Source of the DNA: Arthrobacter sp. AFG20
GTDB lineage: Bacteria; Actinomycetota; Actinomycetes; Actinomycetales; Micrococcaceae
Assembly: GCF_002892795.1 (NCBI RefSeq)
Contig: NZ_PJMC01000003.1
Coordinates: forward strand, 186,001 to 250,000
Direction: 5' to 3'
Length of the DNA stretch: 64,000 nt
How positions within the stretch are numbered: position 1 is the first letter of the stretch; each line of letters opens with the position of its first letter. Under the pieces are notes generated by a model. It saw nothing but the letters and a program-made list of their open reading frames with translations, was not told the origin of the DNA and made no database searches. The position numbers and the translations under genes were made by a program. Of the stretch, positions 1 to 64,000 are shown piece by piece.

Positions 1-40
1 CGTCCTGCAGTTCAAGATCCAACAGCGGAGGGAACGCTGA
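1..40 (+). CDS. C-terminal end of a sugar ABC transporter permease (MalF-type), partial
   Basis: Only the last 12 codons lie in the window, ending in a basic tail (FKIQQRRER) and a TGA at 38-40. That stop overlaps the ATG of the next permease gene by one base (TGATG), the usual arrangement of the MalF/MalG-type permease pair in carbohydrate ABC importer operons. The identity rests on this context and the tail composition, not on a recognisable domain. Confidence 0.6.
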   Translation, partial: VLQFKIQQRRER

Positions 41-984
41 TGACCAACATGGCAGAAGACCTCAAAGCCGAGGCACGATCCGTGGGCACCAACCTGGAGG
101 CCGCGCCGGAGGGCCGCCGCTTGCCGAACCGCCCGAGTCGCTCGAACCGCTCCACGCGGGAACAGAAGGCCAGGACCACCAACGTGCTTATCTACGGCGT
201 CCTCGTCGTGCTGGTGGCGGCGCTGATGGTGCCGTTCATCTGGATGCTCTCCTCCTCACTGAAAGAGAACAACCAGGTACTCACGGTTCCCATTCAGTGG
301 ATCCCCACGGAATTCGTCTGGAGCAACTACACGGACATCTGGTCCCGGATCCCCATGCTGGGCTACCTGCAGAATTCGCTGTACCTGTCCGTGATCATCA
401 CAGTCCTGCAGGTCCTCACCGGGTCCCTGGCCGCATACGGCTTTTCCAAGGTCCGGTTCCCCGGCCGCGATGTGCTGTTCCTGGGCTACATCGGCACCAT
501 CGCCGTGCCGTGGCAGGCCTACATGGTGCCGCAGTACATCATGATGCAGCAGCTCGGCCTGACCAACAGCTTCAACGCCCTCATCCTGCTCCAGGCATTC
601 GGTGCCTTCGGCGTGTTCCTGATGCGCCAGTACTACATGACCATCCCCGATGAGCTCTGCGAGGCGGCCCGGATCGACGGACTCAGTGAGTACGGCATCT
701 GGGCGCGGATAATCCTGCCGCTGTCCAAGCCGGCCCTGGCCAGCCTGGCACTGCTGACCTTCGTCAACACGTGGAACGACTACATGGGCCCGTTCATCTA
801 CCTCACCAGCAACCGCCTCTGGACGGTCCAGCTGGGCCTGCGCTCCTTCGTCGGCCAGTTCGACGCCGAGTACGCCATGATCATGACCGGCTCCGTCATC
901 TCGGTGGTGCCCATCCTCATCATCTTCCTCCTCGGCCAGCGCTACTTCATCCAGGGCATCGCGACGAGCGGAATGAAGGGATGA
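40..984 (+). CDS. Carbohydrate ABC transporter permease (MalG family)
   Basis: This 314-residue protein is an inner-membrane permease subunit of a binding-protein-dependent sugar importer. About 45 N-terminal residues are polar and basic, followed by six hydrophobic segments (first one near residues 48-70). The cytoplasmic EAA loop that contacts the ATPase is clear at E208-A-A-R-I-D-G, followed by the ILPLSKPAL segment typical of MalG-type permeases. The gene is coupled to the permease upstream (TGATG) and to the DUF624 gene downstream (ATGA overlap), so it is an internal cistron of a sugar-uptake operon that begins outside the window. The sugar cannot be inferred. The long N-terminal extension is slightly unusual but common in actinobacterial members. 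Confidence 0.93.
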   Translation: MTNMAEDLKAEARSVGTNLEAAPEGRRLPNRPSRSNRSTREQKARTTNVLIYGVLVVLVAALMVPFIWMLSSSLKENNQVLTVPIQWIPTEFVWSNYTDIWSRIPMLGYLQNSLYLSVIITVLQVLTGSLAAYGFSKVRFPGRDVLFLGYIGTIAVPWQAYMVPQYIMMQQLGLTNSFNALILLQAFGAFGVFLMRQYYMTIPDELCEAARIDGLSEYGIWARIILPLSKPALASLALLTFVNTWNDYMGPFIYLTSNRLWTVQLGLRSFVGQFDAEYAMIMTGSVISVVPILIIFLLGQRYFIQGIATSGMKG

Positions 985-1697
985 CTTCGGTGCGGGAGCC
1001 GCTGCGGCGCAGGTGGACCGGACCGGGATTCGAGACCTTCGGGACCGTCTTCGGCTTCGTCTACACGTTCCTGGCAGGCAACTTCCTGCTGGCGGCGGCC
1101 AACGCCCCGCTGCTGGTGGTGCTGGCGCTGGTCGAGGACCCGCTCGCCGCCTGGCCGTTCTTCCTGGCACTGTCCCTCACCATCGTCCCGTCCCTCGCCG
1201 GAGCATTCAGCGCTTTTCAGGCTCTTGGTGCCGACGGCACGGCAGTGAAGCCGGTATCGGCGTTCCTCCGTGGCTATAAGCGTTCCTTCCGCCGCACGGC
1301 GCCGCTTGGGCTGGGCGCGACGGCGGTGCTCATGTTCCTCTTTCTGGACCTGACCATCGTGCAATTCATGCCTGCGGCAGCCGTCCTGGTGCCGCTCATC
1401 GTCATCGCGGCCGCCGCGGCGGTGTGCATCACGGTGACCGTCACGGCCGGTCTGGTGCTCCTGCCGGGGGCGCGGCTCAAGAGCCTTGCGAAAGCCGCCG
1501 TCTACATCTGCGTACGGAGCTGGTACCTCAGCCTGGCACTACTTGCCCTGACCGCAATCATTCTCGGGGCAGTACTCGTCCAGCCCGTGCTGGGTGTGGC
1601 CCTGGCGCCTGCACCCCTTCTCTTCATTATTTGGAGCAACACGTCCTGGGCATACTCCGCGGCGCTGAGGCATGAGGACCCGAACAACCCCCTCTAG
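981..1697 (+). CDS. DUF624 (YesL-like) membrane protein
   Basis: The 238-residue protein starts at an ATG that overlaps the permease stop (ATGA), so the genes are translationally coupled. It has about five hydrophobic segments and the arrangement of DUF624/YesL proteins: an N-terminal amphipathic stretch, a first membrane segment with an FLAGNFLL-like core, and a charged loop carrying a GYKRSFRR-type sequence near the middle. Members of this family are regularly found inside sugar ABC importer operons, where their role is unknown. I infer an accessory role in the same uptake system. A dispersed inverted repeat begins 3 bases after the stop. Confidence 0.8.
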   Translation: MTSVREPLRRRWTGPGFETFGTVFGFVYTFLAGNFLLAAANAPLLVVLALVEDPLAAWPFFLALSLTIVPSLAGAFSAFQALGADGTAVKPVSAFLRGYKRSFRRTAPLGLGATAVLMFLFLDLTIVQFMPAAAVLVPLIVIAAAAAVCITVTVTAGLVLLPGARLKSLAKAAVYICVRSWYLSLALLALTAIILGAVLVQPVLGVALAPAPLLFIIWSNTSWAYSAALRHEDPNNPL

Positions 1698-1699
1698 CG

Positions 1700-1762
1700 G
1701 AGTTTTTGTCCAGATAATGGCCCCTGACACCCCTGCAGCGTGCATTATCTGGACAAAAACTC
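1700..1762. repeat. Dispersed inverted repeat, copy 1
   Basis: Two perfect 20-base arms (GAGTTTTTGTCCAGATAATG at 1700-1719 and its reverse complement at 1743-1762) flank a 23-base loop. The element sits between two convergent genes and could act as a bidirectional terminator here, since the arm ends supply a T or A run. The same arms occur at 11274-11336 with an unrelated loop and in a divergent context, so it is a repeated element rather than a one-off terminator. Confidence 0.85.
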
Positions 1763-1773
1763 GGCAGCAACGC

Positions 1774-3129
1774 CTAGCCGGCGTTCAGGGACTCCGGCTC
1801 GCTGACGCCGTCGGCCTCCGTCACCGACGATGACCCAGTGCGCGCCAGTACCAGCTTCAAGACCAGCAGCGTTCCGGTGGCCACCAGCGCGGCCAGGGCA
1901 AAGATGCCGAAACCCCAACCCTGGTTGCCGGCAGCGAACAGCTGTCCGCCCATCCACGGGCCGAAGACCGCCCCGAAGCGCCCGATTCCCGTGGTCCAGC
2001 CGATGGCTGTGGCGCGGCTCGCTGTGGGGTAGACGTGGGCGACGGCTGCGTACACCATGGTCTGCGCGCTGAACAGGAACACCCCGGCCGCGAACACCAG
2101 GACATACGTGGCAATCAGGGGCAGATGCGCCCCGAGGGAGTAGACGGCGGCCGCGGTCAGGGCGAACCAGATGATCGCCACGCGCACCGGGCCGAACCTG
2201 TCGGCGATCCGACCGGCAATGAACATGCCCGCGATGCCGCCGCCGTTGATCACCAGCAGGAAGGCCAGCGCGGAGCCGAGGTTGTAACCTTCCGACCGCA
2301 TCAGCGCAGGCAGCCACGTGCTCACGCCGTAGACCAGCAGCAGTCCGGCGAAGGAGGTCAACCAGAACAGCGTGTTGATCCGCCAGCGGTCGCGGCTGAA
2401 GAGCTGGGCCAGGGCAGCCTTCCGGTCGGAGGCGGCAGCGGCCTCCCCGGCAGCAGGAATCGCGAGTCCATACCGTTGCGAGAGGCGCTCGGCTGCTGCG
2501 GTGCGGCCCTTGGCCATCAGGAAGGCCATCGATTCGGGCATGAAGCGCGCCACGAGCGGGACCGCGACGAACAGCGGAACCACGCCGATGAGGAACACCG
2601 TCCGCCAGCCGAAGTCCTCGAGCAGCCAGATCCCGAGCGTTGAAGCAGCGATACCGCCGGCGTGGTGTGCGGTCATGAGGACACCAATCAGCAGGTTCCG
2701 GCGACCTTCTGGCGCGTACTCGGCGACGAGCGCGATCGCCGTCGGCAGCAGCCCGCCCAGCCCCAGTCCGGCAACCAGACGGGCCGCGCCGAACAGGGTC
2801 ACATCCGGAGCGACGGCGCAAAGACCTGAGGCGACGGAGAAGAGCGCGCAGCAGAGCAGGAGAACCCTCTTGCGGCCGATCCGGTCCGTAGCCATGCCGG
2901 CGGAGAGCGCCCCGAGCAGCATCCCGAAGGTGGCGACACTGCCGACGTCGCCCGCTTTCGCCGCAGACAGACCGAAAGCCTTGTCGGCGAGCATGTCCGG
3001 CAGCGCGGCGCCGTAAACGAAGAGGTCCAGGCCGTCGAAGAAAACGAGCAGCCAGCAGAGGGCGACGACTGCTGCCGCCACCCTGGCCGATGACCGGGTC
3101 CGGTCAGTGAGAACTTCAGGAAGCATCAT
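1774..3129 (-). CDS. MFS transporter, aromatic acid:H+ symporter type
   Basis: A 451-residue, twelve-segment major facilitator. The first membrane segment carries the LVFFDGLDLFVYGAALP sequence typical of the aromatic acid:H+ symporter (AAHS) family (PcaK, BenK, GalT relatives), and the loop between segments 2 and 3 has the MFS motif as ATDRIGRKRVLLL. I start it at the ATG at 3129, preceded by AAAGGG at suitable spacing; the open frame continues 38 codons upstream without a good ribosome site. Upstream lies a palindrome (3208-3219) shared with the neighbouring GntR gene and the ring-cleavage operon, so it probably imports the aromatic acid degraded by the genes at 4160-8110. The exact substrate is inferred, not seen. 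Confidence 0.85.
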   Translation of the reverse strand: MMLPEVLTDRTRSSARVAAAVVALCWLLVFFDGLDLFVYGAALPDMLADKAFGLSAAKAGDVGSVATFGMLLGALSAGMATDRIGRKRVLLLCCALFSVASGLCAVAPDVTLFGAARLVAGLGLGGLLPTAIALVAEYAPEGRRNLLIGVLMTAHHAGGIAASTLGIWLLEDFGWRTVFLIGVVPLFVAVPLVARFMPESMAFLMAKGRTAAAERLSQRYGLAIPAAGEAAAASDRKAALAQLFSRDRWRINTLFWLTSFAGLLLVYGVSTWLPALMRSEGYNLGSALAFLLVINGGGIAGMFIAGRIADRFGPVRVAIIWFALTAAAVYSLGAHLPLIATYVLVFAAGVFLFSAQTMVYAAVAHVYPTASRATAIGWTTGIGRFGAVFGPWMGGQLFAAGNQGWGFGIFALAALVATGTLLVLKLVLARTGSSSVTEADGVSEPESLNAG

Positions 3130-3207
3130 TGCTGCCCTTTCAAAAAAGTAGGGGAAAGCCTTGTGGCCGTCCCCACTGTAGGCGGTGACAACAATCACGT
3201 CAACTAA

Positions 3208-3219
3208 ATTGTTAGCAAT
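3208..3219. promoter_or_regulatory. Operator-like palindrome ATTGTTAGCAAT upstream of the MFS gene
   Basis: ATTGTTAGCAAT has ATTG/CAAT half-sites with a 4-base centre, as expected for a FadR-type GntR operator. The flanks ACTAA and C match those of the copy at 4070-4081. It lies 79 bases upstream of the MFS start, between that gene and the GntR gene. Confidence 0.6.
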
Positions 3220-3312
3220 CGCAGCCAGCGGGCGCGCAGGCAAGAAAAAGGCCGCATCCGGCCGCGCGTGCGGTCGAAAGCGGCCTCAATGAGGGCAGCA
3301 GGGACTGGATGG

Positions 3313-3972
3313 TCAGGGGTTGGAGGACCGGATGACGTCGGCAACGCTCTCGAGATGCACCCGCATGGCCTCCGCAGCGGCGTCGGGATCATGCGCGCAG
3401 ACGGCATCAATAATCGCGAGATGCTGCGGCAGGGACACCGCCGGGCGGCCGGGCTGGCGCGCGAGCCGGAACTGGAAGCGCACAGCCTGGCCGCGGAGCC
3501 GTTGGATCGTCGCAGCAGCCGTCTGCTGGGCGCTGATCTCGATAAGTCGCGCATGGAGCGTTTGGTTGCCCTCGGAGTAGGACTCCCTGTCGCCGCGCTC
3601 CACCGCGTCCTTCATGCTCTCCGCCAGCTGCTGAAGCTCGGCGGCCTGGTCGGCAGTGATCCGCTCGGCCGCCTTCCGGGCGCAGAGCGCCTCCAGCGCG
3701 GCACGCACCTCGGTGATTTCCACTGCCTCGTCAACAGATACCGCCCGCACCCTGGCACCGCGGTTCTGAACGCGCTCCACCAGGCCCTCGACACTCAGCT
3801 CCGATAGCGCCACCCGGACGTTCCCCCTGCTGGCCCCGTACTCGGCAGCAAGATCAGCCTCCACCAACCGCTGGTTTGGTACTAGCTCGCCATTCACGAT
3901 GGCAGTGCGCAGCAGATCAGCCAGCTCGGCGGCCGTCATAGTCCGGCCCGGCGCTCCGTCAAGGGTCTCCAC
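3313..3972 (-). CDS. GntR-family transcriptional regulator (FadR subfamily)
   Basis: This 219-residue protein has an N-terminal winged helix-turn-helix (LADLLRTAIVNGELVPNQRLVEADLAAEYGAS, read as separate segments: helix 1, PNQRL, EADLA) and an all-helical FCD ligand domain with the E-VRAALE and LH-ARLIEIS segments that carry the usual metal or ligand contacts. The frame opens further upstream, but the GTG at 3972 has the only good ribosome site (GGGAGG, 9 bases away). Starting there also leaves the palindrome at 4010-4021 in the leader, where autoregulation would place it. It stands between the aromatic acid importer and the divergent ring-cleavage operon and very likely controls both. Confidence 0.87.
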   Translation of the reverse strand: METLDGAPGRTMTAAELADLLRTAIVNGELVPNQRLVEADLAAEYGASRGNVRVALSELSVEGLVERVQNRGARVRAVSVDEAVEITEVRAALEALCARKAAERITADQAAELQQLAESMKDAVERGDRESYSEGNQTLHARLIEISAQQTAAATIQRLRGQAVRFQFRLARQPGRPAVSLPQHLAIIDAVCAHDPDAAAEAMRVHLESVADVIRSSNP

Positions 3973-4009
3973 GTGTCGCCACCTCCCGGCGGCACTGACC
4001 GGCCGCAGC

Positions 4010-4021
4010 ATTGTTAGCAAT
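4010..4021. promoter_or_regulatory. Operator-like palindrome ATTGTTAGCAAT upstream of the GntR gene
   Basis: Identical in all 12 bases to the site at 3208-3219. It lies 38 bases upstream of the GTG start chosen for the GntR gene and 60 bases from the third site at 4070-4081, a spacing that would put two sites on nearly the same face of the helix. Confidence 0.6.
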
Positions 4022-4069
4022 TTCTCTCTAGGTTAGTTCATTCCGGCAGCCAACGATTGTGTTCACTAA

Positions 4070-4081
4070 ATTGTTGACAAT
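4070..4081. promoter_or_regulatory. Operator-like palindrome ATTGTTGACAAT upstream of the ring-cleavage operon
   Basis: The half-sites ATTG and CAAT match the other two copies; only the centre differs (TTGA against TTAG). It lies 79 bases upstream of the dioxygenase ATG, the same distance at which the first copy precedes the MFS start. The flanking CACTAA also resembles the CAACTAA of the first copy. Confidence 0.6.
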
Positions 4082-4159
4082 CCCCTCGAGGAGCTGGTTC
4101 ACTCGAAGCAACGGCGTCGTTCGGCGGACGCCCCTCCCCGACCTGACGAAGGAAAGCTA

Positions 4160-5122
4160 ATGAACGACGCCTTTCATGATGTGGCGCACCTGGGCCACGT
4201 TGAACTGCTGACGCCCGAATTCGAGAAGAGCCTGTGGTTCTTCACCGATCTCCTCGCCATGGAGGAGGTGGCCCGCGACGGCGACTCCGTGTTCCTCCAC
4301 GCCTGGGATGACTACGAGCACCACACCATCAAACTCACGGCGGCCCCGACGTCGGGCATTGGCAAGGTGGCGCTGCGCGCCTCCAGCGAGGCCGCGCTGC
4401 AGCGCCGCGTGGCGGCGATCGAGGCGAGCGGGCAGGGCATCGGATGGCACGACGGCGGGCCGAGCCTTGGCCCGACATACGCGTTCACTGACCCGGACGG
4501 GCATCCGATGGACATCTACTACGAAACCGAGTGGCACGTCCCCACCGAGGAAGCCCGCCCGGCCCTGAAGAACCAGGCCTCCCGGTTTCCCGGCGTCGGC
4601 GTCAATGCCCGCCGGCTGGACCACGTGAACTTCCTGGCCGCGGACGTCACGCTCAACGGCAACTTCGCCGCAGAAGCCCTCGGCGGCCGAGCCACGGAGC
4701 AGATCCGCCTCAACAGCGGCAAGCTCGGCGCCCAGTGGTTCACCTTCACGAACAAGTCCTACGACCTGGTCTACAGCGAAGACTGGACCGGCAGCAACGG
4801 CCGGCTCCACCACATCGCCTTCGCCACCGACACCCGCGAGGACATCCTCAAGGCAGCGGACATCTTCCTGGAGAACGGCATCCACATCGAGTCCGGCCCG
4901 CACAAGCACGCCATCCAGCAGACGTTCTTCCTGTATGTCTACGAACCCGGCGGAAACCGGATCGAGTTCTGCAACTCCGGAGCCCGGATGATCCTGGCCC
5001 CGGACTGGAAGACCGTCGAGTGGACCGAAGCCGACCGGGCCAAGGGCCAGGCATGGGGCATGAAGACCATCGAGACCTTCCACACCCACGGCACCCCGCC
5101 GGTCGCCGTTCCCGCGCACTGA
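4160..5122 (+). CDS. Type I (VOC-family) extradiol ring-cleavage dioxygenase
   Basis: The 320-residue protein has the paired vicinal-oxygen-chelate architecture of catechol 2,3-dioxygenase-type enzymes: an N-terminal half (residues 8-125, HLGHVEL ... DPDGHPMDIYY) and a catalytic half (150-275). The Fe(II) ligands can be read as H155 (LDHVNF), H218 (LHHIAF) and E269 (NRIEF). It uses O2 to open an aromatic diol next to the hydroxyls. The start has GAAGGAAAG upstream. The three following genes convert 4-oxalomesaconate to pyruvate and oxaloacetate, so the likely substrate is gallate (direct product 4-oxalomesaconate) or protocatechuate. Gallate and protocatechuate 4,5-dioxygenases are normally class II LigB-type proteins, which makes this enzyme type unexpected here. 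Confidence 0.88.
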   Translation: MNDAFHDVAHLGHVELLTPEFEKSLWFFTDLLAMEEVARDGDSVFLHAWDDYEHHTIKLTAAPTSGIGKVALRASSEAALQRRVAAIEASGQGIGWHDGGPSLGPTYAFTDPDGHPMDIYYETEWHVPTEEARPALKNQASRFPGVGVNARRLDHVNFLAADVTLNGNFAAEALGGRATEQIRLNSGKLGAQWFTFTNKSYDLVYSEDWTGSNGRLHHIAFATDTREDILKAADIFLENGIHIESGPHKHAIQQTFFLYVYEPGGNRIEFCNSGARMILAPDWKTVEWTEADRAKGQAWGMKTIETFHTHGTPPVAVPAH

Positions 5123-5150
5123 CCCGCCTAGCCGCCCACAGGAGAACAAC

Positions 5151-6362
5151 GTGTCCCTTCACCCACTCACCGCACCCGCTCTGGCGGCGGGCCCACGACG
5201 GGCCGGCAGCCAACTCGCCATTCCGTGCTGGTACATGCGGGGAGGAACATCCAAGGGGCCGTTCTTCCGCGCCGAAGATCTGCCGCAGGATCCTGCCGCC
5301 CGCGACGCCATCCTCCTGGCCGCCATGGGCTCGCCGGATCCGCGGCAGATCGACGGCCTGGGCGGCGCGCATCCGCTCACCAGCAAGGCCGGGATCGTCG
5401 CCCGAAGCCAACGGCCCGGCGTCGACCTGGAATTTCTGTTCGCCCAGCTCCAGCCCCTCAGCGACACGGTGGACACCACCCCCAACTGCGGCAACATGCT
5501 TGCCGCGGTGGTGCCGTTCGCCATTGAGTCGGGCCTTTTGATCCCCGACGGCGACATCACCACCGCGCGCGTCCTCACCCTGAACACCAGCATGGTCGCC
5601 GAGATCAGCGTGCCCACACCGGTGGATGACTCGGGCCGGTACGTCGGTTACACCGGGGACGCGCGGATCGACGGCGTTCCCGGCCCCGCGGCCGCCGTCG
5701 AAATCAACTTCCTCGACACCGCCGGTTCGGTCTGCGATTCCCTGCTGCCGACGGGCAACGTCCGGGACACCGTGGACATCCCAGGGTTCGGGCCGGTGGA
5801 CGTGACCTGCATCGACAACGGCATGCCCCTGGTCATCGTCAGCGCGGCCGACCTCTACCGCACCGGCCAGGAAACCACTGCCGAGCTGAACAGGGACCGG
5901 GAGCTCAAGGACCGGCTCGAGGCCCTCCGGATCAGCTGCGGCGAGATCATGGGCCTGGGCGACGTGGCCTCGAAAAACTATCCGAAAATGACCCTGGTTT
6001 CCCCGCCGGCACACGGCGGGGCGGTCAGCACCCGCAGCTTCATCCCGCACGTCTGCCACGAGTCGATCGGCGTGCTGGCGGCGGTCACCGCCGCCACTGC
6101 CTGCGTCCTCGACGGCAGTGTTGCGGCCGCCGTCGCCACTGTCTCCGGCGGCGCATCCCGCACCATTTCCGTGGAGCATCCGGGCGGGGAATTCACCGTG
6201 AGGCTGGAACTCGACCCCAATGACCCCACCCGCGTGGCCCAGTCTGCGCTGCTGCGCACCGCCCGCCTCATCATGGCCGGGGACGTCATGGTCCCGGCAC
6301 ACCTTTGGAACCCTACGGACCCCTCTTTCCCGGCATCAGCGCCCAAGGAGCAAGAACTGTGA
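5151..6362 (+). CDS. galD: 4-oxalomesaconate tautomerase (GalD/LigU-like, PrpF family)
   Basis: A 403-residue PrpF-family isomerase. Family hallmarks are MRGGTSKG at residues 29-36 and the TPNCGNM motif with C113; the second half contains a matching ASKNYPKM/ISCGEIMG region. Within the pathway it would move the double bond of 4-oxalomesaconate to give the substrate of the hydratase encoded next. GTG start with GGAG 6 bases upstream; the N-terminus is about 20 residues longer than usual. The stop overlaps the next start (GTGA). PrpF relatives also isomerise 2-methylaconitate, but the LigJ and LigK neighbours make the aromatic role far more likely. Confidence 0.85.
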   Translation: MSLHPLTAPALAAGPRRAGSQLAIPCWYMRGGTSKGPFFRAEDLPQDPAARDAILLAAMGSPDPRQIDGLGGAHPLTSKAGIVARSQRPGVDLEFLFAQLQPLSDTVDTTPNCGNMLAAVVPFAIESGLLIPDGDITTARVLTLNTSMVAEISVPTPVDDSGRYVGYTGDARIDGVPGPAAAVEINFLDTAGSVCDSLLPTGNVRDTVDIPGFGPVDVTCIDNGMPLVIVSAADLYRTGQETTAELNRDRELKDRLEALRISCGEIMGLGDVASKNYPKMTLVSPPAHGGAVSTRSFIPHVCHESIGVLAAVTAATACVLDGSVAAAVATVSGGASRTISVEHPGGEFTVRLELDPNDPTRVAQSALLRTARLIMAGDVMVPAHLWNPTDPSFPASAPKEQEL

Positions 6363-7384
6363 TTATCGATATCCACGGCCACTACACCACGGCCCCGCCG
6401 GCACTCACCGAATGGCGCGACCGGCAGATTGCCGGCCTCGAGGACCCGTCCCTGGCCCCCCGCCGCTCGGAACTGAAGATCTCCGACGACGAACTCCGGG
6501 AAAGCATCGAGCAGAACCAGTTGCGGCTCATGGATGAGCGCGGCATCGACCTCACAGTGTTCTCGCCGCGGGCTTCCTTCATGGCCCACCACGTGGGCGG
6601 CTTCGAGACGTCCGCCGAGTGGGCCGCCATCTGCAACGAACTCTGCTACCGGGTCAGCCAGCTCTACCCCGAACGCTTCGTCCCCGCCGCCATGCTCCCG
6701 CAGTCCCCCGGCGCCGACCCCGCCAGCTGCCTTCCCGAGCTCACCCGCTGCGTCGAGGAATACGGTGCCGTCGCGCTGAACCTGAACCCGGACCCGTCCG
6801 GCGGCCACTGGACGGCGCCGCCGCTGACGGACCACTCCTGGTACCCCGTCTACGAAAAGATGGTGGAATACGACATCCCGGGCATGGTCCACGTCAGCAC
6901 CAGCATCAACCCGGCCTTCCACACCACCGGCGCGCACTACCTGAACGCCGACACCACCGCCTTCATGCAGCTGATCCAGGGCGACCTCTTCGCCGACTTT
7001 CCAGGCCTGAAGCTGGTCATCCCCCACGGCGGCGGCGCCGTGCCCTACCACTGGGGACGCTTCCGCGGCCTGGCCATGGCCCTGAAGAAGCCAGCCCTGG
7101 AGGAACACCTGCTGGGCAACGTCTTCTTCGACACCTGCGTCTACCACCAGCCCGGCATCGAGCTTCTCCTGGACGTCATCCCCACCCGGAACATCCTGTT
7201 CGCGTCCGAGATGATTGGCGCCGTCCGGGACATCGACCCCTGCACCGGCCACAACTTCGATGACACGGCACGCTACATCGAATCCGCCGGACTCAACGAG
7301 GCCGACCTCGCAGGCATCCAGGAACACAACACCCGTACCGTCTACCCCCGCCTCAACGCACTGCTCAAACAGCAGGGCCGCTAA
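6359..7384 (+). CDS. ligJ: 4-oxalomesaconate hydratase (LigJ-like amidohydrolase)
   Basis: This 341-residue amidohydrolase-superfamily protein begins M-I-I-D-I-H-G-H-Y, giving the HxH metal site at H6 and H8, with a second conserved histidine region at IPHGGGAVPYHWGR and a late acidic and aromatic block (FASEMIGAV, DPCTGHNFDDT) that is characteristic of LigJ. LigJ adds water to 4-oxalomesaconate to form 4-carboxy-4-hydroxy-2-oxoadipate. The GTG start at 6359 overlaps the galD stop and has a perfect AAGGAG at 6345-6350; an upstream in-frame ATG inside galD lacks support. Confidence 0.88.
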   Translation: MIIDIHGHYTTAPPALTEWRDRQIAGLEDPSLAPRRSELKISDDELRESIEQNQLRLMDERGIDLTVFSPRASFMAHHVGGFETSAEWAAICNELCYRVSQLYPERFVPAAMLPQSPGADPASCLPELTRCVEEYGAVALNLNPDPSGGHWTAPPLTDHSWYPVYEKMVEYDIPGMVHVSTSINPAFHTTGAHYLNADTTAFMQLIQGDLFADFPGLKLVIPHGGGAVPYHWGRFRGLAMALKKPALEEHLLGNVFFDTCVYHQPGIELLLDVIPTRNILFASEMIGAVRDIDPCTGHNFDDTARYIESAGLNEADLAGIQEHNTRTVYPRLNALLKQQGR

Positions 7385-7426
7385 CCCACGGTTTTCGCCA
7401 CCACCAATATTCAGGAGCACAGATCC

Positions 7427-8110
7427 ATGCAGGAACTCGGAGTCGTCCACCGCACCATTACCCGGGCGGACAAGGCCGACGTCAAAGCCCTCTCAGCCTT
7501 CGGCGTCAGCACCATCCACGAGGCCATGGGCAGGCTCGGCCTCATGCGCCCCTACATCCGCCCTGTCTATCCCGAGGCGAAAGTCTGCGGCACCGCCGTT
7601 ACCGTCCTCCTGCAGCCCGGCGACAACTGGATGTTGCACGTCGCCGCAGAGCAGGTACAGCCGGGCGATGTGGTGGTGGCCGCCTGCACCACCGAGTGTG
7701 AGGACGGCTTCTTCGGCGACCTGCTCGCCACGTCCCTCCGCGCCCAGGGCGCCGAAGGACTCATCATCGACGGCGGCTGCCGCGACGTGGAGACGCTGCA
7801 GGAAATGGACTTCCCCGTGTTCAGCCGCGCCATCAACTCCAAAGGCACCGTGAAGGCCACCGTAGGATCCGTCAACGTCCCCGTTGTCTGCGCCAATGCC
7901 CTCGTGAACCCCGGCGACGTGGTGATTGGCGACGTCGACGGCGTCGTCGTGGTACCTGCCGCCCGCGCGGCTGAAGTTGCCGCTGCCGCCCGCGCCCGGG
8001 AGGACAATGAAGTAGCCAAGCGCCAGCGGCTCGCCGCCGGCGAACTCGGCTTGGACATCTACTCCATGCGCGACCGTCTCACTGCCGCTGGCCTCCGGTA
8101 CATCGACTGA
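7427..8110 (+). CDS. ligK: 4-carboxy-4-hydroxy-2-oxoadipate aldolase (LigK/GalC-like)
   Basis: The 227-residue protein belongs to the HMG/CHA aldolase and RraA-like fold family. The diagnostic residues are present: GDLL (97-100) and DGGCRD (115-120), which bind the divalent metal and the pyruvate part of the substrate. It would split 4-carboxy-4-hydroxy-2-oxoadipate into pyruvate and oxaloacetate, ending the pathway. RraA regulators share the fold, but the position directly after galD and ligJ (42-base gap, good leader) argues for the aldolase. The C-terminal helix extension also fits the aldolase rather than RraA. Confidence 0.87.
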   Translation: MQELGVVHRTITRADKADVKALSAFGVSTIHEAMGRLGLMRPYIRPVYPEAKVCGTAVTVLLQPGDNWMLHVAAEQVQPGDVVVAACTTECEDGFFGDLLATSLRAQGAEGLIIDGGCRDVETLQEMDFPVFSRAINSKGTVKATVGSVNVPVVCANALVNPGDVVIGDVDGVVVVPAARAAEVAAAARAREDNEVAKRQRLAAGELGLDIYSMRDRLTAAGLRYID

Positions 8111-8168
8111 CATCCGGTTTCTCCTTGCTGTCCTCAGATGCCAGCACGGGGCCCCGGCAGAAAATTGC

Positions 8169-8795
8169 ATGGGAAAGGTAGAATTTGCTGGCATGAGGAC
8201 AGTCACAGACAACCTTGAAGATCCTGATGATGTCCGCACCCGTATTGTGGTCACCGCCTACGATTTGTTTTCCCACCGTGGAATCCGTGATGTCGGCGTC
8301 GACGAACTGATCCGCGCATCAGGCGTCGCCAAGGCGACGTTCTACCGGCATTTCCCGTCGAAGGACGACGTGGCGCTAGCCTTTTTAAAGCGCCGCGACG
8401 AGTTGTGGATGATGGGATCGGTGGTCCCGGAGGCCAAAAGCAGGGCTGAGAACCCCGAAGACCAGTTGCTGGCCATCTTCGATGTTTACGACCAGTGGTT
8501 CCAGGACGATGATTTCGAAGCGTGTTCCTTTGTGAAGGTGCTAATGGAAATGGGGGCAGGGCATCCACTGGGGCTGGCAAGCATCGAGTACCTGGGCAGG
8601 ATCCGGCAACAGGTGCGGCTCCTGGCCGACGAAGCGGGCCTGGAGGACTCTGGGGAATTCGCACTCTCCTGGCACATCCTCATGAAGGGCTCGATCATTG
8701 CCGCTGCCGAAGGTGACAGGCTCGCGGCCCGCCGCGCCCGGCACATGGCCAGCGGACTCATTGCCGACCACCGGCCTAAAGCCTTGCCGGCATAG
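8169..8795 (+). CDS. TetR/AcrR-family transcriptional regulator
   Basis: A 208-residue protein with an N-terminal TetR helix-turn-helix (HRGIRDVGVDELIRASGV then KATFYRHFPSKDDV, about residues 36-68) and a variable helical ligand domain. It follows the aldolase gene by 58 bases on the same strand and may be transcribed with it, though it could equally be independent. Neither the ATG at 8169 nor the one at 8193 has a convincing ribosome site; the second shortens the protein by 8 residues and may be the true start. Target genes are unknown. Confidence 0.83.
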   Translation: MGKVEFAGMRTVTDNLEDPDDVRTRIVVTAYDLFSHRGIRDVGVDELIRASGVAKATFYRHFPSKDDVALAFLKRRDELWMMGSVVPEAKSRAENPEDQLLAIFDVYDQWFQDDDFEACSFVKVLMEMGAGHPLGLASIEYLGRIRQQVRLLADEAGLEDSGEFALSWHILMKGSIIAAAEGDRLAARRARHMASGLIADHRPKALPA

Positions 8796-8836
8796 TCCTT
8801 CGACAGGGCCGGCTCGCCCACATTAGAGGCCGAATA

Positions 8837-8864
8837 GGGGCCGGCCACTTCCGCAGCCGGCCCC
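8837..8864. terminator. Hairpin between convergent TetR and katG genes
   Basis: GGGGCCGGC and GCCGGCCCC form a 9-base stem around a 10-base loop in the short gap between two convergent genes. There is no clear T tract, so a terminator role is inferred from position. Confidence 0.5.
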
Positions 8865-8876
8865 GGATGACTGGGT

Positions 8877-11336
<2,460 letters not shown>

Positions 11337-11388
11337 CTGTACGTCTCGGAGAAGAAAGGTCCTGAGTCTCTCGGGCACAATGGAAGGC

Positions 11389-11973
11389 ATGACCCTCACG
11401 ACTTTCGCCCTCATCCGCCATGGGCAGACAGACTGGAATGCGCAGCGCCGGCTGCAGGGATCCAGCGATATTCCGCTGAACGACGTCGGCCGCGGCCAGG
11501 CGCGCGACGCAGTCGCCGTTTTGTCCGGGCAGGAGTGGGACACGGTCGTGTCCTCGCCTCTGAGCCGTGCGGCGGAAACCGCAGACCTGATCGCCGCCGG
11601 CCTCGGACTCACCGTGGCCCGGCACATGCCGGAGCTCACCGAGCGCAGCTTCGGGCCTGCGGAGGGCCTGCAGGCAGGCCCGGAACTGGAGGCACTGCGC
11701 ATCCCCGGCGGCTTCCGCGGGGCGGAAAGTGACGACGAAGCGGGCTCCCGGGGCCTGGCCGCCCTGGAAGCGCTGGCCGAGGATTTCCGCGGGCGCCGCG
11801 TTTTGGTCGTCGCCCACGGCACGCTCCTCCGCCTGGCCCTGAGCCGTGCCATCGGCACCACCCTCGCAAGCATCGACAACGCCGTGCTCAACCTTGCCCA
11901 CCACCACGCCGTCGATGGCTGGGAGCTCGAATACTTTAACGGCGAACGGGTGGTGGAGGCCGCCCGCAGCTGA
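11389..11973 (+). CDS. Histidine phosphatase family protein (phosphoglycerate mutase-like)
   Basis: A 194-residue member of the histidine phosphatase superfamily. The phosphorylated histidine sits in the N-terminal RHG motif (LIRHGQTDWN, H11), followed by RLQG and PLNDVGRGQA, and the second catalytic histidine in VVAHGTLLRL (about 139). Such proteins hydrolyse phosphate esters or act as mutases; the short length and sequence suggest a broad phosphatase of the CobC/GpmB type, substrate unknown. An in-frame ATG at 11380 is an equally possible start, since GGAAGG lies too close to the ATG at 11389. Confidence 0.87.
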   Translation: MTLTTFALIRHGQTDWNAQRRLQGSSDIPLNDVGRGQARDAVAVLSGQEWDTVVSSPLSRAAETADLIAAGLGLTVARHMPELTERSFGPAEGLQAGPELEALRIPGGFRGAESDDEAGSRGLAALEALAEDFRGRRVLVVAHGTLLRLALSRAIGTTLASIDNAVLNLAHHHAVDGWELEYFNGERVVEAARS

Positions 11974-12097
11974 CGAATGTTGATGCTGCCTCTGTCCCCG
12001 GCGGCCCGACAGGACTACCTTTCTCCTATGGACCGGGCAAGCAACAGGTGCACGGGACCGGCAAAGTGTTTCTACTCAACGAGGAGTGGGGCCGGAT

Positions 12098-12811
12098 ATG
12101 AAGCCACGAACCATTATTTTAGGAATCATCGTCCTGCTGTTGGTCGCTGGCGGGGCGGCATTTTTTTACTTCAATAATTTGAGAAGCAGGGCTGCCGACT
12201 ACAATCCGCAGATCACCCCGGCGGATTTCACGACGAAAATCACCAACAAGTACTTCGCCCTTCCGGTCGGCAAGAAAATGACCTACGAGGCCGGCGGCGA
12301 AAGGATTCAAATTGAGATCCTGCCGGAGACCAGGGTCATTGAGGGCGTCGAAACGGTCATCTATCTGGACAAGGTATTCAAGAGCGGGCAACTTGTCGAG
12401 GAGACCCGGGACTACCTGGCACAGCATAAGAACGGCGATGTGTGGTACTTCGGCGAGGACGTGGACAACTACAAAGACGGCAAACTGCAGGATCACTCCG
12501 GCAGCTTTCTCCACGGGCGGGATGGGGCAAAGGCCGGCATCTGGATGAAGGCCGAACAGCGCGTGGGCGACACCTACCGGCAGGAGTACTACCTGGGGCA
12601 CGCGGAAGACATGCGGGACACCATCGCCACAGGCCAGACCGTCACGACGAAAATGGGCACCTACAAAGACTGCGTCAAGGTGGACGACTGGACGCCGCTG
12701 GAGTTCAACTCGCGGGAGCACAAGTACTACTGCCCTGAGGTGAGCTCGCTGGTCCTGGTCGAGGAACCAAGCGGCAAACGCTCAGAACTCACGAACATCA
12801 GCCTGCCCTAG
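12098..12811 (+). CDS. Hypothetical membrane-anchored protein
   Basis: This 237-residue protein has one N-terminal hydrophobic segment (TIILGIIVLLLVAGGAAFFYF) and a hydrophilic remainder rich in beta-forming sequence, so the bulk is predicted outside the membrane. Repeated short beta motifs (KKMTYEAGG, GDVWYFGEDV, REHKYYCPEVSS) and a pair of cysteines near the end are visible, but I do not recognise a family. GAGGAG lies 11 bases upstream of the chosen ATG; a GTG four codons earlier overlaps that site. It ends at a strong hairpin shared with the convergent stress gene. Confidence 0.65.
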   Translation: MKPRTIILGIIVLLLVAGGAAFFYFNNLRSRAADYNPQITPADFTTKITNKYFALPVGKKMTYEAGGERIQIEILPETRVIEGVETVIYLDKVFKSGQLVEETRDYLAQHKNGDVWYFGEDVDNYKDGKLQDHSGSFLHGRDGAKAGIWMKAEQRVGDTYRQEYYLGHAEDMRDTIATGQTVTTKMGTYKDCVKVDDWTPLEFNSREHKYYCPEVSSLVLVEEPSGKRSELTNISLP

Positions 12812-12822
12812 GGGGAAGCCAG

Positions 12823-12859
12823 GTGAAAGCCAGGGCCGGCATCCGACCCTGGCTTTCAC
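12823..12859. terminator. Bidirectional hairpin between convergent genes
   Basis: A perfect 13-base stem (GTGAAAGCCAGGG at 12823-12835 with CCCTGGCTTTCAC at 12847-12859) lies between two convergent genes and can serve both. The T tract is weak, so the call relies on stem strength and position. Confidence 0.7.
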
Positions 12860-12882
12860 GGTTTCCTGCTACCTGTTATCTG

Positions 12883-13713
12883 CTATCGCCGCACGTCGTC
12901 GATGCCGTCGGTTTCGATGCGTTCCTTACGGACTTCCTCGTCGACGGTCACCTCGTCCGTCACCGTTTCCTTGTCCAGACGGACCCGCTCGACCGGTACG
13001 GTTTCCTTCTCGATCACGGGGCGCTCCTCGTGGAGGGTCACCTCGTGTTCCTCCTCGCTGATGTCCGGGCCTGACAAGGCGGCACCGCGGTTGGTCTCAG
13101 TGATGGGTTCGCGCTCGATCCGGACCTCTTCGCGCTGGACCGGAACGGTCTTGGTGACGTTCTCCGTGGTCACGTACTTACGAAGCCTGGCCCGCCCGGC
13201 GGCCTGCGTTTCCGTGCCGACGTTCAGGCGCTCCTCGGAGCGGGTCATGGCGTCATCCGTGGTGGGCCCGGACGTGTCACGTCCAACCGTCCCGGTGGCG
13301 TCAGCCGTGCCGGTCCCGGTGCCGCTGTACGTGGCAGCGTCCGTATCGGCATAGTCTGCCTCTCCGCGGGTTCCCGTTTCCGTGTAGTTCTGGTGTCCGT
13401 CGAGGCCGTAGTGGCCGAAGAGCCGGTCCTCTTCCGACGGCTCAAGGTGGCCGTCCGTATCCACCCTGGGCGCGTCCTTGACCTGGTCCTTGGTGTAGGG
13501 AACAACAACATCGCCGCCTTCAAGACGTGCGCCTTGCAGCGGGACGAAGGATTCGGAGGTTCCGAACAGGCCGGTCTTGACCGTGACCCAGGTCGGCTGG
13601 CCATCGGCGTCGTCGGCGTAGACCTGGCCCACTGACCCGATCTTGTCCCCGTCTGCAGAAAGAACGTTTCCGTTGCGCTGCAGCAGGTCATCAATGTTTT
13701 CCGTGGTGAGCAT
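12883..13713 (-). CDS. PRC-barrel and DUF2382 (YsnF/AvaK) stress-type protein
   Basis: The 276-residue protein has an N-terminal PRC-barrel-like domain (residues 1-110, NIDDLLQRNGNVLSADGDKIG onward), a low-complexity Thr/Gly/Ala linker (about 115-165), and a C-terminal DUF2382 domain (about 165-265) with the repeated signature LRKYV, VPVQREEVRIEREP, EEEHEVTLHEERPVIEKE and VPVERVRL. This family is linked to stress responses in many bacteria, without a known biochemical activity. The ATG at 13713 has AAGGAG at ideal spacing; the longer open frame has no support. Two YAAG-N4-CTTA palindromes lie 72-107 bases upstream. Confidence 0.87.
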   Translation of the reverse strand: MLTTENIDDLLQRNGNVLSADGDKIGSVGQVYADDADGQPTWVTVKTGLFGTSESFVPLQGARLEGGDVVVPYTKDQVKDAPRVDTDGHLEPSEEDRLFGHYGLDGHQNYTETGTRGEADYADTDAATYSGTGTGTADATGTVGRDTSGPTTDDAMTRSEERLNVGTETQAAGRARLRKYVTTENVTKTVPVQREEVRIEREPITETNRGAALSGPDISEEEHEVTLHEERPVIEKETVPVERVRLDKETVTDEVTVDEEVRKERIETDGIDDVRR

Positions 13714-13784
13714 GGTGTCTCCTTGGATCTCAGATGCTTTGGGGTTCGCAGCGCCTCCCTGCAGGACGCCGCACCCCAATACAA

Positions 13785-13796
13785 TAAGCATGCTTA
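13785..13796. promoter_or_regulatory. Palindrome TAAGCATGCTTA (stress-gene motif, copy 1)
   Basis: A perfect 12-base palindrome 72 bases upstream of the PRC-barrel/DUF2382 gene. It shares the pattern YAAGYRYRCTTA with four other intergenic sites in the window, all near stress-type genes. Confidence 0.55.
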
Positions 13797-13808
13797 GCAA
13801 CGCTTTGG

Positions 13809-13820
13809 CAAGCATGCTTA
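13809..13820. promoter_or_regulatory. Palindrome CAAGCATGCTTA (stress-gene motif, copy 2)
   Basis: Eleven of twelve bases match copy 1, 24 bases away. The pair resembles a tandem operator in the divergent promoter region between the DUF2382 gene and the holin-X operon. Confidence 0.55.
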
Positions 13821-13863
13821 TCAATTTCTCGATTATGGCGTGCTGTCCTTGCGGAGGAAATAC

Positions 13864-13875
13864 CAAGTGTGCTTA
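13864..13875. promoter_or_regulatory. Palindrome CAAGTGTGCTTA (stress-gene motif, copy 3)
   Basis: It lies 74 bases upstream of the first gene of the holin-X/DUF3618 operon and is followed by a TTTCCGGGTAAT stretch that could be part of a promoter. The half-sites YAAG and CTTA match the other copies. Confidence 0.5.
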
Positions 13876-13948
13876 CTATTTCCGGGTAATCAGGATTGCT
13901 GCCGATCCGGCACGGCTGGTTCTTCATCCTCAAGGAAAGAGAGCAACG

Positions 13949-14767
13949 ATGACCGAGAACGCATACGGCACCGGCGTGCCCGCTCCCGGCCTGGGCACCA
14001 CCGGCGCGGGCACCATCGACTACACAGGCACCACCGACGACTACCGGGGCGACACCTCGAAGAAGGACGTGGCCAAGGATGACGCCGCGAATCTCGCTGG
14101 CCAGGCCGCCGGCGCTGCCCAGAACGTGGCCGGGACCGCGAAGGCCGAGGTCGCGAACGTCGCCTCTGAAGCGAAGAACAGCGCCCGGGATCTGCTGCAT
14201 CAGGCGAAGTCGGACCTGACCAGCCAGGCAGGCACGCAACAGACCAAGGCCGCCGAAGGCATCCGCACCATCTCCTCGCAGCTGCGCTCCATGGCAGACG
14301 CGCCGGACCAGCAGGGCGTGGCCTCGGACCTGATCCGGCAGGCCGCAGAACGCTCCGAATCTGTGGCGTCCTGGCTGGACAACCGGGACCCGGGCTCGCT
14401 GCTGGACGAGGTGAAGTCCTTCGCCCGCCAGCGTCCCGGCACCTTCCTGCTGATGGCCGCAGGCGCAGGCCTCCTGGCCGGGCGCCTGGGCCGCAGCCTG
14501 CAGGCCGGTGCCCCCGAAACGGGAACTGGCGCCGGGTACACAGGCACCGTGCCGCAGTACCCCGCCCAGCCACCGGTCACGGAAAGCAGCCTCTCCGGAG
14601 CCTCCGGCGCCCCGTTGTACGACGCCCCGCAGGCAACCCCAACCACCTACGCAGAGACCGTGTACGGCGAGCCCGCCCGCCCCGGCTTCGATGCGCCGGG
14701 TTCGGCAGGCGTTCCGCTCCGCGATCCCGAGGACCCGTATACCGAGGGCGGAGGTCGTCCCCTGTGA
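13949..14767 (+). CDS. Hypothetical protein with amphipathic helical region and one membrane segment
   Basis: A 272-residue protein of unknown family and first gene of a three-gene operon. Residues 1-40 are Gly/Thr/Tyr-rich and look disordered. Residues about 40-130 form an Ala/Lys/Asp/Gln-rich amphipathic stretch reminiscent of LEA or apolipoprotein-like helices. A hydrophobic segment (GTFLLMAAGAGLLAGRLGR) follows at about 170-190, and the tail is Pro/Ala/Thr-rich. ATG with GGAAAGAG upstream. The stop overlaps the next start (GTGA). Context suggests a cell-envelope or membrane stress role. Confidence 0.8.
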   Translation: MTENAYGTGVPAPGLGTTGAGTIDYTGTTDDYRGDTSKKDVAKDDAANLAGQAAGAAQNVAGTAKAEVANVASEAKNSARDLLHQAKSDLTSQAGTQQTKAAEGIRTISSQLRSMADAPDQQGVASDLIRQAAERSESVASWLDNRDPGSLLDEVKSFARQRPGTFLLMAAGAGLLAGRLGRSLQAGAPETGTGAGYTGTVPQYPAQPPVTESSLSGASGAPLYDAPQATPTTYAETVYGEPARPGFDAPGSAGVPLRDPEDPYTEGGGRPL

Positions 14768-15195
14768 GCAGCCAAATCCCTGATACCCCGCCGGCGGCCG
14801 CGCACGCCAAGGCCGACACCACCTCCCTCGGTGACCTCCTCGGCGAGGTCACCCGGGACCTATCCACCCTGATCCGGCAGGAAATCGAACTCGCCAAAGC
14901 CGAACTGAAACAGTCCGGCACCCGCGCCGGCAAAGGCGGCGGCATGCTCGCCGGCGCCGGCGTCGCCGGGCACTTCGTGCTCCTGTTCCTCTCCATCGCC
15001 CTCTGGTACGCCCTCGGCGAGCTCATGGGCCTGGGCTGGTCCGCCGTCGTCGTCGCCGTCATCTGGGGCATCATCGCCGCGATCCTCGCCTCCGTGGGGC
15101 GCAAGGAACTCAAAGCCATCAAAGGCATGCCCCAGACCATGGAGACAGCCAAGGAAATCCCGCCCACCCTCAAACCGAACGGAGACCACCGATGA
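14764..15195 (+). CDS. Actinobacterial holin-X family membrane protein (phage holin superfamily III-like)
   Basis: The 143-residue protein has an N-terminal amphipathic helix (SLGDLLGEVTRDLSTLIRQE then IELAKAELKQS) and two membrane segments (about 60-82 and 88-110), matching the actinobacterial holin-X / DUF1469 pattern. Despite the name these are chromosomal membrane proteins, often beside DUF3618 genes as here. GTG start overlapping the previous stop; its own stop overlaps the next ATG (ATGA). There are no phage genes nearby, so this is not evidence of a prophage. Confidence 0.88.
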   Translation: MSSQIPDTPPAAAHAKADTTSLGDLLGEVTRDLSTLIRQEIELAKAELKQSGTRAGKGGGMLAGAGVAGHFVLLFLSIALWYALGELMGLGWSAVVVAVIWGIIAAILASVGRKELKAIKGMPQTMETAKEIPPTLKPNGDHR

Positions 15196-15833
15196 GTGAG
15201 AACCCGGACGCCATCCGCGCCGACATCGAAGCCACCCGCGCCCGCCTCGGCACCAACGTGGACGCCGTCGCCGACAAGGTCACCCCGTCCAACATCGTCC
15301 ACCGCCAGACGAACAAGGTGAAGGACGCCGTCTTCGGAGTAAAGGAGAAAGTCATGGGCACCGCAGAACACGCCACGCACAGCACCTCCGGCAGCCTCCA
15401 CAACGCCGCCCACACCACCAGCGGCGGGGTCCACCAGGCCACCGACGCCGCCGGCAACGCCCTCCACGGCGCCGGCGAAGCGATCGCCGACGCACCCCAC
15501 CAGGTCGCCGCGAAAACCCAGGGCAACCCGCTCGCGGCCGGGCTGATCGCGTTCGGCGCCGGGCTGCTCGTCTCCTCACTCATCCCGCCGAGCCAGAAGG
15601 AACGCGAAGCCGCCGACGCCCTCAAAACCGCCGCGGAACCGGTCACCACCCAGCTGACCGAGGCCGCCAAGGACATGGCCCAAGGCCTGAAGGAACCCGC
15701 CCAGGACGCCATGGAAAACGTCAAAGCAACAGCCACCGACGCCGCCCAACACGTCAAGGACGAAGGCCAAACCGCCGCCTCCGACGTCAAAGCCACCGCC
15801 ACGGACGCCAAGGACCACGTCCAAAACACGTAG
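15192..15833 (+). CDS. DUF3618 domain protein
   Basis: A 213-residue protein. Residues 1-50 carry the DUF3618 signature (IRADIEATRARLGTNVDAVADKV then TPSNIVHRQTNKVKD). A Thr/His/Ala-rich segment follows, then one membrane segment (PLAAGLIAFGAGLLVSSLIPP, about 115-135), and a C-terminal Ala/Lys/Asp/Thr-rich repeat region of short units such as VKATATDAAQHVKDEGQTAA and its near repeat, resembling LEA-type helices. Last gene of the coupled operon, which ends at a strong hairpin. Function unknown; envelope stress is inferred. Confidence 0.88.
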   Translation: MSENPDAIRADIEATRARLGTNVDAVADKVTPSNIVHRQTNKVKDAVFGVKEKVMGTAEHATHSTSGSLHNAAHTTSGGVHQATDAAGNALHGAGEAIADAPHQVAAKTQGNPLAAGLIAFGAGLLVSSLIPPSQKEREAADALKTAAEPVTTQLTEAAKDMAQGLKEPAQDAMENVKATATDAAQHVKDEGQTAASDVKATATDAKDHVQNT

Positions 15834-15861
15834 CGCCGATAACGCTCCAAACAGTCAAAGT

Positions 15862-15903
15862 ACGACGCCGGCCGGCCCGCCTTACGCGGGCTGGCCGGCG
15901 TCG
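15862..15903 (+). terminator. Strong hairpin after the holin-X operon
   Basis: A long stem (ACGACGCCGGCC... paired with ...GGCCGGCGTCGT, closing on GCCCGC/GCGGGC) around a five-base loop, followed by a short T-containing stretch. It is 29 bases after the DUF3618 stop. Confidence 0.78.
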
Positions 15904-15983
15904 TTTCCGACTCGGCCGCGGTCTGGATCGGCCGCCACCTGAAGCGTATTCTGAAGACACGCTTTTTTGGGGTGTGAACCGCA

Positions 15984-18158
15984 GTGATGGTACGCAAAAG
16001 CCTGACATCGGGATCCCACACGACCCTGGCAAGGATGCTGGGGTTCGTGGTCCTCAGCTGCCTCTGTGGCGCCCTAGTTGCCGCCTACTTCGTTCCCCAG
16101 ATTGCAGCTGCCGGCGCTGCCGTTAGCAGCTCGATGAACTTCTACAAAGGCCTCCCCTCTGAGCTCGCGGTGCGTCCGCCGGCGCAAACCACAAGGATCC
16201 TGACGTCCGACGGCAAACTGATCGCCTCGTTTTACGAGGAAAACCGGGTGCGGGTCCCGCTGAAGGAGATGTCGCCCTACGTCAAGGACGCCGTGGTCGC
16301 GATAGAGGACAGCCGTTTCTACGAACACAGCGGCGTCGACCCCGTGGGCGTTCTGCGGGCGCTGGTGAGCAACGTCGCTGGCGGGGACCGGCAAGGCGCA
16401 TCCACCCTCACCCAGCAATACGTCACCAACGTGGCCAATGAAGCCAAGATCACCTCCGGCCGCGAGGATGAGGTGATCCTCAGCGGGGAGAAGACCTTCG
16501 GCGACAAGGTCCGGGAAATGAAGCTCGCCATCGAGCTTGAAAAGAAGTTCACCAAGGACCAGATCCTCGAGGGCTACCTCAACATCGTGTTCTTCAACCG
16601 CGGTGCTTACGGCATCGAGGCGGCGGCACAGCACTACTACAGCGTCCCGGCCAGCAAGCTGACCCTGCCCCAGGCGGCGCTGCTGGCAGGCCTGGTCAAC
16701 AGCCCCAGCCTCTATGACCCCGTCAGCAACCCGGAGAACTCGCTCAAGCGGCGCAACCTGGTCCTGGACGCCATGCTGGCGCAAGTCAAGATCACCAAGA
16801 AGCAGCATGACACTGCCGCGGCCACCGGCGTGGGTTTGAAACTTCGTAGCTCGAAGCAAGGCTGCGCCGCAGCCGCCATGGCGCCCTATTTCTGCGATTA
16901 CATATCCCACCTGATCCTCAACAACCGGGCTTACGGGGCAGACACGGAAGCCCGGGAGCAGAAGCTGTTCCGCGGCGGGCTGACGATCACCACAACGCTG
17001 GACAGCCGGCTTCAGGCGGCGGCCCAGTCTCAGGTGAATTCCACCGCCGGGGCCAACCCCGGCAAGTGGGGAGCTTCGCTGCTGACGATCCAGCCGGGCA
17101 CCGGCAAGATCCTGGCGATGGCGCAGAACACGGTGTTTCTCCCGGAGCCGGGCCAGTTCGATACCCAGCTGAACTTCAACGTGGACGCCAAGGATGCCAG
17201 CGGCAACGACCTCAACGGTGCGGGCGGGTTCCAGCCGGGATCCACCATGAAGCCGTTCACGTTTGCCGAGTGGCTGCACCAGGGCCGGAAGATCACCGAG
17301 GAAGTGGACGCCACACGGCGGGAGTACCCACTGGGATTCGGCTGGCGGGATTCGTGCGCCAAGGTGGTGGGCGGTTACAGCAGCAAGCAGCGCGCCGCCG
17401 GCCTCGAAGCTGCGGACGATCTGCAGAACGCGTCGGAGGGCTACTACCGCAGGATGCCCGCCAACTACGGGCTATATAACTCCATCAACACGGCTACGTT
17501 TGCCGAGGTGGCACAGCTGGACATCTGCGGCATCGATAAAATGGTTGCTGCTGTGGGCCTGCGAAGCGGGCTGGACGGCTCAGAGATTAACATGCATCAG
17601 CTGGGCAATATTCTCGGCGGCACTGCGGTGTCACCGCTCAACCTGGCCACCGCGTTCGCCACCTTCGCTGCCGACGGCCGCTACTGCGCGCCGATTGCCA
17701 TCCAGCGCGTTACTGACTTCACCGGACGGGCGCTGTCCAGCCAGCAGCCGGTATGCCGGGCCGCCGTCGAGCCGCAGATTGCCCGCGGAGTGAACTCAGT
17801 CCTGCAGGATGTGCTCAAGAAGGGTTCAGGCGTGTACATCAACCCGAAGGTCCAGAGCAAGGTCCCCGTGGCGGCCAAGACCGGCACGAACAACAGCAAC
17901 GGCGCCACCTGGGTGCTGGGCTACACCACCGGCATGGCCACCGCATCCTTCTTCGGTGACGCACTGAACGGCCAGAAACGGCCGGGCAGGGACCTCACCA
18001 TCAATGGCAAACACTACGACCGCATTGACGGCTACATGATCGCCGGACCGCAGTGGGCCAACTACATGCTCAAGGTCGCCAAGATGTATCCGGCCAAACC
18101 GTTTCCCAAGCCCCCGGCGTCCATGATCGGCAAAGGGGGGCAAGTAGCGCCGCAATGA
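15984..18158 (+). CDS. Class A penicillin-binding protein (transglycosylase/transpeptidase)
   Basis: This 724-residue bifunctional enzyme polymerises and cross-links peptidoglycan outside the membrane. One N-terminal membrane anchor (about residues 18-45) precedes the GT51 transglycosylase domain with the catalytic EDSRFYEHSGVD motif at E108 and the GASTLTQQYV motif. The transpeptidase domain has the acylated serine in STMK (S420, K423), SIN (S500-N502) and KTG (K632). The start may be the GTG at 15984 or the ATG directly after it; ribosome site weak. No PASTA domains are present. It is a single gene ending shortly before the convergent GAF-ANTAR gene. Confidence 0.93.
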   Translation: MMVRKSLTSGSHTTLARMLGFVVLSCLCGALVAAYFVPQIAAAGAAVSSSMNFYKGLPSELAVRPPAQTTRILTSDGKLIASFYEENRVRVPLKEMSPYVKDAVVAIEDSRFYEHSGVDPVGVLRALVSNVAGGDRQGASTLTQQYVTNVANEAKITSGREDEVILSGEKTFGDKVREMKLAIELEKKFTKDQILEGYLNIVFFNRGAYGIEAAAQHYYSVPASKLTLPQAALLAGLVNSPSLYDPVSNPENSLKRRNLVLDAMLAQVKITKKQHDTAAATGVGLKLRSSKQGCAAAAMAPYFCDYISHLILNNRAYGADTEAREQKLFRGGLTITTTLDSRLQAAAQSQVNSTAGANPGKWGASLLTIQPGTGKILAMAQNTVFLPEPGQFDTQLNFNVDAKDASGNDLNGAGGFQPGSTMKPFTFAEWLHQGRKITEEVDATRREYPLGFGWRDSCAKVVGGYSSKQRAAGLEAADDLQNASEGYYRRMPANYGLYNSINTATFAEVAQLDICGIDKMVAAVGLRSGLDGSEINMHQLGNILGGTAVSPLNLATAFATFAADGRYCAPIAIQRVTDFTGRALSSQQPVCRAAVEPQIARGVNSVLQDVLKKGSGVYINPKVQSKVPVAAKTGTNNSNGATWVLGYTTGMATASFFGDALNGQKRPGRDLTINGKHYDRIDGYMIAGPQWANYMLKVAKMYPAKPFPKPPASMIGKGGQVAPQ

Positions 18159-18193
18159 CGAGCCGAAGCTACGTCCGCCAAGCGGCTCCGGTC

Positions 18194-18925
18194 CTACTCG
18201 AAGTGCGTCTCCACACCTGATCCCGAGAGCCTTCCTACCAGTTCCACGGCCACGTCGCGCAGTTTTTGGTTCCGGTTGCTCGAGACCTTGGCAAGTATGT
18301 CCATGGCTTCCTGCTGGGAGCACCTGTTCTGCGCCATGATCACCCCGCAGGCGACGTCGATGGCGGTCCGGCTCTGCATGGCGGCCTCAAGGTTCTGCGC
18401 CCTGGCCTGGGCAGCCCCGATCCGGACCGACAGGTGCATCGTGCGGCTGGCCAGCTCGCCAAACCCGACCGCCCTGTCGAAGAGCTCGGGCGTGAAAAGG
18501 CCCGGTGCGGGGCCGAAGAAGTTCAGCGCCGCACTGGCGCCTTCCCCGATGTCCAGGGGAACGCCGAGGGTGCTGTACACGCCGTTCTCGGCCAGTCGCT
18601 TCTGGTATTCCGGCCAGCGGTCATCCGTTTGGACATCATTGAGCAATTCGGGGGCCATGGTGAACAGCGCCCGGATGCAGGGACCGTCGCCGACGCGCTG
18701 CTCGATGTGGTCCAGCTCTATTGCGCGTGGGCTGCTGCCCGCAACGGTTGAAGTGTGTCTGCGCCGCTTCAAGGTGATGGCGCATTCAATGGCCGTTCCC
18801 GCCAGGCCGCTGAGGGTGGCTGCAGCAAATCCGGCCAAGCCCTCAAGGAAACCGTCAACATTGTCGGCCCCAATGAGGATGTCCTGTAGCTGAAGTAGGG
18901 CTGCATCTTCGTTCGCTTCGGTCAT
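18194..18925 (-). CDS. GAF and ANTAR domain regulator (RNA-binding antiterminator type)
   Basis: The 243-residue protein has an N-terminal GAF sensor domain (about 20-165; DGPCIRALFTMAPELL, YSTLGVPL) and a C-terminal ANTAR domain (about 175-232) with the conserved A-x-G-hydrophobic pattern in DVACGVIMAQNRCSQQEAMDIL and the following helix. ANTAR domains bind paired hairpins in RNA to prevent termination. The GAF ligand and RNA target are unknown; the architecture is very common in Arthrobacter and mycobacteria. Confidence 0.9.
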   Translation of the reverse strand: MTEANEDAALLQLQDILIGADNVDGFLEGLAGFAAATLSGLAGTAIECAITLKRRRHTSTVAGSSPRAIELDHIEQRVGDGPCIRALFTMAPELLNDVQTDDRWPEYQKRLAENGVYSTLGVPLDIGEGASAALNFFGPAPGLFTPELFDRAVGFGELASRTMHLSVRIGAAQARAQNLEAAMQSRTAIDVACGVIMAQNRCSQQEAMDILAKVSSNRNQKLRDVAVELVGRLSGSGVETHFE

Positions 18926-18968
18926 TCCACAATGCTAGACGCCAAACGGCCAATACGTAGCTGCTCCC

Positions 18969-19760
18969 TCAGGCAGAAGCCTGCTGCCCGGCCTCTACCT
19001 GGACCAGCTGCACCTGCACGCCCGCCTGCCTGAAGAGCGCCACCTGGGCCGCGTCTGCGCCCGAGTCCGTCACCAGGGTCCATGGCAGGGCGAGCTTTGC
19101 CCAAGCGTGGAACGGGCGCTTTCCCAGCTTGCCGGAGTCGGCCAGGACATAGACCGCGTCGCCGCGCCGGGCCATGAGTTCCTTCAGCCTGGTCTGCGCG
19201 TGGTCCGCCTCGCACAGCCCGTCGTCGGCAGTGACGGCGTCGGCGCCCAGGAACACCCGGTCAAAGCTCATGCGCTCCAGGGCCGCCTCGGCAAGGGGAC
19301 CCACGAACGTCTGGCTCACGCCGCGTAACCTGCCGCCGAGGCAGTCCACCTGGATCCCCGCCGAGTCGGCGAGCTCCTGCAGCGTGTTGATTCCCGGCGT
19401 CGTGACGGACAGGTTTTCCCTCCCGCGCAGTACGTGCGCCAGTGCACCGACGGTGGAGCCGCCGTCGAGCAGGATGTTCTCGCCGTCCTTCACCTCCGCG
19501 GCAGCCCAGGCCGCGATGGCGTGCTTCTGCTCGTACGCCTCGCCGGTCCGCTGCCGCAGGGACGGTTCAGGGTGCGCGCCCAGCGCCACGGCCCCGCCGT
19601 AGGTTCGCGTCAGCTTACCCTCCTCGTTCAGGTGGGCCAGGTCCCGCCGGATGGTGGAGGCGGTCACCCGGAAATGCCGCGACAGTTCCTCCACAGACGC
19701 CAGCCCGGTGGTGACGGCGAGGTGGTAGATCTCTTCGCGCCTGGCTTTGGCGGTGGTCAT
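18969..19760 (-). CDS. DeoR/GlpR-family transcriptional repressor
   Basis: A 263-residue regulator with the N-terminal DeoR helix-turn-helix (RREEIYHLAVTTGLASVEEL then STIRRDLAHLNEEGKLTRTYGG, residues about 8-55) and the sugar-phosphate sensing domain typical of the family (DGGSTVGALAHVL, FLGADAV, LADSGKLGKR). DeoR proteins usually respond to a phosphorylated sugar intermediate. It is oriented like the downstream catabolic genes at 19852-28914 but separated by 91 bases from the SDR gene; it is the best candidate to control that region and the phosphorylating enzyme at 29077-31431. AAGGAG precedes the ATG. Confidence 0.9.
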   Translation of the reverse strand: MTTAKARREEIYHLAVTTGLASVEELSRHFRVTASTIRRDLAHLNEEGKLTRTYGGAVALGAHPEPSLRQRTGEAYEQKHAIAAWAAAEVKDGENILLDGGSTVGALAHVLRGRENLSVTTPGINTLQELADSAGIQVDCLGGRLRGVSQTFVGPLAEAALERMSFDRVFLGADAVTADDGLCEADHAQTRLKELMARRGDAVYVLADSGKLGKRPFHAWAKLALPWTLVTDSGADAAQVALFRQAGVQVQLVQVEAGQQASA

Positions 19761-19851
19761 CTGTGGCTCTCCTTATACGCTGACCTTTATCGTAGGGCCC
19801 GGGGGTTTCCACAGGCTCAACCACCGGGATCTGACAAGCTGGATCACCACC

Positions 19852-20532
19852 TCACAGCGAAGCGCCGCCGCAGATGACGTAATTCTGGCCCGTGATGGAC
19901 TTTCCATGCGGCCCGAGCAGGAAGCCGGCGAGCGCCGCGACGTCCTCCGGATCCACCAGCCGGCCGAGTGCCGGCACCTTCGGCGGCGTTGCCGCGCGGC
20001 CGGGATCGGCCAGCATGGGTGTATCCGTGGGCCCGGGCGACAACACGTTCACCGTAATGCCGCGCGGCGCAAGCTCCTGCGCCCACGTCCTGCCCATGCC
20101 CATCAGCGCAGCCTTCGTGGCGGCGTACTGGCTCTTGCCCGCCGCGCCCGTGGAGGTCCGGCTGCCGATCAGCAGCACCCGGCCGCCGTCGGGCATCCGC
20201 GGCACTACCTCGTTGGCCAGCGCACTGGCGGCGCCGACGTGCACGGCAAACATGCCGGCGAGGGCCTCCGGGTCCAGCTCGCCCAGCAGCGCGGTGCGCT
20301 GGTATCCGGCGGCGTGCACCAACGCGTCCGCGGGGTCAATCCGAACCGCAGTTTCCGCCACCGACGCCGGATCGGACAGGTCTGCGTGCAGCCATCGGAA
20401 CCCGTGCCCCAGCGAGGTCTCGCTGCGGCTCAGCCCGGTGACAGCCCAGCCGTCGGCCAGCAGCCGTTCGGCGATCGCCCTGCCGATGCCGGAGCTGCAG
20501 CCCGTGACAATCGCGTGGCGGGCGCCGGTCAC
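19852..20532 (-). CDS. SDR-family NAD(P)-dependent oxidoreductase
   Basis: A 226-residue short-chain dehydrogenase. The cofactor motif TGCSSGIG is at residues 10-17, the catalytic Ser in LLIGSRTS and the YAATK pair (Tyr, Lys) follow, and the C-terminus (ITGQNYVICGGASL) closes as in FabG-like enzymes. The GTG start overlaps the stop of the sialidase-fold gene (GTGA), so the two are translated together. Likely interconverts an alcohol and a ketone of the sugar-like compound handled by this cluster. Confidence 0.87.
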   Translation of the reverse strand: MTGARHAIVTGCSSGIGRAIAERLLADGWAVTGLSRSETSLGHGFRWLHADLSDPASVAETAVRIDPADALVHAAGYQRTALLGELDPEALAGMFAVHVGAASALANEVVPRMPDGGRVLLIGSRTSTGAAGKSQYAATKAALMGMGRTWAQELAPRGITVNVLSPGPTDTPMLADPGRAATPPKVPALGRLVDPEDVAALAGFLLGPHGKSITGQNYVICGGASL

Positions 20533-21803
20533 CGCTCGTCGCCAGCTTCGTTGTCCCCACCGGGAGTGGTGCTGCCCTCATACGCCCACTGCGGGTCCAC
20601 CCGGACGTACTTGATGGCCTGCCGGAAGTAGGTGTACGCGATGTTCAGCGCACCGTCCGGGCCCTGGTGGATGGACGGGTAGGAGTATTCGCGGTTCAGA
20701 CCGTCGCGGGAGTTGTTGGAAAGGCAGTAGCCGTCCCCCACGTCGAGGTTCCGCCGGATCGGCCACGAACGCCCGAAATCCTCGGAGATCGCCAGCGTCA
20801 TGGGCGAGCGCGGCGTCCCCCAGAACGCGCGACGCTCGTCCCCGCCCGAAGACGCAGCAGCGGGCACCGGTTCGGTGACCTGGCCCTGTTCGGCGGCCAG
20901 ACCGTCGTCGTCGATCTCGTCGTAGAGCGAGAGGCGCCGCTCGGTGTTTTCCTCCGCGCGGCTGTGGTTGTAGACCAGGGCCAGGCGGCCGTCGGCGAGC
21001 GCCGCGAACTGGATGGAGGAGTTGTTGTTGGGCAGTTCGGTGGCGACGGGCTCGCTCCAGGTAGTGCCGTCGTCGGTGGAGCGGGATTCGTAGATCGAGT
21101 CGGCCCAGCGGCTGCGGAACAGCGCCAGCAGCGAGCCATCGGCCACGGGCTGGATGTTCATGTGGACGCAGCCCAGGCTGCCCGGCAGGATGTGCTCGCT
21201 CCAGGTGGCTCCGCCGTCGTCGGAAAGCATCACGGCACTGTCATCGCTGTTGCCCACCCACTTCTCCCCCGGCGTGGTGATGCAGCGGAAGATCGGGATG
21301 ATCAGGCGGCCGGACGGCAGCAGCACCGGCAACTGGCGGACAAACACGCCGCCCGTTTCGTTGGCCGGGAACAGCGTCTCCACCGGCCCCCACGTGAGGC
21401 CGCTGTCCAGGGAAGTACGACGGCGGACCTCCGCCGTGTCCTGGTTGCCCGCCTTCTGCGCGGTGTACAGGAGCCAGAGAGCGCCGTCGCGGCCGGCAGG
21501 GCCAGGTGCGGTGAACAGGATCGGGTTCTGCTCCGAGCGGGTGGAGTCGTCCGACAGCTGCCGGGCCGGTGACCACTGAGTGCTGCCCGGCTCCAGGGTG
21601 GAGAACCAGATGGAGATGTCCGGCACGCCCTCCTGGGTGCCGCCGAACCACACACAGCCGAGGCGCCCGTCGGGCAGGGTCAGGAGGTTGGCGGCGTGGC
21701 TCTGCACGGTGGGTGCCGGCAGGTACGCAAAGTCTGCGCCGTCCGCGCGCTTCACGGCACCGTCGGGCGTGATGGTGCTGTAGCCGGTGTTTGTGGTCTG
21801 CAT
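20529..21803 (-). CDS. Sialidase-fold (BNR/Asp-box) protein, cytoplasmic
   Basis: The 424-residue protein is a six-bladed-propeller sialidase-like protein with several Asp-box motifs: SLDSGLTWG, SDDGGATWS, STDDGTTWS and SEDFGRSW. There is no signal peptide or membrane segment, so it should be cytoplasmic and act on imported small molecules. Annotation tools would probably say exo-alpha-sialidase, but there are no sialic acid genes (lyase, kinase, epimerase) here, so the substrate is more likely another acidic sugar glycoside. It sits three bases after the HpcH/HpaI aldolase gene and is coupled to the SDR gene. Confidence 0.8.
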   Translation of the reverse strand: MQTTNTGYSTITPDGAVKRADGADFAYLPAPTVQSHAANLLTLPDGRLGCVWFGGTQEGVPDISIWFSTLEPGSTQWSPARQLSDDSTRSEQNPILFTAPGPAGRDGALWLLYTAQKAGNQDTAEVRRRTSLDSGLTWGPVETLFPANETGGVFVRQLPVLLPSGRLIIPIFRCITTPGEKWVGNSDDSAVMLSDDGGATWSEHILPGSLGCVHMNIQPVADGSLLALFRSRWADSIYESRSTDDGTTWSEPVATELPNNNSSIQFAALADGRLALVYNHSRAEENTERRLSLYDEIDDDGLAAEQGQVTEPVPAAASSGGDERRAFWGTPRSPMTLAISEDFGRSWPIRRNLDVGDGYCLSNNSRDGLNREYSYPSIHQGPDGALNIAYTYFRQAIKYVRVDPQWAYEGSTTPGGDNEAGDER

Positions 21804-21806
21804 GCC

Positions 21807-22583
21807 TCAGCCCTCCGACCTGGCGGCAGCCAGGTGCGCCTTGGCAGCCAGTTCCAGGTGGGTCAGGTCCGACGCGACGGTGGTGAACGTGTAGCCCTGG
21901 CGCAGCCGCTGGGCGGCAATCTCCCCGGCCGCGGTGTGGATACCGGCCGCGATGCCTGCGGAAGCGGCAGCCTCAGCGACGGTTTCCAGCGCAGCATTGA
22001 ACTCGGCCTCGATGGCGGGGTCGCCCGGGAAGGCGCCGCCGACGGCGATGGCCAGGTCCGAGGGGCCCACGTAGATGCCGTCCAAGCCGGGCGTCGCGCA
22101 GATTTCCTTCACGTTGGCCAGCCCCTCGGGCGTCTCGATCATGGCGAAGACCAGGGTGGCGGCGTTGGAGTCAGCCGGGACCGGGCCGATGCGCAGCGCC
22201 GAGCGCATCGGCCCGTAGGAACGGCCGCCCATGGGCGGGTACTTCGCTGCGGCGACAGCGGCGGCTGCGTCCGCCGCGTTGTTGACGAGCGGGACGATCA
22301 CGCCGACGGCGCCCGCGTCCAGCGCCTTGCCGATCGCGGTGAAGTCGTTGGCCTCTACGCGCACCATGCCGACGGCGGTGTGCCCGGCGTCGATGGCCAT
22401 GAGGCCGTGCAACACGCCCGAGTAGCCCAGCAGCCCGTGCTGTGCGTCCAAGGCAACGTAGTCATACCCGAGCCGGCCGATGCGTTCCGTTGCCACGGGC
22501 GCGTCCAGCACCGCCCAGTAGCCGACGGCCTGCTCACGGGCGCGGATCTTGCGGGCGAATTCAATGGCCAGGTCCGATGTCAT
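21807..22583 (-). CDS. HpcH/HpaI-family aldolase
   Basis: A 258-residue class II pyruvate-type aldolase. The family features are YVALDAQHGLLGYS (metal and catalytic His region), GVIVPLVNNAADA, GGRSYGP, MIETPEGLANV and GIYVGPSDLAIAVGG. Relatives split 2-keto-3-deoxy sugar acids (KDR, KDG and glucarate-derived) or hydroxy-oxo diacids into pyruvate and an aldehyde. In this cluster a keto-deoxy sugar acid is the likely substrate. Transcribed with the sialidase-fold and SDR genes downstream. Confidence 0.88.
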   Translation of the reverse strand: MTSDLAIEFARKIRAREQAVGYWAVLDAPVATERIGRLGYDYVALDAQHGLLGYSGVLHGLMAIDAGHTAVGMVRVEANDFTAIGKALDAGAVGVIVPLVNNAADAAAAVAAAKYPPMGGRSYGPMRSALRIGPVPADSNAATLVFAMIETPEGLANVKEICATPGLDGIYVGPSDLAIAVGGAFPGDPAIEAEFNAALETVAEAAASAGIAAGIHTAAGEIAAQRLRQGYTFTTVASDLTHLELAAKAHLAAARSEG

Positions 22584-22637
22584 CTGTATCTTCTACCTTC
22601 AGTTCGTGGGTGGTGACGGCTAGCAGTTGTATATGCG

Positions 22638-23627
22638 TCAGCGGTTATATGCCGGCATGGGACCACGCAGCCCGGAGCCGATGGCATCGCAGGCGCTGCT
22701 GACGTCCTCTGGCAGTGGCCCCTTGGCCACGGCAGCGATGTTGGTGCGCAGCTGCTCCACCTTGGAGCCGCCCAGCAGCATTGAGCCGACGCCCTTCCGG
22801 TAAGCGAGCCAGCGCAGGGACAGCTCGGCGAGGGTGATGCCTGCCCCTTCGGCGATGCCGGCCAGGGCGCTGACGGCGTCGAACAGCTGCTTGTCCCAGT
22901 AGCGCTGGGTGTACATGGCAGCCAGCTTGGAATCACCGAAGCGGCCCTCTGAGGGCTTGGCCTCGAAGCTGTGCTTGCCGGTGAGCAGGCCGCCGCCCAG
23001 CGGGTTGTAGACCATGGTGTGGACGTTGTGGGTGGCGGCGAACTCGAGGTATTCCTCCTCCACCCGCCGGGCCACCAGGTTGTAGAGCTGCTGCGCCACT
23101 ACGGGGGCGGGCGCACCCACCTCGCGGGCAACGTGGATCACGTCGGCCATCTGCCAGGCCGCGAAGTTGGAGACGCCCAGCGCCCCGATCTTTCCTTCGG
23201 CCGCCAGCTCCGCCACGGTGCGCAGGGTGTCCTGCAGCGGCGTGGCGCGGTCCGGCTGGTGGAGGTAGAACAGGTCGATGCTGTCCACGCCGAGCCGGCG
23301 CAGGCTGCCCTCGACGCTGTTGCGGAGCCCTTGCGGGGACAGCGGCGTGTGCTGGCCGTGGTCTGCATGCGGCATGCCGGCCTTGGAGGCGAGGATGACC
23401 TCATCGCGACGCCCCTTGAGGAGGCGGCCGAGCATTTCCTCCGTCACGCCGCCCACGTAGGCGTTGGCGGTGTCGATGGTGGTGATGCCGGCGTCGAGTG
23501 CCTCGTCCACCATGCGTCCGGCGGTGGCTTCATCGGCGGTGTCGCCGAACGTCATGGTGCCCAGGACCAGCCGTGAGATTGGAAGCTTCAGTCCTTCCAC
23601 CGGGGTGCCTTCTGGCTGCTTGCTCAT
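22638..23627 (-). CDS. Aldo/keto reductase
   Basis: A 329-residue TIM-barrel NADPH-dependent reductase with the AKR catalytic tetrad visible: Asp in [11 protein letters not shown], Tyr in the same stretch, Lys in VILASKAGM and His in LFYLHQPD. It belongs to the group acting on sugars and small carbonyls (YdjG/IolS-like). It lies between the aldolase and the ABC transporter genes, in the same orientation with small gaps, and could reduce an aldehyde produced or imported by this operon. Confidence 0.88.
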
Positions 23628-23699
23628 GCGTTGATTCTCCGTGGTTGCAGTAACGGTTCGGTTGGGTTCGTGGCGGGTAAACGGCGGGAAGAGAGCAGG

Positions 23700-24524
23700 T
23701 CAGCCTTTCAGCGCCAGCGAACGGACCACGTGCCGCGGCTTGAGGCCGCGCATGGTGGACGGGTCCAGGGCGGCCCGGCGGAGCTTGCGGGTGTAGTCCT
23801 CCTTGGGCGCGGTCAGCACCTGCGCCGTTGTTCCGTGCTCCACGAGCTTGCCGCGCTGCATGACCATGACGCTATCGCTGATCTCCTGCACCACGCCAAG
23901 GTTGTGCGAGATGAACACGTAGGTGATGCCGGTTTCGTCCTGGATGGACTTCAGCAGCCGCAGCACCTGGGCCTGGACGGACACGTCCAGCGCACTCGTG
24001 GCTTCGTCGCAGACCAGCAGTTCCGGCTTGGACGCGAGCGCCCGGGCAATGCCGATACGCTGCCGCTGCCCGCCGGAGAACTCCGCCGGGTGGCGGTCCA
24101 GGGACTTGGCCGGCAGGCCCACCTGGTCGATCAGCCTCGCGGCTTCCTTGTGCCGTTCGGCTTTGGACCGGACGCCCTGCAGCTTCAGCGGTTCGGCCAC
24201 GATCTCCTGCGCGGTGAGGTGCGGGTCCAGGGAGCCGTACGGATCCTGGAAGACCATCTGGAACTTGGAACGGAGCGGCCGCAGCTTGGCTTCGCTCATA
24301 GCTGCGATGTCCGTTCCGTCCAGCTCGATCCGGCCGCTGGCCGGCGTCACCAGCCGCATGAGCGCCTTGGCGATCGTGGACTTTCCGCAGCCGGATTCAC
24401 CGACGACTGCGATCGTCTTGCCTTTGTCCACTGAGAAGGAGACGTCATCCACGGCACGGAACGTTCCGCCCGGCACGTGGTAGTCGACCACGAGGTTCTC
24501 GACGGAGAGGAACGGCTTAGTCAT
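23700..24524 (-). CDS. ABC transporter ATP-binding protein (DppF/OppF type)
   Basis: A 274-residue ATPase with Walker A GESGCGKST (about 37-45), the signature FSGGQRQRIGIARAL and Walker B LLVCDEATSALD, followed by the VFISHNLGVV His switch. It is the second ATPase of a dipeptide/oligopeptide-type importer; its ATG overlaps the end of the first ATPase gene by 8 bases. Dpp-type importers often carry oligosaccharides or glycosides in actinobacteria, which fits the neighbours better than peptides. Confidence 0.93.
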   Translation of the reverse strand: MTKPFLSVENLVVDYHVPGGTFRAVDDVSFSVDKGKTIAVVGESGCGKSTIAKALMRLVTPASGRIELDGTDIAAMSEAKLRPLRSKFQMVFQDPYGSLDPHLTAQEIVAEPLKLQGVRSKAERHKEAARLIDQVGLPAKSLDRHPAEFSGGQRQRIGIARALASKPELLVCDEATSALDVSVQAQVLRLLKSIQDETGITYVFISHNLGVVQEISDSVMVMQRGKLVEHGTTAQVLTAPKEDYTRKLRRAALDPSTMRGLKPRHVVRSLALKG

Positions 24525-25470
24525 TCTGGGCTCCGGTGCTGGTCAGGGCTGCGGGGTCGCCGGCCGCGGTGGTTTTGGATGCGGACTGTGAGGTGTTGCC
24601 GGCAGGGGTTTCGTCCCACGGCCCCAGGACCGGAACCGCGGCCAACAGGTTGCGGGTGTACTCGGTGGCCGGGTGCTCCACCACCTGCTGGACGTGGCCG
24701 GACTCCACGAAGGAGCCGTCCTTCATCACATGGATGCGGTCCGAGATGAGCCGGGCCACTCCGAGGTCGTGAGTGATCATCAGGATGCCGATGCCGCGCT
24801 GCTCCTGCAGTTCCAGCAGGAGGTCCAAGATGCCGGCCTGCACCGTGACGTCCAGCGCCGAGGTGGGTTCATCCGCCACCAGGAGCTGCGGTTCACTGGC
24901 CAGGGCGATGGCGATCAGCACGCGCTGGAGCATGCCGCCGGAGAGCTGGTGCGGATACTTCTTCAGCTGCACCTCCGGCGTCGGAATGTGCACCTGTTCC
25001 AGCAGCCGGATGGCGCGGGCCCGGACGGCGCCCTTGTCCTTGGAGGCGGCGCCGGCAATCCGGATCGCCTCCGACAGCTGGCTGCCGATGGAATGCACGG
25101 GGCTCAGCGCGGTCATCGGGTCCTGCGGAATGAGCGCGACTGTCCGGCCGCGGACTTTGTCAATGGCCTTGGGTACGGCCACCACGTCCACGCCGTCGAT
25201 GAGCACGGTGCCGGAAAGCACCGCCAGATCGTCCGGCAGCAGGCGGAGGATGCCCATCGCAGTCGTCGATTTGCCGGAGCCGGACTCACCGATGATGGTG
25301 ACCGTTTCACCGCGGTGGATGCTGAAGGTCACGGAATCCACGGCCCGGATGATGCCGGCGTCGGTGATCAGCTCCACCTGGAAGTCGCGGACCTCGAGCA
25401 GGGCCGGCTCGGTGTGGCCGGCGTCAGCATGGGCTGTGTTGGTTCGGCCTGGGCCGGGTCGTGCGTTCAT
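24517..25470 (-). CDS. ABC transporter ATP-binding protein (DppD/OppD type)
   Basis: A 317-residue ATPase with Walker A GESGSGKST, signature LSGGMLQRVLIAIAL and Walker B LLVADEPTSALD. The ATG at 25470 lies one base after the upstream permease stop; the frame continues upstream but inside that permease gene. The C-terminal 40 residues are Ala/Thr-rich and extend beyond the usual end of the family, after the EYTRNLLAAVP motif found in DppD proteins. Confidence 0.92.
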   Translation of the reverse strand: MNARPGPGRTNTAHADAGHTEPALLEVRDFQVELITDAGIIRAVDSVTFSIHRGETVTIIGESGSGKSTTAMGILRLLPDDLAVLSGTVLIDGVDVVAVPKAIDKVRGRTVALIPQDPMTALSPVHSIGSQLSEAIRIAGAASKDKGAVRARAIRLLEQVHIPTPEVQLKKYPHQLSGGMLQRVLIAIALASEPQLLVADEPTSALDVTVQAGILDLLLELQEQRGIGILMITHDLGVARLISDRIHVMKDGSFVESGHVQQVVEHPATEYTRNLLAAVPVLGPWDETPAGNTSQSASKTTAAGDPAALTSTGAQND

Positions 25471-25471
25471 G

Positions 25472-26404
25472 TCAGGCACCCTTCTTCTTGCGGCGGGGAC
25501 GGTCACGGAGGCCGTCGCCCAGCAGGTTCACGCCCACCACCATCAGCACGATCACCAGGCCGGGCAGGGTGACCATCCACCAGGACGTGGTGATGTAGTC
25601 CTGGCCGTCGGAGATGATGCGTCCCCAGGTGGCGAACGGACGCTGGGGGCCGGCGCCGAGGAAGCTGAGCGCGCTCTCGAGCAGGACGGCTTGGGCCAGG
25701 AGCAGCAGCACCACGAGGGTTGCCTGCTTGATGACGTTCGGGATGATGTGCTGGATGAGGATCTGGATGCGGTGCAGGCCCAGGATGCGCGCCGCAGAGA
25801 CGTACGGCTTTTCGCGTTCCACGAGCACCATGGATCGGGTCAGCCTGGCCACTTCCGGCCATTGCGCAATCGCAATAACGAAGGTGATCACCGGGATGGA
25901 CGGGCCGAAGAGAGCCACCACCAACAGCAGCATCATGAGGAGCGGCAGGGACATCTGGGCCTCGAGGACCCGCGAAACCACGGTGTCCACCCAGCCGCCG
26001 AAGTAGCCTGCGGCTGCACCGAGGATGATGCCGATGGCGCCGGAGACCACCACGGCCAGGATGCCGATGGTCAGGGACACCTGGCCTCCGTGCAGGACGC
26101 GGGAGAGCAGGTCGCGGCCCAGCTGGTCGGTGCCGAACAGGTGGCCGTCCACCAGCGGAGCAAGCCGTCGCGCCGAGAGGTCCTGGTGGTTGGCATCCGG
26201 CAGCGGCAGCACTTGGGCCAGCAGGATGGGAATGATGACGATCAGCGTGCAGACGGCGCCGATGAGCAGCTTCCACTTCGCGGCGTTGCGGCGGCGGGTG
26301 GCACCGGCTTTCGCGACGAGCTCCTTCGTGACGGCGCTGGGCGACGGTGTCCGGGGCGGTTGTGCGGCGGAAGCCGCCGGAGTTGCGGTGTCGCTGAGGC
26401 TCAT
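25472..26404 (-). CDS. ABC transporter permease (DppC type)
   Basis: A 310-residue permease with an N-terminal cytoplasmic extension, one membrane segment near residues 45-65 followed by the LFGTDQLGRDLLSRVLHGG motif of DppC-type subunits, then five more segments and an EAA-like loop (SAARILGLHRIQILIQHIIP). It pairs with the DppB-type permease just upstream (4-base overlap at 26401-26404). Confidence 0.92.
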   Translation of the reverse strand: MSLSDTATPAASAAQPPRTPSPSAVTKELVAKAGATRRRNAAKWKLLIGAVCTLIVIIPILLAQVLPLPDANHQDLSARRLAPLVDGHLFGTDQLGRDLLSRVLHGGQVSLTIGILAVVVSGAIGIILGAAAGYFGGWVDTVVSRVLEAQMSLPLLMMLLLVVALFGPSIPVITFVIAIAQWPEVARLTRSMVLVEREKPYVSAARILGLHRIQILIQHIIPNVIKQATLVVLLLLAQAVLLESALSFLGAGPQRPFATWGRIISDGQDYITTSWWMVTLPGLVIVLMVVGVNLLGDGLRDRPRRKKKGA

Positions 26405-27336
26405 GCTGCTGCCGCCTTTCCAAGACGAACGCGGGGATCAAGAAGCGGGTAGGCGAGGTCGATGACGAGCTGGACGGCTACGGCCAGCAGGGACGTCAGC
26501 AGGACGGTTGCCTGGATGAGGGGATAATCGCGGGTTTCGAGGGCGCGGACAATGAGGGAGCCGACGCCGGGCCAGGCGAACACCACTTCCACCACCACGA
26601 CGCCGTTCAGCATGGCGGCGAAGCGGGTGCCGAGGGCGGTGAAGACCGGAATGGCGGAGTTGCCCATGGCATAGCGCCAGGTCAGCGCCGGACTGCCCAC
26701 TCCCCTGGACCGCGCCACGGTCAGGTACGGGGCCGCGAAGTTGGAGGTCATCTCACGCCGCACCATCCGTGAGATCAGCGCGATCTGCAGGATGGCGATG
26801 GTAACGGTGGGGAGGACCAGTCCGCCCCAGGTGGCGAAGCCGGAGGCCGGGAACAGCGGGATCAGGACGGCGAAGCCGGTAAGGAGCATGATGCCCGTCC
26901 AGAAGTCCGGCATGGACTGCCCGGCGATGGTGAGGACGTTGACGCCGAGTTCCCGGTTGGTGTCCGGTCGGCGGGCCATCCACACCCCCAGCGGGATGGC
27001 GATCACGGCGGTGAGGAGGATGGCCGCGGTGGCGAGGGTCAGCGTGTACGGCATCCGCTCGGCCACCACCTGCATGGCCGGCGCCTGGAAGGAGTAGGAG
27101 GTGCCGAGGTTGCCGGTGAACAGCTGCTGCAGGAAGATCCAGTACTGCTCCAGTACGGGACGGTCCAGGCCGAACTGTTCGCGCACCTTCGCCAGCTGCT
27201 CGGTGGTGGCCAGCGGTCCGGCGTAGGACACGGCCGGATCACCGGGGGCGAGGCGGATCAGGACGAAGACCGTGGAGACCGTCAGGAAAACGGTCAGCAG
27301 GCCCTGGCCCAGCCGCTTGAGGATGTACGTGGTCAT
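26401..27336 (-). CDS. ABC transporter permease (DppB type)
   Basis: A 311-residue six-segment permease. It has the DppB N-terminus (YILKRLGQGLLTVFLTVSTV followed by LIRLAPGDPA), a long periplasmic-side region and the EAA-like loop TVARSRGVGSPALTWRYAMGN. Gap to the binding-protein gene upstream is three bases; the stop overlaps the next permease start. Confidence 0.92.
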   Translation of the reverse strand: MTTYILKRLGQGLLTVFLTVSTVFVLIRLAPGDPAVSYAGPLATTEQLAKVREQFGLDRPVLEQYWIFLQQLFTGNLGTSYSFQAPAMQVVAERMPYTLTLATAAILLTAVIAIPLGVWMARRPDTNRELGVNVLTIAGQSMPDFWTGIMLLTGFAVLIPLFPASGFATWGGLVLPTVTIAILQIALISRMVRREMTSNFAAPYLTVARSRGVGSPALTWRYAMGNSAIPVFTALGTRFAAMLNGVVVVEVVFAWPGVGSLIVRALETRDYPLIQATVLLTSLLAVAVQLVIDLAYPLLDPRVRLGKAAAA

Positions 27337-27339
27337 GAC

Positions 27340-28914
27340 TCAGGCCTCCAGCCGGACGTCAACGAGGGGGTAGGAGTTGGTGGGCGCGAGCGCCAGGCCG
27401 TCCACCCGCTTCTGGTGGGCCAGCACCGACTTGGGAACGAAGGCCCAGGCGCACGGCCACGTGTCCCAGATTGCCTTCTGCGCGGTGGCGAGCCGCTGCT
27501 CGCGGCGCGCCGGATCCACCTCGGAGGACGCGGCCTGGATCTTGGCCTGCACGTCCGGGACCACGTAGCCCTGGTAGGTGTCGCGGGTCTTTTCCTTTTC
27601 CGCGGTTCCGGCGTACATGCCCTGCATCATGGTGATGGCCAGGCCGGTGGGGCTGCTGAAGCCGTTGCCCAGCAGGTCCCAGTCGCCCTGCTTGCCCTGG
27701 CGCCAGGCCAGGATGTTGCCGCCGGGCTCGAACTGCTGCAGCTGGGTCTTCACGCCGATGTTGCCGAACATCTCCACCAGCGCCTCCATCACGGAGGTGT
27801 CCGAGGCGAACTCGCCGGTTTCCCAGATGATCTTCAGGTTCAGGTCCGTGACGCCGAGGTTCTTCAGCGTTGCCTTGGCCTTCTCGGGATCATAGGTGTA
27901 GTTGCCGGTCTTGGCGAAGCCGGTGAGGCTGGACGGGACCACGCCTTCGGCTTCGCTGACCGAATCGACCAGGACGTCCTTGACCAGGGCCTCGCCGTCG
28001 ACCGCCCAGCTGAGTGCCTCACGGACGCGGACATCGGACAGCGGGTGGCTGGAGGGCTTGCGGAAGTTGTAGAAGATCTGGTTCAGCCGGAGGCTTGATG
28101 CCTCCGCAAGGACGACGCCGGGAAGTCCGGCCAGCTGCTCGCGCGAGTCGGGCGTGATGGAGTCGATGACGTCCACCTCGCCGCTGCGCAGCGCAATGAC
28201 GCGGCTGGATTCCTCGGGCAGGAAGCGGACCTCGACGTTGTCCACCTTGGGGGCAGGGCCCCAGTAGTTCTCGTTGCGCTTGAGGCTGTAGGTGCCGGCG
28301 CCGCGGTTGAACCTGGTCACCACGTACGGGCCGGTGCCCACGCCCTCCTGCAGCTCCTCCGGCTTGTTCTTGGCTGCCGGGCTGATCAGGATCATGCTCA
28401 TGAGGGAATCGAGGATGGGGATGGGGTTCTTGGACTCCATCCGGAACGTCCTGTCATCCACCGGAACCACCGTGGGGAATTCGGGGAAGAACCCGGCGAC
28501 GAAGGAACCCTGCACCTGCTGGTACATCTTCAGCGCCGTGGCGATGTCCTCGATGGCCACCGGGGTGCCGTCCGAGTAGCGGAGGCCTTCGCGCAGCCGC
28601 ACCGTCCACGCGGTGGGTGAGGTCATCTCGAAGCGGTCCGCCAGGACGAGGATCGGCTTGGTTTCGGGGCCGATGGCTGTCAGTCCCTGCCGCACGGCGC
28701 GCTGGACGGTGACGGCGGCGTCGAACTGGTTGAGCTTGTTGTCCAGGCTGACGAGGGACCTGTTGAGGGCCAGCGTCAGGGTGCTGGGTCCCGGGAGGCC
28801 CGTGGGGCCGGCGCACCCGGCCAGGGAGCCTGTGCCCAGGAGAAATCCGGCGGCTGCGCCGAACTGCAGGAGGCGGCGCCGTGAGATCTCACTTCCTTGA
28901 GGAAGAACGGTCAT
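27340..28914 (-). CDS. ABC transporter substrate-binding lipoprotein (SBP family 5)
   Basis: A 524-residue family 5 solute-binding protein. The N-terminus has a twin-arginine-like stretch (SRRRLLQFGAAAG) and a lipobox (LAGC), so it is exported, perhaps by Tat, and lipid-anchored. The body has the family pattern (RFEMTSPTAWTVRLREGLRYSDG, GTGPYVVTRFNRG, NENYWG). The ATG at 28914 follows GAGAGGTC; the frame extends 40 codons further without support. First gene of the importer operon; a strong dyad lies in the divergent gap to the kinase-PdxA gene. Confidence 0.92.
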   Translation of the reverse strand: MTVLPQGSEISRRRLLQFGAAAGFLLGTGSLAGCAGPTGLPGPSTLTLALNRSLVSLDNKLNQFDAAVTVQRAVRQGLTAIGPETKPILVLADRFEMTSPTAWTVRLREGLRYSDGTPVAIEDIATALKMYQQVQGSFVAGFFPEFPTVVPVDDRTFRMESKNPIPILDSLMSMILISPAAKNKPEELQEGVGTGPYVVTRFNRGAGTYSLKRNENYWGPAPKVDNVEVRFLPEESSRVIALRSGEVDVIDSITPDSREQLAGLPGVVLAEASSLRLNQIFYNFRKPSSHPLSDVRVREALSWAVDGEALVKDVLVDSVSEAEGVVPSSLTGFAKTGNYTYDPEKAKATLKNLGVTDLNLKIIWETGEFASDTSVMEALVEMFGNIGVKTQLQQFEPGGNILAWRQGKQGDWDLLGNGFSSPTGLAITMMQGMYAGTAEKEKTRDTYQGYVVPDVQAKIQAASSEVDPARREQRLATAQKAIWDTWPCAWAFVPKSVLAHQKRVDGLALAPTNSYPLVDVRLEA

Positions 28915-28990
28915 CGTTGACCTCTCGGTTGAACGGGACGGCTGGGGGCCGGATGGCCTGCGCCGTGTTACATGCATCACTCTGCCACCT

Positions 28991-29030
28991 CTGCGCGAAA
29001 TGCGCAACCGCTCTAGCGCAATCCGCGCAG
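28991..29030. promoter_or_regulatory. Operator-like dyad between divergent importer and kinase-PdxA genes
   Basis: CTGCGCGAAATGCGC (28991-29005) and GCGCAATCCGCGCAG (29016-29030) form an inverted repeat with 13 of 15 bases paired and a 10-base spacer. Inner TGCGCAA/TAGCGCA parts add further symmetry. It lies midway between the two divergent starts (28914 and 29077), where one regulator could control both; the DeoR protein at 18969 is the nearest candidate. Confidence 0.6.
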
Positions 29031-29076
29031 TCATGCCATCATGGTGCTACCGACAACCGGAAGAAGGGAGGACTAC

Positions 29077-31431
29077 GTGGCTGCAGTACTCATCCAGGCC
29101 GATGACTTTTCCGGCGCAGCAGAAGTGGGGCAATGCTTTGCAACCCAGGGGCTGGACACGCGTCTCCTCCTGTCCGCCGCGGATGCGGGCACAGTTGCCG
29201 ATGGCACAGCCACGGAAGACCCAGCCACCGGCAGCCGCCCGGACGTTTTGGTGGTCGACACCCACTCGCGGGCCGTGGCCCCGGACCTCGCCGCCGCGGC
29301 CTCGGCCGCGGTCTTCGGCAGCCCCGCTGCGGACGGCGCCCGCATCCTGTTCAAAAAGATCGATTCCCTGTGGCGGGGCAATGTTGGCCCCGAACTCGCG
29401 GCACTGTCGGCCTTGGGCCACCACGTGGTGGTGGCCGGCGCGCTCCCGCAGCTGAACCGGACAGTCGTGGGCGGCCGGCCCTTTGCCGACGGCGTCCGGC
29501 TGGACGGCACGGACCTGTGGCGGGCAGAGGCAGCGGTCCCGCCGGCGGAAATCGCGCAGCTGCTGGGCACTGGTTCTTCGGTGCAGCTTGCGGATCTGTC
29601 CATGGTGCGGTCCGGCGGCCTGCCCGGCTTCCTGTCCGGTCGCCTTTCCCGCGCCGCTCCCGCCACCGTGATCGTCGACGGCGAGACTCCGGCCGATCTG
29701 GAGGCTGTGGCGGACGCGCTGCTGGACCTGGGCTTCAGGGCCGGCGGACGTCGCATCGTGCTGGCCGGGACCGGCGGCATGGCCCTGCTGCTGGCGGCGA
29801 AACTGGGCAGCAGTTCTGCGCGGAACGCGCAAAAGCGGGAGTCGTACGGATGGACGGCCGCGGACGGACCCCAGACTGTACTGGCCGCCGTCGGCTCCGC
29901 CTCGGCGAAGGCCGCGGCGCAGCTGCGGAACCTTGAAGCCGGCGGCTTCACCACCCTCCGGATCGCTCCCGGCGAGCTGCAGCATCCGGAGGATTTCCGC
30001 TCAAGCCTCGCGAAAGCGCAGCAACTCCTGGCGGCAGGCGAGCCGGCAGCGCTGACGGTCAGCGCCGACGTCGTCAATCCGCAGGAGTCCGGCAGGATCG
30101 TGCGGAACCTCGCACAGCTGGTGGCCAATGCGGCAACAGGTCCCGCAGCAGCGGACCTGATCCTCACCGGCGGCGAAACGGCCCGCGAGGTGCTCGACGC
30201 CCTCGGCGTCCGTTCGCTGACCCCGCTGGCGTCCGTACAGCACGGCGCCGTCGTCAGCCTTTCCGACGACGGGCGGCTGGTGGGCACCAAGCCCGGCAGC
30301 TTCGGCGACAACGACGCCCTCGTCCAGCTCTACTCCGCCATCAAAGACCTCCGGTCTTCCAACAGCACTTCCCATCCCTCCCTCAAACCTGGAGCTCCAA
30401 TGACATCAGCAGTGAACGCAACCGAACAGGACGCCCGGCCCTTCATCGCCGTGACCATGGGTGACGGCGCGGGCGTGGGCCCCGAGGTGACCGTGGGCGC
30501 CCTTCTCGACCAGAACGCCTACCGGGACTGCCGCCCTGTGGTCATCGGCGACGTCCACCGGCTGCAGCTGGGCGCCAAGGCGCTCGGCGTGGAAGCGAAC
30601 ATCGTCGAGGTGGAGACGGTGGATGAGGCGGTCTTCGAGGCCGGCCGGATCAATGTGATCGACCCGAAGCTGCTTTCTGCCGACCTGCCGTGGGGCCAGG
30701 AGTCCGCCGAGGCCGGCAACGCTGCCTACCACTACATCCGAATCGCCTGCGAGCTGGGCATGGGCGGCCAGGTCCAAGGCATCTGCACGGCACCCCTGAA
30801 CAAGGCAGCGCTGCACAAGGCGGGGCACATCTACCCGGGCCACACCGAACTGCTGGCGCACTTCATGGGCGTCGAGGAAGTGTCCATGATGCTGTCCACG
30901 CCCAAGGTCAAGGTCATCCACGTCACCACGCACATCGGCCTCATCGATGCCATCAACAAGATCGAGCCCGGCCTGGTGGAGCGGACCGTGCGCCGCGGCC
31001 ACGGCGCCATGCAGCGGGCCGGCATCGCCAATCCGAAGATCGGCGTCTGCGCCATCAACCCGCACGCCGGCGAAAACGGCCTCTTCGGCTACGGCGAGGA
31101 GGCCGAGAAAATCACCCCGGCCATCGAAAAGCTCCAGGCCGACGGCATCGACGCCCGCGGCCCGCTCCCGGCCGACACGGCGTTCTTCCTGGCCGGCCGC
31201 GGCGACTATGACCTCATCGTGGCGATGTACCACGACCAGGGGCACGGACCCATCAAGGTCCTCGGCATCGAAGCCGGCGTCAACATCACCGTGGGATTGC
31301 CCGTCATCCGCACGTCTGTGGACCACGGCACCGCCTTCGACATCGCCGGCAAGGGCATCGTGGACGTGCGCAGCATGATCGAGGCGCTGCGCCAGGCGGC
31401 CGAGATGTCGCCCAGCCCCGCAGCGGCCTGA
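29077..31431 (+). CDS. Fused four-carbon acid sugar kinase (DUF1537) and PdxA-type dehydrogenase
   Basis: One 784-residue open frame contains two enzymes normally encoded separately. Residues 1 to about 430 are a DUF1537 kinase (IQADDFSGAAEVG at the N-terminus; TGGETAREVLDALGV and KPGSFGDNDAL in the ATP-binding half). Residues from about 450 are a complete PdxA-like dehydrogenase (VTMGDGAGVGPEVTVGAL, PLNKAALHKAGHIYPGHTE, THIGLIDA, CAINPHAGENGLFG, MYHDQGHGPIKVLG). In the D-threonate pathway DtnK phosphorylates the sugar acid and PdxA2 oxidises it, giving dihydroxyacetone phosphate after decarboxylation. The GTG at 29077 has GGGAGG 5 bases away; the ATG at 29041 does not. An internal ATG at 30400 (residue 442) with GGAG upstream could also give free PdxA. 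Confidence 0.88.
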   Translation: MAAVLIQADDFSGAAEVGQCFATQGLDTRLLLSAADAGTVADGTATEDPATGSRPDVLVVDTHSRAVAPDLAAAASAAVFGSPAADGARILFKKIDSLWRGNVGPELAALSALGHHVVVAGALPQLNRTVVGGRPFADGVRLDGTDLWRAEAAVPPAEIAQLLGTGSSVQLADLSMVRSGGLPGFLSGRLSRAAPATVIVDGETPADLEAVADALLDLGFRAGGRRIVLAGTGGMALLLAAKLGSSSARNAQKRESYGWTAADGPQTVLAAVGSASAKAAAQLRNLEAGGFTTLRIAPGELQHPEDFRSSLAKAQQLLAAGEPAALTVSADVVNPQESGRIVRNLAQLVANAATGPAAADLILTGGETAREVLDALGVRSLTPLASVQHGAVVSLSDDGRLVGTKPGSFGDNDALVQLYSAIKDLRSSNSTSHPSLKPGAPMTSAVNATEQDARPFIAVTMGDGAGVGPEVTVGALLDQNAYRDCRPVVIGDVHRLQLGAKALGVEANIVEVETVDEAVFEAGRINVIDPKLLSADLPWGQESAEAGNAAYHYIRIACELGMGGQVQGICTAPLNKAALHKAGHIYPGHTELLAHFMGVEEVSMMLSTPKVKVIHVTTHIGLIDAINKIEPGLVERTVRRGHGAMQRAGIANPKIGVCAINPHAGENGLFGYGEEAEKITPAIEKLQADGIDARGPLPADTAFFLAGRGDYDLIVAMYHDQGHGPIKVLGIEAGVNITVGLPVIRTSVDHGTAFDIAGKGIVDVRSMIEALRQAAEMSPSPAAA

Positions 31432-31455
31432 GCACTACCGCGGCAGGGCTGACAG

Positions 31456-32232
31456 TCAGGAAATCTGCAGGCCGCCGTTGATGTCGTACGTCGAGGCGGT
31501 GATGTAACCGGCGTCCTCCCCCATCAGGAACACCATCAGGGCGGCAATGTCGCGGACAGTTCCCACCCGGCCCACGAGGATGTCCCTGGCCATGTCCGCC
31601 TTGCGTTCGTCGGTCAGGGTGCCGCCCATGATGTCGGTATCAACTGGGCCGGGGGCGATGCAGTTGACGGTGATGTTGTACTGGCCCATCTCCCTGGCCA
31701 GGGCCCGGGTGAAGCCGATGATAGCTGCCTTCGACGCGCTGTACGCCACCTTGGAATAGGTGCCGCCGCCACGCTGCGCGGAGATGGAGGAGACGCTGAC
31801 CACCCGGCCGAGTTTGCGCTCGATCATCCCGCGCAGCACGCGCTGGGTGACCAGGAACGTGCCGGTCATGTTGATCTTGAAGACCCGCTCCCACGCTTCG
31901 AGCGTCTCGTCCATGAACTCCGTGGGTGAGCTGATACCGGCGAGGTTCGCCAGCGCCACGATGGGCGGCATGTTGGCCTCCACGTCGTCGATGGCAGCGT
32001 TCACAGCGGCCTGGTCGGAAACGTCGGCGCCCACGCCACGGGCCAGCACGCCGTATACCGAGGAGATGTCCTCCGCAGCGCGCCGTGCCGCGTCGCCGTC
32101 GACATCGAGGATGGCCACGGACCAGCCCTCGCTGGCGAGCATTTCCGCCGTCGCCCGCCCAATGCCCCGTGCGGAAGCGGCCCCGGTCAGCACCGCGGTG
32201 CGTTCGGCCGGGAACGTGTCGTGGTGCGTCAT
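31456..32232 (-). CDS. SDR-family oxidoreductase (FabG-like)
   Basis: A 258-residue short-chain dehydrogenase with the cofactor motif TGAASARGIG (residues about 16-25), NLAGISS, the catalytic Ser in VVSVSSISA and YSASK. It is convergent with the kinase-PdxA gene and probably transcribed after the MFS gene at 32278 (45-base gap). Such enzymes are typical partners in sugar-acid pathways; direction and substrate unknown. Confidence 0.88.
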   Translation of the reverse strand: MTHHDTFPAERTAVLTGAASARGIGRATAEMLASEGWSVAILDVDGDAARRAAEDISSVYGVLARGVGADVSDQAAVNAAIDDVEANMPPIVALANLAGISSPTEFMDETLEAWERVFKINMTGTFLVTQRVLRGMIERKLGRVVSVSSISAQRGGGTYSKVAYSASKAAIIGFTRALAREMGQYNITVNCIAPGPVDTDIMGGTLTDERKADMARDILVGRVGTVRDIAALMVFLMGEDAGYITASTYDINGGLQIS

Positions 32233-32277
32233 GTCCGTGATCCCCTCTAGTGCCTGATGTCTATTAGCCGGTCTCGT

Positions 32278-33660
32278 CTAGTAGGTGGTGTCGTCGAACT
32301 CGTCGGCCGCCACCGCTTCCTCCCCCACGGCCGCGTGCGTGCCGGGCCTCACATGCCCCTCCGGGCGCCGTCGGGCGTACAGATAGGTGGCGACGGCGGT
32401 GACGGCGAGGCAGGCAGAGAGGAACATCAGGCCGGAACGGTTGTCGCCGGTGGCATCGTTGAGCAGGCCCACAATGTACGGCGCCACGAAACCGCCCAGG
32501 TTGCCGAGTGAGTTGACCATGGCAAGCCCAGCGGCGGCTGCTGCTCCCACCAGCGCCGTGGACGGCATGGCCAGGAACGGGGCGATGGCGGAGTAGATGC
32601 CCATGGCCGCGAGGGTCAACGCGATCAGCGCCAGGACGGCGTTGACCTGCACCAGGCTGCCGGCAGCGACCAGGCCGACGGCGGCCATTACCATGCTGAT
32701 GCTGGCGTGCAGAACGCGGTTGCCGGTGCGGTCGGACCGGCGGCCCCAGAAGTAAACGAACACCGCGGCGATCGTGTACGGGATGGCGACGATGAAGCCC
32801 ACCTGGGTGGTGCTGAACTTGCCAAGGGCCGCGACGATCGTGGGCATCCACAGGCCCAGGCCATAGATGCCGCAGACCAGGCCGAAGTACAGCGCCGAGT
32901 AGGCGATGGTGCGCGGATCCTTCAGGCCGGCCAGGAAGTGGTGCGGCTGGCCCTTTTGCTTGTGCGCGAGTTCCTCGTCCATGGTCCGGGTGAGCCACTC
33001 CCGCTCATCGGCGGCGAGCCAGTGCGCGTGGCTTGGCCGGTCCGTCATGAGGACGGGGGTGAGCAGGCCGAGGAGGATGGCCGGGATGCCTTCGATGATG
33101 TACAGCCACTGCCACCCGTGCAGGCCGGCGATGCCTTCCATCTGGAGCAGGAGGCCGGACACCGGGGCACCGAGCGCGTTGGAGACGGGCTGGGCGAGGA
33201 TGAAGATGCCCAGCACCAGCACGCGCTGCGGGGCGGGGAACCACAGGGTCAGGTAGAAGAGGATCGCAGGGAAGAAGCCGGCCTCGGCCGCGCCGAGCAG
33301 GAAGCGGATGATGTAGAAGGTGGTCTCACCGTTTACCAATGCCATGGCTGTGGCAAAGATGCCCCACGAGATCAGAATGCGGGCGATCCACTTCCGGGCG
33401 CCGAACCTGTACATGCCGGCGTTGCTGGGGATTTCCAGCAGTGCGTAGCCGATGAAGAACATGCCGGCGCCGAGGCCGTAGGCCGCCGCGCTGAGGCCGA
33501 TGTCCTCACTCATGGTCAGCTTGGCGAAGCCGACGTTATTCCGGTCCAGGTACGCCACGAAATAGAGCAGCACAATGAGCGGCATGAGGCGGCCGCGCAC
33601 TTTTCTAAGGGTCCGGTGGCCCAGTTCGTCCAGATGGTTCGCCGGATTCATAGCGGTCAT
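32278..33660 (-). CDS. MFS transporter, anion:cation symporter (ACS) family
   Basis: A 460-residue, twelve-segment major facilitator with the ACS signature in the first segments (LLYFVAYLDRNNVGFAKLTM, GYALLEIPSNAGMYRFGARKWIAR). Members carry tartrate, hexuronates, galactonate or phthalate with protons. The ATG at 33660 has GAGG upstream and is preferred over an upstream start. Its place beside acid-sugar enzymes suggests it imports a sugar acid, giving the cluster a second uptake route besides the ABC importer. Confidence 0.9.
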   Translation of the reverse strand: MTAMNPANHLDELGHRTLRKVRGRLMPLIVLLYFVAYLDRNNVGFAKLTMSEDIGLSAAAYGLGAGMFFIGYALLEIPSNAGMYRFGARKWIARILISWGIFATAMALVNGETTFYIIRFLLGAAEAGFFPAILFYLTLWFPAPQRVLVLGIFILAQPVSNALGAPVSGLLLQMEGIAGLHGWQWLYIIEGIPAILLGLLTPVLMTDRPSHAHWLAADEREWLTRTMDEELAHKQKGQPHHFLAGLKDPRTIAYSALYFGLVCGIYGLGLWMPTIVAALGKFSTTQVGFIVAIPYTIAAVFVYFWGRRSDRTGNRVLHASISMVMAAVGLVAAGSLVQVNAVLALIALTLAAMGIYSAIAPFLAMPSTALVGAAAAAGLAMVNSLGNLGGFVAPYIVGLLNDATGDNRSGLMFLSACLAVTAVATYLYARRRPEGHVRPGTHAAVGEEAVAADEFDDTTY

Positions 33661-33792
33661 GGTGCACCTCACAGGGAGAGACGGGCCCGCCGGTTCCTTC
33701 GGCGGAACAATTAAGGTGTACCACTCCGTCCGCAGATAGTCATTATGCTTACTAAATTCTTGGGCGAAGCGTGCCTTCTCGAATGACCGCCG

Positions 33793-34815
33793 CTAGTTCC
33801 TGCTGCCCAGCCACTCCAGCAGTTGGTCCAGCGGCCACGTGGTGATGATGCGTTCCGCCGGAACCCCGTTGCGTTCGGCCCGCTCGGCGCCGTACTGCAG
33901 GAAGTCGAGCTGCCCCGGCGCGTGGGCGTCACTGTCGATGCTGAAAAAGCAGCCGGCCTCGAGCGCCAGCTGCATCAGCTTGTCCGGCGGGTCCTGCCGT
34001 TCCGGCCGGGAGTTAATTTCGACGGCGACATTGGCTTCCGCGCAGGCCGCAAAGACCCGCGCGGCATCGAATTCTGACTCGGGACGGGTTCCGCGGGACC
34101 CCTGCAGCAGGCGGCCGGTGCAGTGGCCCAGCACGTTGGTGTGCGGATCGCGGATGCCGCCGAGCATCCGCTCCGTCATGGTGCGCCGGTCCGAGCGGAG
34201 CTTGGAGTGCACGCTGGCCACCACCACGTCCAGCCGGTCCAGCATCTCGGGCGTCTGGTCCAGCTCGCCGCTTTCCAGGATGTCCACCTCGATCCCGGAC
34301 AGCAGCCGGAAGCCGCCGTCGGCGTCGCCGTTCAGCCCGGCCACCACGTCCAGCTGCTCGGTGAGCCGCTCGGCAGTCAGGCCGTTGGCGATCTTGAGGT
34401 TCGGCGAGTGGTCCGTCAGGGCAAGGTATTCCCGGCCCAGGTGCCGGGCTGCGGCGGCCATCAGCTCCGGCGGAGAACCGCCGTCGGACCAGTCACTGTG
34501 GCTGTGCAGGTCGCCGCGGAGCTGCTTGCGGAGCCCGTCTCCCCCGGCCGCGAGCGGCTTGGCGCCGCCCTGCCGCAGCTTTTCCAGATAGTCGGGCACC
34601 CCGCCGTCCACAGCCTGCCGGATGACGTTAAAGGTGGTGTCCCCGATCCCCTTCGTCCGCTTGAGCCTGCCGTCGCGGGCGCGCTCCGCCACCTCTTCCG
34701 ACGCCAGTCCGCTGATGGCGCCGGCCGCCTTCCGGAATGCCTGGACCTTGAACGTCGGCGCGGCGGAGCGCTCGAGCCAGAAGGCGATCTCGTTGAGGGC
34801 GTCAGCGGCGTCCAT
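33793..34815 (-). CDS. PHP-domain protein with helix-hairpin-helix N-terminus (PolX-like, no polymerase domain)
   Basis: The 340-residue protein starts with a PolX-like helical domain (ALNEIAFWLERSAAPTFKVQ, then KRTKGIGDTTFNVI as a helix-hairpin-helix, about residues 5-75) and continues into a PHP phosphoesterase domain (about 100-335) with metal motifs DLHSHSDWSDG, LTDHSPN, GIEVDI, ASVHSKL, GHCTG, EINSR and DSDAHAP. The nucleotidyltransferase domain between these parts in full PolX is absent, as in many actinobacterial relatives. A phosphoesterase or nuclease role is likely. It is followed by a VOC gene six bases upstream of its start, so they may be cotranscribed. Confidence 0.87.
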   Translation of the reverse strand: MDAADALNEIAFWLERSAAPTFKVQAFRKAAGAISGLASEEVAERARDGRLKRTKGIGDTTFNVIRQAVDGGVPDYLEKLRQGGAKPLAAGGDGLRKQLRGDLHSHSDWSDGGSPPELMAAAARHLGREYLALTDHSPNLKIANGLTAERLTEQLDVVAGLNGDADGGFRLLSGIEVDILESGELDQTPEMLDRLDVVVASVHSKLRSDRRTMTERMLGGIRDPHTNVLGHCTGRLLQGSRGTRPESEFDAARVFAACAEANVAVEINSRPERQDPPDKLMQLALEAGCFFSIDSDAHAPGQLDFLQYGAERAERNGVPAERIITTWPLDQLLEWLGSRN

Positions 34816-34821
34816 TCAGTG

Positions 34822-35199
34822 CTAGTCCTGGTGCAGCTGGATGTAGTTCCCGCAGCCGTCATCGAAGACTGCGGAGATCCCGGACGGATCCTCGGCGGGC
34901 TCGCCCCGGAACTGGACGCCGGCGGCGGACAGCCGCTCATACTCAGCCTGGACGTCCGGTGCGCCAAAGACGATGGCAGGGATCCCGGCGTCGTACAGTC
35001 CCTTGCTGTAGGCGGAGGCGATGGGGTTGTCGCTGGGCTCCAGCAGCAGTCCCGCACCGGAGGCCGCTCCGGGGTCCTTGATGATGAAGAGGTTGTGCTC
35101 GGGCATGGCCATGAGCGTGTCGAAGCCGAGGGTCTCCGTGTAGAAGGAGTGCGCCGCGGCAGGGTCCTGGACGTGGATGCTGCACATTTTGAGTCGCAT
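34822..35199 (-). CDS. VOC-family (glyoxalase-like) protein
   Basis: A 125-residue single-unit vicinal oxygen chelate protein with two beta-alpha-beta-beta-beta modules: MCSIHVQDPAAAHSFYTETLGF at the start, AIVFGAPDVQAEYERLSAAGV in the middle, and VFDDGCGNYIQLHQD at the end. It resembles small glyoxalase or bleomycin-resistance-like proteins of unknown function. The frame extends upstream to 35418, but homology begins at MRLKMCS and I place the start there. Confidence 0.82.
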   Translation of the reverse strand: MRLKMCSIHVQDPAAAHSFYTETLGFDTLMAMPEHNLFIIKDPGAASGAGLLLEPSDNPIASAYSKGLYDAGIPAIVFGAPDVQAEYERLSAAGVQFRGEPAEDPSGISAVFDDGCGNYIQLHQD

Positions 35200-35323
35200 G
35201 GCGCCTACGCTACGCCGCACGGCCGCCGCTGCAAACCGCCCCATTGACCGGCGCTTCCGTATCCGCTGCAATTTAAGTGCGGCCCGAATTGCCGGGCAGC
35301 GCCCGTCCTTGGGAGGTGCAGTG

Positions 35324-35965
35324 GTGCCCGCAGTTTCCGAAGCCGCCCCCTGGGGGCTGCTGCAACTGGTCCTCTGGAGCGCAGTGCTGGCGGCCGCAGT
35401 CGCCTGCACGGTTTTCATCGTGCGCCATCACTTAAAGACGTCCGACGGCGACAGTCCAGACCTGCTGTTCTGGGACCTGTTCGGCGGCGCGGTGGTGATC
35501 GCCCCGGCCCTGCTCATCCCCGCGGTTGCCTCGCCGTCTGCGGGCCTGGCCCTGGTCGCCGTGGCAGGGGTGAGCGGCCTGGCCGCCTACCGCAGCAGCC
35601 CTGCGGTGCTCACCTGGTACGAAACCCGGCGGCGCCGGCGGGTGGACGGCCCGCTGTGCCGGGCGGCCGCCGTCGTGCATGAAGAGATCGTTGGACGCTG
35701 GGCGCGCTACGAACTCGACCCCGCGCTGGCCATCAGCTATCCGGACCTTGCGGACGTCGCACGGCCTGAGACCGCTGATTTTGTGAAGGCCCTGCGGGAA
35801 GCGGAGTCGCTGAAAGCTGCCTGGGATTCCGGCTACCCGCATGCCGTGGACCGCCTCGGCCAGGCGCTGGACCGCGCGGAAACCGCAGCGGGAGTCCCGG
35901 CGAGCCTGCGGCCAGCCCCAATCTCACAGCCCGCGAGGTTCACAGGCACAGCACAGCGGCGGTGA
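35324..35965 (+). CDS. Hypothetical membrane protein
   Basis: A 213-residue protein of unknown family. Residues about 10-35 and 48-90 are hydrophobic (two or three membrane segments), after which comes a basic RRRRR stretch and a soluble helical tail of about 110 residues, presumably cytoplasmic. GGGAGG lies 7 bases before the GTG at 35324; the open frame further upstream overlaps the divergent VOC gene and is unlikely to be translated. Confidence 0.65.
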   Translation: MPAVSEAAPWGLLQLVLWSAVLAAAVACTVFIVRHHLKTSDGDSPDLLFWDLFGGAVVIAPALLIPAVASPSAGLALVAVAGVSGLAAYRSSPAVLTWYETRRRRRVDGPLCRAAAVVHEEIVGRWARYELDPALAISYPDLADVARPETADFVKALREAESLKAAWDSGYPHAVDRLGQALDRAETAAGVPASLRPAPISQPARFTGTAQRR

Positions 35966-36058
35966 AGCCGCATCACACACCCGAATCGGACTATTTTCCC
36001 AGGCCGCACCAGCGGCCGGCCCGGTCTTTCGCCGGGCCCGGAGAATAGGAGATTCACA

Positions 36059-36520
36059 ATGGCCACAATCAACAAGATGACGGCAGGGATAGTCCTTGCC
36101 GCCGCCGTCGGAGGCGGGGCAATCGGCGCCGCGGCCCTGCCCGCCATGGCGGACAGCAGCACGGCATCCTCGACGGCGACGTACGCGCAGGGCGGCTACG
36201 GCGACGCCGGTGGCAGCGGCGGCGGTAACAGCGGCGGATCCCGGGGCCAGCACCAGGCGAACGGGAAGACCGAGGAAATCCTGACCGGCGATACCGCGGC
36301 CAAGGTCGAGGCCGCCGTCAAGGCCGCCCAGCCCGGCGCCACCATCGAACGGATGGAAACCGACGCCGATGGCGCCACCTACGAAGCCCACATCACCAAG
36401 GCGGACGGCACCCGTGCCACCGTGTTGCTGGATGCGAACTTCGCAGTTACCGGCACCGAGGAGGGCATCGGCGGGCGCAGCGGTCCGCGGGGCTCCGGCG
36501 ACGCCACCGCCAACGGCTAG
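36059..36520 (+). CDS. Secreted PepSY-like hypothetical protein
   Basis: A 153-residue protein with an N-terminal signal peptide (hydrophobic core AGIVLAAAVGGGAIGAAALP, likely cut after AMA near residue 31), a Gly/Ser-rich linker (about 40-65) and a PepSY-like fold at about 75-130 (TAAKVEAAVKAAQPGATIER, YEAHITKADGTRATVLLDANF). Such proteins occur widely in actinobacteria without a known function. AGGAG precedes the ATG. A stable hairpin follows. Confidence 0.8.
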   Translation: MATINKMTAGIVLAAAVGGGAIGAAALPAMADSSTASSTATYAQGGYGDAGGSGGGNSGGSRGQHQANGKTEEILTGDTAAKVEAAVKAAQPGATIERMETDADGATYEAHITKADGTRATVLLDANFAVTGTEEGIGGRSGPRGSGDATANG

Positions 36521-36535
36521 CGGCGGCTGCAACAG

Positions 36536-36570
36536 CGGCCCGCTGCATCCCATCGGGTTGCAGCGGGCCG
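36536..36570 (+). terminator. Hairpin after the PepSY-like gene
   Basis: CGGCCCGCTGCA (36536-36547) pairs perfectly with TGCAGCGGGCCG (36559-36570). It starts 15 bases after the stop codon; there is no strong T run. Confidence 0.65.
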
Positions 36571-36599
36571 GTTGAGAGGACCGGCCGTAGGATGAGGCC

Positions 36600-37067
36600 A
36601 TGTCAACGTACTCAGTCTCTCGCAGCACAGTCATCCCCGCCCCGGCCAAGGACGTGTTTCCGCTGGTCAACAGCTTCCGCGAGTGGACCAAATGGTCGCC
36701 TTGGGAGTCCGTGGACCCGGACATGAAGCGCACCTACTCCGGCGCAGAATCCGGCGTCGGCGCCAAGTATGCCTGGAGCGGCAACCGCAAGGCCGGTGCC
36801 GGCACCATGGAGATCGTCGAGTCGAAGGAGGCTGACGTCGTCCGGATTCGGCTCGAGTTCACCAAGCCGTTCGCCGCAGTCAACCCCACTGCCTTTACGT
36901 TCGTTCCGGAGGGTGGAGGAACCCGTGTCACCTGGACCATGGTCGGCGAGCACAAGGGCATCGGCAAGGTATTTGCGCTGTTCATGAACATGGACAAGAT
37001 GGTGGGCGGCGACTTCGAGAAGGGCCTGGCATCCCTGGCTTCTGCAGTCGGGCACAGGCAGGCTTAG
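36600..37067 (+). CDS. SRPBCC-family protein (polyketide cyclase/START-like)
   Basis: A 155-residue START-like protein with the usual opening (YSVSRSTVIPAPAKDVFPLV), then the FREWTKWSPWESVDPDMKRTY segment, and an antiparallel sheet ending in GTRVTWTMVGEH and a long C-terminal helix. The family forms a deep hydrophobic cavity for small ligands and takes many roles; nothing here points to one. Single gene. Confidence 0.85.
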   Translation: MSTYSVSRSTVIPAPAKDVFPLVNSFREWTKWSPWESVDPDMKRTYSGAESGVGAKYAWSGNRKAGAGTMEIVESKEADVVRIRLEFTKPFAAVNPTAFTFVPEGGGTRVTWTMVGEHKGIGKVFALFMNMDKMVGGDFEKGLASLASAVGHRQA

Positions 37068-37134
37068 TCTGCGGTTCCTCGGTCACGGGTTCTTGCCCGG
37101 CACTTGTTCGAAGGGCCTTTTTCCGGAAAGGTAG

Positions 37135-37146
37135 TAAGCACCCTTA
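37135..37146. promoter_or_regulatory. Palindrome TAAGCACCCTTA (stress-gene motif, copy 4)
   Basis: It lies 30 bases upstream of the small protein gene at 37177 and shares YAAG/CTTA half-sites with the sites at 13785, 13809, 13864 and 41946. The GGAAAGGTAG stretch before it resembles the GGAAATAG beside copy 3 on the other strand. Confidence 0.5.
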
Positions 37147-37176
37147 GCAGTTCCGGAAATCGCAGAGGAGAACACC

Positions 37177-37383
37177 ATGCAGATCGACAAGTCCCAGATC
37201 CTCGAATTTCTCAAGTCCCGGGGCGACAACGACAAGGCCGCACAGGCCGAAAATGAGCTGCCGGACCAAGTGGACACCGACCAGCACGCCGGGCTGCTCT
37301 CCAAGCTCGGCATCAATCCTGCCGACCTGCTGGGCAAGCTTCCCGGCGGGCTGGGGGACAAGCTTGGGGGCCTCGGGCTGTAG
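37177..37383 (+). CDS. Small hypothetical protein
   Basis: A 68-residue hydrophilic protein with an N-terminal helical part (IDKSQILEFLKSRGDNDKAA) and a Gly/Leu/Lys-rich tail (LLGKLPGGLGDKLGGLGL). AGGAG precedes the ATG, a stress-type palindrome lies upstream and a strong terminator downstream, so it is a real, independent transcription unit. No family recognised. The tail looks amphipathic and could touch the membrane. Confidence 0.75.
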   Translation: MQIDKSQILEFLKSRGDNDKAAQAENELPDQVDTDQHAGLLSKLGINPADLLGKLPGGLGDKLGGLGL

Positions 37384-37431
37384 CCGTATCGAGATATGGC
37401 TCGGACCGGCTCCGGCCGGGCCGCAGTACCG

Positions 37432-37473
37432 AAAAGACGGGTTTCCCGCGATTAAGCGGGGAGCCCGTCTTTT
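37432..37473. terminator. Strong intrinsic terminator
   Basis: AAAAGACGGG...CCCGTCTTTT with an inner CCCGC/GCGGG stem; the A and T runs make it work in either direction. It lies 49 bases after the small protein gene. Confidence 0.88.
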
Positions 37474-37545
37474 CTGGGTGCGCTGACGCTCGACTATCGT
37501 CTAAACAGAGCACTGATCGACGTCAACGAGGGAGGGGCAGGACGC

Positions 37546-38160
37546 ATGAAGCCAGAAGCTGCGCCGCGGCAGCGCCGCCTCCGGCAGGATTCGATCCGCA
37601 ACCAGCAGGAACTCGTGGTGGCTGTCGGCGAGCTTCTCCGCGAGGACCCGGGCTCGGCAACCATGCCTGCCGTGGCAGAACGCGCTGGCCTCTCCCTGGC
37701 AACGGCCTACCGGTACTTTCCGACGCTCGATGAGCTTCACCGCAAGTTCATGCTGAGCGTCATTGACGAGCTTTACGAGTCGACGAAGGGCCTGAAAAGC
37801 ACCGGAATGGACCTCTTCCAGGACACCATGGCGCAATGGCTCAAGGTCGTGGCCGAGTACGGCCCCGCCATGGTCCTTGTCCGTTCCCGCGAAGGGTTCC
37901 TAACCAGGCTAAAGGCCGGCGAACCCCACGCCCATGCCCTAGAACGGGTATGGGGGCCACCCGTCCGGCAGTTGCTCGAGGAAGCCAACATTGGCTGGGA
38001 CCAGCTTCCTTACGCACTTTCCCTGTTCAACGCCATGTTCAACTCCAGGGAGATCATGGATTTCCGGGCGGTGGCAAGCATGCCGGACGAGCAACTCGTG
38101 CAGCGGTGCAGCCGCCTCTACTGGAGCGCCATTCAGGGATTGCGCAGCACAGAAGACTGA
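37546..38160 (+). CDS. TetR-family transcriptional regulator
   Basis: A 204-residue protein with an N-terminal helix-turn-helix (about 12-65; MPAVAERAGLSLATAYRYFP and a following DELHRKFM) and a helical C-terminal domain. The upstream gene is separated by a terminator and the AEC carrier gene downstream begins after 120 bases, so the carrier may be the target. No ligand can be inferred. Confidence 0.83.
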   Translation: MKPEAAPRQRRLRQDSIRNQQELVVAVGELLREDPGSATMPAVAERAGLSLATAYRYFPTLDELHRKFMLSVIDELYESTKGLKSTGMDLFQDTMAQWLKVVAEYGPAMVLVRSREGFLTRLKAGEPHAHALERVWGPPVRQLLEEANIGWDQLPYALSLFNAMFNSREIMDFRAVASMPDEQLVQRCSRLYWSAIQGLRSTED

Positions 38161-38280
38161 CCGGCCGCCCCTGGCCGCCAAGCCTTCCGGACGCCGTCCA
38201 GCGCTAAATAACACTGTAGTCTTAGATAAGCCCCGACCGCCGGCGTCGTAAGGGGGAACCGGACGATTGAGGACAGCGGC

Positions 38281-39204
38281 TTGGATGGAGTCTTAAAGGG
38301 ATTCTTTGTGGTGGGCATGGTCCTGCTCGTCGGCTACATTCTGGCCAGGACAAACGCCCTCGGGCCGCACGGGACGAAGGTACTGTCCACCCTGACCTTC
38401 ATGGTCGGGCTGCCGAGCCTGATGTTCTCCACGATCGCTTCGCGGCACATCTCCGAAGTCCTCAGCCAGACAGGCCTCATCTCCGTCGTCACGGCACTTT
38501 GCTGCATGGCGCTGTTCGCGCTCAGCGGGGCAATCGGCAGGTGGGGCGTCCGGCGCACCACGGTCGGTGCGCTGGCCACAGGAATCGTCAACTCCACGAA
38601 CCTCGGCGTTCCGTTGTCCCTGTATATTCTCGGCAGTGCCACGTTCGTCACGCCGATCATGCTGTTCCAACTGGCGCTCGTGACCCCCGTGGCGCTGACC
38701 ATCCTGGACCTGACCGATCCTGACGGGAAAAGAACGTCTGTGTGGAGCATCCTGTCCACTCCCCTGCGCAACCCCGTCACGGTGGCAGCCATCCTCGGCG
38801 TCATTGTCAGCGCGGCCGGGATTGAACTTCCGGCCCTGGCGCTGGATCCTCTGAAGCTGGTGGCCCAGCTGACGGTTCCGCTGATGCTGATCATCTTCGG
38901 CATGTCGCTCCACGGCCTGTCACCGCGCCAAGGTTCGGAGGACCGCGTCCCCACGCTGTTCGCGGTGGTTCTCAAGTCGGCCGTCCAGCCGGCTCTAGCG
39001 TGGCTGCTGGCCGTGTTTGTGTTCCACCTCGATACCTTCAGCACCTTCGTTGTCACGGCCTGCGCCATCCTTCCCACCGGGCAGAACGTGGTCCTTTACG
39101 CAGTCCGGTACGGCGTGGGCCAGAACCTTGCGCAATCCACGGCCGTCATTACATCGGCTTTGGCCATCCCCCTGCTTCTGGGGGCGGCCTGGCTGTTTGG
39201 CTGA
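38281..39204 (+). CDS. AEC-family (auxin efflux carrier-like) transporter
   Basis: A 307-residue protein with about ten hydrophobic segments and the AEC pattern: N-terminal VLLVGYILARTNAL, mid-protein NSTNLGVPLSLYILG and the C-terminal ACAILPTGQNVVLYAVRYG. In bacteria, characterised members carry malonate, malate or other organic acids. The start is a TTG with GAGGAC upstream, supported because the usual N-terminus begins here. Substrate unknown. Confidence 0.85.
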   Translation: MDGVLKGFFVVGMVLLVGYILARTNALGPHGTKVLSTLTFMVGLPSLMFSTIASRHISEVLSQTGLISVVTALCCMALFALSGAIGRWGVRRTTVGALATGIVNSTNLGVPLSLYILGSATFVTPIMLFQLALVTPVALTILDLTDPDGKRTSVWSILSTPLRNPVTVAAILGVIVSAAGIELPALALDPLKLVAQLTVPLMLIIFGMSLHGLSPRQGSEDRVPTLFAVVLKSAVQPALAWLLAVFVFHLDTFSTFVVTACAILPTGQNVVLYAVRYGVGQNLAQSTAVITSALAIPLLLGAAWLFG

Positions 39205-39253
39205 CTCCTGCCCAGCTACAGACGGCGGCCGCACTCCCGGAATAAACTCTGCC

Positions 39254-40420
39254 ATGGACTTCGTGAACAGTGATGGGCCTTCGTTGGATCCCTTCCCGCA
39301 GTACGAAAAGATGCGGGAGCGCGCACCCGTATTCCAGGACGAGGCATCCGGAAGCTGGCATGTCTTCAGGTACGACGACGTCCAGCGGGTTTTGTCCGAA
39401 CACGGGACGTTCTCTTCAAGGATGGGAGGCGATGATCCATCCGAGACGGGCCAGCTGTTCGCGGCGAGCCTGATCACCGCCGACCCGCCCCGGCACCGGC
39501 AGTTGCGCTCCCTCGTGACCCAGGCGTTCACCCCGAAAGCAGTGGACGGCCTAGCGCCGCGCATCTCGGCCCTGACGGAGGAGCTGCTGGACGGGATTGC
39601 TTCCCAGGGTTCAGCGGACCTCATCGCCGAACTGGCCTACCCGCTGCCAGTGATCGTGATCGCGGAGCTCATGGGCATCCCCGCCGAGGACCGCGACCGC
39701 TTCAAGCACTGGTCCGATGTGATCGTCAGCCAGACGCAGACCGGAGCGCAGACTGCCGACCACAGCTCCACCAACCGGGAAATGACCGAGTACTTCCTGG
39801 CCCTCATCGAACACCGCAGACGCCAGCCCGGAACTGATCTGATCAGCAACCTGCTCGTGGCCGAGATCGACGGGCAAAAGCTGAGCGTGGCCGAACTGCT
39901 GGGCTTCTGCAGCCTCCTGCTCGTGGCCGGCAACGAAACCACCACCAACCTGATCGGCAACGCGGTCCTCAGTTTCACCGAACAGCCCGGAACGATGGAA
40001 CGGCTCCGCGCCGAGCCCTCCCTGCTTCCCCACGCCATAGAAGAAGTGCTGCGCTACCGCTCCCCCGTCCAGTCGATGTACCGGGTGACAGCCACGGACA
40101 CCACCCTCGGCGACGTCCACGTCCCGGCCGGCGCCCCGCTGGTTGCCTGGATCGGTTCAGCCAATCGCGATGAGCGCCAATTCCGTGAACCCGAACAGTT
40201 CGACATCGACCGGACGCCAAACCGGCATCTCGCCTTCGGCCACGGCATCCACTTCTGCCTCGGTGCCCCGCTGGCCAGGCTCGAAGCCAGGATCGCGCTG
40301 CAGGGCATTCTGGACCGGCTCCCCGGACTGGCCCTCCCCCCGGGAGCCCGTCTCGTACGGATGGACAGCACCATCATTTACGGAGTCAAGGAGCTGCCCG
40401 TCAGCTGGACCACCTCTTGA
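39254..40420 (+). CDS. Cytochrome P450
   Basis: A 388-residue bacterial P450. The I-helix oxygen-activation motif is AGNETT (about 225-230), the K-helix EEVLR, and the haem-binding loop FGHGIHFCLGAPLARLEA with the Cys ligand at C335. The ATG at 39254 gives the normal N-terminus; the frame runs upstream through the AEC gene end. It needs a ferredoxin and reductase, which are not encoded nearby. It most resembles the CYP107/CYP105-type actinobacterial group; the hydroxylated substrate is unknown. Confidence 0.93.
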   Translation: MDFVNSDGPSLDPFPQYEKMRERAPVFQDEASGSWHVFRYDDVQRVLSEHGTFSSRMGGDDPSETGQLFAASLITADPPRHRQLRSLVTQAFTPKAVDGLAPRISALTEELLDGIASQGSADLIAELAYPLPVIVIAELMGIPAEDRDRFKHWSDVIVSQTQTGAQTADHSSTNREMTEYFLALIEHRRRQPGTDLISNLLVAEIDGQKLSVAELLGFCSLLLVAGNETTTNLIGNAVLSFTEQPGTMERLRAEPSLLPHAIEEVLRYRSPVQSMYRVTATDTTLGDVHVPAGAPLVAWIGSANRDERQFREPEQFDIDRTPNRHLAFGHGIHFCLGAPLARLEARIALQGILDRLPGLALPPGARLVRMDSTIIYGVKELPVSWTTS

Positions 40421-40477
40421 CCCGGCCGGGATTGGAACGGATGCTGGTTCCTTCGTTTACCGCCCCGAGGAAGGCCG

Positions 40478-41281
40478 ATGATGTCCGCTACTCGATCAGT
40501 TCTGTCCAGGTTCCGATGGCTTCCGGCGCTGGCCGTCACTGTCATGCTGATGCTTCAGGCCGTCCCGGCCGAGGCAGCCGCCGCGGGAGTCGGCAATGAC
40601 GTTTCGTGGCCCCAGTGCGGCAAGGCGCTGCCGAAGGGACCGGCTTTCGGGATCGTGGGGGTCAACAACGGCCTCGCGAACACCACGAACCCGTGCCTGG
40701 CCACCCAACTGACCTGGGCCGGGTCCTCGTCGGGCACCACGGGGCAGCCCAAAGTGCAGCTGTACGTCAACACCGCCAACCCCGGTCTGGCGGGCAGCTG
40801 GTGGCCCACCAGCAACACGTATGCCGGCACCAAGGTCTTCAACCCCTACGGCGACTGCAAAGCGAACGACGTCGGTCCGGCCTGCTCCTACATGTACGGC
40901 TGGGCCAAGGCCTACGACGATGCGTACATCCGCGGCATCAGTAACCCTTCCGCCTACACCTGGTGGCTGGATGTGGAAACCGGGAACTCCTGGTCCGGCG
41001 ACAAGGTTGCCAACCGGGCAGACCTGGAGGGCATGGTCGCCTTCTTCAGCAGCATCAACGCGAAAACCGGGATCTACTCCACCGCCACGCAGTGGTCCCA
41101 GATTGCCGGCACCGTTCCCGCAGCCAGCCCGCTGTTCACGCTTCCCAGCTGGCTGGCCGGGGCAAGGACCCTGACCGCGGCCACCCGCAACTGCTCCAAC
41201 GCCGCTCTGACCGCCGGCGGCAGTGTCTCACTCACCCAGTATGTCTCCGGCGGCTACGACTACGACTACTCCTGCATTTGA
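40478..41281 (+). CDS. Secreted GH25-like (lysozyme-fold) protein
   Basis: A 267-residue protein with a signal peptide (basic start, core WLPALAVTVMLMLQAVP, cleavage after the Ala-rich AEAAAA near residue 34). The mature part begins DVSWPQCGKALP and contains WWLDVETGNSW and SLTQYVSGGYDYDYSC, a pattern similar to GH25-type muramidase folds in which Asp and Glu form the active site. Four cysteines suggest disulfides. I call it GH25-like without claiming lysozyme activity. AGGAAGG precedes the first of two ATGs. Confidence 0.75.
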   Translation: MMSATRSVLSRFRWLPALAVTVMLMLQAVPAEAAAAGVGNDVSWPQCGKALPKGPAFGIVGVNNGLANTTNPCLATQLTWAGSSSGTTGQPKVQLYVNTANPGLAGSWWPTSNTYAGTKVFNPYGDCKANDVGPACSYMYGWAKAYDDAYIRGISNPSAYTWWLDVETGNSWSGDKVANRADLEGMVAFFSSINAKTGIYSTATQWSQIAGTVPAASPLFTLPSWLAGARTLTAATRNCSNAALTAGGSVSLTQYVSGGYDYDYSCI

Positions 41282-41309
41282 CGTAGCTCCAGCCGGCAAC
41301 CCAACACAA

Positions 41310-41372
41310 CAACGCGGGGTCACTTTCCGCCCAATCCGGACCTCCGAATGGGCGCTGAGTGACCCCGCGTTG
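41310..41372. repeat. Intergenic palindromic element, second type
   Basis: CAACGCGGGGTCACT (41310-41324) pairs perfectly with AGTGACCCCGCGTTG (41358-41372), and the centre continues as an imperfect stem (CGCCCAATCCGGA against TCCGAATGGGCG). It lies between convergent genes. At 63 bases it equals the length of the two other dispersed elements but has unrelated sequence. It could end transcription both ways, though it has no T run. Confidence 0.7.
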
Positions 41373-41382
41373 CAGTTTGGAG

Positions 41383-41865
41383 TTACAGTTCGACGGTGCC
41401 GCTTTCGCCGACACTCATTCGGCTGTGGGTGACCCTCGACTTGACCCACTGCAGGACCGTCGCCGCAGTCCCGCCGGGGCTGGTCCAGTACTCCGCGGAG
41501 TCGGAGTCCACGCGCAGCAGGACTACCTCGGGGGTGTCCGGCCCGTCCGGGAACCAGGCCTCGACGGACTGGTTCCACAGTTCGCGGATCTTGGTCCGGT
41601 CGCGTACCACTTCGGCAGTCCCGGCAACCGAGACCCACTCGGTCCGCTTGCCGAAGGACACGTTGACCCTGGCATCGGCAGTCACGTGCGCCACCTGAGA
41701 GGTTGCCTCCCCGGTGAAGAACCACATGTCGCCGTCGTCCTTCACGTCCTGGACGGCCAGCGGCCGGCTGACCAGGGCGCCTTCTTCATTGATGGTGGTG
41801 AACATTCCGATGTGGGAATCGTTGATGATGTCCGTGACCTTGCTGATGCTTTCCGTGCCCGTCAT
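41383..41865 (-). CDS. Pyridoxamine 5-phosphate oxidase-like general stress protein
   Basis: A 160-residue split-barrel flavin-binding protein of the PPOX superfamily, close to general stress protein 26: SKVTDIINDSHIGMFTTI, SRPLAVQDVKDDGDMWFFTG, NVSFGKRTEWVSVAGTAEVV and YWTSPGG can be read in order. Such proteins may bind FMN, F420 or haem; the activity is unknown. A YAAG-N4-CTTA palindrome lies 81 bases upstream and two near-copies of AGTACGTTC lie closer, around 41886-41905. Confidence 0.87.
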   Translation of the reverse strand: MTGTESISKVTDIINDSHIGMFTTINEEGALVSRPLAVQDVKDDGDMWFFTGEATSQVAHVTADARVNVSFGKRTEWVSVAGTAEVVRDRTKIRELWNQSVEAWFPDGPDTPEVVLLRVDSDSAEYWTSPGGTAATVLQWVKSRVTHSRMSVGESGTVEL

Positions 41866-41945
41866 GCTGTCACCTCGTTCTGCTCGAGTACGTTCTCAGT
41901 ACGTTCAGTTGGACCGGGTCAATGCCCCAGCAGCCACTCTATTAG

Positions 41946-41957
41946 TAAGTGTGCTTA
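41946..41957. promoter_or_regulatory. Palindrome TAAGTGTGCTTA (stress-gene motif, copy 5)
   Basis: Located in the gap between the APC permease stop and the PPOX stress gene, 81 bases upstream of the latter. It differs from copy 3 only in the first base. Confidence 0.5.
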
Positions 41958-41965
41958 GTTTCCAG

Positions 41966-43480
41966 TCAGAGCCCCCGTGCCAGCACCTTGCCCTTGAAGA
42001 ACTCGGGCCGGATCCGGGCCAGCACCAGCATCGTGACCACGCCAAGCAGAATGACGCCCATGCCCAGGATGAACACCATGCCCACGCCTCCCACCGACGA
42101 ACCGGAACCGTACTCCGGGTCCATGGAGTCGTACGCCGTCTTGACGAACATCACCAACAGGATCACCCCGCCCAGCAGCGGAGCCAGGAACTTGAAGAGG
42201 AAAGCCCGTGCGCTGCTGAACGCCACTGCCCGGAAGAACCAGACACACGCGAGCGCCGTGATCCCGTAGTAGAAGCAGATCATCATGCCCAGCGCGGTGA
42301 TGGTGTCCCACAGCGCATTCTCGGACGTGGTCCGGGTGATGACATAGAACGCCGCCGCGGCAACAGCCGCCGCAACCGTGGCGTAGCTCGGTGACTTGAA
42401 GGTGGGGCTGACCCTGCCGAACTTCCCGGGCAGGGCTTTGTAGTGGCCCATAGCCAGCAGCGTCCGGGCCGGGGAGACGAACGTGGACTGCAGCGACGCC
42501 GCGGAACTGCTGAGGATGGCCAGCGACATCAGGATGGCGAACGGCCCCATGACCGGCCCGGACAGGACCGCGAAGATGCTGGACTGGTTGTCCGGATTGC
42601 CGGTGCCCAGGCCGGCCTCCCCCACACCCGCGAAGGACAGGGTGGCCAGCGCGGCCGTCATGTAGATGGCCACGATGACGACGACGGTCACCGTCGCCGC
42701 CCGCCCGGGGGTCTTCTCAGGGTTCCGCGTCTCCTCATTCATGGTCAGGGTCACGTCCCAGCCCCAGTAGATGAAGATCGACAGTGACACCCCGGCCGCA
42801 AAGGCGGAGAAGGAGTCCACGGCGAAGGGGTTGAACCAGTCCGGCGAGATGGCCGTGGCGTCGAAGGCGGTCCCGTTGGCCACGTGCACGAACGCGGAGA
42901 CGGCGAACCACCCCAGCACCAGCAGCTGGAACCCTACCAGGACGTACTGGACGCCCTTGGTGGTTTCCATGCCGCGGTAGGAGATCCAGCACGCCGCCGC
43001 GATGAACACCAGGGTGGTGGCGATGTTCAGCGGCAGATTCTTTGACAGCTCAGCGATCCCGGGATCGCCGAGCAGCTGGGCGAGCATCAGGTAGAAAAAG
43101 TCGACGGCGACCGCCGCCAGGTTGGACAGCACGATGATGGTGGCGGCGATCAGCCCCCACCCTCCCATCCAGCCGATCCACGGGCCAAAAGCACGCGTTG
43201 CCCACGTGAAGGAGGTTCCGGCGTCGGGCATTGCGTTGTTCAGCTCCCGGTAGCCGAGCGCCACCAGCAGCATGGGGATGAATCCCACCAGGAAGACCGC
43301 CGGTAGGTGCACGCCGACCTCGGACACGGTGGGGCCCAGGGCCGCGGTGAGCGTGTACGCCGGCGCGATGCAGGACACCCCGATCACCACGGCCCCGATC
43401 AGCCCGACAGACCCGGCCTTGAGGCCCTTTTCACTCAGGGTTTTGTGCGCGTCCGGGGTGACGGCAGCTTTTGTACTCAT
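41966..43480 (-). CDS. APC-superfamily amino acid/amine permease
   Basis: A 504-residue transporter with about twelve membrane segments. The N-terminal GSVGLIGAVVIGVSCIAPAY matches the substrate-binding bend of APC proteins, followed by YRELNNAMPDAGTSFTWATR. The ATG at 43480 has AGAGG upstream. It follows the amine oxidase gene by 52 bases in the same direction, so it most likely imports an amine or amino acid for that enzyme. Confidence 0.9.
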   Translation of the reverse strand: MSTKAAVTPDAHKTLSEKGLKAGSVGLIGAVVIGVSCIAPAYTLTAALGPTVSEVGVHLPAVFLVGFIPMLLVALGYRELNNAMPDAGTSFTWATRAFGPWIGWMGGWGLIAATIIVLSNLAAVAVDFFYLMLAQLLGDPGIAELSKNLPLNIATTLVFIAAACWISYRGMETTKGVQYVLVGFQLLVLGWFAVSAFVHVANGTAFDATAISPDWFNPFAVDSFSAFAAGVSLSIFIYWGWDVTLTMNEETRNPEKTPGRAATVTVVVIVAIYMTAALATLSFAGVGEAGLGTGNPDNQSSIFAVLSGPVMGPFAILMSLAILSSSAASLQSTFVSPARTLLAMGHYKALPGKFGRVSPTFKSPSYATVAAAVAAAAFYVITRTTSENALWDTITALGMMICFYYGITALACVWFFRAVAFSSARAFLFKFLAPLLGGVILLVMFVKTAYDSMDPEYGSGSSVGGVGMVFILGMGVILLGVVTMLVLARIRPEFFKGKVLARGL

Positions 43481-43532
43481 GGAATTGCCTCTTGTCATTC
43501 ATCCTTGAATGGGGGGATGCGCGGCTGCGCTA

Positions 43533-44957
43533 TTAGCCGACGGCGGCCGTTGCGTTCGCCAGTTCAGGCTCACCCTGCGTTTCGGCGGACGCGGCAGCTG
43601 CGGCGATGCGGGCTGCGGTGGACTGGCCCATGCGGACCGCCCCGTCCACATGCTGGTAGCCTTCGGCAGCGAGATCGGAGGAGCACCAGTAGATGGGCCC
43701 GACGGCTGCGTGCTGGTCCTTGCCGTAGCGGTGCAGCCCGCCGAGGTCGTAGCTGGCGGCGTAGGCGCCGCGCGTCCACTCTTCCGAGCCCCAGTCGGAC
43801 TCGTAGTACACCTCAGGCTCCAGGGCCTTGTCCCCCAGGAAGCCGGCGATCGATTCCAGGACGGCGCGCTTGCGGTCTTCGGCACCCAGCTCGAAGACGG
43901 CGTCGGCCTTTTCATCAGAGATGAAGCCCACGAGCGTTCCGCGGGTGTCGCCGTGGTTGGTGTTGTCGTAGACCTCCTGGACCAGCGAGCCAGCGCCGAA
44001 CCCGGTGCCGGAGAGCCCGTCCTCGCGCCAGAAGGGCGTGCTGTAAACGGCGTGCACCTTGATGACCAGGCCGAGGGACTGGTGTTGGTGCATCTGGTGC
44101 TGGCGGCGCGGCAGCGGCGGGTTGAAGGAAACCCGAGAGTACAGGTTGGGCGGCACGGCCATGATCACGAAGCGCGCGTTCACCGCGGCCCGGTCAGAGA
44201 CGGCGGTGACGCGGTGGCCGCTGCCGCCGTCGGCCTCCCAATGGATGGTGCGCACCGGGCTGTTAAGGACTACGTCGGTCCCAAGTTCCGCTGCCTGCAG
44301 CAGGGAAACCTGCTGCATCCCGCCGATAACCCGCTTGTCCAGGATGAAGTCCTCATCCGTGAGGTGGGAGAAGGAACCCGCGGAGGCGGCCATCAGGACG
44401 GCCTGCAGGGCGGAGAACGCGTGGGCCGGCTTGGTGAGCATGCCGCCGGCGATGAAGAGCCCGATGTTGTTGCAGGCTTCCTCGTCCGGGGAGTTCTGGC
44501 GCAGCCAGTGGTGGAAGGAGATGGTGTCCAGCTCCCGGGCCTTGGGGTGCGCCCACGGTTCGGCGGGGCCGACCTCGGCCGCCAGTTCATCCAGCAGTGC
44601 GATGAGCTTGTCCATCTCGGCAGCCGTGGTGGCGCTGACAGGGAACATGTCGCCGGTGTAGCGGACCGGCGAGCCATCCGCCCCGACGTAGACGGACTCG
44701 CCTTCGCGGTAGCGGGAGTACGTTTTCAGGCCGAGCTCGTCCAGCAGGGCCAGCAGGGCGGTCTGGTCCGGCGATACCCACTGGCCGCCGATCTCGAGCA
44801 TGGCACCGTCCACGGTGTCGGTCCACGTCCGGCCGCCCACGCGGTCACGGGCTTCCAGCACGGCGACGGTCAGGCCGGCCTTTTTCAGTTGCCGGGCGGC
44901 GGTCAGGCCGGAGGGGCCGGCGCCGACGATCACTACGTCGCGGTCAAGATTCAGCAT
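43533..44957 (-). CDS. Flavin monoamine oxidase
   Basis: A 474-residue FAD enzyme of the amine oxidase family. It has the dinucleotide motif VVIVGAGPSGLTAARQL and the VLEARDRVGGRTW segment at the N-terminus, GGQWVSPDQ, and the C-terminal FAD contact EGYQHVDGAVRMGQSTA. Relatives oxidise putrescine, tyramine or similar amines to aldehydes with release of ammonia and hydrogen peroxide. First gene of an operon with the APC permease; a 21-base palindrome in front of it suggests control by the divergent TetR protein. Confidence 0.9.
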   Translation of the reverse strand: MLNLDRDVVIVGAGPSGLTAARQLKKAGLTVAVLEARDRVGGRTWTDTVDGAMLEIGGQWVSPDQTALLALLDELGLKTYSRYREGESVYVGADGSPVRYTGDMFPVSATTAAEMDKLIALLDELAAEVGPAEPWAHPKARELDTISFHHWLRQNSPDEEACNNIGLFIAGGMLTKPAHAFSALQAVLMAASAGSFSHLTDEDFILDKRVIGGMQQVSLLQAAELGTDVVLNSPVRTIHWEADGGSGHRVTAVSDRAAVNARFVIMAVPPNLYSRVSFNPPLPRRQHQMHQHQSLGLVIKVHAVYSTPFWREDGLSGTGFGAGSLVQEVYDNTNHGDTRGTLVGFISDEKADAVFELGAEDRKRAVLESIAGFLGDKALEPEVYYESDWGSEEWTRGAYAASYDLGGLHRYGKDQHAAVGPIYWCSSDLAAEGYQHVDGAVRMGQSTAARIAAAAASAETQGEPELANATAAVG

Positions 44958-44997
44958 GATGTCCTTTCTCTGTGGCCGCTTAAGTAATGCGAACCAC

Positions 44998-45018
44998 TAA
45001 ATGAATGCCATTCATTTA
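44998..45018. promoter_or_regulatory. TetR-type operator palindrome
   Basis: TAAATGAATG and CATTCATTTA are perfect inverted repeats around a single C, a 10-1-10 palindrome. It sits 41 bases upstream of the amine oxidase start and 84 bases upstream of the TetR gene, where binding would cover the divergent promoters. Confidence 0.72.
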
Positions 45019-45101
45019 TAAGAACTATAGAGCCTTTGGCCAAGGAGCGGAAGAGGCTGATGGAATAATGCGAAGGACGTTCACCCGGAGAAAGGTCAGC
45101 C

Positions 45102-45809
45102 ATGCCGGCATCACCCGCCGTAGCAACAGCCGGTTCAGCAACAGCTGGCTCAGCAACAGATGGCCAAGGCAGCCGGCGCCGCGCCGGACGCCCCGTGGGA
45201 GGCGTGCTGGACAAGGCCGGCATCACGGAAGCCGCCCTGCGGCTGATCGAGAAGAAGGGCTACGACGGCCTCACCATGGCCGCACTGGCCCGCTCACTGA
45301 ACGTCGCGCCGTCGGCCCTTTACAACCACGTGAAATCCAAGCGGGACGTGCTCCTGCTGGTCGAGGACCATCTCGCCTCCCTCGTGGATGTCTCGGCGTT
45401 CGGTGCCGGCCCATGGGAGGATGCCGTCCGGACGTGGGCCTGGAGCTACCGCGACGTGTTCTCCCAGCACACCCCGCTGATTCCGGTCATTGCCGTACTG
45501 CCCGTCACCGACGCGCCGCAGACCCTGGCCATGTATGAAACGGTCAGCGCCGGCTTCCGCGACGCCGGTTTTCCCGAGGAGCGGATCGTCTCCTCCATCG
45601 TCGCGCTGGAATCCTTCATCTTCGGCTCGGCCTACGACGTCACGGCACCGGCGGACATCTTCGATCCCGGAACCATGGCGGAGGCGACACCCAGCTTCAC
45701 GGGTGCCGTCCGGAGCCTGGCCGAGCAGGGGCATGAACGGCCGGCCGACGTCGCCTTCAGCCTCGGCCTTGAGGCGCTGATCAGCGGGCTGGGCGGCCTG
45801 CGCGGCTGA
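45102..45809 (+). CDS. TetR-family regulator of the amine oxidase operon
   Basis: A 235-residue regulator. The first 30 residues are Ala/Ser/Thr-rich with two near repeats (VATAGSATAGSATDG), then the helix-turn-helix (about 38-85; LTMAALARSLNVAPSALYNH then VKSKRDVLLLVEDH) and a helical ligand domain of the TetR C-terminal type. AGAAAGG precedes the ATG. Divergent from the amine oxidase gene with a perfect palindrome between them, so it likely represses that operon and responds to an amine. Confidence 0.87.
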   Translation: MPASPAVATAGSATAGSATDGQGSRRRAGRPVGGVLDKAGITEAALRLIEKKGYDGLTMAALARSLNVAPSALYNHVKSKRDVLLLVEDHLASLVDVSAFGAGPWEDAVRTWAWSYRDVFSQHTPLIPVIAVLPVTDAPQTLAMYETVSAGFRDAGFPEERIVSSIVALESFIFGSAYDVTAPADIFDPGTMAEATPSFTGAVRSLAEQGHERPADVAFSLGLEALISGLGGLRG

Positions 45810-45852
45810 TCCCATTTCCCACACCGCTCGAGGCGACTAAAATTCCTTAATA

Positions 45853-45864
45853 CGCAACGTTGCG
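45853..45864. promoter_or_regulatory. 12-base palindrome CGCAACGTTGCG before the GNAT-like gene
   Basis: A perfect palindrome just downstream of a TAAAAT-like sequence and 17 bases upstream of the ATG at 45882. Its place would suit an operator overlapping the transcription start. Only one copy was seen. Confidence 0.35.
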
Positions 45865-45881
45865 AGCTCAAGGACGGCGCC

Positions 45882-46466
45882 ATGACCGTGTTCGACCCGG
45901 AATCGCTGTTCTTTGAGTACAAGCTCCGGTACCGCGGCACGCCGGGCCTGAATCATGACCCCTCGGACTATCCCCTGCGCTGGGAAGTCGCGGTGAGCTG
46001 CCCAAGTCCCACTCCCGGCGGCGACCAGGAGCGGCAACTGGGGAGCGCCGTCGTCCAGGTTGTTCCCAAAGCCGGCATGATCAACCTTTTCCTCACCACC
46101 GGCAAGGCCGACCGGGAGATGGCCAAGGCCGTTGAGATGCTCACCATGGACCGTCCGGACCTGATCAGGGAGTACCTGCAGGACGGCGGGGACCTGATGA
46201 TCGTCTCCTCGCTCGAGATCTCCCCGGAGTACCGCGGCGGCAGGACGGGCTACTCGGTGCTCAACGCCATCGTCGAAACGGTTGGCCGGTCCGTGAACCT
46301 GGTGGTGGTCCACGCTGCGCCAACGGACGGCGAAGGGTCCCCGCCGGAGGACTCGCCGGCGTATGACGAGGCCAAATCGGCGCTGCGGGCGTACTGGAAG
46401 GACTTCGGGTTCGAGGACGCCGCGGGCGACTACCTCGTGTTCTTCCACAAGAAAATCCTGGCCTGA
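45882..46466 (+). CDS. GNAT-fold acetyltransferase-like protein
   Basis: A 194-residue protein with a GNAT-like core: the strand and pyrophosphate loop LEISPEYRGGRTGYSVLNAI (about 110-130), a following hydrophobic strand NLVVVHAAP, and the closing SALRAYWKDFGFEDAAGDYLV segment. The N-terminal half is divergent. It may acetylate a small molecule or be an inactive relative. Convergent with the GGDEF-EAL gene, 12 bases away. Confidence 0.65.
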   Translation: MTVFDPESLFFEYKLRYRGTPGLNHDPSDYPLRWEVAVSCPSPTPGGDQERQLGSAVVQVVPKAGMINLFLTTGKADREMAKAVEMLTMDRPDLIREYLQDGGDLMIVSSLEISPEYRGGRTGYSVLNAIVETVGRSVNLVVVHAAPTDGEGSPPEDSPAYDEAKSALRAYWKDFGFEDAAGDYLVFFHKKILA

Positions 46467-46478
46467 CAAGCGCGCGGG

Positions 46479-48740
46479 CTACAGCGCAGACACGGTGAAC
46501 CAGTGGTCCAGCTCGGCGGCAGGAACGGGGCGGAGGATATGGAATCCCTGCGCCTGGTCGCAGCCGTAGCTGGCCAGCTTGTCCAATGCACCTGCGTCCT
46601 CCACCCCTTCGGCAACCACCGTCAGGCCAAGGCTGTGCGCGAGGTTGATCGTGGAGGCCACCAGGGCGGCAGCCCGCGGGTCCTCTGTCATCGAAACGAT
46701 GAAGGAGCGGTCAAGCTTCAGCTCATTGATGGGCAGATCCCGGAGGTAGGCCAGCGAACTGTAGCCCGTGCCGAAGTCGTCAATGGCCACCCGTATGCCG
46801 CGGGACTGCAGCCCGGACAGGATATCCCTGGCGCGGACACGGTCCGGCATCATGAAATCCTCGGTGATCTCGACCATGAGCGCCGACTCCTCGAGGCCCC
46901 GCTCCTTGATCATGGCGGCAATCCGGTCCGGCAGCTCTGCGTCGATGAGTGAGCTGGCCGAGAGGTTTGCAGCCACGGTCATTGGCCTGCCCTGCAAATG
47001 CCAGGCGGCTGCCTGATCCAGGGCCAGGGTAAGCACGCGGTCATTCAGGGCGTTCATGAGCCCGCCCTCCTCCGCCAGCAGAAGAAACGAACCGGGGGCC
47101 AGCAGTCCGTGCCGGGGATGGTTCCAGCGGACCAGCGCTTCCACGCCCTTCGCTTCCCCCGTGAGCGCGTCCACCTTGGGCTGGTAATGCAGCACGAGCT
47201 GATCCTCGATGAGCGCGGCGCGGAGCTCCTGGAGCATCCTCAGCCGCTCTTCCCCGGGACTGTGGTCCTCACTGGCGTACACGTGCCTCCCACTGCGCGA
47301 GGATTTAGCCCGGTACATGGCCGTGTCCGCCTTGCGCAGCAGTGTCTTCAGGTCCTCCCCCTGCTCCGGGGACAGGGCGATGCCGACGCTCACACCAACC
47401 TGAAGGGCAATGCCCCTCAGCGTGAGGGGCTCACTCAGGGCTGCCCGGAGCCGGTCGGCGAGCTGCAGGGCCTCGTGCTCGCCGGCATCAAGGAGGAGAA
47501 TGGCAAATTCGTCCCCGCCCAGCCGGGCTATCAGGTCATCGGGGCCCAGGCATCGGCGAAGCCGTTCGCTGACCTGGATCAGCAACCGGTCCCCCACGTC
47601 GTGGCCCAGGCTGTCGTTGATTTCCTTGAATCTGTCTGCGTCCAGCAGGAGGAAGGCGCACGGTGCACCCTGCCGCGCCTCGAGCACGGCGGGACCGTCG
47701 GTGTACAGCGCCCGCCGGTTTGGCAGCCCCGTCAGTTCGTCCGTCCTGGACTGCCGGCGCACCTCGGCGAGGGTGACCAGCTGGCGGAAGGCCAACTGGG
47801 TCCGGATGCCCGCGGACACCAGGGTGGCCGCGGCGAGCCCGACGGCGAGTTCCGGCACCGGGATCCCGGTTCCCACGATCAGGACCCCGAGCCCGGCGGC
47901 GGTGGCAACCATCGGAACCGACGGCGTCCACGAGCCTTCACCGGCACCTTGGGCTTTTTCCTCCTGCCGGGCGAACCCGTCCGCCCAGGTTGCGATGAGG
48001 CACAAACCCGCCGTCCAGCCGGCATCCAGCGGCGTGCCGAGGACGTAGGCATCCGTGGCCAGCCTGGAGGCGTAGGCAACGTCAGCGGCGGCGAACACCG
48101 TGAGCCCCAGCATCAGAGTTGCCCCGCTACGGGCCGTGGCAAGGCCCGGTACGGCCGCCATTCCGGCGGTCACCGCCAGAACGATGAGATCCAGGAGAGG
48201 GTACGCCACAGCTACGGCTGTAGCCAGTGAGGAAAACCCGCCCGCGGCCGAGAGCAGCGGGCTGAGCAGAACCACCAGGACGGAGGCGGCACCGAGTGAG
48301 CCGACGACGGCGTCCAGCAGCACGGAACGCGCCAGCCGCTGGCGCAGCGGGAGCAAATAGACGAACAACCCGCCAAGTGCGAGCGGGTAAAACAGCAAGT
48401 AGCCAATATCCGCAGGCGACGGGAAGGGCAGCGAGCTTGCCCCCGCGAGGGCGGCCACGTAGTAGGTGCTCCCCGCCGCAAACGCAGACAACGCCATCGC
48501 CACCAGGGCGAGTGCCCAGTGGTCCTTGGCGCGATAGGCCGCCAGCCAGGCCACGGCCGCGGGCGCCCACGCCGCTGGCACGCCGATCCAGACGTTCACA
48601 AGCGGACTGAACCCATCGCGGTCCAGCAGCAAGCCAGCCAGGTACAGGCCCAGCAACACCCACATGAGCCACAACAGGCTGCGCCGCGGACCCTTCCCGC
48701 GGCCCAGTGGATGGCCGTTTGGAATCTCGCCTGTTTTCAT
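46479..48740 (-). CDS. Membrane-bound GGDEF-EAL cyclic di-GMP protein
   Basis: A 753-residue protein with seven to nine N-terminal membrane segments (about 20-300), a GGDEF domain with an intact motif at residues 408-412 (ARLGGDEFAILL) and DADRFKEINDSLGHDVGD before it, and an EAL domain with E534-A-L (VEALVRWNHPRHG), DDFGTGYSSLAYLRDLPI and KLDRSFI. Both domains keep their key residues, so it could make or degrade cyclic di-GMP, the balance set by the membrane sensor. The ATG at 48740 is preceded by a G-rich site; a start up to 26 codons earlier is possible. Confidence 0.9.
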   Translation of the reverse strand: MKTGEIPNGHPLGRGKGPRRSLLWLMWVLLGLYLAGLLLDRDGFSPLVNVWIGVPAAWAPAAVAWLAAYRAKDHWALALVAMALSAFAAGSTYYVAALAGASSLPFPSPADIGYLLFYPLALGGLFVYLLPLRQRLARSVLLDAVVGSLGAASVLVVLLSPLLSAAGGFSSLATAVAVAYPLLDLIVLAVTAGMAAVPGLATARSGATLMLGLTVFAAADVAYASRLATDAYVLGTPLDAGWTAGLCLIATWADGFARQEEKAQGAGEGSWTPSVPMVATAAGLGVLIVGTGIPVPELAVGLAAATLVSAGIRTQLAFRQLVTLAEVRRQSRTDELTGLPNRRALYTDGPAVLEARQGAPCAFLLLDADRFKEINDSLGHDVGDRLLIQVSERLRRCLGPDDLIARLGGDEFAILLLDAGEHEALQLADRLRAALSEPLTLRGIALQVGVSVGIALSPEQGEDLKTLLRKADTAMYRAKSSRSGRHVYASEDHSPGEERLRMLQELRAALIEDQLVLHYQPKVDALTGEAKGVEALVRWNHPRHGLLAPGSFLLLAEEGGLMNALNDRVLTLALDQAAAWHLQGRPMTVAANLSASSLIDAELPDRIAAMIKERGLEESALMVEITEDFMMPDRVRARDILSGLQSRGIRVAIDDFGTGYSSLAYLRDLPINELKLDRSFIVSMTEDPRAAALVASTINLAHSLGLTVVAEGVEDAGALDKLASYGCDQAQGFHILRPVPAAELDHWFTVSAL

Positions 48741-48862
48741 CCGCCCCCCAGCATCAGATGCGCCCAGCAGCACCCGACGGGTACAAGGCAACCACATGTG
48801 ACTCGTATCGTACGGCACGGGCAGGTTTCATCCGATAGCCGTCTCGTGATTGTGACCGCCTC

Positions 48863-48890
48863 TTGACTTCTGGTTACCGGCCGGTAGCTT
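48863..48890 (+). promoter_or_regulatory. Candidate promoter for the small RNA
   Basis: TTGACT (48863-48868) and TAGCTT (48885-48890) are 16 bases apart, close to a housekeeping promoter. No protein gene follows on this strand, but two hairpins begin seven bases after the predicted start. Confidence 0.5.
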
Positions 48891-48896
48891 TAGGGA

Positions 48897-48975
48897 AGCA
48901 CTCCGGGACCCCAGACACCCGGAGGATTCGCCAAAGAAGCCCCGCATCGCCCCTTCACGGACGGTGCGGGGCTTC
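48897..48975 (+). ncRNA. Candidate small RNA with two hairpins
   Basis: Downstream of a promoter-like sequence lie two stable hairpins: CTCCGGG/CCCGGAG (48901-48924, loop ACCCCAGACA) and GAAGCCCCGCA/TGCGGGGCTTC (48936-48975, loop with CGCCCC), joined by GATTCGCCAAA. Two hairpins with C-rich loops recall the actinobacterial 6C RNA, but the C runs are four rather than six, so I do not assign it. The second hairpin could instead simply terminate the oxidoreductase gene at 49004-50122 on the other strand. Confidence 0.42.
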
Positions 48976-49003
48976 CGCTTCGCTAGCTTAGGAAAACCGG
49001 CCG

Positions 49004-50122
49004 TCAGGAAAACCGGGCCGGACGGAACGTGGACAGCATGGGGTGCCTGTCGCCGGTCAGGATCTCGCCGGCGAGGAGTTCGCCGACAACGAGCCCCAGC
49101 GTGGCACCGGAGTGGGTGAACGCCACGAAGCAGCCGGGCACCTGGCCAAGCTCGCCCAGCACCGGCTCGCCGTCACCCGGAATAGGCTTGTAGCCGATCT
49201 TCCAGCTCGCGGGCTTCAGTTCAGGGTTGCCGGCAATGAGCTTGGAGGCCTCGTCGGCTAGTTCCTGGACCACGTCGTCCGGGATGCTGAACGAACCGTC
49301 CGCATGCTCCGTGATGTGTTCCTCGTACCAGTCGTGGTCCAGGGCAAAGGTGCTTCCCGGGTTGGGGCGCACGGCGGCACGCGGCGTGTTCATCACGGCT
49401 TTGACGTCGTGCTCCACCGGCTTGGTCAGCACCAGCATCGACACCGGGGACCCGTTGGGGATTTCCACGCCCAGGGGGGCGACGACGGAGGGTGTCGCCG
49501 CACCGCACGCCACCAGTACCGCGTCGGCGTCGTACGTCCCTCCCGCCGCCGTCTCGACGCCCACCGCCCGCCCGCCGTCGACCACCACGGACGACTTGCC
49601 GGCATTCAGCACCAGCCGGCCGCCGCGCTCGTGGAACTCCTCCATCAGGAGGTCCACCAGGGCAGGCAGGCTGACCCAGCCCTCGCCGGGGTTGAAGATG
49701 GCGTTTTCCGGAACGGCCCCCGCGTCGATGCCGGGCGTGAACCCGGCAATCTGTTCCGGTTCCAGCAGCTTGGAGTCGTAGCCGATGGACTTCTCGTAGG
49801 CGTGGCGGGCCTCAGTGGCCTCCCGCTGCCCGGCGGCGTTCCACATCAGGCCGCCGCCGAACTGCAGCCACTCCCGGCCGGGGTCGGCTGCGAAGAGCGT
49901 GCGGTACCGGTCGACGCCGGCGAGGCGGAGCAGGTGGTAGGGCGTGGACCGTTCACCGGCGGAGTTAAGCCAGGAGAGCGAACGTCCGGTGGCTTCGCTG
50001 GCCAGGCCGCGTTCGGTCAGCAGCGTCACGGATGCGCCTTCGCGGAGCAGGTGGACAGCGGTGGAGACGCCCAGGATGCCGCCGCCGATGATGGCGACGT
50101 GCTTGGTGGCGGTGGAGGACAT
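49004..50122 (-). CDS. FAD-dependent oxidoreductase (DAO family)
   Basis: A 372-residue flavoenzyme with the N-terminal FAD motif VAIIGGGILGVSTAVHLL and the DAO-family layout (RSLSWLNSAGERS, GLMWNAAG, a middle VLVACGAATPSVV and the C-terminal VAFTHSGATLGLVVGELLAGEI). Relatives oxidise the C-N bond of amino acids, N-alkyl amino acids, opines or Amadori compounds. GGGAG precedes the ATG at 50122. It is the last gene of the LacI-controlled importer operon, 108 bases after the Gfo/Idh/MocA gene. Confidence 0.87.
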   Translation of the reverse strand: MSSTATKHVAIIGGGILGVSTAVHLLREGASVTLLTERGLASEATGRSLSWLNSAGERSTPYHLLRLAGVDRYRTLFAADPGREWLQFGGGLMWNAAGQREATEARHAYEKSIGYDSKLLEPEQIAGFTPGIDAGAVPENAIFNPGEGWVSLPALVDLLMEEFHERGGRLVLNAGKSSVVVDGGRAVGVETAAGGTYDADAVLVACGAATPSVVAPLGVEIPNGSPVSMLVLTKPVEHDVKAVMNTPRAAVRPNPGSTFALDHDWYEEHITEHADGSFSIPDDVVQELADEASKLIAGNPELKPASWKIGYKPIPGDGEPVLGELGQVPGCFVAFTHSGATLGLVVGELLAGEILTGDRHPMLSTFRPARFS

Positions 50123-50230
50123 GAGTTCTCCCTTTCTCTGGATTTTGGACACGGTTGATAAGGACGCGAAGCCGCGTCCCTAATGGGTGGGACGGCGAGT
50201 CGCCGCAGGAGTGATGGCTGGCGCTAAGGC

Positions 50231-51274
50231 TCAGGCCAGCGCGTGGATGCCTTCGATGACCTTGAGGACTTCGAGCGGCCCGGCAGGGTCGACGGGCAGC
50301 GGCCCTTCCCCGCGCAGGGCAGCGGCGAGCTGGACGTAGAACTCGGGGTACGCGCCGCGCTCTGCGGGAACCGGATCGGCGGCGCCGTCCACGCCCAGAA
50401 GCCCCCAGGATTCCCGGGGATCGGCGCCGTAGGCCGGATCCGACGGCGTCATGCCGGCCGCGAGGGCGGGCTCCTGGCCGTCCAGGCCCCACTTCGTGTA
50501 GCCGGCTTCGGAGCCGAGGACGTGGAAGCGCGGGCCCACCTGGGCTGCCATGCCGTTCATCCACAGCCTGGTCCGGACGCCGGACCCGTGAAGCAGGGAC
50601 ACGAACGCCTCCGTGTCTGCGGCCTCGGGATCGGATCCGCGGTTGGCCGTCTCGCCGTAGCTCTTTTCCACCGGGCCGAACAGCTGGACGGCCTGGTCGA
50701 TCAGGTGCGCGCCGAGGTCGTGAAGGATTCCGCCGCCCTGGGCAAGCGAGACGCTGTCCCGCCAGTTTCCAAAGCCTTCGGGCCGCCACCATTCGAACCG
50801 TGATTCGAAGGTGCGCACCTCGCCCAACGCGGACTCCCGCAGCAGCTTCTGCAGGGTCAGGAAGTCGGCGTCCCACCGGCGGTTCTGGAACACCGTGAGC
50901 TGCACCCCGCCGTCGGACGCCAGGGCGATCAGTTCCGCCCCCTGGGCGGAGGTGGGCACGAACGGCTTGTCCACCACCACGTTGAGGCCGTGCGCGATGG
51001 CCGCGGCCGCGAGGTCGAAGTGGGTGTGCGGCGGGGTACCCAGGATGACGAGGTCCAGGCCGTCAGCCTGCGCGAACATCTCCTCCGGCGTCGGAACGAT
51101 GCGTGCCTGCGGGTAGAGCCGGGCCGCATCGGCGGCCCGTGCCGGGTCCGCCGTCACGATCACGTCCAGTGAGTACTGCGGATCCGCCGCGATCAGCGGC
51201 GTGTGGAAGACCTTGCCGGAGATCCCAAAGCCGACGACGGCGGTCCGGATGGGTGCCGCTGTAACGTTTCCCAT
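50231..51274 (-). CDS. Gfo/Idh/MocA-family oxidoreductase
   Basis: A 347-residue NAD(P)-dependent dehydrogenase. The N-terminal Rossmann fold has VVGFGISGKVFHTPLI; NVVVDKPFVPTSAQGAEL carries the catalytic Lys of the family; HDLGAHLIDQAVQLFG holds the active-site His. Substrates are typically sugars, inositols or rhizopine-like compounds. The ATG overlaps the ATPase stop by one base (TGATG), with GGAGGT upstream; a GTG one codon earlier is also possible. Confidence 0.9.
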   Translation of the reverse strand: MGNVTAAPIRTAVVGFGISGKVFHTPLIAADPQYSLDVIVTADPARAADAARLYPQARIVPTPEEMFAQADGLDLVILGTPPHTHFDLAAAAIAHGLNVVVDKPFVPTSAQGAELIALASDGGVQLTVFQNRRWDADFLTLQKLLRESALGEVRTFESRFEWWRPEGFGNWRDSVSLAQGGGILHDLGAHLIDQAVQLFGPVEKSYGETANRGSDPEAADTEAFVSLLHGSGVRTRLWMNGMAAQVGPRFHVLGSEAGYTKWGLDGQEPALAAGMTPSDPAYGADPRESWGLLGVDGAADPVPAERGAYPEFYVQLAAALRGEGPLPVDPAGPLEVLKVIEGIHALA

Positions 51275-52044
51275 CACAGCACCTCCGAGAGGAAGCGTTG
51301 CAGGCGTTCGCTGCGCGGGTTATCGAAGAGCTCGGCGGGGGTGCCGACCTCCACGACTTCGCCTTCGTCCATGAAGACCACCTGGTCCGCTACCTTGCGG
51401 GCGAAGCCCATCTCGTGGGTGACCACGAGCATGGTCATGCCGCGTTTCCCGAGCCCTGCCATGAGGTTCAGGACACCCTTGACCAGTTCCGGGTCCAGGG
51501 CGCTGGTGGCTTCGTCGAAAAGCATTACTTCCGGTTCCATGGCCAGCGCACGGGCGATGGCCACGCGCTGCTGCTGCCCGCCGGACAGGTCGCGGGGCCG
51601 GTGGTCTGCGCGTTCGGCCAGCCCTACTTCGGCGAGGCCGCGGCGGGCGCGTTCGCTGGCTTCTGCCTTGGACATTCCCTTGACGCTCCAGAGCGCCAGG
51701 GCGACGTTCTCGAGCGCGGTGTGGTCCGGGAAGAGGTTGAAGTGCTGGAACACCATGCCGATGCGGGCGCGCAGGATGTCCGGCTTGACCTGCAGGGCGC
51801 TTTCGCCGGCCAGCTGCACGTCCCCGCTCTTGGGTTCGTGCAGGCGGTTGACGCCGCGCAGCAGGGTGGACTTGCCCGAGCCCGAGGGGCCGATGATGCA
51901 GGTGGTGGTGCCGGGGGCCACGTTCAGGCTGACGTTCCGGAGGACCTCGATGTCCCCGTAGGCCATGGTCAGGTTTCGCAGCTCCAGGCTGGAGCCGTGG
52001 AAGGTGTGGACACTGGCGGGCGTGGTGTTGCTTGCGAGGCTCAT
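51274..52044 (-). CDS. Amino acid-type ABC transporter ATP-binding protein
   Basis: A 256-residue ATPase of the polar amino acid uptake type (HisP/GlnQ-like). Walker A GPSGSGKST, signature LSGGQQQRVAIARAL, Walker B VMLFDEATSALDPE and the switch VVTHEMGFARKV are all present. The ATG at 52044 overlaps the permease stop (ATGA). The open frame upstream is a shadow inside the permease gene. Confidence 0.95.
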   Translation of the reverse strand: MSLASNTTPASVHTFHGSSLELRNLTMAYGDIEVLRNVSLNVAPGTTTCIIGPSGSGKSTLLRGVNRLHEPKSGDVQLAGESALQVKPDILRARIGMVFQHFNLFPDHTALENVALALWSVKGMSKAEASERARRGLAEVGLAERADHRPRDLSGGQQQRVAIARALAMEPEVMLFDEATSALDPELVKGVLNLMAGLGKRGMTMLVVTHEMGFARKVADQVVFMDEGEVVEVGTPAELFDNPRSERLQRFLSEVL

Positions 52045-52829
52045 GTGTTGCTCCCGGTGATCAGCGGCGAGGCCGCGTCGAGTTCGGTGACTTCCTTCAG
52101 TCCGGACGTGGGCGGGGTCGGCCGGCGGCGTCCGGTGCGGAAGCGGCTGTCGAAGTAGTTGACCAGGTGGGTCAGGGGCACCGTGATGACGAGGTAGAAG
52201 ATGCCGGCCATGACCAGGGGCGAAAGGTTTCCGGAGAGGACGGCGGCGTCCTGGCCCACGCGGAAGAGTTCGCGTTCGCTGACCAGCAGGCCCAGGAAGT
52301 ACACCAGGGAGGAGTCCTTGACGATGGCAATGAACTGGTTCACCAGGGCCGGCAGGACCCGGCGGACGCCCTGCGGCACCACCACCAGGGCCATGGACTT
52401 GGCGTAGCTCATGCCCAGTGCCCGGCAGGCCTCGCCCTGGCCCTTGTCGACGCTTTGGATGCCGGCGCGGAAGATTTCGCCGATGTAGGCGCTGGCGATC
52501 AGGCTCAGCGCGATGATTCCCAGCGGGTACGGCGAGGGCCCGAAAATCGACTGGCTGAAGCGGGCGAAGCCCTGGCCGATCAGCAGGATGGTGAGGATGG
52601 CCGGCAGGCCGCGGAAGAGGTCCGTGTAGATCCGGGCCGGGACCCGCAGCCATTTGGACGGTGAGATGCCCATGACCGCGACGACCATGCCGAGTGCGAC
52701 GCCGATAATGGTGGCGGCGACGGAGATGATCAGTGTGTTCAGAAGGCCAACCCCGAGGAGTTGGGGCAGCACCTCGAGCATTGCTTCAAAGTCGAAGAAG
52801 GTGCGGCCGATGATGTTGAGCCAGTCCAT
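52041..52829 (-). CDS. Amino acid-type ABC transporter permease
   Basis: A 262-residue permease of the His/Glu/Gln/Arg/opine class, with five membrane segments, the RGLPAILTILLIGQGF sequence of the family and an EAA loop at GEACRALGMSYAKSMALVVVP. It is the only permease in the operon, so it probably forms a homodimer. A strong hairpin precedes it, after the binding-protein gene. Confidence 0.93.
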   Translation of the reverse strand: MDWLNIIGRTFFDFEAMLEVLPQLLGVGLLNTLIISVAATIIGVALGMVVAVMGISPSKWLRVPARIYTDLFRGLPAILTILLIGQGFARFSQSIFGPSPYPLGIIALSLIASAYIGEIFRAGIQSVDKGQGEACRALGMSYAKSMALVVVPQGVRRVLPALVNQFIAIVKDSSLVYFLGLLVSERELFRVGQDAAVLSGNLSPLVMAGIFYLVITVPLTHLVNYFDSRFRTGRRRPTPPTSGLKEVTELDAASPLITGSNT

Positions 52830-52865
52830 TGAGTGCTCTCAGACGTTAGTTGTTTGGTTCGGGTG

Positions 52866-52895
52866 CCGGGCGGGCTGTGGAAGCAGCCCGCCCGG
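52866..52895 (-). terminator. Hairpin between binding-protein and permease genes
   Basis: CCGGGCGGGCTG and CAGCCCGCCCGG form a perfect 12-base stem with a 6-base loop, 33 bases after the binding-protein stop. A partial terminator or RNA-stabilising hairpin here is a known way to make more binding protein than membrane components. Confidence 0.68.
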
Positions 52896-52928
52896 CGGAG
52901 GCCGGTGTTGAACCGGCCCGGCTGCCGC

Positions 52929-53795
52929 TTACTTGCTTGCGGTCGGCGCCGGAGTGGCGGTCTGCTCGGCCTTGGGCAGGTACTGCTCCGGCATCGGGGA
53001 GCCCGGGAACCACTTCTGGTAGAGCTTCTTCCAGGTGCCGTCTTCCATCGCTGCCGCGAGACCCTTGTTGAGGGCCTCTTTGAAGGCTGGCTTGTCCTTG
53101 GCGATGGCGAAACCTGCAGGGGCGTCGAAGGACGGAATGTCCGCCGCACTGACCAAGCCGTACTGCTCCTGGTAGGCCTTGGCGGCCTCGTAGTCCAGGA
53201 AGTGGGCGTCCACAGAGCCGCTGTTGACGGCGGAGATGGCGGTGTTGTTGTCCGGGAAGCGCACCAGGTTGGCGGACGTGAAGTTCTTCACGGCGTAGGC
53301 CTCCTGGAGGGTTCCCTGGACCACGCCCAGGCGCTTGCCGTTCAGGCCGTCGACGTCCTTGATGCCCGAGGTCTTGGTGGTAATGACCGTCAGGTAGCCG
53401 GCAAGGTAGCCCTCGGAGAAGTCAACGGTTTCCTTGCGCTTGTCCGTGATCCCGATCGCGGCCACGCCGACGTCGAACTGGCCGTTGGCCACGGCGGAGA
53501 GCAGCCCGGAGAAGTCCTGGCCGGTGAAGACCACTTTGTCCACGCCGGCGCGGTGGGCCACGTCCTTGAAGAGTTCCACGTCGAAGCCGGTGAAGTTACC
53601 CTGCGCGTCGGTGAAGGTGTACGGCTTCGAGTCGCCCAGGCTTGCCACGCGGATGGTGCCCGGCTCAATCAGGCCGTACGGGTTCTCGGCGGGGGCCGAA
53701 CTGGCCGGCGAGGAGCCGCCGCAGCCGGAGAGGGCGAGGATTGCCGCCAGGGCCGCCGCAGCCACCGCTGCCGGGCGGAAGTTCAGTTTGATCAC
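52929..53795 (-). CDS. Amino acid-type ABC transporter substrate-binding lipoprotein (SBP family 3)
   Basis: A 288-residue extracellular binding lipoprotein. The signal segment ([17 protein letters not shown]) ends in a lipobox with Cys about residue 26. The mature part has the family 3 pattern: [56 protein letters not shown] and FSEGYLAG. I use the GTG at 53795; a TTG four codons earlier is possible. First gene of the operon, downstream of two LacI-type operators. Confidence 0.92.
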
Positions 53796-53868
53796 AGCGT
53801 TGTCCAATCGTGGGAGGGAAAGCGGTGCTGTCAGGGGCCGCTCAAGGATTTGGTCGATGGGGTCTTGC

Positions 53869-53882
53869 TGAGTCCGGTCTCA
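53869..53882. promoter_or_regulatory. LacI-type operator 1
   Basis: TGAGTCCGGTCTCA is a near-palindrome (TGAG-N-CCGG-N-CTCA) with the central CG expected for LacI-family operators. It is the exact reverse complement of the second site 25 bases away (centre to centre). Confidence 0.7.
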
Positions 53883-53893
53883 GTCCCTACGAT

Positions 53894-53907
53894 TGAGACC
53901 GGACTCA
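53894..53907. promoter_or_regulatory. LacI-type operator 2
   Basis: TGAGACCGGACTCA, the reverse complement of operator 1. The two sites together also form a perfect 14-base inverted repeat with an 11-base loop. They lie between the divergent LacI regulator and the importer operon. Confidence 0.7.
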
Positions 53908-53971
53908 CATCGGTTGCTAGAAATGTAGCGGAACTCACAGTCCGCGTCAACAGCCCCTCTGAAAGGTGAAC

Positions 53972-55048
53972 ATGAGCAGTGACGGAGCAAGACGCCGGGA
54001 CGTAACAGTCGCGGACGTCGCAAAAGCTGCCCAGGTGTCAAAGGCCCAGGCGGCACGCGCTTTGGGTAACTACGGGGCCGTCAGCGACGACGTCCGTGAG
54101 CGGGTACTCGCGGCCGCGGAGGAGCTGGCCTACCGGCCCAACGAGCTGGCACGCAGCATGAACACGGGCAAATCGCACACCATCGGCGTGGTGGTGGGCG
54201 ACATCGAGAACCCGCATTTCGGCCTGGCCACCAGAGGGATCACGGACACCGCCAAGAAGAGCGGGTTCAACGTCATCCTGATCAACACGGACGAGAACAC
54301 CGCGGCCGAAGTGGAAGCTGTCAGCGTGCTGCTCGACAAGAGGGTCGACGGCCTGATCGTCGCGCCGGCGTCGTCCGTGGAGACGCAGCACCTGCGGCGG
54401 GTCCACGAGTCAGGCCGGCCGCTGGTGCTGTTGGACCGCTCGGCTGACGGCCTCACAGTGGAGACTGTCGCCGTCGACATGGCCGCCATCTCGTATGAAT
54501 CCACCCAGTACCTCCTCGACGCCGGGCACCGCCGGGTGGCCTTCATCTCGACACTGCGCACCGGCGCCGGGTATTCCGCGGGAACCCGGCTGGATTCATC
54601 GCAGATCTCGGACCGCCTGGAAGGGATGCGGCAGGCCTTTGCGGACGGGGGATGCCAGTTCCCGGAGGACCTCGTGCGGCTCAACGCCGGCGATGCGGGC
54701 TCTGTCCGGAACCTCACACGCGAGGTGCTGCTGGGCGCTGACCCGGCTACCGCCGTCGTGGCTTCCGACGGACTGATTGCCCTCAGCGTGGTGGAAGCCA
54801 TCCAGGAGATGGGACTTCGAATCCCGGATGACGTGTCGTTCCTGATGTACGACGACTTCGCCTGGACCCGGCTGACCACGCCGCCCCTGACGGTGGTGGC
54901 GCAGCCTGTCTACGACATGGGGGCCGCGGCGGCGAGCGCCCTGATCAGGCAGATCGAGGGCCGCCCGCCTCTGGCCCCGGCGCCGGAGTTCAACGCCACG
55001 CTGGTCCGCCGGGGCTCGGTGGGTGCGGTGGCGGTGCCGGCACGTTAG
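53972..55048 (+). CDS. LacI-family transcriptional regulator
   Basis: A 358-residue repressor with the N-terminal LacI helix-turn-helix and hinge (VTVADVAKAAQVSKAQAARAL, residues about 10-30, then ELAYRPNELARSMNTGKSHT) and a periplasmic-binding-protein-like domain (GVVVGDIENPHFG, LIVAPASS, LVLLDRS, VVASDGLIAL). The helix-turn-helix has KAQAARAL where SxxTVSR is usual, a divergent recognition helix. The ATG at 53972 is favoured over a GTG two codons earlier because GAAAGG lies 6 bases before it. Likely controls the divergent importer operon through the two sites in between. Confidence 0.9.
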   Translation: MSSDGARRRDVTVADVAKAAQVSKAQAARALGNYGAVSDDVRERVLAAAEELAYRPNELARSMNTGKSHTIGVVVGDIENPHFGLATRGITDTAKKSGFNVILINTDENTAAEVEAVSVLLDKRVDGLIVAPASSVETQHLRRVHESGRPLVLLDRSADGLTVETVAVDMAAISYESTQYLLDAGHRRVAFISTLRTGAGYSAGTRLDSSQISDRLEGMRQAFADGGCQFPEDLVRLNAGDAGSVRNLTREVLLGADPATAVVASDGLIALSVVEAIQEMGLRIPDDVSFLMYDDFAWTRLTTPPLTVVAQPVYDMGAAAASALIRQIEGRPPLAPAPEFNATLVRRGSVGAVAVPAR

Positions 55049-55061
55049 GTGCCGGACCCGC

Positions 55062-57434
55062 TCACTCGGCGTCGGCGTCGTCGTCCTTCTCGTCTTCCTT
55101 GAGGACCAGCGCTGTGCCCTGATAGGCGCCCAGCTCCAGGAAGAAGCTGTGCAGGTCGTCGACCTGCCCAACGGCCTCGCCGCTGAAGAGGTCGTGGACG
55201 CTGCTGCCGGGAACCAGGTGGGTCGACTGGATGCTGCCCGCGATGTCCTGGCCGGAGAAGTTGAGCACCGTAGCCTGAAGGTTCCCGTCCCCCAGCCGGT
55301 TGACCATCACAAGCAGCCCACGGTGGGAAACTTCCGGCACGTCCAGCAGGGTGCTGGTGGCAATGCCGCTCTGTTCGCGGACGGCAAGGATTTTCTGCAG
55401 CCGCCGGGCGAAGGACGCCGGGTCCTTGAGCTGGTCGGGCAGCGGGCCGTAGAGGCTGCGGGCACGCGGCATGCCGGCGGAGGAGGCCGTCGCTTCAGGG
55501 CTGGTGCCCATGATGTCGTGTGCGCCGCGGTTGATCCAGCGGGTGTCTCCCTGCGCGGTGAGCTCCCCTACCTTCTGGCGGTCAAGGGTGACTATGCCGG
55601 TGAGGTCCCAGCCAGACAGGGCAAAGACGCCGGGCTGCAGGGCGTTGTACATGGACAGCAGGATGTGGACGTCCAGGATCTGGGCCCGCTGTTCGTCGGT
55701 GAGGTTCTCCGGGTCCTGGATGCCAAGGGCGGCCATGATGACGCTCGCCGTCGTGCAGGCGATGCCGTTGGTGGTGAACAACGCGTTGTACGGAGCATTC
55801 GGGCCCGTCAGCCGGTCCCGCAGGGTCTGCTGGACATGCTCGGCCAGTTCGGCGCCGGTGAGCTCCTGGCCGTTGAGTTCGAACACGTCGTCCCTGTGGC
55901 CGGCGGCGAAATGGACCAGTTCATAGGTCAGTTCATCGTGGTTCTGCAAGGCGTGGACCAGTGATGCCTGGTCCACGCCAATTTCCATGGCGAGCCGCAG
56001 GGTCAGGCGGAGGAATTCCGTATCGGCAGTCACCAGCGCGTAGTGGTAGGCCGGCCTGGTGACGAAGTCGTAGGAAAGGTCGGGACCCGCCTCCGAGGTG
56101 GCCTTGATGTCGTCGATGGTCAGGTTGAGTTCCTGGAAGGAGAACCCGCCGACCTTGCGGATCATGGACCCGATCAACTGGTTTGCCGCTTCGGACAGCG
56201 GGTGCCCCTCGGACCAGCCCGGCTGCTCCTCGGCGCTCTTCTCCACGCCCAGGAACCCGTTCGCGTCCAGCCGCAGCGCACCCGTGCCCAGGTCGAGCAG
56301 CGAGTGCAGCGCGTCACCGACCACCAGGCGCATGCCGGCAAAGGTGGGGTCCAGCCAGTTGATGGACGGCTGGCCGGCCTTGAAGTAGTGAAGGTAGACC
56401 CAGCGCCGGGTTTTCCCGGCCGTGTCCACGATTGCCCGGGTAGCGCTCCAGTTGGTCTCCTTCACGCCCGGCTCATAGAAGATCACGCGCTGCAGCCGGC
56501 CGATGATGTACCCGGCCTTTTGCAGTGCCTGTTCCGCGTCGGGGCTGATGTTGACCGAGTCTTCGCCTTCGGGAACGTCCGGCAGCAGGTGCCAGTCCTC
56601 TTCCGGGATGTCGATCATGTGGTAGATGCCGGGGTAGTCCCGGAAGTTCATCTCGGCCAGGCGGAAGTCGGCCCCCTTGCCCGTGTGGCCGGGAACGATG
56701 TCATCGATCACGGTGCCTTCATGGCTGGCGGCGACCTCGCACATCTGGCGGAATTCTTCCTCGGTGCCGAATACCGGATCGATTGCCATGCTGATGCGGT
56801 CGAAGTGCCCGTCCACGCTCGGCGTCTGGGACCATCCGCTGATGCCGCCGGCGAGCTTGACCGGGCCGGTGTGCAGGCCCCTGATGCCGATCTCGCGGAA
56901 GGCGTCCCACAGCTCAGGATCACCCAGGGCAGAGAGGAAGGACTGGCCCGGGCGCGTGATGAAGGACAGCGGGTAGGCCGTAAACCAGACGGGGGCGCGT
57001 TCCACGGCTGCCCGCGGGTTGGGATGGGCATACGAGTTCTGCCACATGCTGGCCTGGCCGGAGAGCTGCCGGGCCATGACGTTCGCGTCCCCCAGCATCG
57101 CCTGGTTCCGGAGCCACTCGACATAGGCCGCGTTGCGCCCGTCGAATTCCAACGATGGGCGGTCGGCAAAGAACTGGCGACGGCGGGCGATCGGCCTCAG
57201 CGCCTTGGGACGCGCCGGATAGAACTGCTCGTCATAGGTGATGTCAGCGGCTTCCGTTGCTTCCGGCGTTTCAGCCGCTTCCGGCGCTGAATCAGCCGAG
57301 GGCACTTCGGATGCGGAGGCTGGGCCGGTCGCTTCCGCGGCCGCCGGATCAGCCGAGGCCGCATCGAGCCCGTCAGGCTCGCCGGCCAAATCGTCGGCTA
57401 CTGAAACGCTCTTGTTGAAGCTTGCTTCCCGCAC
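55062..57434 (-). CDS. GH13-family alpha-glucan enzyme (trehalose synthase/amylosucrase-like)
   Basis: A 790-residue GH13 protein. The catalytic barrel carries the nucleophile in [12 protein letters not shown] (D390), the acid in FSFQELNL (about 437) and the transition-state Asp in LQNHDELT (about 500). A beta-sandwich C-terminal domain with [21 protein letters not shown] follows. The first 65 residues are Ala/Glu/Pro/Ser-rich and look disordered, an extension not typical of the family. GTG start with AAAGGAG. The sequence resembles maltose alpha-glucosyltransferase and related GH13 enzymes; exact reaction uncertain. No signal peptide, so it acts on internal sugars or glycogen-type substrates. 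Confidence 0.85.
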
Positions 57435-57524
57435 AGATTGCTCCTTTATCGGTGGTTCCCGCGTGGCACCTCCCGGGGTGTTCTTCAGTCTTCCCGTACC
57501 CCGGCGCCTTGAGAGTATTCACAT

Positions 57525-57570
57525 TTGTCGACTTAGCCCACCGTATGTCGACGGCCGCCTGAATATCGAC
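57525..57570. promoter_or_regulatory. Three spaced TCGAC repeats upstream of the GH13 gene
   Basis: TTGTCGAC (57525-57532), ATGTCGAC (57545-57552) and ATATCGAC (57563-57570) recur at spacings of 20 and 18 bases, about two helical turns, 90-136 bases upstream of the GH13 start in a 268-base gap. The rest of the gap shows no other structure. An activator or repressor array is possible. Confidence 0.35.
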
Positions 57571-57702
57571 TATTGCCATCAGCGGTTCTCATAGCCGGCC
57601 GAGGAACCTGTAAGGAAACCCCACACTCAGACTGCGGCAGGCCAGCGCCAACCCTCCAGCAATCCAAGGTCCCCTGCCACGGGGAGAGCAGGGCCGCCCT
57701 AC

Positions 57703-58026
57703 TTACGTGCTGAGGTTCCAGTGCGCCTGGATCGCCTCTGCGATTGGGCCGGCGGTGACGTCCACCCGGAAAGCAACGGGGGCGGTCCCTGTCTCTTCGA
57801 CTATCGAGTCACGGTACACGCGGCCGCATGAGGGACAGAGGGTGTAGAGATCCTCATCCGCAGGCCACTCCGCCAACTCCGCGGGAACGGAGGTGCTTCC
57901 TCCGACGTAAACGGGGACGCCTTGTGAGTTGGCCTGTATGAGTCCGGCCTGGCTGACGGTGTTGCCGCACACACAGGTGATGGTGGTGACGTCATGACCG
58001 ATAACATCGGCGGTTTCAGTGTCCAC
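57703..58026 (-). CDS. Small hypothetical protein with two-Cys pairs (zinc-ribbon-like)
   Basis: A 107-residue protein of unknown family. CVCGN near residue 18 and CPSCGRVY near residue 68 give two Cys pairs, a layout that suits a zinc ribbon or rubredoxin-like knuckle pair. GTG start with GGAGAG 8 bases upstream. It has no membrane segment or export signal. No function proposed. Confidence 0.65.
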   Translation of the reverse strand: MDTETADVIGHDVTTITCVCGNTVSQAGLIQANSQGVPVYVGGSTSVPAELAEWPADEDLYTLCPSCGRVYRDSIVEETGTAPVAFRVDVTAGPIAEAIQAHWNLST

Positions 58027-58106
58027 GATGAACTCTCCGGTGCTGGAAGCGACCTTCTGGTATTAGCTTATGCCTGCCGAAACGTATGGTCGCCTGCAAG
58101 GAAAAA

Positions 58107-58131
58107 GCCCCGGACCCAAAAGGTCCGGGGC
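58107..58131 (-). terminator. Intrinsic terminator, minus strand
   Basis: GCCCCGGACC and GGTCCGGGGC form a 10-base stem around CAAAA; read on the minus strand it is followed by TTTTTC. It ends transcription of the gene at 58144-58419. Confidence 0.85.
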
Positions 58132-58143
58132 CGCAGGATTCTG

Positions 58144-58419
58144 TTACCGCTCGATGCTGACGGTGAGATCCAGGTGGATGTCCGTGTCGGCGGCCAGGCG
58201 GTCCTGGAGATAGCGGGCGAGACCCGCATCGGTGGCCGTGTGAACGCTCTGCATGATCGCTCCGCGGAGGAAAGCCTTGGTGTTGGTGGACTTGACCACG
58301 TCCAACGGCGCCCAAGCACGGTGGGTGGAAGTGAGGCGTTCCAGGTCGGTGCGGAAGGAGCGCCGGTGGTCGTCGCGGACCCTTGCGCACATGGTGAACG
58401 GGATGAAGGCGGTAGGCAA
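58144..58419 (-). CDS. Small hypothetical protein
   Basis: A 91-residue protein starting at a TTG with AAAGGA 5 bases upstream and followed 12 bases after its stop by a clear terminator, so I think it is real. The sequence begins M-P-T-A-F-I-P-F and ends in a strand HLDLTVSIER. An N-terminal Pro after Met recalls tautomerases, but the rest does not match that family well enough to assign it. Two other frames overlap it on the same strand and are weaker. Confidence 0.55.
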   Translation of the reverse strand: MPTAFIPFTMCARVRDDHRRSFRTDLERLTSTHRAWAPLDVVKSTNTKAFLRGAIMQSVHTATDAGLARYLQDRLAADTDIHLDLTVSIER

Positions 58420-58540
58420 AAATGTCCTTTCACGAGGCAGCCGGTGGTCGGCGCCCGTGTAGAAGAAGGTCTCAGCGGTGCCTGTTATTCCTTTAAAGCA
58501 GGTTAAGAGTCCGACGTCACCGCAGGCTGATCCTCATGAG

Positions 58541-59422
58541 TTAGTCGCCCTGATCATTGATGGCTTCCAGCACACGGTGCAGTGCCGGGTTGCGCGAGTT
58601 GCGCATCCAGATCGCGTGGAGCTCGACAGGGTCCACCTCGAAGCCGCCCAGTTCGACGTATTCCACTCCTTCAACACCCAGAACGGTGGCCGACTGGGGC
58701 ACAAGCGCAACACCACGGCCAGCCGCGACGAGGAAGATCATGGTCAGAATCTGGCTGACGGTATGCACGAACGTCCGGTGCGAGGAGACCAGGCTGATCA
58801 CAAGGTCGTAAAAATACCTGGCCTGCGTGGGCGAGTGCATGATGAGAGACTCCCCGTGCAGGTCTTCTGCTGTCAGCTTCCGGTTCAGTAGCGTCAAGGG
58901 GTGCCCTGACGGAACTGCCACCATGATCGGTTCGCGGAAGAGCAGGCGGGAATCGAACAGCTCGTCATCGAACGGGGGACGAGCCAGGCCGAGGTCGATG
59001 TCGCCATTGATGAGTGCCGATGTCTGGTCCTTGGTGACCATCTCCCTAAGGTCAATGTCCACATCGGGCAGCGCTGCGGATATTTCGTTCAGCAGTGCTC
59101 CGAGGAGACCGAAAGTGGAAGCGGCGGTGAAGCCGATGCGGACGGCGCCTGCGGAGCCCGCGGATATCCGGCGCGCCAGGCTCGGAGCGGCATCGGCAAG
59201 CTCAAGCAGCTTGAGAGCGTCGGCCAGGAAGGCCGTCCCGGCAGCGGTCAGCGCAACTCCACGGTTGTCGCGGTCAAACAGCAGCACCCCAATGGCCTTT
59301 TCCAGTTTCTGGATCTGCCGGCTCAACGGCGGCTGGGTCATGTTCAGGCGGGCAGCCGCACGTCCGAAATGCAGTTCTTCCGCGACGGCCACAAAGCCGC
59401 GTAGCTGGTCCAAGGAATACAT
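58541..59422 (-). CDS. LysR-family transcriptional regulator
   Basis: A 293-residue regulator with the N-terminal winged helix-turn-helix (LRGFVAVAEELHFGRAAARL, MTQPPLSRQIQKLE) and the two-lobed inducer domain (IRIGFTAAST-like segment, LPDVDIDLREMVT, DIDLGLARPP, HGESLIMHSP). ATG at 59422; a GTG three codons earlier is possible. It is divergent from the tctCBA operon and most likely activates it in response to a sugar diacid. Confidence 0.9.
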   Translation of the reverse strand: MYSLDQLRGFVAVAEELHFGRAAARLNMTQPPLSRQIQKLEKAIGVLLFDRDNRGVALTAAGTAFLADALKLLELADAAPSLARRISAGSAGAVRIGFTAASTFGLLGALLNEISAALPDVDIDLREMVTKDQTSALINGDIDLGLARPPFDDELFDSRLLFREPIMVAVPSGHPLTLLNRKLTAEDLHGESLIMHSPTQARYFYDLVISLVSSHRTFVHTVSQILTMIFLVAAGRGVALVPQSATVLGVEGVEYVELGGFEVDPVELHAIWMRNSRNPALHRVLEAINDQGD

Positions 59423-59442
59423 AATGCCCACAGGGTATCACC

Positions 59443-59456
59443 TCATGCACAAATGA
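59443..59456. promoter_or_regulatory. Possible LysR box
   Basis: TCATGCACAAATGA has TCAT/ATGA arms and a T-N12-A frame, close to the T-N11-A rule, and lies 21 bases upstream of the LysR start in the divergent gap. Weak evidence. Confidence 0.3.
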
Positions 59457-59571
59457 ACTTGGACAGGCATCACAAAGCCACTTTAGTCTTCTTGAGCAGC
59501 CTACGGAGTGATGGAGCTCACGGGCGCAGTACTTCCCCTCCCCCAGGGGCGAATATTCAAAGGAGAATTCA

Positions 59572-60588
59572 TTGATCAAGACGACATTTACACGTCGGTC
59601 CATCCTGGCTACGGGGTCTGGCCTTGCCCTCGCGCTGGCATTGACCGCGTGCGGCGGCAATGTCGCGGGTACCAGCCCGGCGGCGGACGCCAGCAAGTTT
59701 CCTGCGGGCCCGGTTACCCTCACCATCGGTGCCGATCCCGGCGGAAGCACGGACCTGATCGGCCGTGCACTGGCGGAGAACGCCAGCGGCCCCCTCGGAG
59801 CCCCGATCCCCGTCGTCAACAAGCCGGGCGCAAACGGCGCCTTGGCCACCAAGGAAGTCGGCGCAGCAAAGGCTGATGGCCAGACACTCGTCATCCTGAA
59901 CGCATCGCTGTTCGCCATCACCCCGCTGGCAGTCTCCGCCGGCGAGACGGTAAAGATCGAGGACTACGAGGTCATCACGGGAATTTCGCAGGACGACTAC
60001 GTCCTGGTCTCCAATGCAAGCTCAGGCATGAAGACCATGGATGACCTGACCAAGGCAGGCAAGAAGTTCAACTTCGCCACAACCGGCGTCGGAACCGGAA
60101 GCCAGTTGGCACAGGCACTGTTGTTCAAGCAGGCCAAGATCGACGGCACCGACGTTCCTTTCGACGGCGGTTCCCCCGCCATGACGGCGCTGCTGGGAAA
60201 CCAGGTTGACCTGGCCACGATCCAGCTCGCCGAAGCCATGCCGCAGATCAAGGCCGGCAAGCTCAACCCGATCGTGGTCTTCTCGAAGGAACGCAACCAG
60301 TACCTGCCCGACACCCCCACCGCGGTCGAGGCCGGCTACGACGTCCCGGTATCCCAGTTCCGCGCTGTGGCCGCACCCAAGGGCACCCCGGAAGCTGTTG
60401 TGACGAAGCTGCGTGAGTCCTTCAAGAAGGCGTTCGAATCCGAGCCCTACAAGGCCTTCAACAAGCAGAACCTCTTCACTCCGGCAGAGATCGACGGCGA
60501 CCAGGTCGCCAAGGACTGGTCTGCCAACGCGGCCAAGTACAAGGAACTGACCACCAAGTACGGCGTCGATCTTGGCAGCGGCAAGTGA
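59572..60588 (+). CDS. tctC: Tripartite tricarboxylate transporter substrate-binding lipoprotein
   Basis: A 338-residue TctC/Bug-family extracellular binding protein. A basic start and hydrophobic core lead to the lipobox LTAC. The family motifs are the GADPGGSTDLIGRAL loop, VVNKPGANGALAT and GTGSQLA with VPFDGGSPAMTALLG. TTG start with AAAGGAG 7 bases upstream. First gene of a tctCBA operon; the glucarate dehydratase downstream suggests glucarate or a related diacid as ligand. Confidence 0.93.
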   Translation: MIKTTFTRRSILATGSGLALALALTACGGNVAGTSPAADASKFPAGPVTLTIGADPGGSTDLIGRALAENASGPLGAPIPVVNKPGANGALATKEVGAAKADGQTLVILNASLFAITPLAVSAGETVKIEDYEVITGISQDDYVLVSNASSGMKTMDDLTKAGKKFNFATTGVGTGSQLAQALLFKQAKIDGTDVPFDGGSPAMTALLGNQVDLATIQLAEAMPQIKAGKLNPIVVFSKERNQYLPDTPTAVEAGYDVPVSQFRAVAAPKGTPEAVVTKLRESFKKAFESEPYKAFNKQNLFTPAEIDGDQVAKDWSANAAKYKELTTKYGVDLGSGK

Positions 60589-61172
60589 CTTCAGCATCAA
60601 ATGAAGCAGTCCCCGGCGGCAGCGTGAAGCACGCTGCCGCCGGGAACGGCGCCTCTCCCGCCATCGCCGAAGAGCTCGTGGAACCGCTGACACCTGAACA
60701 GCTGGCCGCGGAGTGGGACGAGGAGCGTCCCCCGCACGCCGGTCCGCTCGCCAACGTGGCGGCAGCCGTCGCTGCCGCAGCCTTGGGCATTGCCGGCCTG
60801 GCCATGTCGGTGGGAATGGGGCTCGGCAGCCCAGAAAAACCCGAACCGGGACTGTGGCCGTTCATTATCAGCCTCGTCATGATCGCAATGTCCGTGGCCC
60901 TCCTCGTTTTCGGGCGCAAGAAGCTGGACGCCGAGGCATTCTCATCCTCAAGCTGGCAGGTCGCAGCCGGCGTAGCGACCCTGGTGGGGTTCGTCCTGGT
61001 GGTCGGAGTGGCGGGCTTTGAAATCCCCACCCTGCTGCTGACGTTCGTCTGGTTGAGATTCCTGGGCAAGGAAACCTGGCGGATGTCCGTCGTGCTCAGC
61101 TTCGCCGTGACAGCGGCCTTCTACCTGATCTTCGTCGTGGCGCTCAGCGTGCCCATCCCACATCTGTTCTAG
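60585..61172 (+). CDS. tctB: Tripartite tricarboxylate transporter small membrane subunit
   Basis: A 195-residue TctB-family protein: a hydrophilic N-terminal stretch of about 50 residues, then four membrane segments ([60 protein letters not shown] and the last near the C-terminus). GTG start overlapping the tctC stop. Confidence 0.9.
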   Translation: MTSASNEAVPGGSVKHAAAGNGASPAIAEELVEPLTPEQLAAEWDEERPPHAGPLANVAAAVAAAALGIAGLAMSVGMGLGSPEKPEPGLWPFIISLVMIAMSVALLVFGRKKLDAEAFSSSSWQVAAGVATLVGFVLVVGVAGFEIPTLLLTFVWLRFLGKETWRMSVVLSFAVTAAFYLIFVVALSVPIPHLF

Positions 61173-61180
61173 GGAATCTC

Positions 61181-62713
61181 ATGGACTTTCTTGCACCGGT
61201 CATCAATGGTTTCGGCGTCGTGCTCGAACCGATGAACCTCCTCTACTGCCTCATCGGCGTCGTCATTGGAATGCTCATTGGCGTCCTGCCCGGCCTGGGC
61301 CCGGCAGCCACTATCGCCATACTTCTTCCGCTGACTTACGGCGTCGAGCCCGTGACGGCCATCATCATGCTCTCGGGCATCTTCTACGGGGCCCAGTACG
61401 GCGGGACCATCACATCGGTTCTGCTTCGGCTGCCCGGCGAAGCATCCTCCGTGGTGACGGTCTTTGACGGCTTCGCCCTTGCCCGCCAGGGGCGTGCCGG
61501 CACGGCCCTCGGCATCGCGGCCATCGGTTCGTTCTTCGGCGGCACGGTGGCGATTATTGGACTGACCCTTCTGGCACCTATCGTCGCCGGGTTCGCCCTC
61601 GACTTCGGTCCCCCGGAGTACACCGCCCTGGCCATGCTGGGCATCCTGCTCGTGGCCACAGTGAGCAACGGCAGCAAGCTGAAATCCATCATCGCGGCAT
61701 CCCTCGGGCTGCTGCTGGCAACAGTCGGCCGCGACACGTTCACCGGTGAGGCACGCTTCACGTTCGACAACCTGTCCCTCGCCGACGGCCTCGACTTCGT
61801 GCCGATCGCCATGGGCATCTTCGGACTGGGTGAAATCCTGTACAACCTGGAGGAGCGCCACAACAAGGTCCAGGCGCCGGCCAAAGTGGCGAACGTCTGG
61901 CCGTCCCGCAAGGACCTGAAGGAATCGTCCGGGGCAATCGGCAGGGGCTCCCTGCTGGGCTTCTTCCTCGGGATCCTCCCCGGCGGCGGTGCCACCATCG
62001 CCTCACTCGCGGCCTACGCCATGGAAAAGAAGCGGGCCAAGAACCCCGAACGCTTCGGCCGCGGCGCCGTCGAAGGCGTCGCTGCACCGGAAAGCGCTAA
62101 CAACGCCGCCGCGACGTCCTCCTTCATTCCGCTGCTGACCCTTGGCATTCCCGCCAATGCCACCATGGCCATCATCTTCGGCGCGCTGCTGATCCAGGGC
62201 GTCACCCCCGGACCACAGCTCGTCCAGAACGACCCGGAACTTTTCTGGGGCGTAGTCAACTCCATGTACATCGGCAACATCCTGTTGCTGATCATGAGCA
62301 TCCCCCTGGTCGGCGTCTTCGTGAAGATCCTGCGGGTCCGGGCGGCCATCCTCGCCCCGATCACGGTGCTCATCACGCTGATCGGCGTCTACACCATCAA
62401 CAACAGCATCTTTGATATCTGGCTGGTCATCGTCTTCGGCCTGCTCGGCTACCTGATGAAGAAGTTCGGCTTCGAGCCCGGCCCGCTGGTACTAGCCTTC
62501 GTCCTTGGCTCCCTCCTCGAGGAAAACCTGAGGCGCTCCCTCCTCGTCTTCGGAGGCGACGCCGCCGGATTCGTTACCCGGCCCATCTCCGGAATCCTGC
62601 TGCTCGTCTTCGTTGTGGTGATGCTCCTGCCGCTGCTCCAGAAGGCCTTCAGGAAGGTCCGGACCACCGCACCAGCCGTCGAAGCCCGGCACCATGAAAA
62701 GGAAAAAGTATGA
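61181..62713 (+). CDS. tctA: Tripartite tricarboxylate transporter large membrane subunit
   Basis: A 510-residue TctA-family protein with about twelve membrane segments. Typical motifs: GVLPGLGPAATIAILLPLTYG near the start, YGGTITSVLLRLPGE, FLGILPGGGATIASLAAYAME, APESANNAA and TLGIPANATMAIIFGALLIQG. GGAATC before the ATG. Stop overlaps the UspA start (ATGA). Confidence 0.95.
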   Translation: MDFLAPVINGFGVVLEPMNLLYCLIGVVIGMLIGVLPGLGPAATIAILLPLTYGVEPVTAIIMLSGIFYGAQYGGTITSVLLRLPGEASSVVTVFDGFALARQGRAGTALGIAAIGSFFGGTVAIIGLTLLAPIVAGFALDFGPPEYTALAMLGILLVATVSNGSKLKSIIAASLGLLLATVGRDTFTGEARFTFDNLSLADGLDFVPIAMGIFGLGEILYNLEERHNKVQAPAKVANVWPSRKDLKESSGAIGRGSLLGFFLGILPGGGATIASLAAYAMEKKRAKNPERFGRGAVEGVAAPESANNAAATSSFIPLLTLGIPANATMAIIFGALLIQGVTPGPQLVQNDPELFWGVVNSMYIGNILLLIMSIPLVGVFVKILRVRAAILAPITVLITLIGVYTINNSIFDIWLVIVFGLLGYLMKKFGFEPGPLVLAFVLGSLLEENLRRSLLVFGGDAAGFVTRPISGILLLVFVVVMLLPLLQKAFRKVRTTAPAVEARHHEKEKV

Positions 62714-63111
62714 CCATTCTGATCGGCTACCTGCCCACGCCCGAAGGCGAGGCGGCCCTCGAGGCAGGCATCGCCGAAGGCCAGCTGCGAAGCGAAAGCA
62801 TTGTCATCCTCAACTCTCCGCGCAAGGGAGCGCCCGTGGACGCTGCCCTCGCCTCGGTGGAACAAGTGGCTGAGCTGCTGCGGCGTGCCGAAGTGGCCGG
62901 AGTCGAAGCCACAGTCCGGCAGCCGGGCCACACCGACGACCTGACCGACGAGTTTATTGACATCGCCGACGAAATCGACGCCTCCCTGATTGTCATCGGC
63001 CTTCGCAGGAGGTCCCAGGTGGGGAAGTTCATCCTCGGGAGCCACTCCCAGCGGATTTTGCTGCAGGCCGACCGCCCCGTGCTGGCGGTCAAAGTCCGGG
63101 AAAAGTCCTAA
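62710..63111 (+). CDS. Universal stress protein (UspA family)
   Basis: A 133-residue single UspA domain: ILIGYLPTPEGEAALEAGI at the start, a central VEATVRQPGHTDD, and the C-terminal nucleotide-loop type motif LRRRSQVGKFILGSHSQRILLQADRPVLAV (in parts), of the ATP-binding G-2x-G-9x-G(S/T) kind. It is coupled to tctA (ATGA). UspA proteins next to secondary transporters, such as TeaD of the TRAP system TeaABC, regulate transport; a similar role is inferred here. Confidence 0.9.
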   Translation: MTILIGYLPTPEGEAALEAGIAEGQLRSESIVILNSPRKGAPVDAALASVEQVAELLRRAEVAGVEATVRQPGHTDDLTDEFIDIADEIDASLIVIGLRRRSQVGKFILGSHSQRILLQADRPVLAVKVREKS

Positions 63112-63184
63112 GCCAACCCAATTCAACCCACGCCCGGCAGCGCACCTCACCCGCCGGACCATGAAGCCAGGAGTAACCCAAGCC

Positions 63185-64000
63185 GTGAACCACCCCCTCA
63201 GCCCAACCGGGCCCCACCGCATTAGGGACATCGCCATCACCCCGGTGGCATTCAAGGATCCGCCCCTGCTTAACGCGGTGGGCGTGCACGAGCCGTTTGC
63301 GCTGCGGGCCATCGTGGAGATCACCACCGACACCGGTTTCCTGGGCCTGGGCGAGACCTACGGGGACGCCCCGCACCTGAGCCGGCTGCAACTCGCCGCC
63401 GAGGCCCTGGCCGGAACCGATGTCTTCAACATCAACGAGATGCGCCAGCGGGTCATCAAGGCCCTCAACGCCGACACCACCGTCGGCGGGCATGGGATGT
63501 CCGGGATGGTGACCGGCTCCAGCACCCCTGACCGGGTGCTGTCTCCCTTCGACGTTGCTTCGCTGGACATCCAGGGAAAGGTCCTGGGACGCCCTGTCAG
63601 CGACCTGCTCGGAGGCGCGGTCCGGGACGAGATTCCCTTCAGCGGATACCTCTTCTACAAGTGGGCGGGCCACCCGGGCCACGAGGAGGACTCCTGGGGA
63701 GCGGCGCTGGATCCGGAAGGAATCGTCCGGCAGGCCCGGCGCATGGTGGATGAGTACGGCTTCACCGCGCTGAAACTTAAGGCGGGCGTGTTCCCTCCCG
63801 AACAGGAAGTGGAGGCCATCAGGGCGCTCCGGGCCGAATTCCCGGATCTGCCGCTGCGCATCGATCCCAACGCGGCATGGACGGTGGACACCTCCATCCG
63901 GGTGGGCAAGGATCTCGACGGCGTCCTGGAGTATCTTGAGGATCCGACGCCGGGCCTTGCCGGCATGGCCGAAGTGCGCCGCAACGTGTCCATGCCCCTC
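63185..64000 (+). CDS. gudD: Glucarate dehydratase-like enolase-superfamily protein, partial
   Basis: The first 272 codons lie in the window and the gene continues past its right edge. The N-terminal capping domain (IRDIAITPVAFKDPPLLNAV, HEPFALRAIVEI, GLGETYGD) is followed by the barrel with the KLKAG catalytic Lys pair and the first metal ligand in RIDPNAAWT, as in glucarate dehydratase (GudD). It would dehydrate D-glucarate, or a stereoisomer, to a keto-deoxy diacid. The GTG at 63185 has AGGAG 11 bases upstream; an in-frame ATG at 63161 lacks a ribosome site. Confidence 0.85.
   Translation, partial: MNHPLSPTGPHRIRDIAITPVAFKDPPLLNAVGVHEPFALRAIVEITTDTGFLGLGETYGDAPHLSRLQLAAEALAGTDVFNINEMRQRVIKALNADTTVGGHGMSGMVTGSSTPDRVLSPFDVASLDIQGKVLGRPVSDLLGGAVRDEIPFSGYLFYKWAGHPGHEEDSWGAALDPEGIVRQARRMVDEYGFTALKLKAGVFPPEQEVEAIRALRAEFPDLPLRIDPNAAWTVDTSIRVGKDLDGVLEYLEDPTPGLAGMAEVRRNVSMPL

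Follow-up and report, generated by a model that had tools for sequence, protein, structure and literature searches.

The gallate dioxygenases GalA of Pseudomonas putida and DesB of Sphingobium SYK-6 are described as type II enzymes of the LigB superfamily (PMC4250580, PMC3962378), in agreement with the initial annotation of the locus studied here. PcmA of Arthrobacter keyseri, which that annotation had proposed as the natural comparison, is described as a single-chain type II (LigAB-type) enzyme (PMC8431788) and therefore does not serve as a comparison for a VOC-fold protein. The A. keyseri pcm cluster, our positive control for LigC and LigI, resembles the present locus in encoding relatives of LigJ (72% identity) and LigK but differs from it in having LigAB, LigC, and LigI and no annotated GalD. 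In this work, we analyzed a 64,000-nucleotide stretch of the Arthrobacter sp. AFG20 genome, here referred to as the window. Judged by its gene content, an operon in this window very probably serves the degradation of gallate, with a VOC-fold dioxygenase that would replace the LigB-type GalA/DesB and cleave gallate to 4-oxalomesaconate. This enzyme shares with GalA and DesB the predicted reaction and the place before GalD, the hydratase, and the aldolase. However, GalA and DesB are LigB-type, type II enzymes, while the window's protein is of type I, and no LigB domain (PF02900) was found in the whole genome by a family search that was positive in 4 of 14 control genomes. Among the papers listed by literature searches of an open-access library, none showed a type I gallate dioxygenase.

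The operon starts with the gene for the VOC-fold (type I) extradiol dioxygenase, the predicted gallate dioxygenase (positions 4160-5122, + strand; 320 aa), whose sole Pfam match is VOC/Glyoxalase PF00903, with no match to the LigB domain. It is followed on the same strand by a 4-oxalomesaconate (OMA) tautomerase of the GalD/LigU type (5151-6362; 403 aa, GTG start), which scores 505 bits against NF033377 (cut-off, 440) and 372 bits against the (4E)-oxalomesaconate Delta-isomerase 6p3j in the PDB. Next comes an amidohydrolase-type 4-oxalomesaconate hydratase, LigJ (6359-7384, + strand; 341 aa from GTG; Amidohydro_2), whose GTG start codon, at 6359, shares bases with the stop codon of the tautomerase gene; the open reading frame as listed extends back to 6305. 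Family and structure searches with 6362-7381, that is, without the first codon, gave no NCBIfam match for the hydratase, and its four best PDB matches, 2gwg (585 bits) and 6dwv, 6dxq, and 6dxs (about 472 bits), are all named 4-oxalomesaconate hydratase. The last gene encodes a 4-carboxy-4-hydroxy-2-oxoadipate (CHA) aldolase/oxaloacetate decarboxylase, LigK/GalC (7427-8110, + strand; 227 aa), with 388 bits against TIGR02798 (cut-off, 304.5), a score for NF006731 that is likewise over the cut-off, and 262 bits against PDB entry 3noj. By sequence, OMA tautomerase, OMA hydratase, and CHA aldolase are thus all present in the operon, and the family assignments contain neither LigC nor LigI. Both the gene order and the absence of LigC and LigI from the operon had been noted in the initial annotation and are borne out by the reading frames and family assignments.

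Upstream, an aromatic acid:H+ symporter-like MFS transporter (1774..3243, - strand) is a candidate gallate importer; its best match is TIGR00895, at 313.5 bits under the cut-off of 418.55, and relatives with at least 45% identity adjoin 12 of the 80 related loci. In the pathway that we propose, this protein would import gallate, which the Fe(II) enzyme would bind via two neighboring hydroxyls, with O2 entering between C4 and C5, a position that the symmetry of gallate makes equivalent to C3-C4. Since this cleavage would give an acid and not a semialdehyde, no LigC step would be needed: GalD would isomerize the keto cleavage product, LigJ would hydrate the isomerized product to 4-carboxy-4-hydroxy-2-oxoadipate, and LigK would split the latter into pyruvate and oxaloacetate. 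In some relatives, gallate might be derived from tannins by tannase or from syringate/3-O-methylgallate by O-demethylases.

This reading rests on the completeness of the lower pathway and the missing protocatechuate 4,5-cleavage steps, both here and in relatives. Among the 80 best related loci, which were probed at the thresholds used throughout, GalD was found in 77, LigK in 76, both in 75, and all three lower-pathway steps in 65; in the other 15, at least one lower-pathway gene was missing within reach, and L051 and L086 lacked all of them. The argument from gene-set completeness made in the initial annotation is therefore supported, as a prediction, beyond the operon itself. Gallate is also indicated by tannase genes (7/80 related loci), by O-demethylases of the LigM/DesA type, and by proteobacterial gal clusters that carry the VOC enzyme instead of GalA. 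Among the O-demethylases, DesA/LigM-like genes of the 3-O-methylgallate/syringate type occur in 4/80 related loci, and such genes were seen in 6 of 13 hand-picked family stretches. In the gal clusters, which are located on plasmids of Agrobacterium, Roseibium, Pantoea piersonii, and Thioclava, galB-galC-galD is accompanied by the VOC enzyme in GalA's place and no LigB-type gene is annotated in these stretches; a tannase gene also lies on an Agrobacterium plasmid with the VOC dioxygenase. Other plasmid loci depart from this pattern: none of the lower-pathway genes lies within 7 kb in L012 or L108, L009 is missing GalD but retains LigJ and LigK, and the Roseomonas loci L010 and L112 have LigAB-like and LigI-like genes as well. 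The search for tannase in the genome that contains the window was negative, an absence that is weak because the tannase family matched in no control genome either.

The automatic name of the enzyme, catechol 2,3-dioxygenase, stems from the NCBI equivalog TIGR03211, whose cut-off of 320.2 bits it passes narrowly, with 322.8 bits and a margin of 2.6. Its predicted structure, a type I VOC fold, also matches catechol 2,3-dioxygenases, and the 2-His-1-Glu metal triad proposed in the initial annotation (H155, H218, and E269) does not vary across an alignment of 40 sequences, among them XylE and a paralogue from the same genome. It is nonetheless scarcely credible that an ordinary catechol 2,3-dioxygenase sits by chance in a gal operon, since none of the catechol meta-pathway genes XylG, XylF, XylJ, XylK, XylQ, and XylI was detected in any of the 80 related loci at the thresholds used. 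The XylG, XylK, XylQ, and XylI probes matched in Thermus and other outgroup loci, which served as positive controls, while the zero for XylF and XylJ is weak because these two probes matched convincingly in no locus. In addition, the second-sphere His (His199/200) found at position 201 in 7/7 outgroup type I enzymes is replaced by Tyr in 93/93 aligned proteins, including the window's dioxygenase. Tyr201 had been considered as a gallate-specific signature, but this is weakened by its presence in all 116 sequences of a mostly Firmicutes group around PDB entry 9wgj (those kept of 120 listed, 4 having been dropped by length). A gene for a type I-fold protocatechuate 4,5-dioxygenase, whose semialdehyde product would be oxidized and hydrolyzed by unlinked LigC- and LigI-like proteins before entering the operon, appears highly improbable as well. 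GalD, LigJ, and LigK do serve protocatechuate 4,5-cleavage too, and 3 of 295 genomes sampled from the bacterial family have GalD without the dioxygenase, inside a full LigC-LigAB-LigI-LigJ-GalD-LigK cluster. However, all 10 family genomes with a pcm-type LigAB (E below 1e-89) are without GalD, and neither LigC nor LigAB was detected in the 80 related loci at the thresholds used, with probes for LigC, LigI, and LigAB being positive in protocatechuate clusters. The window's genome gave no LigI match at an E value of 0.001 with a query that finds 30/295 family genomes at 1e-40, and no LigC orthologue was found in it: the LigC query had 24 matches at 25-36%, mostly partial, and the best 8, when re-examined, reached 24-35% versus 66-96% for true LigC relatives. 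Furthermore, this genome encodes a protocatechuate 3,4-dioxygenase pair, with both subunits over curated cut-offs. A LigB-type enzyme plus ligC and ligI elsewhere in the genome, which the initial annotation had named as a different way to account for the pathway, was thus not detected. On one point this annotation needs correction, as LigI adjoins 7/80 sister operons without LigC (an eighth, L069, is cut by a contig end). LigI by itself hence does not mean protocatechuate, and we rejected it as a marker.

These same LigI genes would be expected if the lactone PDC is formed, as in a third explanation, in which the enzyme is a 3-O-methylgallate (or dual 3-O-methylgallate/gallate) dioxygenase that opens the ring before the last demethylation, with LigI or an esterase then yielding 4-oxalomesaconate. 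Consistent with this, the dioxygenase gene lies near genes for a DesA/LigM-like O-demethylase, formyl-THF deformylase, or MTHFR in the family stretches L128, L130, and L131. For the window, we nevertheless consider this explanation quite improbable, as neither LigI nor a LigM/DesA orthologue was found in its genome, the tannase-linked members point to gallate itself, and the cluster of L022 includes a LigM (918.5 bits versus a cut-off of 580) that would make gallate. Some members of the dioxygenase family may still prefer 3-O-methylgallate because, among the 45/295 family genomes that carry the dioxygenase, the 2 without GalD have it beside O-demethylase genes. The remaining 43 carriers have GalD, which is more than 6 kb off or on another contig in 7 of them. 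The exchange of the LigB-type enzyme for the VOC dioxygenase is not a genome-wide exclusion: 18/45 carriers encode some LigB-domain protein elsewhere (the nearest 40 kb off where on the same contig), and in G037 and G235 these include a pcm-type LigAB.

Besides Tyr201, the residues D50, H248, R276, and H310 are kept in 92 or 93 of the 93 relatives and set the window's clade apart from the type I catechol 2,3-dioxygenases XylE (1mpy), 3lm4, and AphC (7q2a), which have the second-sphere His. The meta-pathway genes of these enzymes and of homoprotocatechuate 2,3-dioxygenase are not seen in the context of the window's operon. In homoprotocatechuate 2,3-dioxygenase, Arg243 and Arg293 bind the carboxylate; in an alignment read by eye, they correspond to S/T245 and G296 of the window's clade. 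A type I enzyme also acts in the pra protocatechuate 2,3-cleavage pathway of Paenibacillus. This enzyme and Thermus relatives (44-45% identity) are similar to the window's protein in being of type I and likely acting on a carboxylated catechol, but the Thermus genes lie beside HOA aldolase and acetaldehyde dehydrogenase genes, in one case also with a 4-hydroxybenzoate 3-monooxygenase, and their products keep His at position 201. The nearest solved relative, 9wgj (53% identity), is filed as "Catechol 1,2-dioxygenase" and is identical in sequence to a "catechol 2,3-dioxygenase" of Geobacillus zalihae across the 309 residues that were compared. It has Tyr201, R293, Q297, and H308 in common with the window's dioxygenase, whereas its mostly Firmicutes group is largely without D50, H248, R276, and H310. 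In the tree, this group does not form a monophyletic unit, as the gal-type clade also descends from its common ancestor (support, 0.714), and it is therefore not called a sister clade here.

If the gallate reading holds, the dioxygenase and many of its relatives are likely misnamed; by hand count, the name catechol 2,3-dioxygenase is attached to about 60 of the 120 nearest proteins listed, and renaming would therefore alter what is predicted from genomes about the breakdown of tannin, syringate, and lignin. It would also mean that gallate dioxygenases have two separate origins in unrelated folds and that the VOC version is a common gallate-opening enzyme in Actinobacteria, given its frequency in the sampled family, and occurs in some rhizobia, agrobacteria, and Enterobacterales. 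A broader proposal, which we put forward tentatively and regard as rather unlikely in full, is that of a second, unrelated gallate dioxygenase family across Actinomycetota and Proteobacteria, hidden under the catechol 2,3-dioxygenase name, in which the extradiol acid-base His has become Tyr and an intradiol-like course is possible, as a cut between hydroxyl-bearing carbons gives the same product by an intradiol or extradiol route. A sequence signature and an operator-like motif emerge from this analysis, together with natural clusters in which a LigB or VOC enzyme occupies the same place.

The operator-like motif lies ahead of the dioxygenase gene, where a scan for sigma-70 promoters found no promoter-like site. 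It is an inverted repeat, ATTGTTGACAAT (ATTGT-TG-ACAAT; 4070..4081), that is conserved across related loci and predicted to be a GntR site; position 4070, the start given in the initial annotation, is its first base. Exact copies on either strand are present in 64/80 related loci, compared with none for 19 distinct scrambled half-sites and at most one locus for 159 other half-sites of equal G+C content. The divergent GntR/FCD-family regulator (3313..4020, - strand; PF00392 and PF07729), relatives of which adjoin 62/80 related loci, likely reads this operator and would occupy it until released by an inducer. A pattern scan of the window located a degenerate second copy, ATTGTTAGCAAT (4010..4021), at the listed start of the GntR gene.

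The window dioxygenase, a VOC-fold protein encoded at positions 4160 to 5122 (+), was proposed in the initial annotation to open gallate, and the gene sets and contexts described here support this predicted activity with high confidence. Judged from sequence, the operon would very probably represent a gallate pathway of the established type in which an enzyme of unrelated fold has taken over ring opening. The best 80 loci from species genomes, a selection at 64 to 97% identity and all actinobacterial by their titles, were probed with 21 reference proteins, and matches were counted at fixed thresholds. The 4-oxalomesaconate tautomerase GalD was found in 77 loci, the aldolase LigK in 76, and both in 75; a hydratase of either kind was present in 66 (LigJ in 11, the PIG-L-type GalB in 55), and the three-step lower pathway was complete in 65 of the 80. 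Several of these loci are short contigs, and two (L051 and L086) lack all lower-pathway genes. Other neighbours were a GntR regulator (62 loci), tannase (7 loci), and LigI (7 loci).

The same partnership is seen across 295 genomes of the bacterial family. The dioxygenase (E value of 1e-80) was present in 45 genomes, which span 14 of 32 genera; 46 genomes have GalD (E value of 1e-60), and 43 encode both (Fisher P = 1.4e-45, relatedness of genomes being ignored). The two genes lie within 6 kb in 36 of these 43 genomes and further apart in 7, and hence the partnership does not reflect linkage alone. All three genomes with GalD and no dioxygenase carry LigC-LigAB-LigI-LigJ-GalD-LigK. A pcm-type LigAB (E value below 1e-89) was found in 10 genomes, all with LigI and none with GalD, and the two dioxygenase genomes lacking GalD are among these 10. 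LigB-domain proteins of any kind are encoded in 102 of the 295 genomes, including 18 of the 45 dioxygenase carriers, at least about 40 kb from the dioxygenase gene where both are on one contig; the swap is therefore visible in GalD clusters and not genome by genome.

Protocatechuate or catechol as the substrate would call for other genes. Among the best 80 loci, no LigC, LigAB, or any of six xyl meta-pathway genes was detected at the fixed thresholds; the sole XylG match (35%, under threshold, in an Arthrobacter castelli locus) is an aldehyde dehydrogenase. The LigC, LigI, and LigAB probes were positive in protocatechuate clusters, Thermus relatives of the dioxygenase (44 to 45% identity) adjoin XylK/XylQ relatives, and XylG and XylI were also positive in outgroup loci; the XylF and XylJ probes gave no convincing positive in controls. 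The window genome itself (4.9 Mb, 49 contigs, estimated completeness of 100%) contains no LigB-domain protein by a family search that was positive in 4 of 14 control genomes and no LigI by an A. keyseri query that detected LigI-like genes in 30 of the 295 family genomes. A LigC orthologue was not found among 24 query matches at 25 to 36%, mostly partial; the best 8, when reexamined, showed 24 to 35% versus 66 to 96% for true LigC relatives. A PcaG/PcaH pair, both above curated cutoffs, gives protocatechuate an ortho route in this genome. In light of these results, the genome did not refute gallate cleavage, against which a LigB-type enzyme plus ligC and ligI elsewhere had been set.

Neither substrate fits well with an adjoining tannase or LigM, which would be hard to explain. 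In A. castelli (L022), LigM (918.5 bits, cutoff of 580) lies in one cluster with GalB-LigK-GalD-dioxygenase. In three family genomes (G037, G235, and G282; loci L130, L131, and L128), the dioxygenase is found beside genes for a syringate/3-O-methylgallate-type O-demethylase, formyl-THF deformylase, or MTHFR, which again point to a gallate route; the L130 demethylase scored 482, with a DesA cutoff of 800. Plasmids of Agrobacterium (with tannase in addition), Roseibium, Thioclava, and Pantoea piersonii carry the dioxygenase gene with PIG-L hydratase, LigK, and GalD, as do, by tblastn, three Rhizobium-group records (L111, L117, and L118). A Methylobacterium plasmid stretch has LigJ and LigK without GalD, and in Pantoea At-9b and Chimaeribacter, no PIG-L hydratase, LigK, or GalD lies within 7 kb of the dioxygenase gene. 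On Roseomonas plasmids (L010 and L112), one cluster combines the dioxygenase with LigAB-like genes, LigI-like genes, and a pair resembling VanA/VanB, showing that both dioxygenase types can be neighbours. Gallate dioxygenases are classed in the LigB superfamily (PMC4250580). Pseudarthrobacter has a LigAB-type PcaA that accepts gallate as well, with 44% of the activity it shows on protocatechuate (PMC8431788), so that type II gallate activity is already known in this family. The open-access literature matches listed, a scope outside which most subscription papers fall, held no description of a type I gallate dioxygenase.

A FastTree phylogeny groups the window protein with those of the 80 loci and with 12 plasmid relatives in one 93-member clade (support of 0.961), including the few members without gal neighbours; with 116 mostly Firmicutes proteins added, support was 0.993, with one stray sequence. 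This clade is widespread and probably misnamed. Calculations (PMC6308299) tie the second-sphere His200 of homoprotocatechuate dioxygenase to extradiol versus intradiol selectivity. The equivalent residue is Tyr201 in 93/93 clade members and His in 7/7 outgroups; since Tyr also occurs in 116/116 of the Firmicutes group, including the 9wgj sequence, it is not gallate specific. D50, H248, R276, and H310 are each found in 92 or 93 of the 93 members and are nearly absent from the Firmicutes group, although Tyr takes the place of H248 in two (G133 and G001) of six additional family members that were inspected; these residues may bind the carboxylate and third hydroxyl. By our own chemical reasoning, cleavage of gallate at C3-C4 or C4-C5 would give one product either way, 4-oxalomesaconate. 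The Firmicutes group includes Geobacillus, Alicyclobacillus, and Paenibacillus proteins (P0121 to P0240), and 9wgj was deposited as "Catechol 1,2-dioxygenase," its fold family being extradiol.

An operator-like site, ATTGTTGACAAT, has an exact copy at window positions 4070 to 4081 and matches exactly, in either orientation, in 64 of the 80 loci, which are related to one another and thus are not independent cases. In 63 loci it falls near the start of a gene for a pathway enzyme, regulator, or transporter, at most 60 bases inside that start or 350 bases upstream of it. It precedes the operon's lead gene, whether GalB, LigK, VOC, or GalD, and the GntR gene in 11 instances. Nineteen distinct scrambled half-sites matched no locus, and 159 other half-sites of equal G+C content matched at most one each; the same scan took in 21 loci from proteobacteria, Thermus, other outgroups, and protocatechuate clusters, and none of them has an exact copy. 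As the site contains TTGACA, its conservation could in part be that of a promoter -35 element.

Several further observations concern neighbouring genes. LigI (PDC hydrolase) relatives at 69 to 74% identity occur without LigC in L014, L016, L025, L026, L050, L056, and L065, where they perhaps salvage the lactone PDC arising from gallate or 3-O-methylgallate. A DUF1932/6-phosphogluconate-dehydrogenase-like protein is encoded near the dioxygenase in 48 of the 80 loci (L014 to L093) and in proteobacterial gal clusters. In a relative of the operon (L134, positions 2824 to 6188), a TauT/SsuA-type ABC importer (ATPase, permease, and NMT1-like binding protein), possibly a gallate importer, lies between regulator and dioxygenase, and similar-sized ORFs occupy this place in L015 and L136. 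One pooled protein (P0059, 448 amino acids) joins PrpF (GalD-type) and VOC domains in one chain and is either a fusion or an assembly artefact. At C13:90497-95731 (L002 and L007), the window genome encodes a second VOC dioxygenase, which shows 33% identity and has His in place of Tyr201; genes for a fumarylacetoacetate-hydrolase-like protein, an FAD-monooxygenase, and an amidohydrolase lie close to it, in what would be a further aromatic cluster. Lastly, a two-domain peroxidase, KatG-type by size, is encoded at window positions 8877 to 11171, after the operon and a TetR gene on the other strand.
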